Below are positions 1 to 64,000 of a stretch of 64,000 nt of DNA, one piece after another. The DNA is from Planktothricoides sp. SR001 (GTDB lineage: Bacteria; Cyanobacteriota; Cyanobacteriia; Cyanobacteriales; Laspinemataceae). The stretch is from the NCBI RefSeq assembly GCF_001276715.1, contig NZ_LIUQ01000004.1:157657-221656 (forward strand). The letters are read 5' to 3'. The position numbers and the translations under genes were made by a program. How positions within the stretch are numbered: position 1 is the first letter of the stretch; each line of letters starts with the position of its first letter. Below the pieces are notes generated by a model. That model saw nothing but the letters and a program-made list of their open reading frames with translations, ran no database searches and had not been told where the DNA came from.

Positions 1-345
1 AATGCTTCGCCCTAATTCCAGAAGAAACCGGGTTTCTGTGAAAATATATGCTTTATACCGAGAAATTGATGAAGAAACCCGGTTTCTGAAAAACCGAAAT
101 TTTATCCCGGAATGCTTCGCCCTAATTCCATTGGTATATCTGTAGGGGCGCAAGCATTCCGGCGAATAATTTATGGGTAAAAACCCGAAATTTTATCCCG
201 GAATGCTTCGCCCTACGGTGGTTCAGTGATCAGAAAACCGCTGTAACTGCCGGTAAGGGCGAAGCATTCGGATATAAATATTTACTGTCAAAACCCAGAA
301 TTAACTGCCCGTAGGCGAAGCCTTCTCGAAGAGTATGCTTCGCCC
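1..345. repeat. Patchwork of short dispersed repeats
   Basis: No gene is visible in the first 480 or so bases. Two copies of the palindrome AGAAACCSGGTTTCT lie at 23-37 and 73-87. Several copies of a unit containing GGAATGCTTCGCCCTA, and of its inverted relative GGGGCGAAGCATTC, fill the rest. Both families recur across the window in intergenic DNA, so this is repeat-rich spacer rather than decayed coding sequence. Confidence 0.75.
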
Positions 346-360
346 CTACATACAGACAGC

Positions 361-384
361 CTGCCCCCGTGAAGACGGGGGCAG
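361..384. repeat. Perfect 10-bp stem hairpin (CTGCCCCCGT/ACGGGGGCAG)
   Basis: The two 10-base arms are perfectly complementary around a GAAG loop. It lies about 115 bases downstream of the end of the minus-strand gene at 500-856, but no T-run follows on either strand, so a terminator role is doubtful. A half copy (GCCCCCGTGAAGAC) occurs near 20575, which favours a dispersed repeat. Confidence 0.6.
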
Positions 385-499
385 GGAAAGGAAATTGTTG
401 ATTTTCTCCAGAAATTTTGCCCCGACTAACGCACCCTACCCACTAATCTATAATCAATTAAAATCTGCTGGCATTTATTGAAAATTCTAAGTGATTAGA

Positions 500-856
500 C
501 TAGGATGTTGAAGACCAATTAACAGAAACAGGAATATCCCATCTTTCTAATGTACTTTCAATGCTAGGTACAGTGTATGGGTTACTGAACAAACGCCGGA
601 TTTCTTGTCTAATAAGACTATCTTCTTCTGAAGTTAATTTTTTTTGCTGGAGATAATGCTTTCCGATATGGTATAATCTATCAGTACCTAATCGCTTGGC
701 TAAACAAATTGTTACTGCCACATTAAACCTAAGCTCTGAAGAATTGGAAGATATTTTACTCTGGTCGAACACCATAAAAAATATAGCTCCTATCGCTACC
801 GAACAAAATTGCGATACTTCATCATTTTTATTGTAGCTAAACAAACCTTTTGGCAT
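500..856 (-). CDS. Unrecognised 118-residue protein
   Basis: I do not recognise this family. The start ATG at 856 is preceded by AGAGGGTAAA, a plausible ribosome binding site. Residues 17-31 form one hydrophobic stretch (CSVAIGAIFFMVF). The C-terminal half is charged and helical-looking, with KLTSEEDSLIRQEIRRLF around residues 73-90. The gene lies 44 bases downstream of the gene at 901-1392 on the same strand, so the two are probably cotranscribed. Nothing in the sequence supports a function. Confidence 0.55.
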   Translation of the reverse strand: MPKGLFSYNKNDEVSQFCSVAIGAIFFMVFDQSKISSNSSELRFNVAVTICLAKRLGTDRLYHIGKHYLQQKKLTSEEDSLIRQEIRRLFSNPYTVPSIESTLERWDIPVSVNWSSTS

Positions 857-900
857 TTTACCCTCTGCTGAGTTTTGTGGTTAATCTAATAGTCGAAATG

Positions 901-1392
901 TCAAGGCTCAATGAAGCTAATGGTAATTGAAGCCCCCGGATAATCATTTAAAGCTTTTTGAAGACCCTGCTTCATCTCTTCTCGACCAATAGCCATATCA
1001 AGGTCACGCAGGAATGTATCATCACCAGCATTTTCTAATTGGCTACCAAGTCCGCTCAAGCTTAGGAATACACCGTTTTCAACTGCATACTTTTGGCGCT
1101 TCATTTGACGCAACATTTCTTGTGTTTCTGTTTTTTCAAGAAACTCAAGCGTTTCAAAAAAATCAGGATAAGATTCTAGAACCTTCGTTTTATCTTTGGC
1201 TGGCAATAAATCAAAAGCAGACTTTATTTTAGCTGGATCAAGTTCATATACATCCGCACAGCCCGCGCTAAGTATCTCATTATACAGGGCATCAGACTCT
1301 TGCTTATCTTTGTATTTTTGACAGGATTGGTAGAACTTATATGCCTTGGACCCGATATTTAAAATTTGCCAAACAGTTAAATGAACTTCCAT
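901..1392 (-). CDS. Unrecognised 163-residue helical protein
   Basis: I chose the start at 1392 (MEVHLTVWQILNIG) because AGGAG lies 8 bases upstream. An in-frame start at 1419 would put that Shine-Dalgarno sequence inside the gene. The protein is mostly charged and predicted helical (YQSCQKYKDKQESDALYNEI near residues 25-44), with an EFLEKTETQEMLRQMKRQK stretch near residues 85-105 that could form a coiled coil. It sits just upstream of the gene at 500-856 on the same strand and is divergent from the STAND gene at 2067. No family is recognised. Confidence 0.6.
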   Translation of the reverse strand: MEVHLTVWQILNIGSKAYKFYQSCQKYKDKQESDALYNEILSAGCADVYELDPAKIKSAFDLLPAKDKTKVLESYPDFFETLEFLEKTETQEMLRQMKRQKYAVENGVFLSLSGLGSQLENAGDDTFLRDLDMAIGREEMKQGLQKALNDYPGASITISFIEP

Positions 1393-1882
1393 AAAATTTT
1401 CTCCTATTATCAGTACCAAAATTTCAGGATACTACTATCACCCAACCGAGAGCGTCAAGATTGTTGTTGAAGCAAGGGACGAATTTATGCGGGGATAGGG
1501 ACTATTGCGACTACATTAACTTTTTGCTAGGGTGGATCATTGCGGTGACAAAATTGGTATTTTTACGGATATTTACAAATCCCCGATGTTCGCACAATTT
1601 ACAGACCTAAAAATGTGTCCGTATATGGAGATTGTTAACTTGAAATATAAATTAAAAATATAAATTTTGCTCCGCAAGGACTCAGCTTACCAACTAATAC
1701 CAAATCCGGTTCTTCTAGTAGGGGCGAGCAAGCGAATCGCCCCTACGATAATCCCCTAAAACACTTGTGGATTCCCGCATTCGCGGGAATGACAGATGGC
1801 TTTATAAACGGGTTTTGGCAACCGTATTTGGTATAAAAGTCTTACTATAGCAAGAGTACATTAATCCCTTAACTTCTGTCAG
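1393..1882. other. Intergenic spacer with repeats
   Basis: No coding sequence is supported here. The stretch contains a TAGGGGCGAGCAAGCGAATCGCCCCTA inverted repeat near 1719-1745 and the ATTCCC-type hairpin at 1767-1795. The right end leads into the box array of the promoter at 1883-2039. Confidence 0.5.
1767..1795. repeat. ATTCCC(N8)GGGAAT hairpin repeat, copy 1
   Basis: The core is ATTCCCGCATTCGCGGGAAT, preceded by GTGG and followed by GACAG. The same unit, flanks included, is found at 35131-35159 and inverted at 37526-37556. The 20-base core fits the ATTCCC-N8-GGGAAT consensus of the neisserial dRS3 repeat. Confidence 0.8.
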
Positions 1883-2039
1883 TCGGAAAAATCGGGCATT
1901 TTTTTCCGACAACCGGATCGGAAATGTCGGAAATGTCGGTCAGGAAAGTGGATCCTATAGTACGGGGGGTTTATTCCCAGGCAAGATTTATCTGTAAAAA
2001 TGAGGAAATGTCGGAAATGTCGGAAAAATCGGATATAAT
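1883..2039 (+). promoter_or_regulatory. Promoter with 9-bp-period TCGGAAA box array
   Basis: TCGG boxes, mostly followed by AAATG or AAAAA, begin at 1883, 1892, 1918, 1927, 1936, 2011, 2020 and 2029. Within each run the spacing is exactly 9 bases. One inverted CCGA lies at 1906. The last box abuts a TATAAT hexamer at 2034-2039, 27 bases before the ATG at 2067. The boxes point in the direction of the gene. The paralogous STAND gene at 29129-30517 has a comparable array. I infer operators, possibly bound by the N-terminal HTH of these proteins. Confidence 0.6.
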
Positions 2040-2066
2040 AGCCAAAACCGTTATCCTCATTGACCT

Positions 2067-3437
2067 ATGGAAATTACGGAAGTGTTGAAGTTGGCAGATG
2101 ATCTAGTTTTTACTCAGACGGGAAAGCATCTGGACTATCTGCAAGAAACGATACTGCAAGGCACTTTGAATGGTCAGACTTATTCGGAAATTGCAGAAGG
2201 GACTTATGCTGGTGAAGGTCATGTGAGAGATCGGGGGGCAGAACTTTGGAATATTCTCTCGAAAGGGTTGGGGAAAGAGGTTAGTAAGGCAAATTTTAAA
2301 GCGATATTAGAGAAAGTAAATTTTTGTACTTATTCAGCTATTCTAAGTGATAATGCAACAGTTACTAACTTAAATATTTGTTCAGAACATCATCAGCGAT
2401 CATCGCCCACAAATTTCCCAAAACCCCAGGCAACTGAAAATGAACCGCATCTAGACTTAGATACAGCCCCAGAAATTTTCAACTTTTACGGCAGAACCAT
2501 AGAACTCGCGAAGCTGGAAGAGTGGATTATTAAAGAACGTTCTCGTTTGGTGGCACTTTTCGGATTTGGTGGCATTGGTAAAACAACTTTGGCGCTACGT
2601 TTGGTTGAGCAAATTAAACCTCAGTTTGAATATGTCATCTATCGCAATCTGCATTTTTATGCTAATTTGAATGATATCCTGGTCAATTTGCTGACTATTT
2701 TTTCCCCGAATAGTCAGATGTGCGATCGCCCCGAAATGCAACTTTCACAACTGATTAAATATTTGCGTCAGTATCGCTGTTTGATTGTCATCGATGATTG
2801 GCAAATCCTGTTCCATAAGGGAAAAGTGGCCGGTGAAGATTGGTCGGTTTATGAACATTATCGGCTATTTTTCAAGACGATCGCGGATGTCACCCATCAA
2901 AGTTGTATCGTGGCGATCGCCAATGAAAAACCCTTGGCGATCGACTGTTGGGAAAAACAAAATTCTCCGGTGCGATCGCTGGTATTGTCAGGTTTAGGTG
3001 AAGCAGCCAAAGAAATATTACAAGCGCACAATTTATCGGATCCAGATAAGTGGGAAAAGTTAATTGATCTGTATCACGGAAATCCGCTGTGGCTAGAGTT
3101 AACCGCTACTGAAATCCGAGAATTATTTGCTGGTCGAGTAGCGGAATTTTTAGCATATCAAACTCCAATTTTATGGGAACCGTTGCAGGTGCAGTTAGAC
3201 CAAGAGTTGCAAAATTTGACCTTAACCGAACAGTCGGTGATGTGCGAACTCGCTATGACCAGAGACCCGATAAATTTGCCAGAACTATTAAAGCTGACCA
3301 AATTATCCCCTGCGGATTTGTTGACTGCGATTAAATCCCTAGGTAGGCGCTTTTTTGTGGAAATTAAACCAGGAGACGAAACAACAGAATTTATCCTCAA
3401 TCCGGTGTTAAGAGAATATGTGAAAAATAGGCAATGA
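2067..3437 (+). CDS. STAND (NB-ARC-like) ATPase with N-terminal vMAP-type HTH
   Basis: This 456-residue protein has three parts. Residues 1-85 match the helix-turn-helix module known at the N-terminus of cyanobacterial vWA-MoxR-associated proteins (KHLDYLQETILQGT, then ELWNILSKGLG). Residues 140-350 form a STAND NTPase with Walker A GFGGIGKT (166-173), Walker B LIVIDD (239-244) and a GNPL motif (338-341). Residues 370-456 look like a winged helix. There are no C-terminal repeats and no fused effector, so it is a minimal STAND protein, more like a switch or regulator than a full sensor. It is paralogous to the gene at 29129-30517 and shares its promoter boxes. It has no obvious operon partner; glsF follows after about 570 bases of repeats. 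Confidence 0.85.
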   Translation: MEITEVLKLADDLVFTQTGKHLDYLQETILQGTLNGQTYSEIAEGTYAGEGHVRDRGAELWNILSKGLGKEVSKANFKAILEKVNFCTYSAILSDNATVTNLNICSEHHQRSSPTNFPKPQATENEPHLDLDTAPEIFNFYGRTIELAKLEEWIIKERSRLVALFGFGGIGKTTLALRLVEQIKPQFEYVIYRNLHFYANLNDILVNLLTIFSPNSQMCDRPEMQLSQLIKYLRQYRCLIVIDDWQILFHKGKVAGEDWSVYEHYRLFFKTIADVTHQSCIVAIANEKPLAIDCWEKQNSPVRSLVLSGLGEAAKEILQAHNLSDPDKWEKLIDLYHGNPLWLELTATEIRELFAGRVAEFLAYQTPILWEPLQVQLDQELQNLTLTEQSVMCELAMTRDPINLPELLKLTKLSPADLLTAIKSLGRRFFVEIKPGDETTEFILNPVLREYVKNRQ

Positions 3438-3502
3438 GATAGAATAGAAACCCGGTTTTTTTCGCTAATAACACGGGCGTTACGCCCATGTCCTCACCTT
3501 TT

Positions 3503-3656
3503 GGTAGGGTGTGTTAGGCGGTGACAAAATTGGAATTTTTACCAAGATTTACCAATCCGCAGTAACGCACCTTTCTGTTTTTCAATGGTGCGTTACGGCG
3601 GAGCGGGTAATTGTTAATTGGAACCCTAAATTTTTATCCGCCTAACGCACCCTACC
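3503..3656. mobile_element. MITE-like element with TAGGGTGTGTTAGGCG termini
   Basis: About 154 bases bounded by near-perfect inverted ends, GGTAGGGTGTGTTAGGCGG at the left and its complement (one mismatch) at the right. Internal GTAACGCACC and GGTGCGTTAC form a second inverted pair. There is no coding capacity. The same architecture is seen at 15503-15686 and 15777-15964, with partial copies at 9185-9252 and 20535-20625. It is a non-autonomous repeat, possibly a MITE; no matching transposase is present in the window. Confidence 0.7.
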
Positions 3657-3671
3657 AAATTGCTGGGGACA

Positions 3672-3803
3672 AGAAACCGGGTTTCTTGGGTCAACCTTTG
3701 CCACCCCACCGGCCCCTACATAGAAACCCGGTTTCTAACCTCTCCAGGCTTCCCACCGCCCCAGGGACAAGAAACCGGGTAACTTCCACGAAACCCGGTT
3801 TCT
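3672..3803. repeat. Cluster of AGAAACCSGGTTTCT palindromes
   Basis: Full palindromes lie at 3672-3686 and 3722-3736. A half copy lies at 3770-3780, and another complete core (GAAACCCGGTTTC) at 3790-3802. They fill the space upstream of glsF together with the MITE-like element. The same palindrome is inserted inside glsF. Confidence 0.8.
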
Positions 3804-3854
3804 GCCGATCGCCCAAAAGTAATAGATGGATGCAATATTGTTTTATTTTTTTGT

Positions 3855-3860
3855 TATAAT
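3855..3860 (+). promoter_or_regulatory. Possible glsF -10 box
   Basis: TATAAT at 3855-3860 lies about 150 bases before the glsF ATG in AT-rich DNA. No convincing -35 at 16-18 bases and no clear NtcA site (GTA-N8-TAC) was found. The leader between 3895 and 4012 is built of short direct repeats (TTATTAGTTATT, AATAATCAATAATCAATAAC, ACAAAGGACAAAGGACAAA). Confidence 0.3.
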
Positions 3861-4012
3861 CAAATACCCATAAATGGATCCAAAAACATCACTATAACTT
3901 GTTATTAGTTATTCGTTATTGGTTATTAGCCATTGGTTATTGATTTATCGTTAAATAACAAATAATCAATAATCAATAACAAAGCAACAACAGACAAAGG
4001 ACAAAGGACAAA

Positions 4013-8734
<4,722 letters not shown>

Positions 8735-8752
8735 GGTTGCATCTAGCAAAAA

Positions 8753-8776
8753 AGCCACGGGTGTCAACCCGTGGCT
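8753..8776 (-). terminator. Hairpin with T-run on the minus strand
   Basis: AGCCACGGGT and ACCCGTGGCT form a perfect 10-base stem around GTCA, 16 bases after the glsF stop. Read on the minus strand it is followed by TTTTTT, so it best fits a terminator for leftward transcription. For glsF itself there is no downstream T-run. It could also act as a 3' end stabilising hairpin for glsF. Confidence 0.5.
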
Positions 8777-8907
8777 ACTAGAACCAAGTCCGCTCAGAGG
8801 CGGCATAAACCAATCATAGAACCAACCGCTATAAATATATACTGAGATGCAGTTTTTTCTTATGGTGGCTGGTTTGTGCGTACCGCACTCCTGACGAGTT
8901 AGCCATA

Positions 8908-9002
8908 ACAATTATTAATTAACAATTAACAATTGACAATTGACAATTGACAATTATTAATTAAACAAAATTATCAATTATCAATTGACAATTATCAATT
9001 AT
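8908..9002. repeat. AT-rich tandem repeat (AATTGACAATT units)
   Basis: About 95 bases consist of overlapping AACAATTGACAATTG and ATTATCAATT units. It is simple-sequence spacer next to the detached mutS tail at 9032. No gene is visible between 8735 and 9297. Confidence 0.75.
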
Positions 9003-9031
9003 TCCCTCTTCTCTACACTCTACACCCTATT

Positions 9032-9131
9032 CTCCGCTCCTTAAAAAATATCTAACTGTTCGATCGGCAGTAATTCCTCCACCGGGACTTCTTTTTTTAT
9101 CGCACCTTTGCGTAAACCTACGGCAATTTTA
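9032..9131 (-). pseudogene. Detached copy of the mutS 3' end (copy 1, diverged)
   Basis: About 100 bases match the last codons of mutS plus its stop codon and about 9 bases beyond (CTCCGCTCC). Read on the minus strand it encodes [20 protein letters not shown] and ends in LDIF, like MutS, with a few substitutions. Nothing upstream resembles the rest of mutS, so it is a fragment. A second, nearly exact fragment lies at 16119-16243. Confidence 0.85.
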
Positions 9132-9184
9132 TACCATTTACAAAAATTCATCCAACAGCCCCTAACATTCGTAGGGTGGGCAGT

Positions 9185-9252
9185 GGTAGGGTGTGTTAGG
9201 CGGCAAAAAGTTATCAAAAAAACCAACAATCTTTTTATCCGCAGTAACGCAC
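9185..9252. mobile_element. Left half of a TAGGGTGTGTTAGGCG element
   Basis: It begins with GGTAGGGTGTGTTAGGCGG and continues to the internal GCAGTAACGCACC box, as in the complete element at 3503-3656. The right half is missing and replaced by unrelated sequence, so the copy is truncated. Confidence 0.65.
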
Positions 9253-9297
9253 CAATTTGATTTTTTATCCAGTGGGGCAGGCATGGGAACACTGCCC

Positions 9298-9528
9298 CTA
9301 CAAATCTTTTCTTTTTTGCTGCCAAAACATCATCACTTGCACGAATAAAACCAAAAACCAAAGCACCATTAACCCCATTGATTGACCGGGGGGCGCTTCT
9401 GCTTGGCTAACTTGCGGCTGATAAGATTGAAAATGAGGGTCTAACCCCATTACCGTTTCAATCTTTTCAGTGGCATCTAAAATAACTCTATTTTTGCCGG
9501 TACTTTCATAGTTGTCTTGCGCGTTCAT
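9298..9528 (-). CDS. Small protein with one C-terminal membrane helix
   Basis: This 76-residue protein has a polar N-terminal part (residues 1-48) followed by one hydrophobic segment, GLMVLWFLVLFVQVMMFW (about residues 52-69), and a basic KRKDL tail. That predicts a tail-anchored inner or thylakoid membrane protein with its N-terminus in the cytoplasm or lumen. GAAGG lies upstream of the ATG. No family is recognised. A repeat fragment with the mutS tail lies just downstream. Confidence 0.55.
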   Translation of the reverse strand: MNAQDNYESTGKNRVILDATEKIETVMGLDPHFQSYQPQVSQAEAPPGQSMGLMVLWFLVLFVQVMMFWQQKRKDL

Positions 9529-9791
9529 AATTTTCTGCCTTCTATTAACGCTTAAATTTATTCCTTGATTTCATCCTAAACAGGCAATCCAGAAACGCCA
9601 AGATGTACGAAAATAATTTTCCAAACATTTAATCACATAGTTTCACCCTAAATTGACAAAAAATTACAGCATATAATAGGTAATTACAGGAAATAACAAC
9701 AAATAACAGCAAATGATAACCTTGCCAAAAGACTGGCCAATTTCCTATTTTTTGGGCTAACATATAAATTAACGGGTTTAGAGGCACATCA

Positions 9792-10703
9792 ATGAGCTTA
9801 CAGCAAGATTTTATGCAGTCAATCGCCGATACAGTTTTTGGCGAAACCTTTAAAGAAGAGAAACCCACGGAAAAACGCTGCTTTTTGCATCGGTTTGACC
9901 CAGAAAATCAGTTTAGTAAAAATAAAGAAATTGCCAAGTCAATCAAGGAAGATATGAAAGGTGGCTACTGCCTCGAGACAATGGCGAGGACGCTGCGAGA
10001 AACCATCAACGCCCTGGTTAATCAGTATGAAGCGGAAATAAAAACTGACGGAATTAATCCTGAAAGCTGGATAAACCGAAAGCCAGGAGAAAAAGGTGCA
10101 TGGCCAGAAGTTTATGATTGGCTGTGGAATCATCAATATCTGCGATGGCTTGAGGCGAATAGCTGGCAAATTTTGCAAGACCAAGCTAAATCAACCGCGA
10201 ATTGGCTCAATTTTAAAACAACTGAGGAAATCGCTGCTTTACCAGAAAATAAATGCCCCAGCTTGCGACTGCCACCACCGGAAACAAAACCCACGATTTC
10301 GGCCAATAAGCATTTATGGATGGTGGTTGATTTAGATTGTGCGAATGCTCAATTACTTTTATTGAATCGCAGCGAACAGGGGAAATGTTTACTTTGTCCT
10401 TCTTTTGGCTATGCGAAGAATGCGGCAATTCAAAAACCGCCGATTTTGCTGCCTCAAGAAGATTCTTGGGCGGGTCAAACGCAGCAAAAGTTTATATTTA
10501 ACGAATTGGGACAGGAGGAATTTTTAGCCATTGTCTTGGATCAGCCGTTGGATTTACCGTGGTTGACTCCCCGCCAAGAGGAGGCGATTCCACAATGGAC
10601 GGCTGAACGGATTAAAGAGTTATTTGAGAAGTTGGAACAGCAAGACAATTGGCAAGTGTTTTATCAAAGTTTTGAGGTGGTAAATGTAGAAGCTTGCGAC
10701 TAG
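9792..10703 (+). CDS. Unrecognised 303-residue soluble protein
   Basis: No transmembrane segment or known catalytic motif is visible. The N-terminal third is charged (RCFLHRFDPENQFSKNKEIA). The C-terminal part contains FNELGQEEFLAIVLDQPLDL, which gives the impression of a beta-rich domain of the kind found beside cyanobacterial CHAT or vWA proteins, but I cannot name it. The start ATG has GAGG 9 bases upstream. The TAG stop overlaps the first base of an AGAAACC palindrome (10702), so the natural C-terminus may have been reset by a repeat insertion. The next genes on the strand are an orphan Phd antitoxin and a TPR-CHAT gene. Confidence 0.65.
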   Translation: MSLQQDFMQSIADTVFGETFKEEKPTEKRCFLHRFDPENQFSKNKEIAKSIKEDMKGGYCLETMARTLRETINALVNQYEAEIKTDGINPESWINRKPGEKGAWPEVYDWLWNHQYLRWLEANSWQILQDQAKSTANWLNFKTTEEIAALPENKCPSLRLPPPETKPTISANKHLWMVVDLDCANAQLLLLNRSEQGKCLLCPSFGYAKNAAIQKPPILLPQEDSWAGQTQQKFIFNELGQEEFLAIVLDQPLDLPWLTPRQEEAIPQWTAERIKELFEKLEQQDNWQVFYQSFEVVNVEACD

Positions 10704-10734
10704 AAACCGGGTTTCTCGAAGAAACCCGGTTTCT
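10702..10734. repeat. Two AGAAACCSGGTTTCT palindromes in tandem
   Basis: Full copies at 10702-10716 and 10720-10734 are separated by three bases. The first begins within the stop codon of the preceding gene. Confidence 0.85.
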
Positions 10735-10782
10735 GAAACTCACTATTATCATAAAAATATGAAAGAATCATAGTAAACAGCC

Positions 10783-11037
10783 ATGAAATATCTGAACCTA
10801 GAGACAAACAATCCTGACCTCACGGCAATTATTGATGAAATTGCTGCTAACCAGTCTGAAGTGATTATTACTCGCAAGGGTTTGCCAGTTGCGCGGATTG
10901 TTCCCTATTCGATTTCTGAGACACCGAACAAAAATTATCCTTTGCGAGGTATGCCAATTAAAATTTCTGATGATTTTGATGAACCGATGCCGGAACTGTG
11001 GGATGCTTGCGATCGCCAGATATTCGCCGGGGAATAA
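10783..11037 (+). CDS. Phd/YefM-type antitoxin (orphan)
   Basis: This 84-residue protein has the Phd/YefM signature: KYLNLETNNPDLTAIIDEIA, followed by EVIITRKGLPVARIVPY. The family binds its own promoter through the N-terminal half and neutralises a cognate toxin through the C-terminal half (here acidic, DDFDEPMPELWDACDRQ). No toxin gene follows; the next 110 bases are palindromic repeats and then a broken gene on the other strand. It is therefore an orphan antitoxin or the survivor of a lost pair. Confidence 0.85.
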   Translation: MKYLNLETNNPDLTAIIDEIAANQSEVIITRKGLPVARIVPYSISETPNKNYPLRGMPIKISDDFDEPMPELWDACDRQIFAGE

Positions 11038-11054
11038 ATTCCCCTCAAAGCTGA

Positions 11055-11142
11055 AGTCGGTTAAAACCGACTGAAACCTGTCAAAAATTACAGTCCTCTT
11101 TAGAGGACTTTAGCTATTAGCCGGTGGTTTTGAACCACCGGC
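11055..11142. repeat. Three consecutive small palindromes
   Basis: Hairpins at 11055-11072 (AGTCGGTTAAAACCGACT), 11092-11109 (AGTCCTCTTTAGAGGACT) and 11120-11142 (GCCGGTGGTTTTGAACCACCGGC) follow the Phd gene. Each differs in sequence but has the same 7-9 base stem design. The third is read as the C-terminal codons of the broken gene at 11110-11295. Confidence 0.75.
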
Positions 11143-11295
11143 GGTTCCGGGAACATTAATCTTTTTATTTTTAGCAAGTTTAGTCAGAAATTTCTCAACA
11201 TCGGGTTCCAGATAAATGGGATAATGGCCGTAGGGACACGGCATTGCCGTGTCCGACTCCGGGGCAAATTGGGAAAGATTATATTCTGATTTCAT
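11110..11295 (-). pseudogene. Small antitoxin-like gene invaded by two palindromes
   Basis: The start ATG at 11295 has AGAGGAAC upstream. The 61 codons read MKSEYNLSQFAPES, then a stretch encoded by a GGACACGGCATTGCCGTGTCC repeat (TAMPCPYG), then YLEPDVEKFLTKLAKNKKIN, and finally residues encoded by the GCCGGTGG palindrome. The DVEKFLTKLAKNKK segment resembles the start of a ribbon-helix-helix antitoxin core, but the expected continuation is absent. I infer a small antitoxin gene disrupted internally and truncated at its 3' end by repeats. Confidence 0.6.
11234..11254. repeat. GGACACGGCATTGCCGTGTCC palindrome, copy 1
   Basis: A perfect inverted repeat next to a GTAGG/CCTAC flank, lying inside the broken gene at 11110-11295. 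Further copies are at 11343-11363 and 16082-16102. Confidence 0.85.
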
Positions 11296-11342
11296 AAGTT
11301 CCTCTGTTGATAAGATTGTGTTTCGATGAACGCTAGATAGCA

Positions 11343-11363
11343 GGACACGGCAATGCCGTGTCC
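11343..11363. repeat. GGACACGGCAATGCCGTGTCC palindrome, copy 2
   Basis: A perfect inverted repeat followed by CTAC. It lies 40 bases before the start of the TPR-CHAT gene and could be mistaken for its first codons. Confidence 0.85.
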
Positions 11364-11403
11364 CTACAAAAATGATAATCGCAAAAAAGGAAGGAAAACA
11401 AAA

Positions 11404-14400
11404 ATGGACGAAGAACGCATGGACGCTTATTACCAACTGATTCAAGAATGGCGAGACTCTTTTCCGGTGAAAATTCCGCAAATTTTCACCGCAAATTTAG
11501 AGTTACTCAACCCCGTACTGTTGGAAAGAATAATTGAAGTTGCCCAATTATTTAATAATATCCGCAACCAAAAAAATATATCTGACTTTTTAACTAACCT
11601 TGCGTTGCAACTGGGGGGATGGCTTGGGAGTGCGCCGCAGCCAATGGAAATCAGAAAACAGACAGCGGATATTTTATTCAATTGGGGCAATCAGCAATAT
11701 AACATTAGCGAGTTTATTGTTGCTTTTCATTGCTGGTATCAATGTCTAATGATTTATCTAGTTATTCAAGACCGCAAAGGGGAAGCCGCTTGTCTGGGAA
11801 ATTTAGGAAATGCCTACCACTCTTTAGGGCAATATGAACAAGCCATTACTTTCCACGAACAGTCTTTAGTCATTAGTCAGGAAATTAAAAATCGCGAATT
11901 AGAAGCCATTTGTCTGGAAAATTTAGGAAATGCCTACTATTTTCTGGGACAATATGAACGAGCTATTGATTTTTATCAACCGTCTTTAGCCATTAGTCGG
12001 GAAATTAAATTCCGCCTTGGGGAAGCCAATTCTCTGAAAAGTTTATGCTTGGCTTACCACTCATTGAGACAATATGAACAAGCCATTAATTTTCACCAAC
12101 AGTATTTAGCCATTAGTCGGGAAATTAAAGACCGCCAAGGGGAAGCAAATGCTCTGAGCAATTTAGGCTTGGCTTACAAATTGTTAAAAAAATATGAACC
12201 GGCCATTGATTTTCACCAAAAGTCTTTAGCCATTAGTCGAGAAATTAAGGACCGCCGTGGAGAAGCGATGACTCTGGGAAATTTAGGCGAGACTTATCGC
12301 TATTTGGGACAATATGAACGAGCGATTGATTTTCAGCAACAGTCTTTAGCTATTAGTCGAGAAATTAAAGACCGTCAAGGAGAAGCGATTTCTCTGGGAA
12401 ATTTAGGCAGTGCTTATGGCTCTTGGAGACAATATGAACGAGCCATTGAGTTTCACCAACAGCATTTAGCCATTAGTCAGGAAATTAAATATCGACTTGG
12501 GGAAGCGATTGCTCTGGGAAATTTAGGCAGTGCTTACTACTATTTGGAAAAATATGAACAAGCGATTGATTTTCAGCAACAGTCTTTAGAGATTAGCCGG
12601 AAAATTAAAGACCGAGAAGGAGAAGAGAATTCTTTGAGAACTTTAGGCGATGCTTACAATTCTCTAAAACAATATGAAAAAGCAATTGGCTTCTACGAAC
12701 AGTGTTTAGTCATTAAACAAGAAAGTAAAGACCGCCGTGGAGAAGCGATTTTCTTGGGAAAGTTAGGCAGTGCTTACTCTTCTCTGAGACAATATGAAAA
12801 AGCAATTGGCTTCTACGAACAGTGTTTAGTCATTAAACAAGAAATTAAAGACCGCCGTGGAGAAGCGATTTTTTTGGGAAAGTTAGGCAGTGCTTACTCT
12901 TCTCTGAGACAATATGAACGAGCAATTAAATTCTACGAACAGTCTTTAGTCATTAGTCGGGAAATCAAAAACCGACAAGAGGAAATTGCTTCTCTTGGAA
13001 ATTTAGGCAATGCTTACAACTATCTAGGACAATATGAACAAGCAATTGGCTTCTACGAACAGTCTTTAGTCATTGCTAAGGAACTCAAAAATGAGGAATG
13101 GAAAGCAAAATCTCTAGAAAGTTTAGGCAGTGCTTACAACTCTATTGGACAACATGAAAAAGCGATTGAAGTCTACAACAATTCTTTAGAAATTAGTCGA
13201 AATATTAAGAACAGAAAACAGGAAGTTTTTTCTCTACTAAATTTAGGCAGTGCTTACCTCGGTTTGAGAGAATATGACCAAGCCATCAAATTTTACACAG
13301 AGTCTTTAAAAATTAGTCGAGTTCTCAAATACCGCGACAGAGAAGCCAATTCTCTGGGAAATTTAGGCAGTGCTTACTCCTGTTTGGGACAACATGAAAA
13401 AGCGATCGCCTTGCAAGAAAAATCTTTAGTCATTAATCGGGAAATCAAAGACCGCAAAGAAGAAGCTGCTTGTCTGAACGGTTTAGGCAATGCCTACTAT
13501 TCTCTAGACCAATATGAAAAAGCAATTGACTTCTACAAAAAGTCTTTAGTCATTACTCAGGAAATCAAAGACCCCCAAGGGGAAGCTGGTTCTCTAAATA
13601 ACATCGGCAATGTTTACCGCGATTTGCAGCAACCAGAGAAAGCCATTGAAAATTATCGAGACTGCCTCAAAATTGCCACTCCCAAAACCATGCCAGAGGA
13701 ATGTTCCACCACCGGTCGCAACCTGGGCGATATCGGCTTTTTCCAAGGCAACTGGCATCTCGCTTTAGAAGGATACGAACCTGCCTTAGAAGCCGTGGAA
13801 CAACTCCGCAAAGGGTCAACCACCGACAAACGGCGCCAAGAAATTATTGCCGATGCTTTCTCGGTTTACGCCAATGCGGTGCAATGCTACATCAACCTGA
13901 AACAATACGACAAAGCCGTAGAAACCGCAGAACGTTCCCGTGCTCGCCACCTCGCGGACTTATTTGCCAGCAAAGACCTCTACCCCCAAGGCGAAATTCC
14001 CCCGGAAGTGGAGGAATACTATCGCTTGCAACAGCAAAGTAGCCGTTTGCAATCTTTTAATAATGACGACATGAACAATAATGACGACATGAAAGGATTT
14101 GCCCCCACTCTTCAACCTGCCCCCAACAGTGAGGCAACTTTGGAAAAAATTAAACAATTAGAAGCCAAAAAGCAACAAGCATGGCGGAAAATTCGCAGCC
14201 AAGACCCAGTTTTGGCCGGTCAATTGCAACCCAACCCCCTGAATTTTCAGGATATGCAAAAGTTAATTGACGATAGGGAAACCGCGATGCTCAATTTTTA
14301 TACCACTCGCGAACATACCCACATTTTTATCTTGCGGCAAAATCAACCGCCCCAAGTCCATACTTGCGAAGGTGAAGGTCTGGAGACGTTGCAAAATTGG

Positions 14401-15495
14401 ATAATTGAGAACTGGTTAAAACCTTATGTAAAAAATCGCCCGGTATGGCAACAGAAAATGAGCGAATTTCTGCCGCAACTTGCCCAACGCTTGCAAATTA
14501 ACCACCTGATTTCTGAATATCTCGCGGACATTAAGGAACTAATTATCATCCCTCACTTGTCTCTGCATCAAATTCCCTTTGCTGCTTTACCTTTAAATAA
14601 TGTGCCGATTCCCCAAAGTGAGAGAACTGCTGATAAAACACGGGGGTTATTCCTTGATTTGAATCAACCCTTAAACACCTCTGCCAAAACTCCACCCCCA
14701 CAACCGGAATATCTCAGCGATAAATTCCGCATTCGCATCGTTCCCAGTAGCCAAATCCTGAATTATTGCCACCAACGGGGCAACCTGAAACCCGCGAAAA
14801 TGGGCATCGTGGAAAATGCTACGGGCGACCTGGTTTTTACTGGCTACGAATGCGAAACTCTGGCAACCATGCACCATGTCGAGCCAAATTATCGCCTAAA
14901 ATATCAGCAAGCCACTGTTAGCAACTATCAAACTTTACTCAATCAAGTGCAAGTGCTGCATTCCAGCCATCATGCCAGTTATCAACTAGATAATTCCCTG
15001 GAGTCAAAGCTGCTATTATTCGATGGCAATATTACTCTCGGTCGCCTGTTTACCTGGAGATTTAAGCAACTTTCGGAAATATTCCTTTCTTGCTGCGAAA
15101 CCAATTTAACCCTAACCCAAATTACCGATGACCCTCTGAGTATTGCCAGTGGCTTTCTCTGTGCCGGGGCGCGAAATGTGGTCAGTACCTTGTGGGCAGT
15201 GGATGATTTGGCTACGGCTTTATTTTGTATTTTATATTATGAGGAAAAACAGCATCATAGCCGGTCAGAAGCACTGCGCCAAGCTCAATTTAAATTACGC
15301 ACCATGACCGGGAATGAATTAAAGGCTAATTATCAGGAGAAGTTAGAGGCTTATTTGGAACGGCAACAATGGGGTGAAGATAAAGCGGAAAAGGTGAATC
15401 AGCGGCGATTGCGATTAGATTTGCTTTGCCGGGAAACTTTGCCGTTTGTCAGTCCCCATTATTGGTCGGGGTTTGTGTCTCAGGGTATGGCGTAG
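11404..15495 (+). CDS. TPR-CHAT protein (caspase-like peptidase fold)
   Basis: I chose the ATG at 11404 (MDEERMDAYYQL) because GGAAGGAAAA precedes it. The longer frame upstream would read through a palindrome. The 1363-residue protein has about sixteen 40-residue tetratricopeptide repeats (roughly residues 120-760), each with a GNLGxAYxxLGQYExAIxFY core. A C-terminal CHAT domain follows, with likely catalytic His1190 (LHSSHHA) and Cys1231 (LSCCET). CHAT proteins are caspase-family proteases whose TPR arrays usually sense partners or substrates. There is no Cas or gasdermin-like partner nearby, so substrate and trigger are unknown. Adjacent repeats are almost identical at DNA level (12670-12789 versus 12790-12909 differ at two bases), a sign of recent expansion. 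Confidence 0.93.
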   Translation: MDEERMDAYYQLIQEWRDSFPVKIPQIFTANLELLNPVLLERIIEVAQLFNNIRNQKNISDFLTNLALQLGGWLGSAPQPMEIRKQTADILFNWGNQQYNISEFIVAFHCWYQCLMIYLVIQDRKGEAACLGNLGNAYHSLGQYEQAITFHEQSLVISQEIKNRELEAICLENLGNAYYFLGQYERAIDFYQPSLAISREIKFRLGEANSLKSLCLAYHSLRQYEQAINFHQQYLAISREIKDRQGEANALSNLGLAYKLLKKYEPAIDFHQKSLAISREIKDRRGEAMTLGNLGETYRYLGQYERAIDFQQQSLAISREIKDRQGEAISLGNLGSAYGSWRQYERAIEFHQQHLAISQEIKYRLGEAIALGNLGSAYYYLEKYEQAIDFQQQSLEISRKIKDREGEENSLRTLGDAYNSLKQYEKAIGFYEQCLVIKQESKDRRGEAIFLGKLGSAYSSLRQYEKAIGFYEQCLVIKQEIKDRRGEAIFLGKLGSAYSSLRQYERAIKFYEQSLVISREIKNRQEEIASLGNLGNAYNYLGQYEQAIGFYEQSLVIAKELKNEEWKAKSLESLGSAYNSIGQHEKAIEVYNNSLEISRNIKNRKQEVFSLLNLGSAYLGLREYDQAIKFYTESLKISRVLKYRDREANSLGNLGSAYSCLGQHEKAIALQEKSLVINREIKDRKEEAACLNGLGNAYYSLDQYEKAIDFYKKSLVITQEIKDPQGEAGSLNNIGNVYRDLQQPEKAIENYRDCLKIATPKTMPEECSTTGRNLGDIGFFQGNWHLALEGYEPALEAVEQLRKGSTTDKRRQEIIADAFSVYANAVQCYINLKQYDKAVETAERSRARHLADLFASKDLYPQGEIPPEVEEYYRLQQQSSRLQSFNNDDMNNNDDMKGFAPTLQPAPNSEATLEKIKQLEAKKQQAWRKIRSQDPVLAGQLQPNPLNFQDMQKLIDDRETAMLNFYTTREHTHIFILRQNQPPQVHTCEGEGLETLQNWIIENWLKPYVKNRPVWQQKMSEFLPQLAQRLQINHLISEYLADIKELIIIPHLSLHQIPFAALPLNNVPIPQSERTADKTRGLFLDLNQPLNTSAKTPPPQPEYLSDKFRIRIVPSSQILNYCHQRGNLKPAKMGIVENATGDLVFTGYECETLATMHHVEPNYRLKYQQATVSNYQTLLNQVQVLHSSHHASYQLDNSLESKLLLFDGNITLGRLFTWRFKQLSEIFLSCCETNLTLTQITDDPLSIASGFLCAGARNVVSTLWAVDDLATALFCILYYEEKQHHSRSEALRQAQFKLRTMTGNELKANYQEKLEAYLERQQWGEDKAEKVNQRRLRLDLLCRETLPFVSPHYWSGFVSQGMA

Positions 15496-15502
15496 GAGAA
15501 GT

Positions 15503-15686
15503 GTAGGGTGTGTTAGGCGCGAAACAATCTTCAACTTAAAACGACGATTTTAAATCGCGCCGTAACGCACCAAATCACATCAGTTTAAACTGATTTGTGG
15601 ATATTTTTATGCCGATAATTTGGTGCGTTACGGCGGACTTAGAGATTGTTTTTTTTGACGAAATATTATCGCCGCCTAACACACCC
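15503..15686. mobile_element. MITE-like element, copy A of a close pair
   Basis: It starts 7 bases after the TPR-CHAT stop. The ends GTAGGGTGTGTTAGGCGC and GCCGCCTAACACACCC are inverted repeats. Inside, CGTAACGCACCAAAT is matched by ATTTGGTGCGTTACG, with an ATCAGTTTAAACTGAT palindrome at the centre. It is almost identical to the copy at 15777-15964. No protein is encoded. Confidence 0.8.
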
Positions 15687-15699
15687 AAGAAAGCAACCA

Positions 15700-15765
15700 A
15701 GAAACCGGGTTTCTATGACAATGTTGGTGGGGTGGCAGAGATGGTATAAAGAAACCCGGTTTCTA
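15700..15765. repeat. Two AGAAACCSGGTTTCT palindromes between the MITE-like copies
   Basis: One palindrome lies near 15701-15715 and another at about 15750-15764. They occupy the 90-base spacer between the two MITE-like copies, so two unrelated repeat families are interleaved here. Confidence 0.75.
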
Positions 15766-15776
15766 AATCCCAAGGT

Positions 15777-15964
15777 GTAGGGTCTGTTAGGCGCGAAACA
15801 ATATTCAACTTAAAACGACGATTTTAAATCGCGCCGTAACGCACCAAATCACATCAGTTTAAACTGATTTGTGGATATTTTTATGCCGATAATTTGGTGC
15901 GTTACGGCGGACTTAGAGATTGTTTGTTTTTTACGAAATATTATCGCCGCCTAACACACCCTAC
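15777..15964. mobile_element. MITE-like element, copy B of a close pair
   Basis: A direct repeat of 15503-15686 with very few substitutions and a 4-base difference in the T-rich segment before ACGAAATATTATCG. Its right end is complete (CGCCTAACACACCCTAC). The near identity points to a recent duplication or two recent insertions of the same element. Confidence 0.8.
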
Positions 15965-16081
15965 CAATCAAAAATTTTTCCAGTAGTTTTATCTATCATC
16001 CACCGTTATCTTGTTTAGAGGAAAATGGTGCGATCGATAAAACATCTATAGTTAATTAGGACAGGGCAATGCCTTTAATTA

Positions 16082-16102
16082 GGACACGGCATTGCCGTGT
16101 CC
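16082..16102. repeat. GGACACGGCATTGCCGTGTCC palindrome, copy 3
   Basis: A perfect inverted repeat followed by CTACGGG. It lies 17 bases from the detached mutS tail at 16119-16243. A degenerate half (AGGACAGGGCAATGCC) lies immediately to the left. Confidence 0.85.
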
Positions 16103-16118
16103 CTACGGGCTTTACCAA

Positions 16119-16243
16119 TTAAAAAATATCCAACTGTTCGAGCGGCGGTAATTCCTCCACCGGGACTTCTTTTTTTATCGCCCCTTTGCGTAAACCTACG
16201 GCAATTTTACTATGTTTTTCAATTTGCCCCATGACTTGTCGGG
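16119..16243 (-). pseudogene. Detached copy of the mutS 3' end (copy 2, exact)
   Basis: These 125 bases match 16766-16890, the last 41 codons and stop of mutS, with no difference that I can find. The match ends abruptly at ACTTGTCGGG, after which the sequences diverge. There is no start codon in context, so it is a non-functional fragment lying about 520 bases downstream of the true mutS end and in the same orientation. Exactness suggests either recent duplication or continuing gene conversion with mutS. Confidence 0.9.
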
Positions 16244-16295
16244 AACAAGTAATTTTCTCATTACCTAATTAGTAGGGGCGAACGGCCGTTCGCCC

Positions 16296-16514
16296 CTACT
16301 TAAGGATTTCTATATTTCTAGGAACTGGAAGGGGCTTGCCATCTTGACGATATTCTTCTACTAAAAGCTCCAGAACCTCTTGAGCATTTTTCAATGCTTC
16401 TTCATAAGTTTCCCCATGAGTATGAAATTTTTGAGAGGGAAATTCAGGCAAACTAACTAGATAGCAATTATCTTCATCAGACCATTGAATTACAATCGTG
16501 TAAGGTAAATTCAT
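16296..16514 (-). CDS. HicB-like protein (orphan antitoxin candidate)
   Basis: This 72-residue protein fits the small HicB-type fold: YTIVIQWSDEDNCYLVSLPE, then HTHGETYEEALKNAQEVLEL. The HicB fold resembles a partial RNase H domain and normally neutralises the mRNA interferase HicA, but no HicA gene is adjacent. I chose the start MNLPYT at 16514. Reading further upstream would translate the GTAGGGT heptamer array. It lies between a detached mutS tail and mutS itself. Confidence 0.8.
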   Translation of the reverse strand: MNLPYTIVIQWSDEDNCYLVSLPEFPSQKFHTHGETYEEALKNAQEVLELLVEEYRQDGKPLPVPRNIEILK

Positions 16515-16516
16515 TT

Positions 16517-16557
16517 GTAGGGTGTAGGGTGTAGGGTGTAGGGTGTAGGGTGTAGGG
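16517..16557. repeat. GTAGGGT heptamer tandem array
   Basis: Five perfect 7-base units and a partial sixth abut the start of the HicB-like gene. A GGGGAGCAGGGGAGC purine-rich array follows to about 16590. Length changes here would alter the spacing of the upstream region of that gene. Confidence 0.9.
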
Positions 16558-16653
16558 AGCGGGGGAGCAGGGGAGCAGGGGAGCGGGGGAAAGTGAAAAG
16601 TGATGCATTCGTAGGGGCGAATGGCCATTCGCCCCTACAAGTTAAAAAAATAT

Positions 16654-16692
16654 CACTATTCACTATTCACTATTCACTATTCACTATTCACT
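16654..16692. repeat. CACTATT heptamer tandem array
   Basis: Five perfect CACTATT units and a partial unit precede a CT-rich, CTCTGCCGACGGCGGG-containing stretch that runs into the 3' end of mutS at 16766. Confidence 0.9.
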
Positions 16693-16765
16693 CTCCCCTC
16701 TGCCGACGGCGGGCCCCTCTGCCCCTCTGCCGACGGCGGGTCCCCCGCACCAGAAGCTCCGCTCC

Positions 16766-19462
16766 TTAAAAAATATCCAACTGTTCGAGCGGCGGTAATT
16801 CCTCCACCGGGACTTCTTTTTTTATCGCCCCTTTGCGTAAACCTACGGCAATTTTACTATGTTTTTCAATTTGCCCCATGACTTGTCGGGCACGGGAGAT
16901 AACCGAAGCAGGTAAACCCGCTAACCGGGCCGCTTCAATCCCATAAGAACGGTCTGCCCCACCAGGATGAACTTGGTGTAAGAATACTATTTTATCCGCT
17001 AATTCTTTCACCGTGACTTGATAGTTAGCCACATTGGGTAAAATTGAAGCCAGTTCGTTTAATTCATGGTAATGGGTGGCAAAAATTGTCCGCGATCCAA
17101 TGTCATTTGCCAGATATTCTGCCACTGCCCAAGCAATCGAAAGTCCGTCAAAGGTGGCGGTGCCTCGGCCAATTTCATCTAATAAAACTAAGGAGGTTTC
17201 TGTGGCATGGTTGAGAATGTTGGCGGTTTCATTCATTTCTACCATAAAGGTAGATTGTCCCGTGGCTAAATCATCCACAGCCCCAACACGGGTAAATATG
17301 CGATCGCATATTCCTAATTTAGCATAACTAGCGGGGACAAAACTGCCCACTTGGGCTAACAATTGAATTAATCCCACCTGGCGTAAATAACAACTTTTTC
17401 CGCTGGCATTCGGGCCAGTTAAAATAATCAAATCTGGGCGATTAAATCGGGTTTCAGACTTTCCCGCTTCTGGGACATCTGACCCTAAACGGGCAGAATT
17501 GGGGACAAAGAAACCAGCGGGAAGACTTTTTTCAACTACGGGATGTCGGCCATCAATAATAGTCAATTCTCGCCCGGTAATCATTTCTGGACGGCAATAT
17601 CCTTGTTCTTGGGCAATTTGAGCAAAACCACATAAAACATCGATCGCTGCCACTGCTTTGGCTACTTTTATAATTAAATGAGTATGTGCGGAAACTTCCG
17701 ATCGCAGCCCCACAAAAATATCATATTCTAACTGATTTAAATCATCACGGGCGGTGAGAATTCTCGCCTCTCGTTCTTTTAATTCAGGGGTAATATAACG
17801 CTCTTCATTGGTGAGGGTTTGCCGCCGAATATAATTATTCGGGGCTTGGTCAGTTTTAGCCTTAGAAATACTGATATAATAGCCAAAGGTTTTATTAAAA
17901 CCGACTTTTAAAGTAGGAATTCCCGTGCGTTCTCGTTCTGATACTTCTAAATTGGCAATCCATTGTTGATCGCCCTCTGCCTGCGATCGCATATTATCCA
18001 ATTCAGGATTTACCCCCGCACGAATTAACCCCCCTTCCTTAATATGAATTGGGGGCGACTCCACCAAATGAGTCCGCAGTCTTTCCGCCAAAGTTTCTAA
18101 CTCTTGGGGGACTTCTTGTAATGTCCGCAAATAAGCACTACGACCTTTAGCCGCTAACTGCGCGATCGCTGGTAATTTTGACAAAGAATCCGCCAAAGAG
18201 ATCAACTCACGAGCATTTGCTGTCCCGGAACCAGCCCGCACCGTTAATCGTTCTAAATCGTAAATATAGCGTAACTGTTCTTGCAATGTTTCCCGCAATT
18301 CTCGCTTTTCAATTAACTCTTGAATCGTCTCTTGGCGGGCATGAATTCCTTTTAATTGCAGCAATGGTTGCAATACCCAACGGCGCAAAGCCCGCCCCCC
18401 CATTGCGGTGACGGTTTGATCGATCGCCCATAACAAAGACCCATGAAAAGTCGCATCTCTAACCGTTTGAGTAATTTCTAAATTGCGGCGACTTTGACTA
18501 TCTAAAATTAGATAATCGGTGATAGTATAAGTTCTAACGGGTTGCAGGGGGATGGAATTTTTTTGAGTCTTATCCCCAGAATCATACTCAAAAGTATTTT
18601 CCAAATATTCCAACAATCCCCCCGCAGCGCGAACCGCCAACGGCAAATTTTCACAGCCCAATCCTTCTAAACTTTTTAAATAAAACCGCTGCATCAATTT
18701 CTGTCTGGCTTCGTGAATGCCAAAAGCTTTCTGCGATCGCAAAGAATAGCAAAACGACGAAGGCAAACCGGGGGGCAAATGTTCCGACCTTTCTCCCGGA
18801 CGCAACAACACCCCAATATCCGGGGCATTAGTGGGAACTAATATTTCCGACGGTTGCAAACGCATCAATTCCTGATACAAATTATCCTGATTATCCCCTT
18901 GGGTGGTAAAGAATTCCCCCGTAGAAATATCCGCATAAGCCAGACCCCAGTTCTTTTTCACAATCACCACCGCCGCCAAAAAATTATTTCGACGGGCATG
19001 AAGCATCCCTTCTTCCACCAAAGTGCCCGGAGTCAAAACGCGGGTAATTTGTCGTTCCACCAACCGCCGACCATCAGCCACCGCGTCTGCCGCATCTTCT
19101 ACTTGGTCGCAAACCGCCACCGCAAACCCTTTTTCTACCAGCATTTGGGCATAACGTTCCAAAGCATGATGGGGCACCCCGGTCATGGGCACCCGACCAA
19201 TATCCCCCGCTTGCTTACTGGTCAGCACCAGTTCCAGTTGTTCGGAAATCGTAATCGCATCCTGAAAAAAGGTTTCAAAAAAATCGCCCACCCGATACAG
19301 CAACAAAGCATGGGGATATTTATCCTTCATTTCCACATAATGCAGATACATCTGACTTAACTTGCTGCGATCGACTTCGCGATAATCTGCATTCGCGGGC
19401 ATTTTTCTGTCCGAAGGGTTGGCTTTGCTGTCATTGGGCTTGCTGGGGATAGATGCAGTCAT
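16766..19462 (-). CDS. mutS: DNA mismatch repair ATPase MutS
   Basis: MutS recognises mismatches and small loops and starts repair with MutL. The 898-residue protein is of normal MutS1 length for cyanobacteria. The mismatch-reading Phe-x-Glu motif lies in [11 protein letters not shown] near residue 60. The connector, lever and clamp domains follow, then the ABC-type ATPase with Walker A GPNASGKS (near residue 682) and Walker [12 protein letters not shown] (near residue 765). The C-terminal tail ends in [14 protein letters not shown]. That tail and its stop codon are duplicated at 9032-9131 and 16119-16243. The start at 19462 is the first ATG of the conserved frame. It is monocistronic as far as can be seen. 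Confidence 0.97.
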
Positions 19463-19556
19463 GGATATTTTACTGATACTTACTGATACTGATTTTCCTT
19501 AAAAGACTTTACCGCACTTTTCCTCTGTACAGACGTAGCAACACCTGATATATTAC

Positions 19557-19648
19557 CAGGACTTACGGATAAACCCTAAATCTGTGGGGTTTATTCGCGC
19601 TCTCTACCGTACATAGAGGGCTTGATATTAAATAATGCGTAAGTCCTG
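19557..19648. mobile_element. Small MITE-like element with CAGGACTTACG ends
   Basis: A 92-base segment bounded by CAGGACTTACG and its exact complement. It lies just upstream of mutS on the mutS 5' side. CAGGACTTACGCA-type termini are common on cyanobacterial miniature repeats. No coding sequence is present. Confidence 0.6.
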
Positions 19649-19760
19649 ATTACGTCTCTACATACTCTAATGTAGAGGTTAACAGGGGTTGGCCTCTACA
19701 AGTCTGCATTTTTATTAGACCTATTGTTTTGATCAATCCATTACCACTTGTTAGTTTTTA

Positions 19761-20150
19761 CTATTTCAACACTTGGACAAATGGATAATTCACAATCTTA
19801 GAATCTACCGTCAATAAGGGACATTTATGAATCTGGGCAGTAGCCACAATAATTTGGTCGGCTGGGTCATTATGAAATCCTTTTAACTGCGTTGCCTGCA
19901 CGACAATGGGTAAGGTTAATTCTAGTAGTTGAACTCCCGGATAAGCTAATGCCATATTCAGCCATTCATCCAAAGAATAAGCCAATTTTAAACGATTTTT
20001 TTCGACTAATTTAGCGACTTCCCAGCAAGAAAAAATACTCACCCCTAGTCCATCCGGTTGATGAGTAATGATGATCTGTCGCAGTTGGTCTGTGAGATGC
20101 GAGTTATTGTCTACCAACCAGATCCAAATATGAGTATCTAAAACAATCAT
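19761..20150 (-). CDS. PIN-domain toxin (VapC-like)
   Basis: PIN-domain ribonucleases of type II toxin-antitoxin pairs cleave RNA with a cluster of acidic residues. Here VLDTHIWIWLV at the N-terminus gives the first Asp, WEVAKLVEK a central Glu, and FHNDPADQIIVATA the C-terminal Asp pair, as in the active subfamily. I chose the ATG at 20150 because it overlaps the antitoxin stop codon as ATGA, the classic coupled arrangement. The protein is 129 residues, the usual length. Confidence 0.9.
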   Translation of the reverse strand: MIVLDTHIWIWLVDNNSHLTDQLRQIIITHQPDGLGVSIFSCWEVAKLVEKNRLKLAYSLDEWLNMALAYPGVQLLELTLPIVVQATQLKGFHNDPADQIIVATAQIHKCPLLTVDSKIVNYPFVQVLK

Positions 20151-20377
20151 TTCAACACTTCCCAATCTTCAGTAGGTACAGCCGGTTCAAATGGATCGTC
20201 ATATTGAAGCACTGTCCCTTCTAATGGGTACTCATATTTTTCTGACTGGGATAATTTTTGCTCTTTTGGTTGTTTTAAGACAATGATTTCCACCTTGTCC
20301 CCAGCGTGAAAGGGTAAACCCGTCAGGACGAGTTTGCCATCTTCGGTAAATGTTGCAGCTAATTTATGAGCATTCAT
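20147..20377 (-). CDS. Antitoxin partner of the PIN toxin
   Basis: This 76-residue protein precedes and overlaps the PIN toxin gene by four bases. Its N-terminal half (LAATFTEDGKLVLTGLPFHAGDKVEIIVL) looks like a small beta-rich DNA-binding module of the AbrB/SpoVT type. The C-terminal half is acidic (YDDPFEPAVPTEDWEVLK), as expected for a toxin-binding tail. Gene order antitoxin-toxin with translational coupling supports the role. Confidence 0.8.
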   Translation of the reverse strand: MNAHKLAATFTEDGKLVLTGLPFHAGDKVEIIVLKQPKEQKLSQSEKYEYPLEGTVLQYDDPFEPAVPTEDWEVLK

Positions 20378-20534
20378 GGGTTATCTTTGATAATTTACTG
20401 GAAATTACGAATTAAGTCTTGTCGTTGAATTGATCCAAATGGGAGCATTACTTTATAGAAGTGCGAAATTTCCATCTACCTCTATTCTAAAGGGCGATCG
20501 CTCAGTTCAGGGGGGAAATTATCCCACCAGATGC

Positions 20535-20625
20535 GGTAGGGTGTGTTAGCGGGTCAACAAACGTGCCAAAGCCCGCCCCCGTGAAGACAGAGATCCAGTT
20601 CAATATTGCTGCCCCGTAACGCACC
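20535..20625. mobile_element. Degenerate TAGGGTGTGTTAG element
   Basis: It starts with GGTAGGGTGTGTTAGCGGG and ends with the internal CCCCGTAACGCACC box. The middle carries an unrelated GCCCCCGTGAAGAC sequence. It is a rearranged partial copy of the family complete at 3503-3656. Confidence 0.5.
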
Positions 20626-20679
20626 AAGAACTTTTAATTCTGCGATCGCCACTGTCTCTTCAGAATTAAAAGTTCTTGG
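20624..20679. repeat. Perfect 19-bp inverted repeat around a HIP1 site
   Basis: CCAAGAACTTTTAATTCTG at 20624-20642 and its exact complement at 20661-20679 enclose an 18-base loop that contains most of GCGATCGC. The left arm continues directly from the GCACC end of the element at 20535-20625. No gene overlaps it convincingly, and there is no T-run, so a simple terminator is unlikely. Confidence 0.8.
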
Positions 20680-20882
20680 TTGCGCTGCCGAAGGCGATCG
20701 CCTGCCTCTAAGCGGTCAGGGCGGCGTTGCATTCGCGTTTTTATCCGATCGACTGCTTTATCAACATTGTTGCGCGAATGCTTCGCCCCTACAGTCATTT
20801 CTCCGCAAAAAAACATAAATTCTTTGTGTCCTCTGTGCCTCTGTGGTAAAAATTTACATAACAATCATTCCTTCAATTAGAG

Positions 20883-21083
20883 TTAATTGCGATCGCACAT
20901 AAAGTCAGGAGTAAAGCGATCGAGATTATCCCACCAGTCCGAGCCAATATTTTTGCTGGTTGTTGTCGGTGGTTCTGGTTGTGGGCGACGTTGAATAAAA
21001 CAGATAAAGTCTAAGGCTTCTTTCATCAGTTCTTCGGGAAGGGTTTCCAGTTCTTGAATCAGTTGATCTTTAGTAGTCATCAT
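20883..21083 (-). CDS. Small DUF2281/VapB-like protein
   Basis: The 66-residue sequence begins TTKDQLIQELETLPEELMKEALDFICFI, the pattern of small cyanobacterial proteins usually annotated as DUF2281 or antitoxin components. The tail (SDWWDNLDRFTPDFMCDR) is acidic. No toxin gene is adjacent, so it is an orphan. The start could be the first or second Met. Confidence 0.65.
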   Translation of the reverse strand: MMTTKDQLIQELETLPEELMKEALDFICFIQRRPQPEPPTTTSKNIGSDWWDNLDRFTPDFMCDRN

Positions 21084-21288
21084 GGCAAGGGATAGTTAAA
21101 GGAATCATTTGTTAATTATTTTAACCGGCACCCCCGCACAAGAAGCGCCTCTTACCCTGACCCCTGAGCCTGTGGAATGGCCGAAAGGCCAGCACCCCCG
21201 CACAAGAAGCTCCTCTGCATCATTTAGGCGATCGCGAAAAATTTTGTGCAATAATCAAAAATCTATATCAATTCATCACTTTATATCT

Positions 21289-22245
21289 ATGGAAGCAAAA
21301 GTCAAGCCAGACTGGGCTGGTGAAGATTTACTCTCTCGGTTTGTCAATCTCCTGATTCAAATTAAACCCATTTACGGTCTGATGAAACAGCAAGCCAGAC
21401 AGGTACTCATTAAAACAGCGGAGAAAAAGGGTATTCCCTGGCGAGAAAATTGCCAAAAGCTAGATAACTCAGAGACTAAGGCACTTTTAGAGCAAATCAC
21501 CAATCCAGAGATTAGCTATCCCGACTATTACCAGGTGCCATTTCATGCTTACGATCGAGGCAACCTCTGCTGGCAAGCGGCTTTTGAGGCGACTTCCGCT
21601 ACCCAGTCAATGGCTTTGCGAGTTTGGCCAGAAGAAAATATCTCTTGGCAAACAGCCCAAGAACGATTACGCTCTAGTTTCCACCAGGTTTTGGGACAAT
21701 ATAGCCCCAACCATGTCCAAGATGTCTTAGATATTGGTTGTTCCGTTGGAATGTCTACTTTGCCCCTGCACCGTTATTTTTGCCAACAACAAAACCAGAA
21801 AATTAGAACAGTGGGGTTAGATTTATCTCCTTATATGTTGTCCGTGGCAAAAATCCAGGATTCTCAGGGAGAAATTGCCGAATGGATACATGGTCTAGCG
21901 GAAAAAACCCCGTTTGGCGATAATTCCTTTGATGTGGTGACACTCCAATTTGTTTTGCATGAACTGCCCGGTCATGCGACTGAGGAAATTTTCCGGGAAG
22001 TATTGCGAATTTTGCGACCGGGTGGCTGTTTGGGCATTGTCGATAATAATCCGCGATCGCCAGTCATTCAAAACTTACCTCCAGCCCTATTTGTCTTGAT
22101 GAAAAGCACCGAACCTTGGAGTGATGACTATTACACCTTTGATGTAGAAGCTGCCCTGCAAAAAGTCGGCTTTGACTACAAAACCACCGTCGCCACGGAT
22201 CCACGTCATCGCACCATCATTGGCATCAAGCCAATGAGCCCATAG
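21289..22245 (+). CDS. Class I SAM-dependent methyltransferase
   Basis: The 318-residue protein has the Rossmann-fold methyltransferase motif I VLDIGCSVGMSTLPLHRYF near residues 146-164. An acidic end of strand 2 (TVGLDLSPYML) follows, with motif post-I FDVVTLQFVLHEL and a GGCLGIVDNN motif. The N-terminal 140 residues are specific to this subfamily and include repeated Trp-Arg patches. The substrate is unknown. I chose MEAKVKPDW at 21289; upstream codons would read through CACCCCCGCACAAGAAGC repeat sequence. The gene stands alone upstream of the EF-G gene. Confidence 0.88.
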   Translation: MEAKVKPDWAGEDLLSRFVNLLIQIKPIYGLMKQQARQVLIKTAEKKGIPWRENCQKLDNSETKALLEQITNPEISYPDYYQVPFHAYDRGNLCWQAAFEATSATQSMALRVWPEENISWQTAQERLRSSFHQVLGQYSPNHVQDVLDIGCSVGMSTLPLHRYFCQQQNQKIRTVGLDLSPYMLSVAKIQDSQGEIAEWIHGLAEKTPFGDNSFDVVTLQFVLHELPGHATEEIFREVLRILRPGGCLGIVDNNPRSPVIQNLPPALFVLMKSTEPWSDDYYTFDVEAALQKVGFDYKTTVATDPRHRTIIGIKPMSP

Positions 22246-22450
22246 GGGCTTTTGCCGCAGGGGAGCGGAGGAGCGGAGGGGATGAGGTTCGGGAGAAGCT
22301 TTTGGTGATGAGGAGCTTTTGGTGATGTAGGGGCGCAATGCTTGCGCCCCAGCCCCCCAGCCCCCCAGCACCAGAAGCTCCCCCACTCCCCCGCACCAGA
22401 AGCTCCCCCGCACCAGAAGCTCCCCCCGCTCCCCCCGCTCCCCCACATCA
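22246..22450. repeat. CACCAGAAGCTCC direct-repeat cluster
   Basis: GC-rich direct repeats (CACCAGAAGCTCCCCC, GCCCCCCA, GCTCCCCC) occupy about 22355-22445. The same CACCAGAAGCTCC unit occurs at the mutS 3' end (16748) and in variant form near 21130 and 21200. No gene is visible. Confidence 0.75.
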
Positions 22451-22584
22451 TTGAGTCGGTGATAAAATAAAATATCTTTAGGAGATGCAGAAATTTTGAT
22501 ACAATAATTTATAATTGTTTAATAATTGATATGAAAATCTTTAGAAGAATTGTCACCTCTAAAGTATTTTCTATGAATTCCTAT

Positions 22585-22651
22585 CAGTGCTGGTGACAAC
22601 AGCCACACTGATCGTCTCTGAAGCCCACTTGAGAGATAACCCTTATGGGTT
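22585..22651 (+). promoter_or_regulatory. Three-hairpin leader upstream of fusA
   Basis: Three stem-loops follow in close succession. The first is at 22585-22610 (CAGTG/CACTG with inner CTG/CAG), the second at 22616-22635 (eight-base stem CTCTGAAG/CTTGAGAG with one G-G mismatch), and the third at 22638-22651 (AACCC-TTAT-GGGTT). The last ends 19 bases before the ATG at 22671. I do not recognise a known riboswitch. The compactness suggests a structured 5' untranslated region that could regulate translation or attenuation. Confidence 0.4.
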
Positions 22652-22670
22652 GTAACACCTAGTTTAAATT

Positions 22671-24764
22671 ATGAAGAAAGACCTCGCTCGTTACCGAAAT
22701 ATCGGCATTTTTGCCCACGTTGATGCTGGCAAGACCACGACAACTGAACGCATCCTGAAACTCACTGGAAAAATTCACAAAATTGGTGAGGTGCATGAAG
22801 GTGCTGCTACCACAGACTTTATGGAACAGGAGCAAGAGCGGGGAATTACCATTCAGTCTGCTGCCACCAGTTGCTTCTGGAAGGATCATCAACTGAATGT
22901 TATTGATACTCCAGGTCACGTTGATTTCACCATTGAAGTGTATCGCTCGCTGAAAGTGCTTGATGGTGGGATTGGTGTGTTCTGCGGCTCTGGTGGTGTG
23001 GAACCTCAGTCCGAAACGAACTGGCGCTATGCTAATGATTCTAAAGTTGCTCGGATTATTTATGTCAATAAGCTAGATCGTACCGGGGCTGACTTCTTCA
23101 ATGTAGTCAAACAGGTTAAAGATATTCTGAAGGCTACACCGTTAGTGATGGTACTCCCCATTGGTGTTGAAACTGAATTTAAAGGGGTTGTGGATCTGCT
23201 GACTCGGAAAGCTTGGATTTGGGATGATTCTGGCGATCCGATGAACTACACCATCGAAGATGTGCCAGCGGATATGGTGGATGATGTGGAAGCTTACCGC
23301 GAACAGTTGATTGAAAAAGCGGTTGAGCAAGACGATGCCCTGATGGAAAAATATCTCGAAGGAGAAGAATTATCCATCGAAGAAATTAAGTCATGTATCC
23401 GTAAAGGCACTCACGACATGGCCTTTTTCCCCACCTATTGCGGCTCTTCTTTTAAAAATAAAGGGGTGCAGTTGGTGCTCGATGCTGTGGTTGACTATTT
23501 GCCTGCTCCCAATGAAGTGAAGCCACAACCAGAAATGGATTTGGAAGGTCACGAAACCGGAAAATTCGCGATCGTCGATCCAGACAAACCATTGCGGGCT
23601 TTGGCTTTCAAAATCATGGACGATCGCTATGGCGCCTTAACCTTTACTCGGATCTATTCCGGTACGTTAAGCAAGGGCATGACTGTGCTGAATACTGCCA
23701 CCGGCAAGACTGAGCGGATCGGACGGTTGGTGGAAATGCACGCCAATGACCGCGAAGAAATTGAATCAGCCCAAGCTGGGGATATTGTGGCGATCGTCGG
23801 CATGAAGAATGTGCAGACAGGTCATACCCTTTGCGATCCCAAAGATCCCGCTACCTTAGAACCAATGGTTTTCCCTGATCCGGTGATCTCCATCGCCGTT
23901 AAACCCAAGCAAAAAGGTGGGGATGAAAAAATGATCGCGGCACTGACCAGACTGGTGCAAGAAGACCCCTCATTCCATGTGGAAACGGATCAAGACAGCG
24001 GTGAAACCATTATTAAAGGAATGGGAGAACTGCACCTGGATATTAAGGTTGATATCCTGAAGCGGACTTATGGGGTTGAGGTGGAAGTTGGTAAGCCTCA
24101 AGTGGCTTATCGTGAATCCATTACTAAGATGATTCAAGATAGCTACACCCACAAGAAACAGTCCGGCGGTTCCGGTCAGTTCGGCAGAATTGATTATGTG
24201 ATTGAACCGGGTGAACCGGGCAGCGGCTTCCAGTTTGAGTCCAAAGTCACAGGTGGCAGTGTTCCCAGAGAATATTGGCCTGCTGTGGAAAAAGGATTTA
24301 AACAAAGCATTGATAAAGGTGTCTTGGCTGGGTTCCCCTGTGTGGATCTCAAAGTCAGTTTGACTGATGGTGGATATCACCCAGTTGACTCCTCGGCGAT
24401 CGCCTTTGAAATTGCGGCGAAAGCTGGCTATCGTCAATCGATTCCCAAAGCAGGCCCACAGTTGCTTGAGCCCATTATGAATGTGGACGTATTTACTCCC
24501 GAAGATAATATGGGCGACGTGATTGGGGATTTGAACCGGCGTCGGGGCATCATTAAGTCTCAGACTAAATCCCTCATGGGTGTTCGCGTCAAAGCGGATA
24601 TTCCTTTGAGTGAAATGTTTGGTTATATCGGGGACTTACGGACGATGACTTCCGGTCGCGGTCAGTTCTCGATGGAATTTTCTCACTATGCTCCTTGTCC
24701 TAATAATATTGCGGAGCAAGTGATTAAGGAAACTAAAGAACGCGAACTGGCTATGGCCAAGTAG
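22671..24764 (+). CDS. fusA: Elongation factor G, secondary (non-str-operon) type
   Basis: EF-G is the translational GTPase that moves tRNA and mRNA through the ribosome. The 697-residue chain has G1 AHVDAGKTT (15-23), switch region [13 protein letters not shown]3 DTPGHVDF and G4 NKLD, followed by domains II-V with the domain IV segment [18 protein letters not shown]. No rpsL, rpsG or tuf gene is nearby, and the G4 neighbourhood ([20 protein letters not shown]) resembles the second cyanobacterial EF-G paralogue rather than the one in the ribosomal operon. It has its own structured leader and terminator. Whether it works in elongation, recycling or stress cannot be decided from sequence. Confidence 0.93.
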
Positions 24765-24785
24765 CAATTAGTTTTCGCCTAAGAA

Positions 24786-24817
24786 AAGACACGGGCTTTC
24801 GCCGTGTCTTTTTTTTG
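24786..24817 (+). terminator. Intrinsic terminator of fusA
   Basis: AAGACACGG and CCGTGTCTT form a 9-base stem around a GCTTTCG loop, followed directly by a run of eight Ts. It starts 21 bases after the fusA stop codon. Confidence 0.92.
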
Positions 24818-25215
24818 TTTTAGAATCCCGCGTCGAACTAAATAAAAATCGACGAAAACAAAAGAATAAAAGACACAGAAACCCAGAAAACCAAAACTCC
24901 GCGATCGCGATCGCCTTTCACAGGTGACGCGGATCATCCCCACCCGCGCTCAAATTGTTAATCTAGAAGGTGAGCAAAAATACTTAACTAAATCATCCCT
25001 GCTTCAGCGATATGAAATATCACATCACTGAGACAGGGATAGAGCAGAGATAGGAATAATTTCTACCAAATTTAGCCCAAAAAATTCGGCAAATTGCTGG
25101 ACTAATGATGATATCTAGTGGTTTTATGATTTGGGCTTTTTTGTTGGATAGATAGTTAGATATATAAGTTATTATGGCCGATTTATTTGTCAATATGGCC
25201 AGAAAGGAAGTTTGT
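24818..25215. other. Intergenic spacer
   Basis: About 400 bases with no supported gene and no repeat family apart from a tandem HIP1-like GCGATCGCGATCGC at 24901-24914. The right end contains the promoter region of the gene at 25216, with no clear -35/-10 pair. Confidence 0.4.
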
Positions 25216-26283
25216 ATGAAACGATATGTGCTGCGAGGATTAAAGGCGATCGCGCAACTGTTAGGTTATAGCTATTGTGGCTTGCTGATTGCCTATTTTA
25301 TCCTGAGAGGTTTATTTTGGGATCGCCTTTGGATTGTCGCTTTCCTGAGTAGCTTAATTCCTTGGCTATTCTTGCCCATATTCCTCCTGCCATTAGTGGG
25401 ATTTATCCCCCGCAAACAAAAATGGTTTTCTATTGGCTCATCCATTGCTTGCCTAATATTAATTGGTTGGCTGCATCATCATTATTTTTCCCCAGAATCA
25501 GCCCAATTCAAGTCAAATAGCTATGATGCACTGAGGATTAAAGTTTTATCCCTCAACGCCACTTGGTATCATACCACAAAAGAGGCTTTAGGTGAATTAA
25601 TTTACCGGGAAATACCTGATATTATTTGTTTACAAGAAACCGTTTCCGAAAATACTAAAAAATTATTTCCCTATATCCAATCATCCTATCCCTATAATTT
25701 TTTTTCACCTCACTTAGCGATATTTAGTCGCTATCCTATTGAGACTAAAGAAAAAATTAACTTAGCTAATCATAAAGAATTTCAGCAACGGGTGATTTTG
25801 AACATAAACCAACAACCTGTGGTGTTATATAATATGCAAACCACCGCCCCTTGGATTCGTCCTCAGAAGATTTGGCCGGGGCTGAATATTCCGGTTTATC
25901 AATATGGCGATCGCACCGCCCAAATCCAAGATTTTATCCAACGCATCGAAACAGAAACTCTGCCGGTAATTGCAGCCGGAGACTTTAATTTTACCGACCA
26001 ATCTCAAGACTATTCCTTAGTAGCCAGCGGACTGAAAGATGCTTTTAACATCTCTGGTTTTAGCTTTGGATTTACCTGGCCGCACGGTTGGCCATTAAGT
26101 GATTTAATTAAAGTCACCAACTGGAAATTAACGGTTCCTTTATTCCGCATAGATTATATTTGGTATTCTCCCCATTGGCAATCTCATTCTAGCCATGTGT
26201 TAAAACCTGTGGGTTCAGAACATCTGCCCATTGCCACTAAGCTAACTTTACTCACTCCCAGAGAAATCTCGAAAAAATCATAA
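25216..26283 (+). CDS. Membrane-anchored endonuclease/exonuclease/phosphatase family protein
   Basis: I chose the ATG at 25216 (MKRYVLRG) because AGGAAG precedes it. Residues 8-85 hold about three hydrophobic segments (YCGLLIAYFILRGLF, then WLFLPIFLLPLVGFI, then SSIACLILIGWL), so the catalytic domain is tethered to a membrane. The C-terminal 250 residues carry the EEP metal-phosphoesterase motifs: LNATW, ICLQET (metal-binding Glu), AAGDFNF (Asp-Asn), the Asp of RIDYIWYS, and GSEHLPI (catalytic His). The fold acts on phosphodiesters of nucleic acids, inositol lipids or sphingomyelin; the substrate is not evident. The ADP-ribosylglycohydrolase gene starts 21 bases downstream, so they are probably cotranscribed. 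Confidence 0.88.
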   Translation: MKRYVLRGLKAIAQLLGYSYCGLLIAYFILRGLFWDRLWIVAFLSSLIPWLFLPIFLLPLVGFIPRKQKWFSIGSSIACLILIGWLHHHYFSPESAQFKSNSYDALRIKVLSLNATWYHTTKEALGELIYREIPDIICLQETVSENTKKLFPYIQSSYPYNFFSPHLAIFSRYPIETKEKINLANHKEFQQRVILNINQQPVVLYNMQTTAPWIRPQKIWPGLNIPVYQYGDRTAQIQDFIQRIETETLPVIAAGDFNFTDQSQDYSLVASGLKDAFNISGFSFGFTWPHGWPLSDLIKVTNWKLTVPLFRIDYIWYSPHWQSHSSHVLKPVGSEHLPIATKLTLLTPREISKKS

Positions 26284-26304
26284 ATAACCAAGTAACCAAA
26301 GACT

Positions 26305-28692
26305 ATGAACAATAAACGTGAAATATTAGATTACCTATTCCAAACGGGTCAAATTGACATTAAACGAAGCAAAATATTTCACCTAGATTTATCTCCCATG
26401 CCTCCATCTTTTTTTGACTTTGACCGAGTTGAAGGGATGATGTTAGGGTTGGCGATCGGCGATGCTTTGGGTGTGACCACAGAAGGAATGCTGCCCCGAT
26501 ATCGCCACACGATTTCCGGTTCCTTTCAACGCACCCAACAACAAATTGATAAGTCTCATCAGAGAAATATTCGGGACTATGCTAACCAACCCTTGCAGAA
26601 ACCAAATAATCATTATTGGGAAATTCGCGATTATTTGCCTAACAAATATGCGAATAATCAGTGTATTGGTATACCATCAGATGATACCCAAATGGCTTTC
26701 TGGACTTTGGAACAAGCGATCGCTGATGGGGGATTTAATCCAGAAAACCTCGCAGAACGATTTAACCAAAATCGCATCTTTGGCATCGGTTCTACGGTGA
26801 GAAAATTTCTGATTAATTACCAATGTCATCAACCTTGGTTTGAATGTGGGATTAAGTCCGCTGGCAATGGGGCTTTAATGCGGATTGCCCCGATGCTAAT
26901 TCCCCATTTAAAATTCGGTAAATCTGACCTTTGGGTGGATACGGCATTGTCAGCGATGTTAACTCACAATGACTCTGGATCCATTGCGGCTTGCTTATCG
27001 TTTATCTATATGCTTTGGCAGCTTTTAACGATGAAAACCCCGCCTAAACCTGAGTGGTGGTTGAATACTTATATAGAAATTGCTCGTGATTTGGAAATTG
27101 ACAGTAGTTATTGTTTCCGGGGCGGCGCTTTTCTGAATTATCAGGGGTCTATTTGGCAGTTCTTGGATGAACAAGTCCGCGAGGCTTATCGGCAAAATCT
27201 TTCGGTGATTGATGCTTGTAATCAATGGTATTCTGGGGCTTATCTCCTGGAAACTGTTCCCACGGTTATTTATATTTTAATGAAACATGGGGATAATCCA
27301 GAAGAAGCGATTGTGAGAGCGGTGAATGATACTGTTGATAATGATACGGTAGCGGCAATTGTTGGGGCAGCAGTTGGGGCTTTACACGGGAAAGATCGAC
27401 TGCCGCAACGGTGGATCGCTAATTTATCCGGTCGGACTAAAGAAAATGATGATGGGCGGGTCTTTGAGTTGTTAAAAATGGCGCGAAAAGTTTGGTGGGA
27501 TTCGACGATCCCAAATCCGTCGATGAATGTGTTAGTCAAGACGGCTCAACTTCTAGCAGCAAAACCCTCTAAATTATCAGAAAAAACCCCGGAAGTTCAG
27601 CCGCCATTATCCCAGGATTTAACGGCGAAAGCGCCGGAAAAAACTATCTCAGAATCAGCCCAAAATACCGAGGATGCGGCGTTAGGTTGTTTCCTCGGCG
27701 CGGTGGTTGGGGATGCTGCCGGTGGAGTGTTGGAATTTATCAATCGGTCAGCGACCCCAGAAGAAGTTGATCGGGCGATGAGAATGTGTGGCGGTGGTAT
27801 TTGGAACCTCACCCCAGGACAAGTTACAGATGATACGGAATTAGCGATTTGTTTAGCGCGGGCTTTGTGCCTTAGTCCGACTTTTGACCGAGAAAATATT
27901 GCCCGCAGTTATGCGAAATGGATCGAGTCTGAGCCCTTTGATATGGGTTTAACCACTTATCGGTCTTTGGGCTGTTTTGCTCAAAGTCCTACCTGGCGAG
28001 AAATTTGCCAAAAACAAGGTTATGCAGCGGGAATGAGTCAGGCAGCAGCTAAGTTTTGTATGGAGTCAAAAGCGAATGGCAGTTTGATGAGAATTGCCCC
28101 TTTGGGGATTTGGGGATATCGATTAGATGATGCAGAATTAGCCCAGTATGCTCAAGAAGATTGTCGGTTATCTCATCCTCATCCAACTTGTTGTGATGCG
28201 GTGGCTTGTTATACGATCGCGATCGCTTCTTTAATCCGCGAACCAGGCGATCGGCAAACTGCTTTTGAACGGGCAGAACGTTGGGCGATTTCTTATGCGA
28301 ATGCGGAGGTACGCGGTTGGTTAGAAAAAGCCCGTTTAAACTTGCCAGTTCTCTATTATCCTCAAGCGGGTTTTGTGAAAATTGCCTTTAGTCATGCTTT
28401 CCGACATTTAATTAAAGGCAGTAGTTTTGTGGAGGCGATCGCAGAAACCCTATTTGGTGGAGGAGATACGGATACAAATGCCTGTATTGTTGGCGGTTTA
28501 CTGGGGGCAGCTTGTGGGGCTGGTTCTATTCCTAAAACGGCGATCGCTCCGGTTTTAAATTGCGATACGGAACAAGGAATTCATCCTCGACCGGCGTTTG
28601 TTCATCCCCGTCAAGTTCCTGAATTGGTGACATATTTATTGCGCGATCGCGCATCCGCGCCGCTACGCGATCGCTCTACCACAATAAATTAA
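26305..28692 (+). CDS. Double-domain ADP-ribosylglycohydrolase
   Basis: ADP-ribosylglycohydrolases (DraG/ARH family) remove ADP-ribose from proteins or nucleic acids using two metal ions. This 795-residue protein carries two complete copies of the fold. Copy 1 (about residues 45-385) has MMLGLAIGDALG, SDDTQMAFW, NGALMRIAPM and DNDTVAAIVGAAVGALHG. Copy 2 (about residues 455-765) has GCFLGAVVGDAAGG, TDDTELAICLA, NGSLMRIAPLG and GGGDTDTNACIVGGLLGA. Acidic metal ligands are present in both copies. The linker near residues 415-450 is Pro/Lys/Ser rich. Most family members have a single domain, so the fusion is notable. It lies beside a STAND/Cdc48-like locus. Confidence 0.92.
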   Translation: MNNKREILDYLFQTGQIDIKRSKIFHLDLSPMPPSFFDFDRVEGMMLGLAIGDALGVTTEGMLPRYRHTISGSFQRTQQQIDKSHQRNIRDYANQPLQKPNNHYWEIRDYLPNKYANNQCIGIPSDDTQMAFWTLEQAIADGGFNPENLAERFNQNRIFGIGSTVRKFLINYQCHQPWFECGIKSAGNGALMRIAPMLIPHLKFGKSDLWVDTALSAMLTHNDSGSIAACLSFIYMLWQLLTMKTPPKPEWWLNTYIEIARDLEIDSSYCFRGGAFLNYQGSIWQFLDEQVREAYRQNLSVIDACNQWYSGAYLLETVPTVIYILMKHGDNPEEAIVRAVNDTVDNDTVAAIVGAAVGALHGKDRLPQRWIANLSGRTKENDDGRVFELLKMARKVWWDSTIPNPSMNVLVKTAQLLAAKPSKLSEKTPEVQPPLSQDLTAKAPEKTISESAQNTEDAALGCFLGAVVGDAAGGVLEFINRSATPEEVDRAMRMCGGGIWNLTPGQVTDDTELAICLARALCLSPTFDRENIARSYAKWIESEPFDMGLTTYRSLGCFAQSPTWREICQKQGYAAGMSQAAAKFCMESKANGSLMRIAPLGIWGYRLDDAELAQYAQEDCRLSHPHPTCCDAVACYTIAIASLIREPGDRQTAFERAERWAISYANAEVRGWLEKARLNLPVLYYPQAGFVKIAFSHAFRHLIKGSSFVEAIAETLFGGGDTDTNACIVGGLLGAACGAGSIPKTAIAPVLNCDTEQGIHPRPAFVHPRQVPELVTYLLRDRASAPLRDRSTTIN

Positions 28693-28879
28693 AAGAGAAT
28701 ATCCAATTTTTCATAAAAGCCGATCGCCCCTGGAATACCTGAGTCAGGAATAGGGGCGATCGCTCCTTATTTTCTCTTGAGGACTCTCTTGAAGACGATG
28801 TGGTATAGTATAATGGGTCTGGGTCTGAACTAAGATCGCCTTAATTACGAAATCATTAAATTATGATTTAGGCCAATCC

Positions 28880-29119
28880 ATGAAAAATACAACTACTTTT
28901 AAATAAATTGCTGCTGAAGTGCAATTGTTTAATGATATAGAACAAAAGGAAAAATTTATTTTTGTCGTTGGGGCTTTAGCCTCTCGATTAATTAGTCTTG
29001 ATAAAGCAGCAGAAATCATGGAGATGGAACCGGAAATATTATTGAATATTTTAGATATGATGGGCATAGATTTTTCTGATCTTACCCCTGAAGATATCGC
29101 GATGGAAAAAAATTGGTAA
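28880..29119 (+). pseudogene. Small antitoxin-like gene with an in-frame stop
   Basis: An ATG at 28880 opens a frame of eight codons (MKNTTTFK) that ends at TAA (28904-28906). The same frame then continues as IAAEVQLFNDIEQ and runs 66 more codons from a GTG at 28919 to 29119. The remaining part (SLDKAAEIMEMEPEILLNIL, then MGIDFSDLTPEDIAMEKNW) resembles small UPF0175-like antitoxins of cyanobacteria. No ribosome binding site precedes the GTG. Either a nonsense mutation has killed the gene or translation restarts at the GTG. It converges on the STAND gene at 29129, leaving only 9 bases. Confidence 0.6.
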
Positions 29120-29128
29120 ATAAACAGG

Positions 29129-30517
29129 TTAGCGTTGCTGACTACCTTCGCCGCAACTTCTCACATATTCCCGAAAAACGGGAGACAAATTAAACCGGAC
29201 TTTTTCCCCGGTAATTTTCCTGACTAAATACCGTTTTTGCAAAGATTGCAACCCCTGAATCAATTCCATTGAGGACAAATCTAAAGCTTGAATTAAATCT
29301 TCTCTGGTGACAGGTTGGTCAAATTTACTCAAGGCTAAAATAACTTGCTTTTCTATGGGGGATAATCGGTTGAATAATTGCGGCAAAGGCATATCCTGAG
29401 TAATCAATAAGTGATTTTCCCCTAAAAAATCTGCCACCTGACCATCAAAAATATTTTTAATTAAACCCACCACATTTTTTAAATAAACCGGATTTCCTTC
29501 ATATAACTTGATTAAGTTTAACCAACTTTCCTCATTTTTTAACCCTGTACCTTTCAGCAGTTCCACATCATTTAAACCGGATAAGTCTAAAGACTTAATC
29601 GGATATAATTCCCGATCCCAACATTCCATTTCGGCACATTGTTCTTGACTGATTAAAATCAGGGTGCTTTGATGTTCAATTTCGGTGATGAGTTTGAAAA
29701 AGTTTTGATAATCTTGATATTTAGGTTGATATTGTCCGGCAAATTCCCCCGGCAAAAAGATATTTTGCACGTCATCCAGGACAATTAAACATTTTTTCTC
29801 CGTGAGTAGATCCAGTAGTTGTTTTAGGCGATCGTCAATGGTTGATTTTGCTTCTACTTGGCAAACTTGCAATAAATCTTTAGTCAGTAATTCTAATGAT
29901 TTGGGGTATTTTAAGCTTTTCCAGATGATGATTTCAAAGTTAGATAAGGTGCGATCAATCAGCCGCTTCACGAGAGTGGTTTTGCCAATTCCACTAACTC
30001 CTAATACGGCAACTAAACGAGTCTTTTGATTAAATATCCAATCATCCAGGGTTTTCAGGTCAGAGTCTCTGCTATAAAAATTAATCACTTGCGGCGCTAG
30101 GGTTAAATCTAGAAGCGGGGATTTAGATTTAGGATTGCTATCACTTTCCTGGAGATGGTTTGTTGGACTGCCTTGATTTAATGTGGGTGGATTATACAAA
30201 TTATTATTACTGTTATTACTGTTATTACTCTCATAAATATTAGAATTATTGCATGAATTAATATATATTCTTTCTATCGTAGAAATAAAATTAGTTTTTT
30301 TTATATCTTCACCTAATGCTTTTGATAAAACTTGCCATAATTCAGACCCCACATCAGCGACATAATTTTTACTGACATGGCATTTTTCGGCGATTTGATC
30401 GTAACTTTGTCTATCCCATGTACCCTCAACAATAGCCTTTTGAACATGATCTAAATGCTTACTTGTTTGTTTTACTACTAGGCGATCGACCAATTGTAAC
30501 ACTTCGTTTACATCCAT
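29129..30517 (-). CDS. STAND ATPase with N-terminal vMAP-type HTH, divergent from the Cdc48-like operon
   Basis: This 462-residue protein is paralogous to the one at 2067-3437. Residues 1-85 form the HTH module (MDVNEVLQLVDRLVVKQTSK, then ELWQVLSKALGED). Residues 90-135 are an Asn/Ser-rich linker. The STAND NTPase has Walker A GVSGIGKT (173-180), Walker B LIVLDD (244-249) and a GNPV motif. A winged helix (LSPIEKQVILALSKFDQPVT) completes it, with no repeats or fused effector. Its start is separated from the Cdc48-like gene by a 255-base divergent promoter that contains six boxes of the kind also found before its paralogue. I infer an ATP-switch transcription regulator of the neighbouring operon and probably of itself. 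Confidence 0.87.
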   Translation of the reverse strand: MDVNEVLQLVDRLVVKQTSKHLDHVQKAIVEGTWDRQSYDQIAEKCHVSKNYVADVGSELWQVLSKALGEDIKKTNFISTIERIYINSCNNSNIYESNNSNNSNNNLYNPPTLNQGSPTNHLQESDSNPKSKSPLLDLTLAPQVINFYSRDSDLKTLDDWIFNQKTRLVAVLGVSGIGKTTLVKRLIDRTLSNFEIIIWKSLKYPKSLELLTKDLLQVCQVEAKSTIDDRLKQLLDLLTEKKCLIVLDDVQNIFLPGEFAGQYQPKYQDYQNFFKLITEIEHQSTLILISQEQCAEMECWDRELYPIKSLDLSGLNDVELLKGTGLKNEESWLNLIKLYEGNPVYLKNVVGLIKNIFDGQVADFLGENHLLITQDMPLPQLFNRLSPIEKQVILALSKFDQPVTREDLIQALDLSSMELIQGLQSLQKRYLVRKITGEKVRFNLSPVFREYVRSCGEGSQQR

Positions 30518-30546
30518 AAAACCTATACCGGATCGGAATTTCAGCC

Positions 30547-30652
30547 ATTATAGCGTATCTCGATCCTAACTTTTCCGATTTTTTCCGATTTTTTCCGATT
30601 TTTTGCTTAATATTTTGTTACAAAACTGCCGATTTTTTCCGATTTTTTCCGA
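30547..30652 (-). promoter_or_regulatory. Divergent promoter with 10-bp-period TCGGAAAAAA boxes
   Basis: On the minus strand, two groups of three TCGGAAAAAA-type boxes are seen. On the plus strand the CCGA cores start at 30575, 30585, 30595 and at 30629, 30639, 30649, exactly one DNA turn (10 bases) apart within each group. A minus-strand TATAAT (30552-30547) lies between the boxes and the STAND gene. The region is shared with the rightward operon starting at 30773. Regular helical spacing favours cooperative binding on one face of the DNA. Confidence 0.65.
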
Positions 30653-30702
30653 GAGACTAAATGCTTAAAGCTTTGGCATAGTAGTGACAGACAAAGCGGC
30701 AT

Positions 30703-30724
30703 TATCAAAAAAGTTTTTTTGATA
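30703..30724. promoter_or_regulatory. TATCAAAAAA-TTTTTTGATA palindrome before the Cdc48-like operon
   Basis: A 10-base perfect inverted repeat with a two-base centre ends 49 bases before the ATG at 30773. It could be an operator in the rightward promoter or the stem of a terminator separating divergent transcripts. No -35/-10 pair was found with confidence. Confidence 0.4.
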
Positions 30725-30772
30725 TACAGATTCATTTAACCAGGTTCCGTATTTTTACGCAAATAACTAAGT

Positions 30773-32905
30773 ATGGTACTACAAGATACACAAGTTAATA
30801 GCTGTCGGGTGTTTGCTTACCACCCCAAACACATCGGAAACAACATTGTGTTAATGTCTCCATCAATGTATAACCAGCTACGTGAAACCAGTGGTAATGA
30901 ATATTTCTTTGTGGAAATTACCCCTATCAATGGCGAAAATAAAGCTTACGGTTTTGCTTGGTATGAGGATAATGAAAAGTTTCAAAGTGATTCAACTTAT
31001 ATTGGGTTGGAATCACCGTTGATGGATACCTGTTTGGTCAACGTTGATGATGTAGTTACCATGAGAGTTTTGCCATCTAGGGAAATTGAAACAGCCGCCA
31101 GCGTTGAGTTACAAGTTATTGGAGATAGTGTCACCAAAATTCATACAGAAGATGATCTGCAAAAGCTGAAAAATAGAATTGCCGGGGGTGACGTTGTTTT
31201 AGGGCAAAACACCCGCTTTCTGGTTCCCTTTTCTGATATTGGGGCAACTTATTGGATTAGCTTACGGGTTGTTAATACGGAACCGGCTAACGTACCTGTT
31301 AAATGTAATGAAAAAACAACAATTACCTTTGATGGAGTCTCAGTTAAACCAAGACAGGCAGACGTTAGTTTTGAAGATGTCGGTGGGTTAAAAAAACAAA
31401 TTGACTTGCTGCGGGAGGTAATTCAATTACCTTTAGAACATCCAGAAATTTTTCCTCAGCTAGGTATTCATCCCCCCAGAGGCATTTTGCTCTATGGGCC
31501 GCCGGGTAATGGTAAGACTATGTTAGCTAGGGCTTTAGCCAATGCAATTCAAGCTAATTTTTATACCGTTAACGGCCCAGAATTAATGTCTAAGTTCGTG
31601 GGGGAAGGTGAGAAAAAAATTAGGCAGGTGTTTGAAAAGGCTAAACAAAACGCTCCGAGTATTATTTTCTTTGATGAAATAGATTCATTTGCTGGTAAAA
31701 GGGACTCTTTTACCGCTGAGTTTGAAGTGCGGATTGTGGGTCAATTGCTTTCCATGATGGATGGATTAGCAGACCGGGGTAATGTGATTATTATCGCGGC
31801 AACGAATCGTCCGAATGCGATCGATCCAGCTTTACGGCGACCGGGAAGATTTGACAGAGAAATCGAAGTAGGTTTACCTTCAGAATCGGATCGATTAGAT
31901 ATTCTCTCAAAATATGTTAAACAAATGAATCTTACCCCCGATGTTGATTTAGCATCCTGGGCGAAAAAAACATCGGGATATGTGGGGGCTGATTTAGCCG
32001 CTTTAGCGAGAGAAGCTGTAATTCGTTGCTTACGGCGAGTTTTTGCGCTCTCATCAGAAGGTCATTATCAACAATCTGCACCAATCGTTGTTACTAATGC
32101 GGATTTTTATGACGCATTTAAGGAACTACAACCGACCACCTTAAGGGATGTCAATCATCAATTTAATCTTTTGAGTTGGGATGAACTCTTGGGAGTAGAT
32201 ACTCTGAAAGAAAGATTGCTCAACTTAGTTGAGACACCCCTGAAATATCCAGATAAATTAAAAGCGATGGGGCTGACACCCCCCACAGGGATTATTTTAG
32301 TAGGTTCGTCTCAATCGGGGAAAAAATCCTTGGCTTTAGGGTTAGCACAAAAACTGGGGATTCAGTGTATTTCTGTCAGGGCTTTAGATTTTATTTATCA
32401 AGAGTCTAGTCAAGCGGGCAAAACATTAGGGGAAATTTTTCGTAAAGCCAGATTATCTTCACCGTCAGTGCTTTTGATTGACAAAATTGATTTGGCGTTT
32501 TCTTCTCAGTTAAGAAATACTACCGAAAGTTTCTTATTTGCGGAAAATCTCGTTGATGAGATTCGTCGCAACCGACTCTATGAGAATGTTTTTGTCATTG
32601 CTACAGCCAGAAGTCTGGAAAATTTACCGCAAATTTTACTGGATTCTTCAGTGTTTGGACATTTGATTAATATGCCAACTATTTCCAATCAAGATTTTGA
32701 ATTGCTAATTAAGTCCAAACTGAAAAATTACATTGACTCAGAGGTAAGTTATCCGGTTTTAGCTCAGTCCGTAGAAGGTTTATCTATTGGGGAGGTGATT
32801 TATGTTTGTGAAGAATGTCTGAGAATGTCTCTGACTCATGGCGAAATCACACCTAGCCATTTTCACCAGGCAGTCGCCACTGTTAAAACCAGTAAAAACA
32901 ACTGA
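30773..32905 (+). CDS. Cdc48-like double AAA+ ATPase with degenerate second ring
   Basis: The protein of 710 residues has the Cdc48/VAT layout. An N-domain (about 1-190) with VNSCRVFAYHPKHIG and VNVDDVVTMRVLP beta-barrel-like segments is followed by D1 (about 200-425) and D2 (about 465-660). D1 is complete: Walker A GPPGNGKT (242-249), Walker B IFFDEID (298-304), sensor AATNRPN and Arg fingers in RRPGRFDRE. D2 has an altered Walker A GSSQSGKK (511-518), a Walker B LLIDKID (567-573) in which the catalytic Glu is Lys571, and no Arg-finger motif, so it should not hydrolyse ATP. Cdc48 proteins unfold client proteins. Here the client adaptors may be the small zinc-ribbon proteins encoded downstream. 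First gene of the operon. Confidence 0.9.
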   Translation: MVLQDTQVNSCRVFAYHPKHIGNNIVLMSPSMYNQLRETSGNEYFFVEITPINGENKAYGFAWYEDNEKFQSDSTYIGLESPLMDTCLVNVDDVVTMRVLPSREIETAASVELQVIGDSVTKIHTEDDLQKLKNRIAGGDVVLGQNTRFLVPFSDIGATYWISLRVVNTEPANVPVKCNEKTTITFDGVSVKPRQADVSFEDVGGLKKQIDLLREVIQLPLEHPEIFPQLGIHPPRGILLYGPPGNGKTMLARALANAIQANFYTVNGPELMSKFVGEGEKKIRQVFEKAKQNAPSIIFFDEIDSFAGKRDSFTAEFEVRIVGQLLSMMDGLADRGNVIIIAATNRPNAIDPALRRPGRFDREIEVGLPSESDRLDILSKYVKQMNLTPDVDLASWAKKTSGYVGADLAALAREAVIRCLRRVFALSSEGHYQQSAPIVVTNADFYDAFKELQPTTLRDVNHQFNLLSWDELLGVDTLKERLLNLVETPLKYPDKLKAMGLTPPTGIILVGSSQSGKKSLALGLAQKLGIQCISVRALDFIYQESSQAGKTLGEIFRKARLSSPSVLLIDKIDLAFSSQLRNTTESFLFAENLVDEIRRNRLYENVFVIATARSLENLPQILLDSSVFGHLINMPTISNQDFELLIKSKLKNYIDSEVSYPVLAQSVEGLSIGEVIYVCEECLRMSLTHGEITPSHFHQAVATVKTSKNN

Positions 32906-32937
32906 TTATCGTATTGAAACAAAAGGAGAAAATTATC

Positions 32938-33657
32938 ATGGCTGAATTACCTAATGTTGGACGAGGAAATCAAAGCCAAAGACTCAATAACCCAGCACAA
33001 AAGCAAACACAAACACAACTGCAATTTAACTTGCAAATTTGTGATGATACCTGGGAACGCTTGCTTTGTGCCTTAGAACGACTGGAATATGTAGCTGAAT
33101 ATAAGGCTAATTATGCTATTCCTAGTGCTGTGGCGACTCGATTAGATCGCCATAAAGACAAGGGAAATATTCAAGAATCTCAAATCGAAGTTGAATTGGA
33201 AGTTCAACTGCAAATTCAGGCTTTCAAATATATTGTCAAAACAGTACAGAGTGAAGCCGAGACCTGGTTGTTACAAGACTTTATTTCTTGGTTAGCTGGA
33301 CGTGAACGCAAAAATATCAAACCTGAGCCTTTACCTTTAAGTATTGTTGATGACTATGCAATTCCTGTTTTGCAATGTATTTTAGGTGAGTCATTTAATT
33401 TACCAAAAATACCACCTGTTCCAGTTAATCAACAAGACGTTTTAGGCGCTGTTACACAATTAGGATCCGATCAAATAGAAACTGATAATATTCTAAAACG
33501 TTTTCAAGACGATCCTACTCTGAAAGCTACCCAAAATTATCATCCTCGCGGTGAATTTAAAGATGGGATGGAACGATTACAAGCGATCGCAGAAACCCTC
33601 AAACAAAAACCTTGGTTTGAACGTTTTGTGAAGGAACAGCGTTGGCAAAATCGCTAA
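32938..33657 (+). CDS. Unrecognised 239-residue protein in the Cdc48-like operon
   Basis: I chose the ATG at 32938 (MAELPNVGRG) because AGGAG lies just upstream. The first 30 residues are Gln/Asn rich and probably disordered. A helical core follows (ICDDTWERLLCALERLEYVA), then a Glu-rich strand-like segment (IEVELEVQLQIQAFKYIV), then a Pro-rich part near residues 150-170. No metal or NTP motif is visible. It lies 32 bases after the ATPase gene and 16 bases before the first zinc-ribbon gene, so it belongs to the same transcript. A scaffold or adaptor role is only a guess. Confidence 0.75.
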   Translation: MAELPNVGRGNQSQRLNNPAQKQTQTQLQFNLQICDDTWERLLCALERLEYVAEYKANYAIPSAVATRLDRHKDKGNIQESQIEVELEVQLQIQAFKYIVKTVQSEAETWLLQDFISWLAGRERKNIKPEPLPLSIVDDYAIPVLQCILGESFNLPKIPPVPVNQQDVLGAVTQLGSDQIETDNILKRFQDDPTLKATQNYHPRGEFKDGMERLQAIAETLKQKPWFERFVKEQRWQNR

Positions 33658-33673
33658 AAATTTTGTTGAAACC

Positions 33674-33994
33674 ATGACAACTTACTACGATCTTTTCATT
33701 CGTTGTCCCGCCTGTATTTATCGGGGCAAAACAGGCGGTATTCCTTCTTATTGGTATCACAGTGATTGCGGAGGAAGACTAGAAGTTGGTGATAATGCTT
33801 GCTATCGCTGTTCGTGGTGTGGTTACACCAGTCATATCAAAAACTGGCGATATGCTTGTAAATCTCATCAAGGTAGTTATTGGGATACTAATGCTGACCA
33901 ATTTGCTAGTGCATCTGCTATGGCGGCTCAGGTGATGAATATTGGGGGACGACAATGGCTTCTTAATCTCCTCTGTAATTTAGGGGACTGGTAA
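33674..33994 (+). CDS. Zinc-ribbon protein, tandem paralogue 1
   Basis: This 106-residue protein has a CPAC pair (Cys11, Cys14) and a CSWC pair (Cys46, Cys49), the four ligands of a zinc ribbon. Between them is a conserved WYHSDCGG element (His29, Cys32). After the ribbon comes SHIKNWRYAC, a low-complexity helix, and a C-terminal QWLLNLLCNLGDW. The next two genes encode the same design, and the fourth a reduced version. The C-terminal QWL-LL-NLGDW motif is a candidate docking peptide for the ATPase. Confidence 0.82.
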   Translation: MTTYYDLFIRCPACIYRGKTGGIPSYWYHSDCGGRLEVGDNACYRCSWCGYTSHIKNWRYACKSHQGSYWDTNADQFASASAMAAQVMNIGGRQWLLNLLCNLGDW

Positions 33995-34028
33995 TGACTT
34001 ACTCTATTAATTTAAGGATGAACTAAAA

Positions 34029-34352
34029 ATGGCTACTTACTATGATCTTAAAATTCGCTGTCCAGCCTGCATTGCCGATGGAGAGTCTGGAGGGGCAGTA
34101 TCTCAATGGTATCACAATAACTGTGGTGGTAAAATTCAAATTGGAGATGATGCAAACTATAAATGTATTAAATGTAACTATTCCTCTCATATCAAAAATT
34201 GGCGATATGCTCATGAAGGTTATCATACTGATTATCGTCCCACCACTTCTGCCCACTTTGCTAATGCTATTTCTACAGCGGGTCAGGTGGCAAGTGTCGC
34301 AGGCAAACAATGGCTTATAACCTTGCTGGAAAACTTAGGAGATGATTGGTAA
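34029..34352 (+). CDS. Zinc-ribbon protein, tandem paralogue 2
   Basis: The 107 residues follow the same plan as the preceding gene: Cys11/Cys14 (CPAC), WYHNNCGG, Cys46/Cys49 (CIKC), SSHIKNWRYA and a C-terminal QWLITLLENLGDDW with one extra Asp. The gap to the previous gene is 34 bases and contains AAGGATG. Length and spacing indicate tandem duplication followed by divergence, since the middle segments differ considerably. Confidence 0.82.
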   Translation: MATYYDLKIRCPACIADGESGGAVSQWYHNNCGGKIQIGDDANYKCIKCNYSSHIKNWRYAHEGYHTDYRPTTSAHFANAISTAGQVASVAGKQWLITLLENLGDDW

Positions 34353-34390
34353 ATCATGTCATCAATTATTACTTTCAGGAGTGATTAAAC

Positions 34391-34732
34391 ATGGCAACTT
34401 ACCATGATTTAGTCATACAGTGTCCTGCTTGTGCTAGCGAGAGAGGTTATGATTGTAAACCACCACGTCAATGGTATCACGCCTCTTGTGGAGGAGCAAT
34501 TCTAATAGGCGAGAATGCTTATTACAGATGTGTCGGCTGTGGTCATTCATCTCATGTTAAACATTGGCGTTATGCTTGTCACATAAATGTAATGGATGAT
34601 CGACCGATTAGAGATGAACGTTCTGCTTCATCGGCTTACTTGGCTAATGTATTTTGTATATCTGGGAAATTGACAAGTCGGGCAGGCAACCAATGGCTTA
34701 TAACCTTGATGGAAAACTTAGGAGATTGGTAA
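34391..34732 (+). CDS. Zinc-ribbon protein, tandem paralogue 3
   Basis: This 113-residue protein has Cys11/Cys14 (CPAC), WYHASCGG, Cys47/Cys50 (CVGC), SSHVKHWRYAC and the C-terminal QWLITLMENLGDW. It carries insertions after the first Cys pair (ERGYDCKPPR) and in the region before the C-terminal motif. CAGGAG lies 12 bases before the ATG. The four Cys ligands are intact. Confidence 0.82.
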   Translation: MATYHDLVIQCPACASERGYDCKPPRQWYHASCGGAILIGENAYYRCVGCGHSSHVKHWRYACHINVMDDRPIRDERSASSAYLANVFCISGKLTSRAGNQWLITLMENLGDW

Positions 34733-34787
34733 ATGATTTATTTCAATTATTCTGTTTATTGCAAAAATCAGGAGAATTATTACCACC

Positions 34788-35108
34788 ATGTCTGAAGAAC
34801 CAAACATACAAATCCATAACTTAATTGCTCGTCATCCTGATGAATTTTCATTAGCACCTTATCAATGGCTACATCATCAATGTGAAGGTAATCTTCAAAT
34901 CAGTAATGATGGCACAATTAGCTGTGAAAAGTGCGGCGTCAAACAACCTGCATCAACTTGGTGTATTACCGACAATAAGCATTTATCTGAGTCACCACCA
35001 GAAGTTAAGCCCCTTGATTTTCCAGCATTATCAGCCTTAGCTGGTCAATTAGCAAGTACCGCTGGTCCTCAATGGTTAAAGGAATTTTTAAGCAATATTG
35101 AAGATTAA
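34788..35108 (+). CDS. Degenerate zinc-ribbon protein, tandem paralogue 4
   Basis: The 106 residues align with the preceding three but the first Cys pair is gone (LIARHPDEF in place of the CPAC region). WLHHQCEGN, the second pair CEKC (Cys46, Cys49) and the C-terminal PQWLKEFLSNIED remain, and the terminal GDW motif is lost. It can no longer form a normal four-Cys site unless it uses His and Cys32. It may be a subfunctionalised or inactive member. CAGGAG precedes the ATG. Last gene of the operon; a repeat hairpin follows at 35131. Confidence 0.75.
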   Translation: MSEEPNIQIHNLIARHPDEFSLAPYQWLHHQCEGNLQISNDGTISCEKCGVKQPASTWCITDNKHLSESPPEVKPLDFPALSALAGQLASTAGPQWLKEFLSNIED

Positions 35109-35130
35109 TACTTGCGATGATATTTTACCT

Positions 35131-35159
35131 GTGGATTCCCGCATTCGCGGGAATGACAG
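35131..35159. repeat. ATTCCC(N8)GGGAAT hairpin repeat, copy 2
   Basis: Identical over its whole length, flanks included, to 1767-1795 (GTGG-core-GACAG). It lies 23 bases after the last gene of the Cdc48-like operon and could also act as the 3' end hairpin of that transcript. Confidence 0.85.
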
Positions 35160-35235
35160 GTTTAAGGATGTATCTGATGGTAATAACAGGTTTAAGGGTT
35201 TACCTAGTATAGTTATGCAACCATTATTATCATTG

Positions 35236-35329
35236 ATAGCGATCGCTGCATTCCAGTTTTGTCAGGGCGGCGTTTTGCATAAAGCCCCTACAGGATGCAA
35301 ATATGGGATGCTTCTATAGCGATCGCCTT
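35236..35329. repeat. 94-bp dispersed repeat, copy 1
   Basis: The sequence from ATAGCGATCGCTGCATTCC through GTTTTGCATAAAGCC to GGGATGCTTCTATAGCGATCGC is repeated at 36446-36539 with about eight substitutions. Both ends carry HIP1 sites. The two copies flank the PIN toxin-antitoxin pair and the gene at 36114-36359. Confidence 0.85.
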
Positions 35330-35381
35330 TCCCATTTCTTCCCATGATTGTCAGGAAAGGCGATCGATCAATAATAATAAT

Positions 35382-35792
35382 TCATCTCATTAATGCTTGA
35401 AACCCAGCTTGAACAAAATGCTTATCAAAAGTTAAAGCCCGACTCACTTTATTTTTTTTCATCACCACAAAAGAAACACAATCAACTAACCCATAAGATT
35501 TATCTTGATACTGTTTGTATAAACTTAATGCCTCTTCAAATAGATCGGGAGTTAAACGGATTACTTCAACATCATCAGAATCCAAAAAAGCCTCAATCAG
35601 TTCAACGGCCTCATATTTGTGATTGCTCGATAAAGCGTTACCAACCTCTAATAAAACTGCATCAGTTGTAATCAGGGGATAAGTTTCAAAGGCTTTAGCC
35701 AGTTCTAAAGCCTTTTGATGGTATTGATCTCGTTGATTAATCGAAGCAACAATAAACAATGTATCAACAAAAATCTTATCCCTCACTGACAT
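35382..35792 (-). CDS. PIN-domain toxin (VapC-like)
   Basis: The 136-residue protein has FVDTLFIVASINQRDQYH at the N-terminus (first catalytic Asp), LEVGNAL (Glu), and the C-terminal YGLVDCVSFVVM and FDKHFVQAGFQAL typical of PIN ribonucleases. The start MSVRDK at 35792 overlaps the antitoxin gene by 17 bases. An internal start closer to IFVDT would need a non-ATG codon. The role is RNA cleavage, held in check by the product of the next gene. Confidence 0.9.
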   Translation of the reverse strand: MSVRDKIFVDTLFIVASINQRDQYHQKALELAKAFETYPLITTDAVLLEVGNALSSNHKYEAVELIEAFLDSDDVEVIRLTPDLFEEALSLYKQYQDKSYGLVDCVSFVVMKKNKVSRALTFDKHFVQAGFQALMR

Positions 35793-35991
35793 CTCTCCCT
35801 AAACTCGCGCCGACTTGAATCGAGAAATTTTCCGAAGCATCAATTTTCACCTGGGTTAATTTTGACATTAAACTAGGTGGTTTAACCGAATCTTGATTGC
35901 CTGTCAATTCTTCGATCGCTTGATTGATTTGATTCAGTTGTTCTTCAGTTAAATTTTCTAGTCGTTCTTTAATCATTTGTTTTGTTGTCAT
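35776..35991 (-). CDS. Antitoxin partner of the PIN toxin
   Basis: A 71-residue protein encoded immediately upstream of, and overlapping, the PIN toxin gene. The N-terminal half (TKQMIKERLENLTEEQLNQI) is helical and charged. The remainder is polar with an acidic end. No clear DNA-binding motif is visible, but order and overlap are those of a type II pair. Confidence 0.8.
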   Translation of the reverse strand: MTTKQMIKERLENLTEEQLNQINQAIEELTGNQDSVKPPSLMSKLTQVKIDASENFSIQVGASLGRDVSEG

Positions 35992-36113
35992 AGTAATTTA
36001 CCTCAATTAACTTTTATACTGCTAAGATAGAAACCATCTTATCACAAGTAAGCGATTCCAGCCGCCCTCCGTTTGAGAACAGGCTGAGGGGCGATCGCTT
36101 TTATCTGTCCCCA

Positions 36114-36359
36114 TTACTGTTTTGACTGAAGTTTTTCCGAAAACACAACTTGCATCTCCTCCATAGGCAGGTCTGATGAGTATTTCGGGGCATTTTCATT
36201 TCTACGACTCATCAGAACCTTCAGGGCTTCGTGAAAAGCGGATTCATCATTACGATTCGCTTTAATATAAGCTTTTAATTCGCTATTTGTCATAGAATAT
36301 TTTGGTTCATTCCACAAACTCCCAGATTCCTGATTCATTAATGATGATGGCAAATTCAT
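36114..36359 (-). CDS. Small DUF6887-like protein
   Basis: The 81-residue sequence contains MTNSELKAYIKANRNDESAF and the helix-forming HEALKVLMSRRNENAPKYS, a pattern common in small cyanobacterial proteins that I associate tentatively with DUF6887. The start may be the first Met or MTNSELK at residue 23. Function unknown; such genes often sit near toxin-antitoxin loci, as here. Confidence 0.6.
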   Translation of the reverse strand: MNLPSSLMNQESGSLWNEPKYSMTNSELKAYIKANRNDESAFHEALKVLMSRRNENAPKYSSDLPMEEMQVVFSEKLQSKQ

Positions 36360-36445
36360 CGGGAAATTTTTTACCTCAGCTATTTCATTTTAAATGTACG
36401 ATTGGGTATCGCCGTGACAAAGTTACTCCACTTTTCCTAAAATTA

Positions 36446-36539
36446 TAGCCGCGATCGCTGCATTCCTGTTTTGTCAGGACGGCTTTTTGCATAAAGCCTC
36501 TACAAGATGCAAATATGGGATGCTTATATAGCGATCGCT
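36446..36539. repeat. 94-bp dispersed repeat, copy 2
   Basis: Second copy of the 35236-35329 unit in the same orientation. It immediately precedes the 3' end of the DUF5615-like gene at 36544. Confidence 0.85.
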
Positions 36540-36543
36540 AATT

Positions 36544-36912
36544 TCAGTCTTTCGGAATCGGCAGATGAATAATTTGGTCTTGATATTCCGTTTCAAAAGA
36601 ACATTCTGCAATCAATATGAGTTCATCTAAGGTTTCTCCGATACTCATCCCAGTATTTAGAATAAAAATTCCAGGGATGTGACGGTTTTCCTTTAAATGG
36701 TCTATTAAATTAACTGGCATAGAGGTACGATTATTCGTCACCAGAATAAAATTATTCACCTCACACCAAATTAAAATATCTGGATCTAAGGTTCCTTTTA
36801 ACGGGGTACTGGGTTCTCCAACTGCCCAGACCACTAAATCCGGTTTTCGTCTTCTTAATTGCTTAAAATAAACCGGATCTACATTTTCATCCATAAGGTA
36901 CTTCAAAGTCAT
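36544..36912 (-). CDS. DUF5615-family PIN-like toxin
   Basis: This 122-residue protein opens with LKYLMDENVDPVYFKQLRR, the acidic N-terminal motif of DUF5615 PIN-like proteins, and contains DPDILIWCEVNNFILVTNNR, the conserved core strand with Asp and Asn. The family is regularly paired with a DUF433 protein, as it is here. The start ATG overlaps the stop of the partner gene by four bases, so translation is coupled. Toxicity in this host is inferred from the family only. Confidence 0.87.
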   Translation of the reverse strand: MTLKYLMDENVDPVYFKQLRRRKPDLVVWAVGEPSTPLKGTLDPDILIWCEVNNFILVTNNRTSMPVNLIDHLKENRHIPGIFILNTGMSIGETLDELILIAECSFETEYQDQIIHLPIPKD

Positions 36913-37247
36913 AGACTTAGGGATTTTTGTGCCGCAGATCGTTCCGCTTTAATTTTCATCAACTTCTGCACCACTGGGGAAGGATTTTTATGTTGTTCTT
37001 CTCGCATCTTTCTGCCCCACTCCAACCAATCAGCCATATATTGACTGACTGATTCTCGTTCGTGTAAATAATACAAAATTGTGGCATAAACTTGTTCCAG
37101 GGTTAAAGAGGAATAAGTTTGGGCAATTTCTTCAGGAGTTCTGGATTTATAAATAAAATCATAAAGGATGGTTTCAATTCCCACCCTGGTGCCTTTTAGT
37201 CGAATATCATTCTGAGCCAAAAAGTTAAAATAGTCTGTCAATTGCAT
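36909..37247 (-). CDS. DUF433-family antitoxin
   Basis: The 112-residue product contains DIRLKGTRVGIETILYDFIY, the DUF433 winged-helix core, followed by LTLEQVYATILYYLHERESV. A GGGAG at the right distance supports the ATG at 37247 (MQLTDYF) over an in-frame ATG five codons upstream. It forms a pair with the DUF5615-like gene that overlaps its 3' end by four bases. The DNA-binding fold suggests it autoregulates the operon. Confidence 0.87.
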   Translation of the reverse strand: MQLTDYFNFLAQNDIRLKGTRVGIETILYDFIYKSRTPEEIAQTYSSLTLEQVYATILYYLHERESVSQYMADWLEWGRKMREEQHKNPSPVVQKLMKIKAERSAAQKSLSL

Positions 37248-37265
37248 GATCGAGTCTCCCATCAG

Positions 37266-37460
37266 TCAAAAACTGATTTGTAATCCAAATTTTGCTCTAA
37301 CTTGTTCAACAGACATGACTCTTCCGGCTTCCCGATCGCGTAAGCCGGATTCAATGGCCTGCCTAACATAGATTTCGTACATTAAATCATCCCAAGTTGA
37401 ATTCTCAGGCAATTTATCAATTAATCGTCGGGCAACTTCAAAAATGTTTGTTGTTTCCAT
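37266..37460 (-). CDS. Small antitoxin-like protein upstream of the DUF433/DUF5615 pair
   Basis: The 64 residues (IFEVARRLIDKLPENSTWDD, then YVRQAIESGLRDREAGRVMS) resemble a widespread short cyanobacterial protein of addiction-module loci, usually found before a ParE/RelE-type toxin. Here the following gene is the DUF433 antitoxin, 18 bases away on the same strand, so it is either an orphan or a third component. Confidence 0.65.
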   Translation of the reverse strand: METTNIFEVARRLIDKLPENSTWDDLMYEIYVRQAIESGLRDREAGRVMSVEQVRAKFGLQISF

Positions 37461-37525
37461 GACATTGGCGATCGCTTAAGTAGACGGGCAGAAATAAATG
37501 CACCACAGACCCAATGAGAAAAAAA

Positions 37526-37556
37526 CTGTCATTCCCGCGCAGGCGGGAATCCACAG
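37526..37556. repeat. ATTCCC(N8)GGGAAT hairpin repeat, copy 3 (inverted)
   Basis: CTGTC precedes the core ATTCCCGCGCAGGCGGGAAT and CCAC follows, so this copy is inverted relative to 1767-1795 and 35131-35159. The eight central bases vary while both arms and flanks are kept. Confidence 0.85.
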
Positions 37557-37660
37557 CCTATCGGCGGGGAAAGAAAAGTGCAATTAATTATGTTCACCTA
37601 CTTACTTCTGTTAAATATTATATCGCGGTTATGGCAGCACTGGCCAACTCCCAAAAATTT

Positions 37661-38422
37661 CTAAGTTTCTGGTAACTCCCATTCCATAATTTCTCTTAAA
37701 AGTTCAATTGCTTCTTCATCGCTTACTTTTGGCAACCGATTCGTAAAATAATTCTCCGTAATTCCCATAGCTTCCGCATAGGCTGGATCCATACCATCAA
37801 GCAATTGAGGCCAATCGGTGACAAAAAACCAATCTCGATCCCACAAAATTATATCTGCTAGACAATCGACGGCAAATTGCCACTCACTCAGATCCGTTGA
37901 CTTATATTTTTGCTCGTAAAATAAGTTAACGGAATCTTCTTGATCATATTCTTCCTCTTCTTCTTCCTCATATTCAAGTAAATCGGGCAAGATCATTTTT
38001 TCAAAAGCATCCCAAGCGATTTGGCGATAAAAATAATTGTATTCGTCAGGTTCAGGTTCATTTTCTATCTCTGCCCAATGCAATTCCTGAGATATTTCTT
38101 CATCAATCATTTGGGACAAATAAGCAAAGGGATAGAAGGCAGCAGCTTCTAAAATATGATCTAATTCAGGCATGGGAACATCGGGCTTTAGTAAAGCTTT
38201 TAGGCAGAAATTTATCAAATAAATTTGTTGATTAAAACTAGCCCGGTGAAAAAAATTATTACCTGTATTAGCCCAAAGCTGAAAATCTTTGAGATCATTT
38301 CTTTCCTCCTCGAATACAAATATATCCCAATCGGTTAGAAACGAAGTTTGCAATACTTTTAAATAAAATTCGGCTTCATATCCCTCAAGAACCCGATCGC
38401 CTGATTGCATATGCCAAGTCAT
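37661..38422 (-). CDS. Unrecognised acidic 253-residue protein
   Basis: The protein is strongly acidic, with a run of glutamates near residues 150-160 (LEYEEEEEEEYDQED), and rich in Trp and Tyr. No transmembrane segment, signal peptide or catalytic motif is visible. It contains DWDIFVFEEERNDLKDFQLW near the N-terminus and LREIMEWELPE at the end. Two possible starts exist: the first Met or MQSGDRV at residue 5. It stands alone between the toxin-antitoxin island and the purine genes. Confidence 0.7.
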   Translation of the reverse strand: MTWHMQSGDRVLEGYEAEFYLKVLQTSFLTDWDIFVFEEERNDLKDFQLWANTGNNFFHRASFNQQIYLINFCLKALLKPDVPMPELDHILEAAAFYPFAYLSQMIDEEISQELHWAEIENEPEPDEYNYFYRQIAWDAFEKMILPDLLEYEEEEEEEYDQEDSVNLFYEQKYKSTDLSEWQFAVDCLADIILWDRDWFFVTDWPQLLDGMDPAYAEAMGITENYFTNRLPKVSDEEAIELLREIMEWELPET

Positions 38423-38623
38423 ATTTAATAGCCTCCAAGTTTTTTAGTGATTTCCTGAAACAAGAATAAACCCATGATTATTTGAGATTTATCACAAGTT
38501 ATTCAGGCGATCGCGATCGCCCAGGTATTTTACATTATAACCGGAGTGGCGATTTTCCGATCTAGTCCCCCGCCCTGGAAATCATATATAATAGAAGCGA
38601 TCGCAATTTCCCCTATTAATAGG

Positions 38624-38914
38624 TTGAACTTACAACTAGACCCCACCACTGAATCTTATCTGGTGGATATTTTAGCCAAAGAAAAAACCACAACCGATGA
38701 ACTCCTCAAGCGTTTACTCTATCAGCATTGGCTGAGTTTACAACCTCGCAAAACCCTAGTAGAAAGACGAGGAGGTCATCCGCAGCATTTGCTCGAAGAT
38801 GCCCCGGCTGATTTATCCTTACGAGAAAATCGTAAACGAGTTGTAGCCGAGTATATTGCTAAACGCCATTATCCCAAACCAATCGGAAAAAGCGCGGAAA
38901 TCACTCACATATAA
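38624..38914 (+). CDS. Small antitoxin-like protein, start uncertain
   Basis: The conserved-looking part is LQLDPTTESYLVDILAKEKT, then TTDELLKRLLYQHWLSLQP, a ribbon-helix-helix-like pattern, followed by a basic tail (RENRKRVVAEYIAKRHY). I place the start at a TTG at 38624 after AGG. The open frame continues upstream to 38546, but those codons are HIP1-containing spacer. No toxin gene follows; a terminator hairpin does. Confidence 0.5.
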   Translation: MNLQLDPTTESYLVDILAKEKTTTDELLKRLLYQHWLSLQPRKTLVERRGGHPQHLLEDAPADLSLRENRKRVVAEYIAKRHYPKPIGKSAEITHI

Positions 38915-38927
38915 CTCACACAAAATA

Positions 38928-38951
38928 AAGGCGCAACCGGGGTTACGCCTT
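38928..38951. terminator. Hairpin between convergent genes
   Basis: AAGGCG-C-AACC pairs with GGTT-A-CGCCTT around GG. It lies between the small gene ending at 38914 and the 3' end of purF at 38986, so it could serve both converging transcripts. No long T-run is present. Confidence 0.5.
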
Positions 38952-38985
38952 AAGGATAAAAAATCCGTTAATTCACTCGATCGCC

Positions 38986-40503
38986 TTAGACTTTTTCTAA
39001 CATCAACTTAGAACGTTTCAGGGCATCGGGGACACCAATTGGATAATCTCCAGTAAAGCAAGCAGAACAGAAATGATTGGTATTTTCTCCCGTGGCTTCT
39101 AGCATTCCTTCCCAACTTAGGTAAGCCAAAGAATCTACCCCAATTTGTTCTTTAATTTGTGCCACAGATTTCGTGGCAGCAATCAATTGGTCTTGGTTGT
39201 CCGTGTCGATACCATAGAAGCAAGGGTGAGTCACGGGTGGGGAGGAAATCCGCATATGCACCTCCGTTGCCCCCGCATCTCGCAGGGCTTTGACAATTTT
39301 TCGGCTGGTCGTGCCCCGCACAATGGAATCATCGACCATCACTACCCGTTTGCCCGTCAACACATCTTTCAAGGGGTTAAGCTTCATCCGAATTCCCGAC
39401 TCGCGCATCGATTGAGTGGGCTGGATGAAGGTACGACCCACATAGCGATTTTTAATCAGTCCTTCGGCGTAAGGAATATCCGATTCTTGGGAAAAGCCGA
39501 TCGCCGCCGGAATGCCAGAGTCAGGAACGCCGATGATAATATCCACATCTGCCGGGGCTTCGCGGGCAAGTTGGCGACCCAGACGCAAGCGATAGCTGTA
39601 CAAGGTTTCGTCGTGAACCAAGCTATCGGGACGGGCAAAGTAAATCATTTCAAAGATGCAGAGTTTTCGCTCCGGTTTTGCCCAATGATAGGAAGATAGA
39701 CCTGCTTCGGTAATCCAAACTAATTCCCCAGGTTCCACATCTCTGAGATATTCCGCGCCGATAATGTCCAAAGCGCAGGTTTCCGAAGCGAGGACGTAAC
39801 GCTGCGGTTGGCTGGGGATGATGCCAATCACCAGGGGTCGAATCCCGTGGGGGTCACGAGTTCCCATGATGCCTTCCGGGGTGCCAATGGTGAGACTGAA
39901 GGCGCCGATGCATTGCTGGAAAGCCGCGATCGCCCCTGACAACCAGTCTTTACCACTATTCACTTCTTCAGCGATCGCATGAACGATCATCTCTGAATCA
40001 GTGGTGGTGACTAGATTACAATCTTTTTCCAGCAACTTTTCTCTCAGTTGACTGGTATTCACCAAGTTGCCGTTATGGGCTAAAGCAACCGGGCCTAAGC
40101 GGGTTTCCAAGACCGCAGGTTGGGCATTGACCACATGACTCGATCCGGTGGTCGAGTAGCGATTATGACCAATGGCAATATTGCCCTTTAGCTGTTGCAG
40201 GATGGTTTCATTGAAGACTTGGGAGACTAATCCCATTTCTTTATGAACGTGAATTTGCCCATCGTCAAAAATCGCGATACCTGCGGATTCTTGACCGCGA
40301 TGTTGTAAAGCAAAAAGGCCAAAGTAGGTGAGTTTGGCCACATCTTCACCGGGAGCATAGATGCCAAAAACGCCACAAGCCTCTTCGGGCTTATCTGGGC
40401 GTTCGATTTCGTCTAAATTTTCCTGATTTTCCTGAGAAAGAGATTTCTCAGGAGGCTGTTCAGCCTCATTCACCTGGTAAGAAACGGAAGAGTTGGGAAT
40501 CAT
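38986..40503 (-). CDS. purF: Amidophosphoribosyltransferase (first committed step of purine synthesis)
   Basis: PurF transfers ammonia from glutamine to PRPP to form phosphoribosylamine. The 505-residue protein has a 42-residue leader before the nucleophile Cys43 (ACGVFGIY), so it is made as a propeptide form. The glutaminase domain contains LQHRGQESAGIA and HNRYSTTG. The phosphoribosyltransferase domain carries the PRPP loop VVMVDDSIVRGTTS. Cys residues in SETCALD, HPCFYGID and HFCSACF fit the iron-sulfur ligands of the Bacillus-type enzyme. It follows purL on the same strand with a palindrome array between them. Confidence 0.98.
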   Translation of the reverse strand: MIPNSSVSYQVNEAEQPPEKSLSQENQENLDEIERPDKPEEACGVFGIYAPGEDVAKLTYFGLFALQHRGQESAGIAIFDDGQIHVHKEMGLVSQVFNETILQQLKGNIAIGHNRYSTTGSSHVVNAQPAVLETRLGPVALAHNGNLVNTSQLREKLLEKDCNLVTTTDSEMIVHAIAEEVNSGKDWLSGAIAAFQQCIGAFSLTIGTPEGIMGTRDPHGIRPLVIGIIPSQPQRYVLASETCALDIIGAEYLRDVEPGELVWITEAGLSSYHWAKPERKLCIFEMIYFARPDSLVHDETLYSYRLRLGRQLAREAPADVDIIIGVPDSGIPAAIGFSQESDIPYAEGLIKNRYVGRTFIQPTQSMRESGIRMKLNPLKDVLTGKRVVMVDDSIVRGTTSRKIVKALRDAGATEVHMRISSPPVTHPCFYGIDTDNQDQLIAATKSVAQIKEQIGVDSLAYLSWEGMLEATGENTNHFCSACFTGDYPIGVPDALKRSKLMLEKV

Positions 40504-40599
40504 GGATAGAAATGTGCCTTGGTTTGGGGTCGTTAGTTATCGTTAGTTAAAAGATTTTGGATCGATGCTGCATTTCAGGTTAGAAACGCTGTTGCTTCA

Positions 40600-40870
40600 A
40601 TTAACCGGGTTTCTCGGATACAGTTAACTAATCTTAATACTTTCTTAACATTTATGAAACTTGGGGCCGAGAAACCGGGTTTCTGGGAGTGAATATCAGA
40701 GTTAACTGTGGGATGCAACCAAGAAACCCGGTTTCTGGGGGTTCTGCAACCAAGAAACCCTGCAACAAAGAAACCCGGTTTCTGGGAGTGAATATCAGAG
40801 TTAACGGTGAGATCCAACCAAGAAACCCGGTTTCTGGGGTTCTGCAACCAAGAAACCCGGTTTCTGGGGT
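40600..40870. repeat. Array of AGAAACCSGGTTTCT palindromes between purF and purL
   Basis: At least six palindromes lie in about 270 bases, separated by GGGAGTGAATATCAGAGTTAAC and GGTTCTGCAACCA spacers. The block from about 40675 to 40760 is repeated from about 40763 to 40868 with a few changes, so the array grew by tandem duplication. It fills the purL-purF spacer and would form hairpins in the shared transcript. Confidence 0.9.
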
Positions 40871-40874
40871 TAGA

Positions 40875-43223
40875 TTAATGCATCCGCCTTTCGATCGCCT
40901 GATACCAGCGATCGCTCATCTCCTTAATACTTACCGCGATTAAGGGCTGGTTAACATCCGTGAAAATTCGTAAATCTCCACCAACCGCCCCTACAGTGCC
41001 TAATTTTTGCCAGTTATTCGCCAATTTTTCTGTCAAATAGGATTCCCAAGCAGAAATATGTGCCGCATCCACAGATACGATAATGCGTCCACCACCTTCG
41101 GCAAATAACAATTCATCCCAACGTTTAGGACTGTTGGCCACAGTAAAAGGCAGATGAATTTCCGCGCCCAAGTTGCCGCTGATGCAAGATTCAGCCAGGG
41201 CTACGGCAAAGCCGCCCTCCGCGCTATCATGGGCCGATCGCACCCAACCCTCGCGAATACCCGTCCGACAAGCGGTTTGCACGCGGCGTTCTAGGTCAAA
41301 ATCCACCTTGGGCGTTTTCCCGGCAACCACCCCATGAATGGCGGCGAGATATTCTGAAGCCCCCAGAGTGAGGCGAACGCTTGTCGGGTGGTCTAAAGCT
41401 AATCCCAGCAGATAAATCACATCCCCAGAGTGTTGAAAACCTTGGCCACAAATTTGCTGCAAATCGCGGATTAATCCCACCATCCCAATTACCGGAGTCG
41501 GATAAATTGGCGTCGGATTGCCTTGTGAATCCAGGGTTTCGTTATACAGCGAAACATTTCCCCCGGTCACAGGGGTGCCGAATTCCTCACAAGCTTCGGC
41601 AATACCGCGACAAGCGGAAGCTAATTGCCAATAGCCGATGGGTTTTTCGGGACTACCAAAATTCAAGTTATCCGTAATCGCCAAAGGTTCAGCCCCGACA
41701 CAGCTTAAATTCCGGGCAGCTTCCGCCATCACCGCTTTTGCCCCTTCGTAGGGGTCGAGATAGACATAACGGGGATTGCAATCTACCACACCCGCTACAG
41801 CCCGATTAAACTGTCCAGATGTTTCCAGTTGCGGACGCAAGCGCACCACCCCCGCATCAGCCCCTCCGGGCAGCAACACGGTGTTATTTTGCACTTGATG
41901 GTCATACTGCCGATATACCCAATGTTTAGAAGCGATGCTGGGAGTATCGAGGAGTTGCAAGAGGATATCTTGCCAAGAATGCTGCTTGCCGTTGAGTTCT
42001 ATCCCTTCACGGGTACAACTGGGTAAATCATTCACAGACCATTCCCAAGCTTTTTGGGCATATTCTGGCGGTTCGCTGAGAAGTTGGCGATCGTAAATCG
42101 GCGTATCATCGGCCAAAGCACTGGCGGGAATTTCTGCCGCTACACCGCCTCGGAATAAAATCCGCACGATCGGTTCTTCTAGGACAGTTCCGGCAACCAC
42201 CGCATGAAGTCCCCAACGGTGGAAAATATCAATTAATTCCTGTTCCCGTCCTTTTTGGGCAACCATCAGCATCCGTTCTTGGGATTCGGACAGCAGATAT
42301 TCATACGGAATCATCCCCGCTTCCCGTACTGGAATTTTATCTAAATCCAGTTCAATGCCCAAACCACCTTTGGCCGCCATTTCTGAGGTGGAACAAGTAA
42401 TCCCGGCTGCCCCCATATCTTGGGCGGCAACTACTGCACCAGTTTTAAAGGCTTCCAGGCAAGCTTCAATCAGGGATTTTTCCAGGAAAGGGTCGCCTAC
42501 TTGGACTGCGGGGCGATCGTCCATTGATTTATCGCTCAATTCCACACTGGCAAATGCCGCGCCCCCCATACCATCCCGTCCGGTGGTGGAACCCACATAG
42601 AGCACGGGGTTGCCCACTCCAGAGGCACCGGCTTTGACAATTTCCGGGGTTTCCATGATGCCCAAAGCCATGACATTGACCAAGGGGTTGCCAGTGTAAG
42701 CGGGGTCAAAGTAAACATCACCGCCCACGGTGGGTACGCCGACGCAGTTACCATAGTGTGAGATCCCATCAACGACCCCCGCAAATAAGCGCCGAGTCCG
42801 GGCATCATCGAGGGAACCAAAACGCAGGGCATTGAAAAGGGCGATCGGTCGAGCACCCATTGTAAAGATGTCCCGCAGAATACCGCCAACCCCAGTGGCA
42901 GCCCCTTGGAAGGGTTCGATCGCACTTGGGTGGTTATGGGACTCAATTTTAAACGCCAGTCGTAAACCGTCGCCCAGGTCTACCACTCCGGCATTTTCCC
43001 CCGGCCCAACTAAAATTCTCGGACCTTGAGTGGGAAATTGGCTCAGGAGGGGTTTGGAGTTCTTGTAGCAGCAGTGTTCCGACCACATGACGCCAAACAT
43101 CCCCAGTTCGGCTTTGTTGGGGTGGCGTCTGAGACGCTTACAGATTTCTTCATATTCCGCAGGAGTAATACCTTCGGAGGCGATTTCTTCGGGGGAAAAG
43201 GGAGATTCGGAGATTGCAGACAT
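40875..43223 (-). CDS. purL: Phosphoribosylformylglycinamidine synthase subunit PurL
   Basis: PurL converts FGAR to FGAM with ammonia delivered from glutamine by PurQ, together with PurS. The 782-residue protein is the small bacterial PurL type. The N-terminal [20 protein letters not shown] is the family hallmark, and the ATP-binding and dimer motifs ([40 protein letters not shown]) are intact. No purS or purQ lies in the window. It is upstream of purF on the same strand, a common cyanobacterial arrangement. Confidence 0.98.
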
Positions 43224-43575
43224 GAGGAGGCAATTGCACCGTTATTACAGCAGACTTATTTTATCTGGATTTTCGGGATTAACCGGGAATTCTATATTTT
43301 TTTGTCATAATTTGCCTAAATTTGCCCTGGAAAGATGTTTTTCCCTCTGCCGCGTCCCCCGAAAGCTCCTCTGCTGGCGATCGCATTCGGGCAAAATGTT
43401 CTCACAAATGTTCTCACAATAGACTTAGAGCGGGGTTGAGTTGGCAAAATACCACTGTAGTCAACTCCAACGCCGATGTACTAGCGGTGGCAGCAAAAAA
43501 GTGGCATATATATATGGTAGCTTTTGATGAATCAAGGCTGATGCCTATATCATCGGAAACCTTGGGTCTGAAACC
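43224..43575. other. Upstream region of purL, no gene seen
   Basis: About 350 bases without a supported gene. It includes a CCCCCGAAAGCTCCTCTG fragment of the repeat family at 22246-22450 near 43357, and the direct repeat ATGTTCTCACAAATGTTCTCACAA near 43397. A PurR-like or other operator was not recognised. Confidence 0.4.
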
Positions 43576-43592
43576 CCGCCCTTTTAGGGCGG
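43576..43592. repeat. CCGCCCTTTTAGGGCGG hairpin
   Basis: A compact 7-base stem with a TTT loop. Similar CCCGCCC hairpins are found at the right ends of IS200/IS605-type elements, but no tnpB-like frame precedes it here. It lies about 50 bases before the putative group II intron. Confidence 0.5.
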
Positions 43593-44017
43593 CTTTAATT
43601 TAAATATTAGCACTTTCACAAAATATATATGTGCTAGAAGGTAAGACCTGATAATAGGTGAGCAAAATCCTCATCATTACTTGCTATATTTTGCTAAATC
43701 TGGTAAAATGTAGCAATTTACAATTCATGCCCGGAAACAGTTCGGGTAGGGATTCTATTAGCTGCCAGGTGAAGTAAGCTTGGATCTCAGCACTACCCTT
43801 CTGAGAACAATTCTTCTGTTGTAAAAGGAGAAGAAAGGTAATAACGCGCTAATTCTTTAAGTTCTTTAAGGATTAGCTTTGATGGCAGCATCCTTCACCA
43901 TTGTTGGTGATGCCATACTATTCTCAGTTTTGTTCAGCTATGAACAGACTTGAGAAGGTTAAATGCTGCACGAGATACCCTGGTAGTCGTACCTATGTAA
44001 GAGGTCAGCGTAGGTAG

Positions 44018-44052
44018 GAGCGGCTGGGCCGTGAAAGTGGCACGTTCCGTTC
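44018..44052 (+). ncRNA. Group II intron domain V
   Basis: The sequence starts GAGCGG and ends CCGTTC; these six bases pair completely with one G-U. The AGC catalytic triad is at the second to fourth positions. An upper hairpin GCCGT-GAAA-GTGGC with the conserved GAAA tetraloop is followed by the ACG bulge side. This matches the domain V consensus feature by feature and is immediately followed by a GGGAGAAGTGATTCTCCC hairpin in the domain VI position. Confidence 0.8.
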
Positions 44053-44053
44053 T

Positions 44054-44096
44054 GAATGGGAGGTGGGAGAAGTGATTCTCCCATCGCCCCCTAATT
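44054..44096 (+). ncRNA. Group II intron domain VI and 3' end
   Basis: The perfect hairpin GGGAGAAGTGATTCTCCC is enclosed by an outer GGGAGG/CGCCCCC helix and followed by CTAAT, where an unpaired A would be the branch point. The 3' splice site is expected near 44095-44096. Confidence 0.6.
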
Positions 44097-44141
44097 GAAC
44101 TTTATTAGGTAAGCATAATTCAGTTCTGTAGAACCAATAAA

Positions 44142-44699
44142 TTAGGTTTTTGATTTGTATGTTAGAATTACTGCCCCTGTTTCAAAATGTTCAACCTTGA
44201 CCAAATCGAAATTGGTTTCCTTTGGATAGTTTGGAAATAATCTTATTCCACTCCCAATAACGATCGGAATTATGCAAAGAATCATTTCATCAATTGCGCC
44301 GAGATTGAGAAGTTCAGAAATTATTTGTCCGCCCCCAACGACATAAATATCTTTCTGACTTTCGGTTCTGATTTTATCAATAGTCTTTTGGTCTAGTTGT
44401 CGGATAACTTCTGTATTTTCGGTCTGTGGTTGATAGTTATTGTTGGTTGTTATAATGTACACTCTACAGTTACTAGAAGCCCATTTTCCTCCCATATTGA
44501 TGCTTGCGTATTTTAGGTCTTCCTCATAGGTTTTTCTTCCAATGATAACCGTGTCGATGCCTGATAAGAATTGGAAATATCCGTGGTCAATTCCTTTGGG
44601 ATTGGGGAATTTAAGAAGCCAATCCAAAGAATCATTTTTTCTGGCAATGTATCCGTCAATTGTTGTCCCGATGTAAACTTTGATTCTGCTCTTATTCAT
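44142..44699 (-). CDS. Dihydrofolate reductase / RibD C-terminal-like reductase
   Basis: The 185-residue protein has the DHFR-like fold of the RibD reductase superfamily: KVYIGTTIDGYIARKNDSLDWL at the N-terminus, VIIGRKTYEE, and IYVVGGGQIISELLNLGAIDE, the GGG nucleotide-binding segment. It would use NAD(P)H. Related proteins act in riboflavin or pterin reduction, but free-standing ones of this size usually have unknown substrates. It lies between the group II intron and the IS66 remnant and has no operon partner. Confidence 0.87.
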   Translation of the reverse strand: MNKSRIKVYIGTTIDGYIARKNDSLDWLLKFPNPKGIDHGYFQFLSGIDTVIIGRKTYEEDLKYASINMGGKWASSNCRVYIITTNNNYQPQTENTEVIRQLDQKTIDKIRTESQKDIYVVGGGQIISELLNLGAIDEMILCIIPIVIGSGIRLFPNYPKETNFDLVKVEHFETGAVILTYKSKT

Positions 44700-44778
44700 G
44701 GTGATGTTGTAGATTCGTCATTCAGTATCTTGTTTCAGACTATATCACTCACAAGACGATTAGTAGTGAAGCTAGGTT

Positions 44779-44985
44779 TGAAGATAGAGCAACTAGAGCA
44801 GCACCTCAAAGAATTACAAGCATCTGCAAGAACTCTCATCGCCCTCCCGCCTCAGACTCTCCCAACGTCGAGAAGGTCAAGAAAAAAAGCCAACGGGAAA
44901 AAAGCGAGGCGGGCAACCAGGACACGCAGGTCATAGCCGTCCCCTGTATCCAGTAGAAGAGTGTGAGCGCGTAACCGACCACTAA
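44779..44985 (+). pseudogene. IS66-family transposase remnant with two frameshifts
   Basis: Three reading frames together recover the N-terminal part of an IS66 TnpC-type transposase: IEQLEQHLKELQAS in one frame, KNSHRPPASDSP in the next, and GKKRGGQPGHAGHSRPLYPV followed by EECERVTDH in a third, ending at a stop. These are the family hallmarks NSHRPPSSD and GGQPGHxGH. The catalytic domain is absent and no terminal inverted repeats were found. Confidence 0.85.
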
Positions 44986-45076
44986 GTCCTATTCAAACTA
45001 TGATAACAGAATTGGGTCACATCGGATATCCGGGAATATGTCACCCGCCGCAAAATCAATGGTGGGACTCGTTTCG

Positions 45077-45112
45077 TATAATATATCCCACAGGACTGAA
45101 TCTATTCAGTCC
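45077..45112 (+). promoter_or_regulatory. TATAAT and GGACTGAAT hairpin before the sugar region
   Basis: TATAAT at 45077-45082 is followed by a perfect 9-base inverted repeat, GGACTGAAT-CT-ATTCAGTCC, at 45093-45112, ending 42 bases before the ATG at 45155. The hairpin is followed by CCTAC as in the other dispersed palindromes, so it may be a repeat rather than an operator. Confidence 0.4.
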
Positions 45113-45154
45113 CTACAAATTTTTTCCCTTACCTAACACTTACATAAACTTAAG

Positions 45155-46192
45155 ATGAAATACAACCAATTATGTGATAGCGATCTACGAGTTTCTGAGA
45201 TTTGCCTAGGAACAATGACTTATGGATATCAGAACACCAAAGAAGAGGCTCACCAACTCTTAGATTATGCGGTTTCTCAAGGGGTTAACTTTATTGACAC
45301 CTCCGAAACATATCCTTTTCCCAATCCAACAAAAACCCAGGGTATGACGGAGGAATATATTGGCGATTGGTTAATTAAACAGCCACGTTCCCAGTTAATA
45401 ATTGCCACTAAAATTGCCGGAGTTAGTCCTCAATTAATTTGGATTAGAAACGGTAAAAATCGTATTGACAAAGCCAATGTCACCGAGGCAATTGAAGGCA
45501 GTCTTAAACGTTTAAAAACCGATTATATTGACTTATATCAAATTCATTGGCCCGATCGCTATGTTCCTCTTTTCGGTCAGCCTGACTATGATCCTCAATG
45601 GGAAAGGGAAACTATACCTATTGCTGAACAATTAGAAGTTTTTGCCACTCTGATTAAAGCGGGTAAAATTCGTTATTTAGGAGTCAGTAACGAAACCGCT
45701 TGGGGAGTTTGTGAATTTTGTCATATCGCCAAACAATTGAATTTACCTAAAATTGTGTCTATTCAAAATGGCTTTAGTCTTTTGAACCGTCTATTTCATG
45801 TCAATTTAGCCGAAGCCTGTCGGTTAAATCATGTTGGATTATTAGCATATAACCCTTTAGCTTTTGGATTTTTAACCGGCAAATATCTAACGGATATTCC
45901 CCAAAAATCTCGATTAGACTTATTTAAAGAAATCTATTCCCATTACGATCAAAAATCTATAATGGAAGCCACCAAACTTTATGTCAATTTAGCCCATGAA
46001 AACGGGATGACACCCGCCCAATTAGCCTTAGCTTATGTGAGAAATCGTTGGTTTGTTACTAGCACGATTGTTGGAGCAACAAAAATTGAACAACTGCAAG
46101 AAAATCTGGAGAGTGTTAACATTGAATTAGATGAGATTATTTTGGCTAATATCGATCAAATTCATCGTGCTTACCCGAATCCAGCGGCATAG
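45155..46192 (+). CDS. Aldo/keto reductase (Tas-like)
   Basis: The 345-residue protein has the aldo/keto reductase TIM-barrel signatures: LGTMTYG, the catalytic Asp-Tyr segment NFIDTSETYPFP, IDLYQIHWPDR with the active-site His, and RYLGVSNETAWGV. The C-terminal NADPH site is STIVGATKIEQLQENLES. It resembles the Tas subgroup, whose natural substrates are poorly defined. As the first gene of the sugar-modifying region it may reduce a keto-sugar, but it is not tightly linked to the next gene (about 200 bases away). Confidence 0.9.
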   Translation: MKYNQLCDSDLRVSEICLGTMTYGYQNTKEEAHQLLDYAVSQGVNFIDTSETYPFPNPTKTQGMTEEYIGDWLIKQPRSQLIIATKIAGVSPQLIWIRNGKNRIDKANVTEAIEGSLKRLKTDYIDLYQIHWPDRYVPLFGQPDYDPQWERETIPIAEQLEVFATLIKAGKIRYLGVSNETAWGVCEFCHIAKQLNLPKIVSIQNGFSLLNRLFHVNLAEACRLNHVGLLAYNPLAFGFLTGKYLTDIPQKSRLDLFKEIYSHYDQKSIMEATKLYVNLAHENGMTPAQLALAYVRNRWFVTSTIVGATKIEQLQENLESVNIELDEIILANIDQIHRAYPNPAA

Positions 46193-46405
46193 AGACTGTT
46201 GATAAATAAAATCTTAAGACGGTCAGGTGAGCCCGCTCGGAGAGTTATTTGAAGTCACTATATCTCTGAAACCTTTGTGCTATTTGGTTTTTAAATGATC
46301 GCTCGCTCGCTCGATCTTATTGGTGATTTTTTTAATTAATTATTTGAGTCGAAGCAACTGACAAAATTATGTTATAATGGTGGAGAATATTTGGGTTTAA
46401 ATTTT

Positions 46406-46813
46406 ATGAGTGATTTAACTAATAAAGAAATTGTGGCTGTTTTTTTTGAAATATATAACAATAAAGATTACCAAGCGATGTATAGGTATTTTGTGCCTAA
46501 CTATTACGATCATAGTTTACCCCAAGTTAGAAGTATTGAAGATGCGATCGCCATTTTAAAGAAAACTCATGCCAGTTTCCCCGATATTCAGGTACGCATT
46601 GACGATCTGATTGAAGAAGATAATAAAGTGGTCTTTCGCGGTCGTTTTACCGGGACGCAGTTGGGGGAATTTGCGGGTTTCCCCCCGAGTGGATTACGAG
46701 TGGAATTTGAAGCTTTAGAGATTTTCAAATTGGAAAATCAGAAAATTACAGCATCTTGGGGTTATTGGCCGATGACTGAAATTATTCGTCAAATTAATCA
46801 GCCTAGTGTATAA
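46406..46813 (+). CDS. SnoaL-like / ester cyclase-type protein
   Basis: The 135 residues follow the SnoaL cone fold: NKEIVAVFFEIYNNKDYQAM, YYDHSLPQVRSIEDAIAI, FPDIQVRIDDLIEEDNKVVF and EALEIFKLENQKI. Members are polyketide cyclases, limonene-epoxide-type hydrolases or proteins of unknown function. A TTG at 46391 has GGAG five bases upstream and is an alternative start adding five residues. A fragment of a close relative lies inverted at 59204-59315. Confidence 0.85.
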   Translation: MSDLTNKEIVAVFFEIYNNKDYQAMYRYFVPNYYDHSLPQVRSIEDAIAILKKTHASFPDIQVRIDDLIEEDNKVVFRGRFTGTQLGEFAGFPPSGLRVEFEALEIFKLENQKITASWGYWPMTEIIRQINQPSV

Positions 46814-46888
46814 TCCTTAAACGAGCGTTAGTGATTCATTAACGACTGGTGAATATGTTGGTTTTTTGTCTAAATGAAGGAAAATATC

Positions 46889-47986
46889 ATGGGAATGATT
46901 CTGCAAATTGAGCCCTGGATTGATCAAGCTGAGTTAGAAGCCGTCAAGCGTGTCATAGACTCTACATACTTGACCGAGAACCAAATTACTGCTGAGTTTG
47001 AAGCCGGAGTGCAAAAAATAACCGGGGCGAAACACGCGATCGCGACATCTAATGGCACAACGGCTCTGTATTGTGGGTTGAAAGCCCTAAATATCGGTTA
47101 TGGCGATGAAGTTATTGTTCCCAATTTAACCTTTGTGGCTTCTTCTAATGCGGTGATTATGGCGGGAGCAAAACCTATTTTTTGCGAAATTAAAGCCGAT
47201 ACTTTATGTATTGATGTCGAAGCGGCGGAAAAACTGGTCACGGAGAAAACCAAGGCGATTATGCCTGTGCATTTGTACGGACAAAGTGCAGATTTAACGG
47301 CAGTTTTGGAATTTGCCGCTCAATATAATCTGAAAGTTATTGAGGATGCGGCCCAGGCGATCGGGGTGAAATTTAAGGGTGAACACGTTGGTTTACAGGG
47401 CGATGTCAGCGCGATTTCTTTCTATGGCAATAAGACGATTACCTGTGGAGAAGGGGGGATTATTTTGACCCAAAATGATGAGATTGCCCTAGCTTGTCGT
47501 CGTCTGAAAAATCATGGACGCGATCGCCGAGGGACCTTTGTCCATGAGCATATTGGTTTTAATTTTTCCATTACGGAATTACAATCAGCGATCGGGGTGG
47601 CTCAATTAGAAAAATTACCGGCGATTATCCAAAAGAAACAGGAAATTTATGACAAGTATGATCGAGAATTGGCTGATATTCCTCAGTTACAAATTTTAAC
47701 CATTGATCGACGCTGTTCCCCTGTCCATTGGTTTACCTCTTTTTATAGTGAAAATCGGGCTGAACTGGAAACCTATTTACTCAATGAAAGCATTCAAACT
47801 CGTCGCTTTTTCTGTCCTTTGCATCAGCAACCTTGCTATCGGGATATGGTAGATCAGAGTCAAACCTATCCGATTAGTGAAAATGCCTACGAAAAAGGGA
47901 TTTCTCTACCGTCTTCCTATAGTTTAACAACAGAAGAACAGGATTTTGTGATTGATAAAATTCTCGAATTTTATCAAAATAATTAA
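46889..47986 (+). CDS. DegT/DnrJ/EryC1/StrS sugar aminotransferase
   Basis: This PLP enzyme transaminates keto groups of nucleotide sugars. With the start at 46889 (AAGGA seven bases upstream) it has 365 residues. SNGTTALYCGLKAL, VIEDAAQAIGVKF (Asp contacting PLP) and FYGNKTITCGEGG, with Lys182 as the Schiff base, are all intact, as is NHGRDRRGTFVHEHIGFNF. It resembles GDP-perosamine or similar 4-aminotransferases more than 3-amino ones, an inference from general appearance. It is followed closely by the Nudix-like gene and indicates that an amino sugar is made for a surface glycan or glycoside. Confidence 0.94.
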   Translation: MGMILQIEPWIDQAELEAVKRVIDSTYLTENQITAEFEAGVQKITGAKHAIATSNGTTALYCGLKALNIGYGDEVIVPNLTFVASSNAVIMAGAKPIFCEIKADTLCIDVEAAEKLVTEKTKAIMPVHLYGQSADLTAVLEFAAQYNLKVIEDAAQAIGVKFKGEHVGLQGDVSAISFYGNKTITCGEGGIILTQNDEIALACRRLKNHGRDRRGTFVHEHIGFNFSITELQSAIGVAQLEKLPAIIQKKQEIYDKYDRELADIPQLQILTIDRRCSPVHWFTSFYSENRAELETYLLNESIQTRRFFCPLHQQPCYRDMVDQSQTYPISENAYEKGISLPSSYSLTTEEQDFVIDKILEFYQNN

Positions 47987-48022
47987 ATCTTAAATTTTTG
48001 ACAATAATAATAAAGTAGATCA

Positions 48023-48976
48023 ATGCAAAACTATGAATTTAATACTATTTTAGAGCAAATTTGCCAGAGAGTTTTATCACTACCTAAAGGCGATCGCTTC
48101 ATCAAATCTTTACAGCAAAATCAAGACTATATTGTGCTTTTAGATCATCAGGAAATCGGCGCAATTAAGGCTATTTCTGCCTGTTATGGTGAAGCTCCTC
48201 AAAATTGGCAAGGTGAACCGATTTCAACTCGGTTTAAAGATTATCTTCAGCAAGTTATTCAACCCCAAATTGACCAGGGAGAAATTACTGATGGTCGTAA
48301 TCCAGGGGATTATGATGAGCGTAAATTGCGATGGTCAGGGGCCGGAGTTACAGGCCATTGGTTTGTTGAAAATCAAGTTTTATTTTTAGAAACGGGGCCA
48401 ACGACTTACCCCCGTTACGCTCAGGATTTACATCGCAGTAAAACCGATGCTTTGAAATTAATGCTTAAAGGACTACAAAATTATCAAGATCCCTACGCCT
48501 ATTTTGCTAAGGCGATCGCTGTAACTGTTGTTCCCATTTCTCAAGAGGGTTATGTTTATATTGGAGAGCGATCGGGCAATGTGGATAATCCGGGTTTACT
48601 CAATTTTGTTGCCGGTTTAGCGACCTTTAGAGAAGACCTAGCAAAAGTTAATTTTTATGCAGATGCTCAACAGGAATTAGCGGAAGAAGTCGGGATTCAT
48701 TCAACCTTAAATCCTGAGAATACCAAATTAATTGGAATTGCGGGTAATCCCTTTACCAGTGAAACTGACCTAGTTTTTGTCACTCAAACTGGGCAACCTG
48801 ATAGCTATTTTCAAACCGTTGCTCTGAGCGAACATTTGCGATTAGTCCCTCTCCATAATCAAGATGAAGTCAATCAACTACTTCATCGGGGAATGTTACC
48901 ACAATGTTCGTCCCAAAAGGCAGTTGCCTACGGTTCGAGAATGGCATTAGAATATCTCGCTAAATATCATTTTTGA
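48023..48976 (+). CDS. Nudix-like hydrolase of 317 residues
   Basis: The C-terminal half contains GYVYIGERSGNV, then AGLATF, then AQQELAEEVGI, which fits the end of a Nudix box (RExxEExGx) with Gln in place of Arg. The preceding Gly of the box is more distant than usual because of an insertion (REDLAKVNFYAD). The N-terminal 150 residues are not a domain I can name (WSGAGVTGHWFVENQVLFLE). Nudix proteins hydrolyse nucleoside diphosphates linked to other groups, for example NDP-sugars, which would suit the neighbouring aminotransferase gene 36 bases upstream. Confidence 0.72.
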   Translation: MQNYEFNTILEQICQRVLSLPKGDRFIKSLQQNQDYIVLLDHQEIGAIKAISACYGEAPQNWQGEPISTRFKDYLQQVIQPQIDQGEITDGRNPGDYDERKLRWSGAGVTGHWFVENQVLFLETGPTTYPRYAQDLHRSKTDALKLMLKGLQNYQDPYAYFAKAIAVTVVPISQEGYVYIGERSGNVDNPGLLNFVAGLATFREDLAKVNFYADAQQELAEEVGIHSTLNPENTKLIGIAGNPFTSETDLVFVTQTGQPDSYFQTVALSEHLRLVPLHNQDEVNQLLHRGMLPQCSSQKAVAYGSRMALEYLAKYHF

Positions 48977-49456
48977 GTCTTAAACTTAGGCTTGAAGCCT
49001 CATCTTGATGATAATTACCAAGTGGAACAGGTATCACCTGCCCATCTCATCAATATATTTGGCTACGAATTCAAATGGAACCCAACGGATGGCATGGGTA
49101 AATATACAGGTGACATTAATTTTTGGCTGTGCTGTCATCATCGTTAGTGAAGTCGTTGTTTTTGTACGGGCAATTTATTTGGTATGGTAGATCGTACCAA
49201 AAAATGTACAACCGACTTTGTAGGAGCGTGATCTTGACCGCATTCAATCCCAGCTTATAACCATCGAACTTCTGCGGTCTATGCGCGGCGCGCCGGCTGC
49301 GCCAACGCCCCTACCTACCGATATATTTGCCAATTCGGGATGCTTCCACGGACAGTAAGCCTGAGAAAAAATGTCTGTTGGAACGAAGGATATGCCATAA
49401 TAGACTTCCATGTAATCTAAATCATTTTCCATTGTTTTTACTTACTCATACCAGAA
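48977..49456. other. Spacer with a possible gene remnant
   Basis: From 48989 to 49147 a frame of 52 codons without a start reads as ordinary protein (VEQVSPAHLINIFGYEFKW, then NPTDGMGKYTGDINFWLCCH). It may be the end of a deleted gene. I cannot identify it. Near 49280-49310 a GCGGCGCGCCGGCTGCGCC stretch is markedly GC-rich. No other feature is visible. Confidence 0.35.
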
Positions 49457-51097
49457 ATGTCTCATTCTCCTTGGTGGAAGTCTTCTGTTATTTATCAAAC
49501 TTATCTACGCAGTTTTCAGGACTCAAATGGTGACGGCATCGGAGATATCCCCGGCATTATCCAGAGACTCGATTATTTAGAATGGCTGGGGATAGATGCC
49601 ATTTGGGTGACACCATTCTATCCTTCTCCTATGGCCGATTTTGGTTATGATGTTAGCGATCATAAGAATGTTGATCCTATCTTTGGCAACCTTTCAGAAC
49701 TAGATACCTTGATCCGATCTTGCCATGAGCGCAATCTCAAGATTGTGATTGACTTTGTGGCTGCCCATACTTCTGATCGCCATTCATGGTTTATTGAATC
49801 CCGCAGTTCTCGGACTAATCCCAAGCGAGATTGGTATATATGGAAAGATCCAGGGCCAAACGGTGAATTTCCTAATAATTGGCTTGGACGTTTTGACGGA
49901 CTTTCGGCTTGGGAATGGGATGAACAAACAGAACAATATTATTTACACTCTTTTTTGAAGGAGCAACCCGATCTGAATTGGCGTAGTTCTGGTGCTAAAC
50001 AAGCCATGTTAGATGTCCTCCATTTTTGGCTACAGCGAGGGGTTGATGGTATCCGCGTTGATGCGGCTTATCGTGCCTTCAAAGATTCGCAGTTTCGAGA
50101 TAATCCCGTGAATCCCAACTGGCATCCTGGCATGGAACCATCCGATCGCTTGATTGAAGTTTTTAGCAAGAACATACCAGAAATTCACGATTTTAATCGC
50201 CTGCTACGAAGGCTTGTCGATCAGTATGGCGATCGCGTTTTGATTGGTGAACTATATAAATCCCTAGAAGAAATTATTAAGCACTATGGAGCCAATGATG
50301 AACTGCATTTACCCCTCAATTCAGAATTGATGTCCTCTGACTTTCAATGGAGTGCCGAATCCGCCAGAGAAACTGTTGAGCGTTACGAGAGATTACTGCC
50401 AGTCGGTGCATGGCCAAATTGGTCCTTGGGCAATCATGATAAGCATCGCGTCGCTAGCAGAATTGGACTTGCTCAAGCCAAAATCGGCATGATGCTATTG
50501 CTTACTCTTCGGGGTACACCAACGATTTACTACGGAGATGAACTGGGTATGGAAGATGGCTGGATTCCCTCCGAGCATATCCAAGATCCTTGGGAAATAA
50601 AAGCTCCGGGTATTGGGGTGGGGCGCGATCCTGAACGCACTCCGATGCTCTGGGATAACTCGGCTAATGGGGGTTTTTGTGGGGAATCAGTCCAGCCTTG
50701 GCTACCGATCACCCATGACTACAGCAGTATCAATGTCAAGGCACAGAAGCATAACTCCCGATCATTTCTGGCACTGACGCGATCGCTGTTACGCTTACGT
50801 CGGCAACAATCCGCCCTGCAACTTGGTGAATACCTTTCTTTATATTCACCTCCAGAGCTTTTCTGCTACCAACGCTTTAACGAGACATCAGATATCATTG
50901 TAGCTTTAAACTTCAGTTCTCAATACCAGGAATGGATATTACCGACAGACTTTCGTAACCAGTCAACAGTTCTCCTTTCTACATTCATGGATCGGCAGGG
51001 GGGACAATTGGGAAACACTGTTGATCTACGAGGAAATGAAGGTCTAATTATCCAGCATATCGATCCATCATCATCACCTCACGCTAACGGGAGATAA
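49457..51097 (+). CDS. GH13 alpha-glucosidase / trehalose-synthase-like enzyme
   Basis: This 546-residue protein has the glycoside hydrolase family 13 barrel: VIYQTYLRSFQDSNGDGIGD at the N-terminus, GIDAIWVTPFYPSP, and VDFVAAHTSDRHSWF. The catalytic triad is Asp202 (GIRVDAAY), Glu265 (LIGELY) and Asp328 (GNHDKHR). It lacks a signal peptide, so it acts in the cytoplasm. The family includes oligo-1,6-glucosidase, alpha-glucosidase, sucrose isomerase and trehalose synthase; motif choice does not separate them here. Its place next to glycan genes might reflect carbon supply, or glucosylation by transfer. Confidence 0.93.
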   Translation: MSHSPWWKSSVIYQTYLRSFQDSNGDGIGDIPGIIQRLDYLEWLGIDAIWVTPFYPSPMADFGYDVSDHKNVDPIFGNLSELDTLIRSCHERNLKIVIDFVAAHTSDRHSWFIESRSSRTNPKRDWYIWKDPGPNGEFPNNWLGRFDGLSAWEWDEQTEQYYLHSFLKEQPDLNWRSSGAKQAMLDVLHFWLQRGVDGIRVDAAYRAFKDSQFRDNPVNPNWHPGMEPSDRLIEVFSKNIPEIHDFNRLLRRLVDQYGDRVLIGELYKSLEEIIKHYGANDELHLPLNSELMSSDFQWSAESARETVERYERLLPVGAWPNWSLGNHDKHRVASRIGLAQAKIGMMLLLTLRGTPTIYYGDELGMEDGWIPSEHIQDPWEIKAPGIGVGRDPERTPMLWDNSANGGFCGESVQPWLPITHDYSSINVKAQKHNSRSFLALTRSLLRLRRQQSALQLGEYLSLYSPPELFCYQRFNETSDIIVALNFSSQYQEWILPTDFRNQSTVLLSTFMDRQGGQLGNTVDLRGNEGLIIQHIDPSSSPHANGR

Positions 51098-51168
51098 ATA
51101 TTAATGTATAATCACGAAAGCTTTGTAAAATCTATCTTATTGAACCCTTCCTAAACTTTACTATTGCC

Positions 51169-51900
51169 ATGACTACTGAACGCACAATCGTTTTCTCCAC
51201 CAAGCATCAAGTGACTATGATAGATCCAGTCACGCCCGATATTGATAAAGATCCCGTGTTTATGGATTTATATCAGCAGGTAATGCCTTACACCATGACG
51301 AGTAAAGAGGCCGTTTTTGCCCTTTATACATCAGTTAACTATGTACTTGATCGGAATATACCCGGTGATATTGTGGAATGCGGCGTTTGGAGAGGCGGAA
51401 GCTCTTTACTGGCAGCCTTAATTATGAAAGCCCGAAACATCCGCGATCGTAAACTATATCTATATGACACATTTCGGGGTATGCCAACCCCCACCGAATT
51501 TGATGTGGACAAACGGGGAAATACTGGCTTTGAAATGATGGAGAAATATGGGGATGAAATTGGCTGGTGTTACGCCTTATTAGATGACGTTAAAGCAGCT
51601 TTCTCCGCCTATAATTTTGATTTTGAAATTAATTTTATTGAAGGAGATGTTATCGAAACCTTGCCAAAAATCAAGCCAGAAACCATCTCAGTTTTGCGCT
51701 TAGATACCGATTGGTATGAATCCACCGCCCTAGAATTTGATCTACTCTATCCTCGACTCTCAACCGGAGGCGTTCTCATTGTTGATGACTATGGCTGTTG
51801 GGCAGGATCGCGCAAAGCCACGGATGATTATTTTAAGCAAGTACCCGGCCCCATGCTAACCCGCATTGATAAGGAAGTCCGTCTTGGCATCAAGATTTAG
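51169..51900 (+). CDS. TylF/MycF-type sugar O-methyltransferase
   Basis: The 243-residue protein has the hallmarks of the macrocin O-methyltransferase family: DIVECGVWRGGSSLLAALIM (SAM site), LYLYDTFRGMPTPTEFD, FIEGDVIETLPK, VLRLDTDWYESTALEFDLLY and GGVLIVDDYGCWAGSRKATDDYF, with the Asp residues that bind the metal. Members methylate sugar hydroxyls in macrolides, polysaccharides and other glycosides. It follows the GH13 gene by 71 bases on the same strand and supports a methylated-sugar product. Confidence 0.92.
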   Translation: MTTERTIVFSTKHQVTMIDPVTPDIDKDPVFMDLYQQVMPYTMTSKEAVFALYTSVNYVLDRNIPGDIVECGVWRGGSSLLAALIMKARNIRDRKLYLYDTFRGMPTPTEFDVDKRGNTGFEMMEKYGDEIGWCYALLDDVKAAFSAYNFDFEINFIEGDVIETLPKIKPETISVLRLDTDWYESTALEFDLLYPRLSTGGVLIVDDYGCWAGSRKATDDYFKQVPGPMLTRIDKEVRLGIKI

Positions 51901-51951
51901 AGCTTTCTTGCTCCTTACGAAGCGCGAATATTGATCTCAAAAAATCTATTC

Positions 51952-53622
51952 TTACTGAATTTTTTCGACTTGCCACAGTTCTATTCGTGGTTCGTCAATT
52001 AAATTGAGGGAATAGGTTTTATCTTCCTTAAATCGAGTAATCAAGTTGTTGCTATTGGCCATCATAATCGAATCATCAAACAAAAATATATTATCAGTTT
52101 CAGGCAAAAGTATTGGCAAATAACCATCCTCTATCATCAGTATGTTGGTACTCGAATCTAACATATGACTTAAGATTAGTAACTCGCCGATATTTGGCAT
52201 ATAATTGCTAGTTAAATATAAAGGTTTCTCAAATTTATTGATATATTTAGCCGTTGCGAGAACACCTTTATTGCCAATTTGTATCCACCAAGTATCAGCT
52301 TTAAATAAGGACACATCCGAGATCAGTCCAGCCACCAAAAATCCAATCATTACACATTGCCAAATTCTTTTATGCCAGCACTTCTCCGAGAAGATATAGA
52401 TACTTAAAGTATAAGCAACAGCAATTTGGAGACTAAGATATAAAGGCAACTGATATCGAAAAATAGTTGAGCGAACCCCCCCTAAAATCATATCTGGTAA
52501 CAGCAAGCTGATAGATGGTATCACTCCCCAAAAAATTAGGAACAAATAAATTTGATTTATCCCTTTTTTCAGAAGTACATAAAAGATATACAAGATTAAA
52601 AATAAGGAAAAAATACCAGATATAATGCTATAATTTATAGGCTCTATTTCCCAAAATGATTGATTTACACCAGGAGTATAACTACTAAAGTTAATATCAA
52701 AAAATATTCGAGATATCTGAGTCAGTAAAATCGCAATTAAATCAACAGGATTATCTAATTTGAAGAATGATACATGAGACGTAAGTTTTTTCGCTAGGCT
52801 GATATGAGTGATTAATACAACTATCCAGGGACTAAACATAAATAATGCTGCGATCGTTGCCAGCAGATAATTACCAAGCGTTTTGTTAAGGCGAAAGCGT
52901 TGTTGAAAAACTATGTAAATACCATGAGCTATTGCCACTAAAACGGTAAATAAGTGGGTATATAATCCAGCAACCAGGGTCAGGGAATAGATTGTCCAAT
53001 TCAATAATGTTTCCCTTCGGATATTCCTCAACAAAGCAGCACTGCTTACCAAAATTGTCACCATCCACAAACCATACTGGCGTGCATCTTGACCAAAGAA
53101 AATCTCCAAAGGAGAAATAGCCATTAGACCCATTGCGACCCACCCAACAACTGGAGACTCAAACAATTCTAAACACAGCCAATACACACTGGGAAATATC
53201 AACAGACTGATCACTGCTGATAAACTTCTCACTCCAGTGGCAGAATCCCCAAATAGTTGCGCCCACAATCTTGCCAATACATAATACAAAGGTGGATGCT
53301 GGGGATCGGATGTTATTAAATAGCGAACAGTATCATTAACACCTCGATCTGGGTTAATGTGTTGATATTTATCCAAAGCTACAATAGAAACTATGCCATT
53401 ATTAGAAACTTCTTGCCCCACTTCTGTGACAGTATGACCAGAAATCGCCAGGAAGGTAAAAGCTTCGTCAAACCAGATTGCTTTGTTATCTAAATGTCCA
53501 AAGCGAAAAAATATCCCTAGCCCAATCATAAAAATAACTGATATTTTTAACCAAATTGGTAGATTTTGTTTGTTTTTCAAAAAAAAGTTGTTCATTTCAT
53601 TTTCTGAGGGTGATATCTTCAT
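51952..53622 (-). CDS. GT39/PMT-type membrane glycosyltransferase
   Basis: The 556-residue protein begins with a hydrophobic segment (residues 22-40) followed by IWFDEAFTFL, the conserved Asp-Glu in the first periplasmic loop of ArnT/PMT-like transferases that use a lipid-linked sugar. About ten more hydrophobic segments follow, for example SLLIFPSVYWLCLELF and LLILYIFYVLLKKGINQIYL. The C-terminal 100 residues are soluble and extracytoplasmic. It would transfer sugars to proteins or lipids on the outside of the membrane. It converges on the TylF-type gene (51 bases). Confidence 0.9.
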   Translation of the reverse strand: MKISPSENEMNNFFLKNKQNLPIWLKISVIFMIGLGIFFRFGHLDNKAIWFDEAFTFLAISGHTVTEVGQEVSNNGIVSIVALDKYQHINPDRGVNDTVRYLITSDPQHPPLYYVLARLWAQLFGDSATGVRSLSAVISLLIFPSVYWLCLELFESPVVGWVAMGLMAISPLEIFFGQDARQYGLWMVTILVSSAALLRNIRRETLLNWTIYSLTLVAGLYTHLFTVLVAIAHGIYIVFQQRFRLNKTLGNYLLATIAALFMFSPWIVVLITHISLAKKLTSHVSFFKLDNPVDLIAILLTQISRIFFDINFSSYTPGVNQSFWEIEPINYSIISGIFSLFLILYIFYVLLKKGINQIYLFLIFWGVIPSISLLLPDMILGGVRSTIFRYQLPLYLSLQIAVAYTLSIYIFSEKCWHKRIWQCVMIGFLVAGLISDVSLFKADTWWIQIGNKGVLATAKYINKFEKPLYLTSNYMPNIGELLILSHMLDSSTNILMIEDGYLPILLPETDNIFLFDDSIMMANSNNLITRFKEDKTYSLNLIDEPRIELWQVEKIQ

Positions 53623-53800
53623 AATTAACCGCCGCTGTTTTTAGAAAGCGATATATAAAGTCGTATTGAAGCAATGTAACCCTCCTCGGATATCTACTTA
53701 AGGACACCGATCGGAATTTTTGGGAAAGATCCACATTGGTACTAATCGGAGTTTATTGGTATAATTTGGACTTCGCTGCTATCTGCCTTTTTGATAGGCT

Positions 53801-55009
53801 CTAAATTTTTGTTGTCTTTTGAAGCTCATGCACATAAAATTCTTCCAGACGTTGTATGTGATTCTTGATGTCATATTGTTGGGCGCACTGAAAAGCATTG
53901 TTAATGATCTTTTCTCTGAGGGAAGAATCACTTAAAAGTTCTATTATTCCCTGAGCAATTTGGTCACTATTCTTGTAATCAACAACCCAGGCATTTTCTT
54001 GATGAACCCCATGGTCTAAAGCACATCCGGCCAGCGTAATCACAGATGGAACTCTTGACAGCATTGCTTCTACATAGACTAAGCCAAATGTCTCCTGATA
54101 GGGATGAATGGGTACATGAACAAACACATCAAATAATCTAAACAGGGCAAAGAGATCCTCCTCAAATGGGATTTCAATATAGCTATGCTCAGGTAATTCT
54201 GACAACTTATCTGTGATGCTAATAATATCCTGGTATTGAGGTGCAACGATGTTGTCTTCATGGGCATTACGCATCTTTTCCTCTAGATCGACACGATTTG
54301 TATGTGTCCCTGAAAGAACTAAAATTGCATTGGGATAAGTTTCGAGAACCTTCTTGTGTGCTTCAATAAGGTATTCAACTCCTTTTGACTTGACATATCT
54401 CGAAGCAGCACCAATAACAGGGCCATTATGTTTTGGTAGATATTTAGATCGCAATTTCTCAATGCGAAAATAATCTACATTCTCAAATTCATTAATATCA
54501 AATCCCAATGGTAGAAGCGTGATTTTATGCTCCGGGACACCATCTTCTATCATGCCATGCTTGCATGAATTGCTTGCACCAATAATATTGGTTGCACAAT
54601 CCCATATTAAGCGGTGCTTGCTTGGTGCATGGCGTGTATAGTATTTAATCGAAGGATGTTCCCTGTAGAAAATTCGCACTGGAACATGGGCATAGTAAGC
54701 AGCTTGCATTCCAGCCAAGCTTCCCGCAAACCAATGAGTCTGAACAATATCGGTTTTATTCTTGATCAAGTGTTCATAGATAAATTTAACAACCTCTGGA
54801 GTATTGCTGTAATCTCTATAGGATGTGACAGTATAAGAGATATTAAGCTCATTTAAAAATGAAATAATCGGGTCATCTTCATTGAGAATCACATAGTCAA
54901 TTGCGAACCGACTCTTGTCGATGTATTTGGCGACTAATTCAAAGAAAACCCAACGAATATGGTGGGTAAATATGTAGGTAACTTTAATCTTCTGCTGCAT
55001 TGTAACCAT
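53801..55009 (-). CDS. GT4-family glycosyltransferase
   Basis: With the ATG at 55009 the protein has 402 residues; a TTG at 55027 is possible but weaker. The GT-B fold motifs are an N-terminal VTYIFTHHIRWVFFELVAKYI, a central GAASRYVKSKGVEYLIEAH, and the C-terminal ETFGLVYVEAM with the E-x7-E pattern that holds the nucleotide sugar. No membrane segment is present, so it works on the cytoplasmic face. It starts inside the 3' end of the acyltransferase gene (26-base overlap), so the two are translationally coupled. Confidence 0.92.
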   Translation of the reverse strand: MVTMQQKIKVTYIFTHHIRWVFFELVAKYIDKSRFAIDYVILNEDDPIISFLNELNISYTVTSYRDYSNTPEVVKFIYEHLIKNKTDIVQTHWFAGSLAGMQAAYYAHVPVRIFYREHPSIKYYTRHAPSKHRLIWDCATNIIGASNSCKHGMIEDGVPEHKITLLPLGFDINEFENVDYFRIEKLRSKYLPKHNGPVIGAASRYVKSKGVEYLIEAHKKVLETYPNAILVLSGTHTNRVDLEEKMRNAHEDNIVAPQYQDIISITDKLSELPEHSYIEIPFEEDLFALFRLFDVFVHVPIHPYQETFGLVYVEAMLSRVPSVITLAGCALDHGVHQENAWVVDYKNSDQIAQGIIELLSDSSLREKIINNAFQCAQQYDIKNHIQRLEEFYVHELQKTTKI

Positions 55010-56162
55010 AACTAAAAAAACTAACAATAGATTCAGATAATTTATGAGAAATCATTAGACCCGGTTGCTCAACAAAAATGTAAAAAACATTAGCCATCAT
55101 ATATGTGAACAAGATGACAATAGAACAAGCCAAGACAGCAGCACCATTATAATCTATGAAGCTATAAGCTTTGCTAAAAGCAAAAACTCCAATAGTAGAG
55201 ATAATAGGCAAATGAATTAGATACACAGAGAAAGATAGTTTTCCCATAACAATGAACATTCTCTTACTGAAGAGGTCACTCAACCTCTCATTTAAGATAA
55301 TTGAGTAAACAACAAGTATGCCAGACAAAAAATTGCATATTGTATATGTTTTATTGCCCAAGATGAATATTAGCCATGAATAGGAGAAACTGTCGTTGTG
55401 TGCTCCAGCTAAATATATACCTATTAAAAAAATAGCTATTGAAAGTCCTGGTACAATCCTTATTTTAGCACAGTAGAGTAGCTGCCCAGCCATAAATGCT
55501 ATTAATCCCAATCCGATTTGTTCATTAGTGAACAAAGCCATGCCAGTTAAACATATAATGAGACCCGAATGCAGTACGAATAATCCTCTAATGTTGAACA
55601 AATTAAACTTCTCTAAAAAGCACAAACCAAAAATAAAAAAAGATCCAATTAGCTCAATATGTATAGTCCACAGCACAGGATTATATGCACTTTTCCCAAT
55701 GATGAAACTTTCAATCACTCCGTTGTAAACAGCACCAATAAAAGTATAGTTAAAGTCACCATATTCTCTAATCCAATCAGTAAGCATTGTTTTACAAGAT
55801 AAAAATGGAGTATTAAATGCTACATAAGCAAGGACACATGAAATAGTCGCGGGAATCATTAATCTAGGGTATCTTTTTAAGAACATAACAGCAAATTCAT
55901 AGAAGTTTTTTTTCGAGGCAACATGAGTTAAAATATAACCACTCAAGACAAAAAATACATAAACGGCAAATGTTCCTGAATAACTAAAAGCAAATGGGGA
56001 ATTATGTAAAATATTTTGGATGTAATATTGTGAATCTGGAGAAACCTCAAAGGAATGAAGGTAGGGAAAAAAAGTTAAGCTTAAATGAGAAAGAAGGACG
56101 ATAAATGCTGCTACCCCTCTAGTGCCTTCTATTGAACCAATTTTAGTACCACTTGTTATCAT
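54984..56162 (-). CDS. Acyltransferase 3 family membrane protein
   Basis: The 392-residue protein has the pattern IEGTRGVAAFIVLLSHLSL with the conserved Arg and catalytic His, then AVYVFFVLSGYILTHVA, and about ten hydrophobic segments. These enzymes acylate sugars of surface polysaccharides, O-antigens, peptidoglycan or secondary metabolites from the cytoplasmic side. Base composition is AT-rich, with few HIP1 sites over its 1.2 kb compared with flanking housekeeping genes, which suits an acquired gene. The following glycosyltransferase overlaps its 3' end. Confidence 0.93.
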   Translation of the reverse strand: MITSGTKIGSIEGTRGVAAFIVLLSHLSLTFFPYLHSFEVSPDSQYYIQNILHNSPFAFSYSGTFAVYVFFVLSGYILTHVASKKNFYEFAVMFLKRYPRLMIPATISCVLAYVAFNTPFLSCKTMLTDWIREYGDFNYTFIGAVYNGVIESFIIGKSAYNPVLWTIHIELIGSFFIFGLCFLEKFNLFNIRGLFVLHSGLIICLTGMALFTNEQIGLGLIAFMAGQLLYCAKIRIVPGLSIAIFLIGIYLAGAHNDSFSYSWLIFILGNKTYTICNFLSGILVVYSIILNERLSDLFSKRMFIVMGKLSFSVYLIHLPIISTIGVFAFSKAYSFIDYNGAAVLACSIVILFTYMMANVFYIFVEQPGLMISHKLSESIVSFFSYGYNAAED

Positions 56163-56361
56163 CTTACTTACTTTCCTGCTTTATTTTCACAAATAACTGC
56201 AAATGTTGAATTATATATAGGAATCGGCGAAAATTTGACTGGCAGCATAAAATCATATGTCTGTTCTAATTGCTGTTATGCTCATAGCATCAGATACACA
56301 ATAGTCTCAATCTCTTAAAAGTGCTAACATTGACTCAGTAATTTTTGCAAGATCACCAAAA

Positions 56362-56500
56362 ATGAAACTGATTATCAGCCGTCATGGTGAATGTGAGTGG
56401 AATATACAGGATAGGGCTATGAGTCAATGGGATTGTCCTTTGACACCCAAAGGAATCCGACAAGCTTATGCCCTGGGTGATAGGTTGCGTCGTCTATGGG
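56362..56500 (+). pseudogene. Truncated duplicate of the histidine phosphatase gene
   Basis: The first 46 codons (MKLIISRHGECEWNIQDRAM up to ALGDRLRRL) are a close copy of the gene at 58532. Similarity extends about 40 bases upstream of the start (AGTGCTAA, TCAGTAATTTT). It ends at CGTCGTCT, after which an unrelated sequence supplies 20 more codons and a stop at 56562. The catalytic second half is missing, so the product cannot be an active phosphatase. Together with the intact copy it flanks the MATE gene as a direct repeat. Confidence 0.88.
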
Positions 56501-56562
56501 TAAGTTGCCATGAAGCGATAAGCGCAGTGTATCGACTTGGGGACTACCTGCATCGCAAATAG

Positions 56563-57054
56563 TCAGGAATACGGGTTCTTTTGTCATACTCAAATCGGAT
56601 ATTTTTTTCATAAAATTGAAAATTTGCTTTTACCATATATATCACTTTCTTGAAAAATTGGCAAGCTAGACAACTAGGGGTACTTAGACCACAAAAAACA
56701 GGAAAAAAGGGCTAAAAGCATTTTTTAGTATGGGTTTTACCTCGAAAATAGTTACATCGGCGCTTGTATGGGTTTCAGGTCATTTTACCCCCTTTGACGT
56801 ATTTTTCTTGCCGAAGCTTGGGTTTTAACCCTATTAAGGGCGAAAATTTTTTTAAGTCCCGCAAGGATAACTAATTTTCTGCTAAACTAATCATTGCTAG
56901 GCTATAATAAACCGTCAGGAGTTATGAAAGCGGTAGGGGTAGCGCCAGAGTGCCTACCCCGATCTCACTGGGCAACCACGGGGGATTGCCCCTACCTTAA
57001 TCTACAACTCATTTAGACGCGCTATATCTGACATTTTTTCAAGGAAATCTAACA
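56563..57054. other. Spacer upstream of the MATE gene
   Basis: About 490 bases without a supported gene. An open stretch on the minus strand (56611 to about 56505, MTKEPVFLTICDAGSPQVDT) could be the N-terminal remnant of a lost gene. GGTAGGGGTAGCG and GGGGATTGCCCCTACC repeats lie near 56933-56996. Confidence 0.4.
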
Positions 57055-58401
57055 TTGTTTCAATACGACTTTCTCAATCGCTTTCTCAAAACTGCTACTG
57101 TTAACATAGTATCAAATATTACGATACCCCTGTCAGGAGCAATCAGTGTAGCTTTCCTAGGACACCTATCAAATATTAGTTATTTAGAGGGAGTCGCCTT
57201 GGGATCTATTGTGTTGAGTTTTCTCTACGAAAGTTGTTCTTTTATTAAGTCAGGAACAACTGTGATTACATCTCAAGCGGTTGGACGAAATGACCGAGAA
57301 GCAATACTCCTAGCCGGCATACAAAATGTTTTAATTGCTTTGGCCTTGGGGCTGCTTTTTTTGCTACTACAATACCCTTTGAAACAGTTAGGCTTTCTGT
57401 TGTTGAATGCGACGACTGAAGTAAAACTTGCCAGTATTGCTTATTTTAATACCGGAATTTGGGGGGCTCCAGCAGTTTTAAGCAACTTAGCATTAATTGG
57501 GTGGTTGCTTGGGCGCGAACAAAATCACAAAGTTCTTTTACTCACCATTGTTGGGAATGTGAGTAATGTTGCACTAAATTATCTTTACATTGTCCTTTGG
57601 GATTGGTCAAGTATGGGAGCCGGATTGTCCCAAGCTATTAGTCAATATCTAACCTTATTGCTAGGAATTTTGATGATTAGTTGTGAAGTTTCCTTAAAAG
57701 AAGTCGGTGCTTTAATGGAAAAATATTTTGATTTTTCTGTTTTCAGAACTACTCTTGATTTAAATCGCAATTTATCGGTTAGGGCTGTAGTTATCGTATC
57801 TATTTTTGTCCTTTTCAATGCTTTTAGTGCCACGAGAGAGATTGATATGCTGGCGGAAAATGTTTTACTCCTTCAAATAGTAGCAATCAGTATGTATATG
57901 TGTGATGGTGTAGAATATGCTACTGTATCTTTAATCGGTCAATTTGAAGGGCAAGGAGCCAGTCATAAATTTATACCTCTTTTGCAAATTGCTCTAGCCA
58001 CTAATCTTGTGATTGCTTTAATTATTAGTTTGGTTGCTGGCTTTTTTCCTGCTCCTATCATTCATCTGTTTACTAACCATTCTGAATTGATAGACACGAC
58101 TAAAACTTATCTTCCCTGGACATTTATTGTTATCATCGGTTCTAGTGTTGCTTATATTCTGGATGGATATTGTTCAGGTTTGGGAGAAGGAGTTGCTATT
58201 CGCAATACTTATTTGGTTAGTGGCTTGCTGGGACTTATCTTTCTCTCTTTAGCAACCTTTTATTTTCATAGTAATCATTTTTTATGGTTAGCTTTATTTA
58301 TTTTTATGTTATGTTGTATTCTAATTCTGGGAATGCAGATACCGATGACATGGAGGGACTCCCCAATGTCAGAACAGAAAAAAGAGGCTGTTTCCAACTG
58401 A
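57055..58401 (+). CDS. MATE-family efflux transporter
   Basis: MATE proteins export drugs, sugars-containing metabolites or lipid precursors in exchange for H+ or Na+. The 448-residue chain has twelve hydrophobic segments in two halves. Family-typical motifs are IPLSGAISVAFLGHLSNISY, VTSQAVGRNDREA-like polar loops and GWLLGREQNHKVLLLTIVGN in the first half, and EYATVSLIGQFEGQGASHKF in the second. The start is a TTG at 57055 with AAGGAAA nine bases upstream. It is flanked by two copies of the histidine phosphatase 5' region, which suggests it entered or moved by recombination between them. Confidence 0.9.
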   Translation: MFQYDFLNRFLKTATVNIVSNITIPLSGAISVAFLGHLSNISYLEGVALGSIVLSFLYESCSFIKSGTTVITSQAVGRNDREAILLAGIQNVLIALALGLLFLLLQYPLKQLGFLLLNATTEVKLASIAYFNTGIWGAPAVLSNLALIGWLLGREQNHKVLLLTIVGNVSNVALNYLYIVLWDWSSMGAGLSQAISQYLTLLLGILMISCEVSLKEVGALMEKYFDFSVFRTTLDLNRNLSVRAVVIVSIFVLFNAFSATREIDMLAENVLLLQIVAISMYMCDGVEYATVSLIGQFEGQGASHKFIPLLQIALATNLVIALIISLVAGFFPAPIIHLFTNHSELIDTTKTYLPWTFIVIIGSSVAYILDGYCSGLGEGVAIRNTYLVSGLLGLIFLSLATFYFHSNHFLWLALFIFMLCCILILGMQIPMTWRDSPMSEQKKEAVSN

Positions 58402-58531
58402 TGAAATGTGATTTGTCAGTTCGGGAAAATTGCTCTACCGAACTTGTGGTGTAAGAAGGCTTTTTTCCCTAAAGCGCGAATCCCTTAAGAGTGCTAATAT
58501 TCCTTCAGTAATTTTCCCACGATAACAAAAC

Positions 58532-59155
58532 ATGAAAATGATCATCGTCCGTCATGGCGAAGCTGAATGGAATCTACAGGATAGGGCAATGGGGCAATTA
58601 GATAGTCCTTTGACTCCGAAGGGAATCCGACAAGCTTATGCCCTTGGCGATCGCCTGCGTCGTCTTTCTTTTACGACTCTTTATAGCAGTGACTTGGGGC
58701 GTGCGGCTGAAACGGCAAATATCATTGCTTCAATCTGTGACAAAAAAGTTATTTTTAACTCAGAATTACGAGAATGGAATTTCGGCATTTTTCAAGGATT
58801 AACCCTTCCTGAAATGCAGGAAAAATTTCCCCAAGAACGAGAAGATTATGAACTTAATGTTTTTGAATATCTCATCCCTGAAGGCGAAAGTTTAAGGCAA
58901 CTTAGACAGAGAAGTTTTCGGGTATTGACCGCGATCGCTCAACGGCATTCAGATGAAGCGGTTGTAGTGGTCACTCATGGTGGTATCTTAATGTGTTTTT
59001 TTGAAGAAGTGCTGGGAATTATCCATAAAAAGCCTTTGCCTTTTCAGCAAGACAATGCTAACTTCTGTGCTTTTGAGTATGTTAACGGGCGTTGGAGTCT
59101 TATGGTTTGGAATGATATTAGTCATCTCGAAACGATGGATACCGTTGAAATTTAA
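58532..59155 (+). CDS. Histidine phosphatase (phosphoglycerate mutase-like)
   Basis: The 207-residue protein has the IIVRHGEAEW motif with the phosphorylated His8, then LYSSDLGRAAETA, REWNFGIFQGLT and VVVVTHGGILMCFF with the second catalytic His. It belongs to the branch of small phosphatases related to GpmB/CobC; the substrate is unknown. The gene is 130 bases after the MATE gene on the same strand. A truncated second copy lies upstream of that gene. Confidence 0.92.
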   Translation: MKMIIVRHGEAEWNLQDRAMGQLDSPLTPKGIRQAYALGDRLRRLSFTTLYSSDLGRAAETANIIASICDKKVIFNSELREWNFGIFQGLTLPEMQEKFPQEREDYELNVFEYLIPEGESLRQLRQRSFRVLTAIAQRHSDEAVVVVTHGGILMCFFEEVLGIIHKKPLPFQQDNANFCAFEYVNGRWSLMVWNDISHLETMDTVEI

Positions 59156-59203
59156 CAATTTCGATAAAACTTAGACTGTCATGGAACTTTCTCATAATTC
59201 CCT

Positions 59204-59315
59204 TAAGGTCGAGGCTGATTAATCTGATTGAGAATATCCATCATAGGGCAATAACCCCAGGATTTGGTGATTTTCTGATTTTCCAATTTGAAAATTTCTA
59301 AGGCTTCAGGCTACT
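59204..59315 (-). pseudogene. C-terminal fragment of a SnoaL-like gene
   Basis: Read on the minus strand the segment encodes EALEIFKLENQKITKSWGYC followed by PMMDILNQINQPRP and a stop, closely matching the last 33 residues of the SnoaL-like protein at 46406-46813. Upstream of this the frame is broken by a stop and then by an AGAAACC palindrome at 59322-59336. It is a decayed duplicate about 13 kb away and in inverted orientation. Confidence 0.85.
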
Positions 59316-59321
59316 CCATAG

Positions 59322-59336
59322 AAACCCGGTTTCTAT
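59322..59336. repeat. AGAAACCCGGTTTCT palindrome
   Basis: A single copy of the window-wide palindrome sits at the broken end of the SnoaL-like fragment, so repeat insertion or repeat-mediated deletion may have truncated that gene. Confidence 0.85.
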
Positions 59337-59531
59337 ATTGAGAAGTGTGGTTAGTCGATATTAATGAGCAATGTTTAGAAGTTTACCGAGAACCTACCTC
59401 GAATGGCGATCGCTTTTGATTACTTATCTCTATAAATTATCCCATCACAGCAATTTTATCATCAAAACAATACCCCTGTAGGGGCGCAATGCTTGCGCCC
59501 CTGTTCCCCCGCTCCCCGCTCCCCTGCCTTG

Positions 59532-61010
59532 CTATTTCATTCGGGCAAAATGTTCTAACAAAAGCCGGTGAATAAAAATATAACCGCCGCCAACTTTTTG
59601 TAAAAATATCCGTTCCGTTGCCCAATCTAAAAAACGAGCATAGTTCCAGGGAATATCGCCGTTAAAATATAATATTAAACGGAGGATAAAATGTTTGAGA
59701 AAAGCAGCGCCACCCCCAGCCGCCATGCCAAAATATAGTCCATAAATTCCCCAAGCAACAGGAATCCAGCGTAAAAATTTCGCCCCCATAAACATAATGA
59801 TTCCCGTGATCAGCCCAAATATCAAAGAATTGCCGATAGACTGGAACATTCCTTGATTTGGTCGATAATATTCATCTATTCCTGGTTTAGTTAATCCCCG
59901 AATTATGCCAACGATGCCGCCAAGAATTAAACCACATAAAAGGCTACGAACAATCAGAATATTTCCATGATAAAACATAAGTTTTATCATGTGAATTACA
60001 TAAATTTTTAGCAAAATAATTTCTCTGGAAATCCTGCCTATAATTACCACCACCGATAAACATTCCTTTAACAATATGTTGAATTGTATAAACACCTGTC
60101 CACCTAAGTTGAGCAATTGGCGAAATATTTTTGATCTGAAATATTTTGCCAAATAAGAATAAATAAATTGTTGACAACAAAATTATAAAATTATTTGGAG
60201 AAAAGGAAAATTGTTGATAAAAACAAATACGTAAATTACAATTAGTATAATAAATAAAATAAATAGATCGAGATTAAAAAACGAGACTGATTCAACAACC
60301 AAGTTGGTTGCATTTGTTCAATAAAAAATACCGTCTGGGACTGTTCTACCATTTTTTGCGCTAACCAAATTAACCAGTGTTTAGCTTGGGCTTGGGGATA
60401 GGGATCGCGATCGCCTCTCCGGTGAAACATTCGCTCAATATAAGTATCAAACAAATGTTGTCGCCGTTGGTCTAAATTCATCTGGGGTAATTCATCTAAA
60501 GACATTCCCCGATAAGCCAAAGTAATAATATTTAGCATCAGGGGAGAACTGGCTAACTCTAACAATTGACTATCGGTTTTTACCGCAGTTATAACTGCTG
60601 CTAATTCAGCCCCTGCATTGGCTAGATAATGCTCAATTTGTTCGAGAGAAAGAGGCTGAACCGTAATCGCCCCTTGAAACTTTAAACGGTGTTGCAATTC
60701 TTGATAATCTTTAATCCGACTGCATACCACTATCTCAATTTCCCCATGTTCTTGGTGAAATAAATTCAAAGCTTGGACGCAGGCATCTCGGACACTTAAC
60801 TTCATCGAAGCCATCTAATAACAGCAATAGTTCTCCTTTTTTTACCCAGGTTTTACCAAGTTCCTTAGCCACCTGATATTGATTATTTAATTCGGTGACT
60901 AACCAATCCGTAATGGGCTGACATCTGTTCAACCCCAAGAATATGTTTGCTCTGGGACTGAGGCACATTTTTTTCCAACCAAGCTAAGACGCGATCGCGC
61001 ATTCCTCTAA
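59532..61010 (-). pseudogene. Disrupted NACHT NTPase gene
   Basis: Several frames together spell a cyanobacterial NACHT protein. RDRVLAWLEKNVPQSQSKHI is the N-terminal piece. Then comes QPITDWLVTELNNQYQ to the Walker B ELLLLLDGFDEVK, then a different frame (VRDACVQALNLFHQEHGEIE, VVCSRIKDYQEL, YRGMSLDELP), and finally the membrane-spanning tail ending in DWATERIFLQKVGGGYIFIH and RLLLEHFARM. The P-loop between the first two pieces has been deleted. A one-base insertion near 60796 shifts frame just after Walker B, and at least one more break lies at 60150-60300. It cannot make a functional NTPase. Confidence 0.88.
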
Positions 61011-61236
61011 GCTACTCCTGATATTCGCCGGTGGGGGCAACCACCGCCAAGGAAGAGTCCCCACCGACCAGAAATTACAGCAATAATTCAGATTTTCATC
61101 GGCAATTTTTGGGGACAAATCGCCTCTCCCTTATCCGCCAGTGGACTCGGTACTGGAGGGCGGTAAAACCAGATACAACATCCCATCTTCCTTGGCTGTT
61201 ATACGGTCTATTTAACCCCGCTTATTTATTTAGATA

Positions 61237-62496
61237 TTATTTAGATAACGCTTTCAACCGATAAGTATTTTCCTCAACCAATTCTGAAAACAAACTTTCA
61301 TAGCGGTTCAATGCTTGCTCATAAGCATAATTTTCTATCGCATATTGCCGACCTTTGGCACTCAAAGCCGCCCGTTTTTCCGGGTGCTGATACAGATCTA
61401 AAATCGCCGCAGCTAAAGCATCTTCATCTTCTGGAGGAACCACCACACCACCGCCACTTTTTTGCACCGCTTTGGCCGCTGTCCCGGTCAGAGGCACTGA
61501 AGCGGCGATCGGGCAACCACTCGCCAGCAGCACCGGAATTTTTGACGGCATATTAAACCCAATCACATTATGTTTTTGAACAACTAATCCCACATCCGCC
61601 GCCGCCAACATATCTGGCAAAGTTTCTCTGGGTTCAAAGTTTAATAACTTCACATGATGCGCCGAAAACATTTCACAATACTCTCTCACCCGATTAATTG
61701 CCTTGGTTTCCCCCACAATCACAAACACAATATCAGGAATATGATTAAGTTTAGCGGCGGCCTTAATCGCCGTTGGTAATTGTTGAGTTAAAGCAATATT
61801 ACCTGAATAAAGCACCACAAATTTGCCTGGGAGGTGATGTTTTTCTATAAATGAATTTGTCTCCTTCGGTATGGGGCGAATAAAATTCACATTCACCCAA
61901 TTGGGAATCATCACAATTTTTTCTAAGGGAACATTTTTCTGCTGCAAATTTTCCACAAACCCATCAGCAATCACACTAATTTTATTTGCGTGTCGGCAAG
62001 CAAATTTTTCTAATTTGGCAAACGCTTGAAACAACCACTTATTTTTGAGCAATCCCACTTCCCAGGCAGCTTCATGTTGAATATCTTGGATATTCAAGAC
62101 CACTGGCGTTTGGCGTAACCTAGCCAGAATACTCACGGCAATGCAAACTGGCAAGGGAGGAACTGTCGCCAACACCACATCGGGACGCCACCCACTCAAG
62201 GCGTAGGGTAAACTATTAAAAACAAAAGTGCCGTCGAGTAAAAGTCGATCTAATAAATTAGGTCGTGGTCTAATCCAAACTACGCAGCGTTGGATGGTGA
62301 CACCATTTCGTTCTTCGGTTAAATACCATTTACCCTGATAGTCAGGGTAAATTTCCCGTTCTGGATAGTTCGGCATAGAGGTGACAACTCTCACTTGATG
62401 CCCTCTTTTCACGAGACCTTCGGCCAATTCTGTCATCAGTGGTGCAATCCCAATTGGTTCTGGATGATAGTTATAGGAATAAATCAGAATTTTCAT
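61237..62496 (-). CDS. WcaI-like GT4 glycosyltransferase
   Basis: The 419-residue protein begins MKILIYSYNYHPEPIGIAPL, then TELAEGLVKRGHQVRVVTSM and PNYPE, the N-terminal signature of WcaI-type colanic-acid-like transferases. The C-terminal nucleotide-sugar site includes VVLYSGNIALTQQLPTAIKA, then DMLAAADVGLVVQKHNVIGF and NMPSKIPVLLASGCPIAASV. It is cytoplasmic or peripheral, with no clear membrane segment. It fits a role in exopolysaccharide or glycolipid assembly. It has no partner in an operon within 400 bases. Confidence 0.92.
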   Translation of the reverse strand: MKILIYSYNYHPEPIGIAPLMTELAEGLVKRGHQVRVVTSMPNYPEREIYPDYQGKWYLTEERNGVTIQRCVVWIRPRPNLLDRLLLDGTFVFNSLPYALSGWRPDVVLATVPPLPVCIAVSILARLRQTPVVLNIQDIQHEAAWEVGLLKNKWLFQAFAKLEKFACRHANKISVIADGFVENLQQKNVPLEKIVMIPNWVNVNFIRPIPKETNSFIEKHHLPGKFVVLYSGNIALTQQLPTAIKAAAKLNHIPDIVFVIVGETKAINRVREYCEMFSAHHVKLLNFEPRETLPDMLAAADVGLVVQKHNVIGFNMPSKIPVLLASGCPIAASVPLTGTAAKAVQKSGGGVVVPPEDEDALAAAILDLYQHPEKRAALSAKGRQYAIENYAYEQALNRYESLFSELVEENTYRLKALSK

Positions 62497-62963
62497 AACT
62501 GGAAGTGGTGAGTAAGTTTTTTCTGAGTGTCTTTGACTTGCAACTCGACTGGCAAATCAGACATTTAGAGATATACGGCCAAAATTGTAGACAAAATCAT
62601 CACAGAATTATCATAAAGTCATTCATTATGATTGATTGACACATTGTTGGTCTGATGTATATTCTCCACGTTTTTACGGATTTCCTGCCGATAGGGGCAG
62701 CAAAACCGCCACATTAGCCCCGCTAAAATCTTTTAGCTTCCTGATAACCAGCGCCTTAATGCTATTTTTTTATAAAACCGATATCTTGGGCTGAGGATAT
62801 TTTAACGTATTAGGGTAAATTTTCCGAGGAATCGCTCAAAATCTTTAAATTTGTGGTCGTTCTTGGGCAAAAATGATGATTTGCTAATAAATTTTTTTTT
62901 CATTCCAGCGATCGCTCGTAAGTCGGCGATGAAATTTCCGGGCTGAAATAGCTGAAATCTAGA
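62497..62963. other. Spacer, no gene seen
   Basis: About 470 bases between the WcaI-like gene and the membrane-protein gene. No open frame, repeat family or promoter could be supported. Confidence 0.4.
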
Positions 62964-63665
62964 TTAGCTGCGTCTGACAGTATTTAAGCCTGTTTTAAAG
63001 TTGACGATCGCCGTAAACATAGAAACCAAAAAGTAAAATACTCTCAAAATCCAGCCTCGCCATTTAAATAAACTGTCGATTTTGGTGGGAGTAAAATATT
63101 TTTTCTGAAGCAGTTCGTTTGCATAAGCAAAAACATAAGCAATTCTTTGGTAAGTATTGTTCATCAACTCATCGGTTTCTACCATTTCTTTTTCTTTGGC
63201 AGGAATTACGGGGAAGTTTGCCGTGTACAAATAAAACCCCAATATGGATTCATTTTGAGTTTTATATCGCAAAAATGTATTGGTCATTTTTTGGGCTTGG
63301 CTATATGAAATATTTTCATTAATCGAGAAACTCTGCACCCAAATTTGATATTTAAAAAATACGCTACTGCTATAAATACACGGCACTAAGGTTAATAACA
63401 GAAGATAACTGACTCGATTACTAAAAGACCGGGGTAATAAAATTGTTGCTACTCCAAACCCTAGACCCAAAATGGCAAAGACTAAGACATTTAAAATTTC
63501 TATAATTTCTATACTCAGGAGTAAATCTCCCAGAAGAGGAATTTTATAGACAATTTCATCCCCAATCAGTTCAGCGACAAATTTTATGTAGAGTGAGATC
63601 GCCACAATGACTACCGTAGTGGCAATATACAAACCAGTTTGAAACAAAAGTCGTAATAAGAGCAT
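62964..63665 (-). CDS. Unrecognised integral membrane protein
   Basis: The protein has about five hydrophobic segments: an N-terminal LLFQTGLYIATTVVIVAISL, then IEIIEILNVLVFAILGLGFG, VSYLLLLTLVPCIYSSSVFF, and a C-terminal WILRVFYFLVSMFTAIVNF. A polar loop of about 80 residues (residues 115-195) separates the last two. I chose the ATG at 63665; a TTG at 63689 would add eight residues. Neither has a clear ribosome binding site. No family is recognised. Confidence 0.65.
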   Translation of the reverse strand: MLLLRLLFQTGLYIATTVVIVAISLYIKFVAELIGDEIVYKIPLLGDLLLSIEIIEILNVLVFAILGLGFGVATILLPRSFSNRVSYLLLLTLVPCIYSSSVFFKYQIWVQSFSINENISYSQAQKMTNTFLRYKTQNESILGFYLYTANFPVIPAKEKEMVETDELMNNTYQRIAYVFAYANELLQKKYFTPTKIDSLFKWRGWILRVFYFLVSMFTAIVNFKTGLNTVRRS

Positions 63666-63689
63666 AATGCCATGAACCAATAACAGCAA

Positions 63690-64000
63690 AGTTTTAGAGC
63701 TATGTCACTTTTACCAGGATACCCGCTTAAATTTTATCTTTTTAAATTTTATCTTTGTCTTTATCTTTATCTTCTGCCAATGTTTATCTTGATATTTTGT
63801 AACCCATTATTAGATATTTATTGCAAGTATGTAATCATATATTTTACGAAATAGAAGGAAAGAGGTGGAGGAATCGGCAAATTCTAGATCAGTTTTAAGA
63901 CTCGAAATCTTTGCCGCACAAAGATTTCAGCCCAATTTACCAAAAAAATGTAAAAAAATGTTGCTAGTTTGGAAAACTTACGTTAAGTTATGTGTAAGTG
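63690..64000. other. AT-rich end of window, no gene seen
   Basis: The last 310 bases contain short direct repeats (TTTTATCTT units near 63733-63770) and a TTTGCCGCACAAAGATTTC stretch, but no supported gene or terminator. Confidence 0.4.

Follow-up and report, generated by a model that had tools for sequence, protein, structure and literature searches.

Four paralogous zinc-ribbon genes at positions 33674-35108 of the window (the whole 64,000-nucleotide stretch of Planktothricoides sp. SR001 DNA analysed here) form the downstream end of an operon headed by a CDC48-type AAA ATPase and a middle protein. We tentatively propose that this operon is an exchangeable, probably conflict-type cassette, in which the ribbons would be adaptors of a CDC48-like unfoldase with one active ring. 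It would be a small uncatalogued cassette of three families (a CDC48-type unfoldase, a helical partner and a zinc-ribbon set), and the libraries searched contain no model of it. A preliminary description of this DNA saw the ribbons as diversifying recognition components with a shared docking peptide; judged from sequence, that interpretation is partly supported.

The ribbon genes and their operon

The ribbon genes ZR1 (33674..33994, 106 aa), ZR2 (34029..34352, 107 aa), ZR3 (34391..34732, 113 aa) and ZR4 (34788..35108, 106 aa) all lie on the plus strand, are separated by intergenic gaps of 34-55 bp and are the sole ribbon copies in the genome. ZR1-3, with pairwise identities of 43-55%, share the motifs CPAC, WYHxxCGG, CxxC and SHxKxWRYA and a C-terminal DW. 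ZR4, whose identity to these three is 25-33%, lacks CPAC, CGG, WRYA and the final W and keeps WxHxxC, CxxC and QWL. The preliminary description had correctly reported both the four tandem paralogues and this distribution of motifs, with the refinement that the tail is [GD]DW in ZR1-3 and [GE]-D-(D)-W in their orthologues, not strictly GDW. A profile built without ZR4 members matched ZR4 with an E-value of 5e-15 and its two orthologues with 2e-13 and 5e-12; the best of 900 shuffles against the same profile reached 0.6. By these scores ZR4 is a true homologue of ZR1-3, far beyond chance.

Eleven columns (M1, L7, P12, W27, H29, C32, C46, C49, G92, W95 and L96) are invariant in 8/8 ZR proteins from three genomes. 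H29, C32, C46 and C49 are spaced as H-x2-C-x13-C-x2-C; in one orthologue, the H is followed by two additional residues. Because ZR4 keeps these four potential ligands (H, C, C, C), it need not have lost zinc binding, and either ZR1-3 gained the CPAC pair or ZR4 lost it. The H-x2-C-x13-C-x2-C set of ZR4 could thus be a full potential zinc site, sufficient alone. No family in Pfam, NCBIfam, PADLOC or PHROGs covers the ribbons.

The ATPase (30773..32905, plus strand, 710 aa) consists of an N-domain and two AAA stretches, D1 and D2. Its nearest solved relatives are VCP-like ATPases. The N-domain has weak similarity to CDC48_2, below the Pfam cut-off, and the NCBIfam CDC48 model (TIGR01243) aligns over residues 14-685 with 470.7 bits, below the curated subfamily cut-off of 802.65. 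D1 contains Walker A GPPGNGKT, Walker B DE, RRPGR and an aromatic pore loop KFVG. D2 has GSSQSGKK and LLIDK and no RPGR, so that the T/S of Walker A and the E of Walker B are lost. The D2 changes are identical in the orthologue from the Roseofilum genome G046, which also keeps the aromatic D1 pore loop. Since the D1 motifs are intact and the D2 motifs are lost, ATP hydrolysis is expected in D1 and not in D2. The two orthologues are 64% identical overall, 45% in the N-domain and 79% in the D1 region. The middle protein (32938..33657, plus strand) has 239 aa from its ATG, with an alternative TTG at 32914, and is 60% identical to its orthologue in G046. It is matched by no Pfam, NCBIfam, PADLOC or PHROGs family, and its model is mostly helical, of low confidence (mean pLDDT 49) and too poor for a fold search.

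Distribution, insertion site and HTH-headed operons

Searches of 293 genomes of the order with the ribbon profile, with the ATPase N-domain and with the middle protein gave, for each query, matches in the same 3 genomes and in no other, namely the window's genome and two Roseofilum genomes (G046 and G148). When genome contigs were scanned with the middle protein, the sole matches were loci of Roseofilum acuticapitatum BLCC-M154 and Roseofilum halophilum BLCC-M91, and we take G046 and G148, respectively, to be these strains from the matching hits. The phylum sample gave no further ribbon carrier (386 genomes) and no further real N-domain carrier (377 genomes). In no sampled genome of the order or phylum did the ribbons occur without the ATPase operon, as the preliminary description had expected of partners of this ATPase. 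A narrow genome-contig scan with ZR2 gave no match; relatives of the ribbons were absent from viral contigs, phages and plasmids, and those of the middle protein from viral contigs. Several candidate relatives were rejected. Weak N-domain matches in G135 and G160 come from an unrelated 142-aa ORF without any ATPase (G160 inspected), the CDC48-type ATPases of G118 and G087 have neither this N-domain nor the partners, and plasmid CDC48 relatives lie in unrelated contexts in the five neighbourhoods inspected.

In G046 the gene order is ATPase, middle protein, ZR1 (L013:7758-8078), ZR2 (L013:8114-8443) and ZR4 (L013:8449-8787). The G148 locus looks decayed: residues 170-392 of the ATPase, the D1 core, are deleted, and a second deletion has removed ZR1 and joined the beginning of the middle protein to ZR2 as an in-frame fusion, leaving ZR4 intact (L014:4955-5293, minus strand). 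This decayed operon copy occupies L014:4955-7337. ZR3 is absent from both Roseofilum loci. The ribbon copy number is therefore 4 in the window, 3 in G046 and 2 in the decayed locus of G148. The preliminary description had proposed that number and diversity of the copies would vary; the number does, but diversification of the sequences is not supported.

Comparison of flanks with a genome of the same species (G011) showed that a segment at 30631..36089, which contains the entire operon together with a PIN toxin-antitoxin pair, is absent there. G011 has about 2.4 kb instead, with a radical SAM gene and others, between flanks that are 94-97% (left) and 96% (right) identical. Other small genes occupy the operon site in G012. 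The cassette is probably exchangeable, to judge from these comparisons. The divergent neighbour at 29129..30517 (minus strand) encodes an N-terminal HTH-like region and an NB-ARC STAND NTPase. We rejected it as a member of the system; because it is kept in the operon-less genomes G011 (same species) and G012 (same genus), it is a neighbour and not clearly part of the cassette. Adjoining it at 26305-28692 is a gene for a 795-aa protein with two ADP-ribosylglycohydrolase stretches, which is conserved in G011. The PIN toxin and its small partner gene lie at 35382-35991 on the minus strand; the operon has a PIN pair of a different type next to it in G046 and a PIN-like pair in G148. Membership of the PIN pair in the system is doubtful, as an operon-less Roseofilum keeps the same pair by the same neighbour gene. 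A dispersed repeat of about 128 bases at 37478-37605 has dozens of copies in same-species and same-genus genomes.

The window's copy adjoins the STAND gene, whereas the Roseofilum operon is preceded by a 159-aa HTH gene in divergent orientation. This HTH gene and its promoter recur in the sister genome G086 with 94% DNA identity, which ends at the start of the cargo. The cargo there is a ubiquitin-like conjugation operon, comprising a zinc-ribbon protein, a ThiF E1, a YukD-like Ubl, a UQ_con E2 and a JAB protein. No homology between ZR1-4 and the zinc-ribbon protein heading the E1 operon was demonstrated (20 columns only). Divergent HTH genes of 160-180 aa head Ubl-conjugation or E1 operons at L061 (G086:C110:3000-7774), L105, L092, L094 and L107. 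HTH relatives were found across the order, and 20 loci with about 56% identity or more (L092-L111) were inspected. A full conjugation operon of the G086 type lies upstream of the HTH gene at 1 of these 20 (G101), an E1 with small genes at 3 (G158, G012 and G183; one of them tested as E2-like), a small AAA ATPase with small proteins at 4, and a dynamin-type protein at 3 (one by Pfam, two by eye). Other cargo includes a KAP NTPase, a protein kinase, FHA plus caspase and a subtilase, and several loci carry unrecognised genes. Thus, the HTH gene looks like a general head of exchangeable operons. At the end of the HTH gene in G148 lies a 33-base piece from the 3' end of a peptidase gene, and 338 bases of the same gene likewise in G086; the coordinates concerned are L013:9702-9734 and L014:7935-7967. 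These pieces are a possible trace of insertion at the end of that gene.

Conservation of the copies and candidate roles

The tree and the identities pair ZR1, ZR2 and ZR4 of the window one to one with Roseofilum orthologues (71%, 70% and 51%), and ZR3, without an orthologue, joins near ZR2 on a long, uncertain branch. This orthology indicates that the copies predate the split of the lineages or, alternatively, predate transfer of the cassette between them. ZR1 and ZR2 are better conserved than the ATPase N-domain. The dN/dS values of orthologous ribbons between genera are 0.14-0.24, with synonymous sites near saturation, and that of ZR4 between the two Roseofilum is 0.24; all values are below 0.4 and none is near 1 in a comparison limited to three genomes, one of them decayed. 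By this measure ZR1, ZR2 and ZR4 are all under purifying selection, where the preliminary description had anticipated positive selection between diversifying copies. The orthology and low dN/dS of ZR4 indicate that it is an old conserved subtype and not a decayed copy. At the DNA level, ZR2 and ZR3 share about 55-75% identity through most of the gene; in the final ~55 bases, which run to just past the stop codon, identity rises to 97-100%. The near-identical tract is at 34300-34352 and 34680-34737. On this pattern the shared tail is a recent exchange or partial duplication. The C-terminal QWL segment is conserved, and the homogenised ZR2/ZR3 tail would fit constraint at this end but also chance exchange.

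CDC48 family proteins usually act via adaptors on the N-domain (PMC6017811), and this rule, together with the strict linkage of ribbons and ATPase, leads us to the adaptor reading. In the proposed mechanism, only the D1 ring would hydrolyse ATP and thread substrate, with D2 as a structural ring. Each adaptor would use its ribbon half to recognise its target, a protein or nucleoprotein, and its conserved C-terminal helix with QWL...[GE]DW to contact the machine or the helical 239-aa protein. ZR1, ZR2 and ZR4 would be fixed, non-redundant subtypes and ZR3 an extra. The cassette is probably one of the inducible modules that serve conflict or stress in multicellular cyanobacteria, because the HTH gene and promoter drive either this cassette or, in sister genomes, ubiquitin-like conjugation, and because HTH relatives head caspase, dynamin, KAP, AAA and kinase operons. 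Its rarity, the swapping at its site and the company of the HTH head suggest such a role. We infer adaptor role, tail docking and defence role alike. Several observations count against the proposal: the window's copy adjoins the STAND gene and not that HTH gene, the HTH family also heads operons without evident defence character, the operon is very rare and is decayed in 1 of 3 genomes, PADLOC gave no match beyond the AAA core, and the models of the ribbon and the middle protein have mean pLDDT values of 69 and 49. Few adaptors of bacterial CDC48 homologues are known, and the ribbons are therefore testable candidates. The HTH-headed exchangeable operons may offer a route to more conflict-type systems in cyanobacteria, including ubiquitin-like conjugation.

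Purifying selection across all parts and the fixed one-to-one subtypes would also suit a specialised remodelling function outside defence, in which the ATPase and its small partners would build, take apart or activate a single cellular complex, with the ribbons as structural subunits or target-binding parts; other bacterial CDC48-type ATPases occur in ordinary contexts, e.g. with gas-vesicle genes. We regard this as a serious but rather unlikely alternative, since so sparse a distribution (3 of 293 genomes, with the operon missing from same-species and sister genomes), together with the swapped site and one decayed copy, ill fits a housekeeping role.

It is unlikely that the ribbons are themselves the substrates or effectors, that is, small nucleic-acid-binding proteins that the ATPase would hold, unfold or release. 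NTPase chaperones have been proposed to deploy effectors (Kaur et al. 2020, PMC7159879), and the nearest solved relative of the ribbons by sequence, yeast Rfa1, has the same C-x13-C-x2-C spacing followed by NWRY, which would point to a nucleic-acid target. However, the Rfa1 match (E 0.048, ~40 residues) is below significance, and Pfam Rep_fac-A_C scores 15.8 bits (E 0.012) against a cut-off of 28.5. The ribbon model (mean pLDDT 69) has short strands in the ribbon part and two helices towards the C-terminus, at 74-82 and, with lower confidence, at 90-102. It matched no solved fold at E 0.001, the best non-significant matches being mostly ribosomal proteins. Membership in the RPA70 C-terminal domain was rejected, with no significant profile match and no fold match at E 0.001.

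Because the same HTH gene and promoter control either operon type in sister genomes, a one-ring Cdc48-like segregase with zinc-ribbon adaptors might work either downstream of ubiquitin-like conjugation in bacteria or in its place. If true, it would be a separate counterpart to the eukaryotic ubiquitin-Cdc48 link. We consider this improbable; the HTH gene heads varied exchangeable operons, so the link between the CDC48 operon and ubiquitin is no more than suggestive. Last, an arms race in which the tandem copies diversify as recognition parts could draw on their tandem arrangement, their variable number and the ZR2/ZR3 exchange, but orthologues at 70-71% beside an N-domain at 45%, and the low dN/dS, make it most improbable.

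Comparison with known systems

The classical AAA core of the ATPase gives PADLOC matches to IetA of the anti-phage system IetAS, but the operon has no IetS protease and the NCBIfam IetA model scores 152 bits against a cut-off of 510. The RPA70/Rfa1 C-terminal zinc ribbon shares the cysteine spacing and the following WRY, within a short and non-significant match. The NTP-dependent conflict systems of multicellular prokaryotes (PMC7159879) resemble the cassette in combining an AAA NTPase chaperone with small partners in filamentous cyanobacteria, and in their swappable operons, some with ubiquitin-like conjugation. They differ in that the window operon lacks MoxR, vWA, VMAP and DO-GTPase, and its ATPase is of the classical CDC48 type; a Pfam scan of all operon genes found no MoxR plus vWA and no DO-GTPase plus GAP1.

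Ufd1-Npl4 and similar proteins are zinc-containing Cdc48 adaptors. They serve as a working analogy only, one without an established sequence relationship, and the operon has no ubiquitin-like gene. Compared with the CDC48/p97/VAT family, including actinobacterial Cpa, the ATPase has lost its D2 motifs, has a private N-domain and is in an operon with zinc ribbons. It shares with that family the order N-domain-D1-D2, VCP-like nearest solved relatives and an adaptor-dependent logic.
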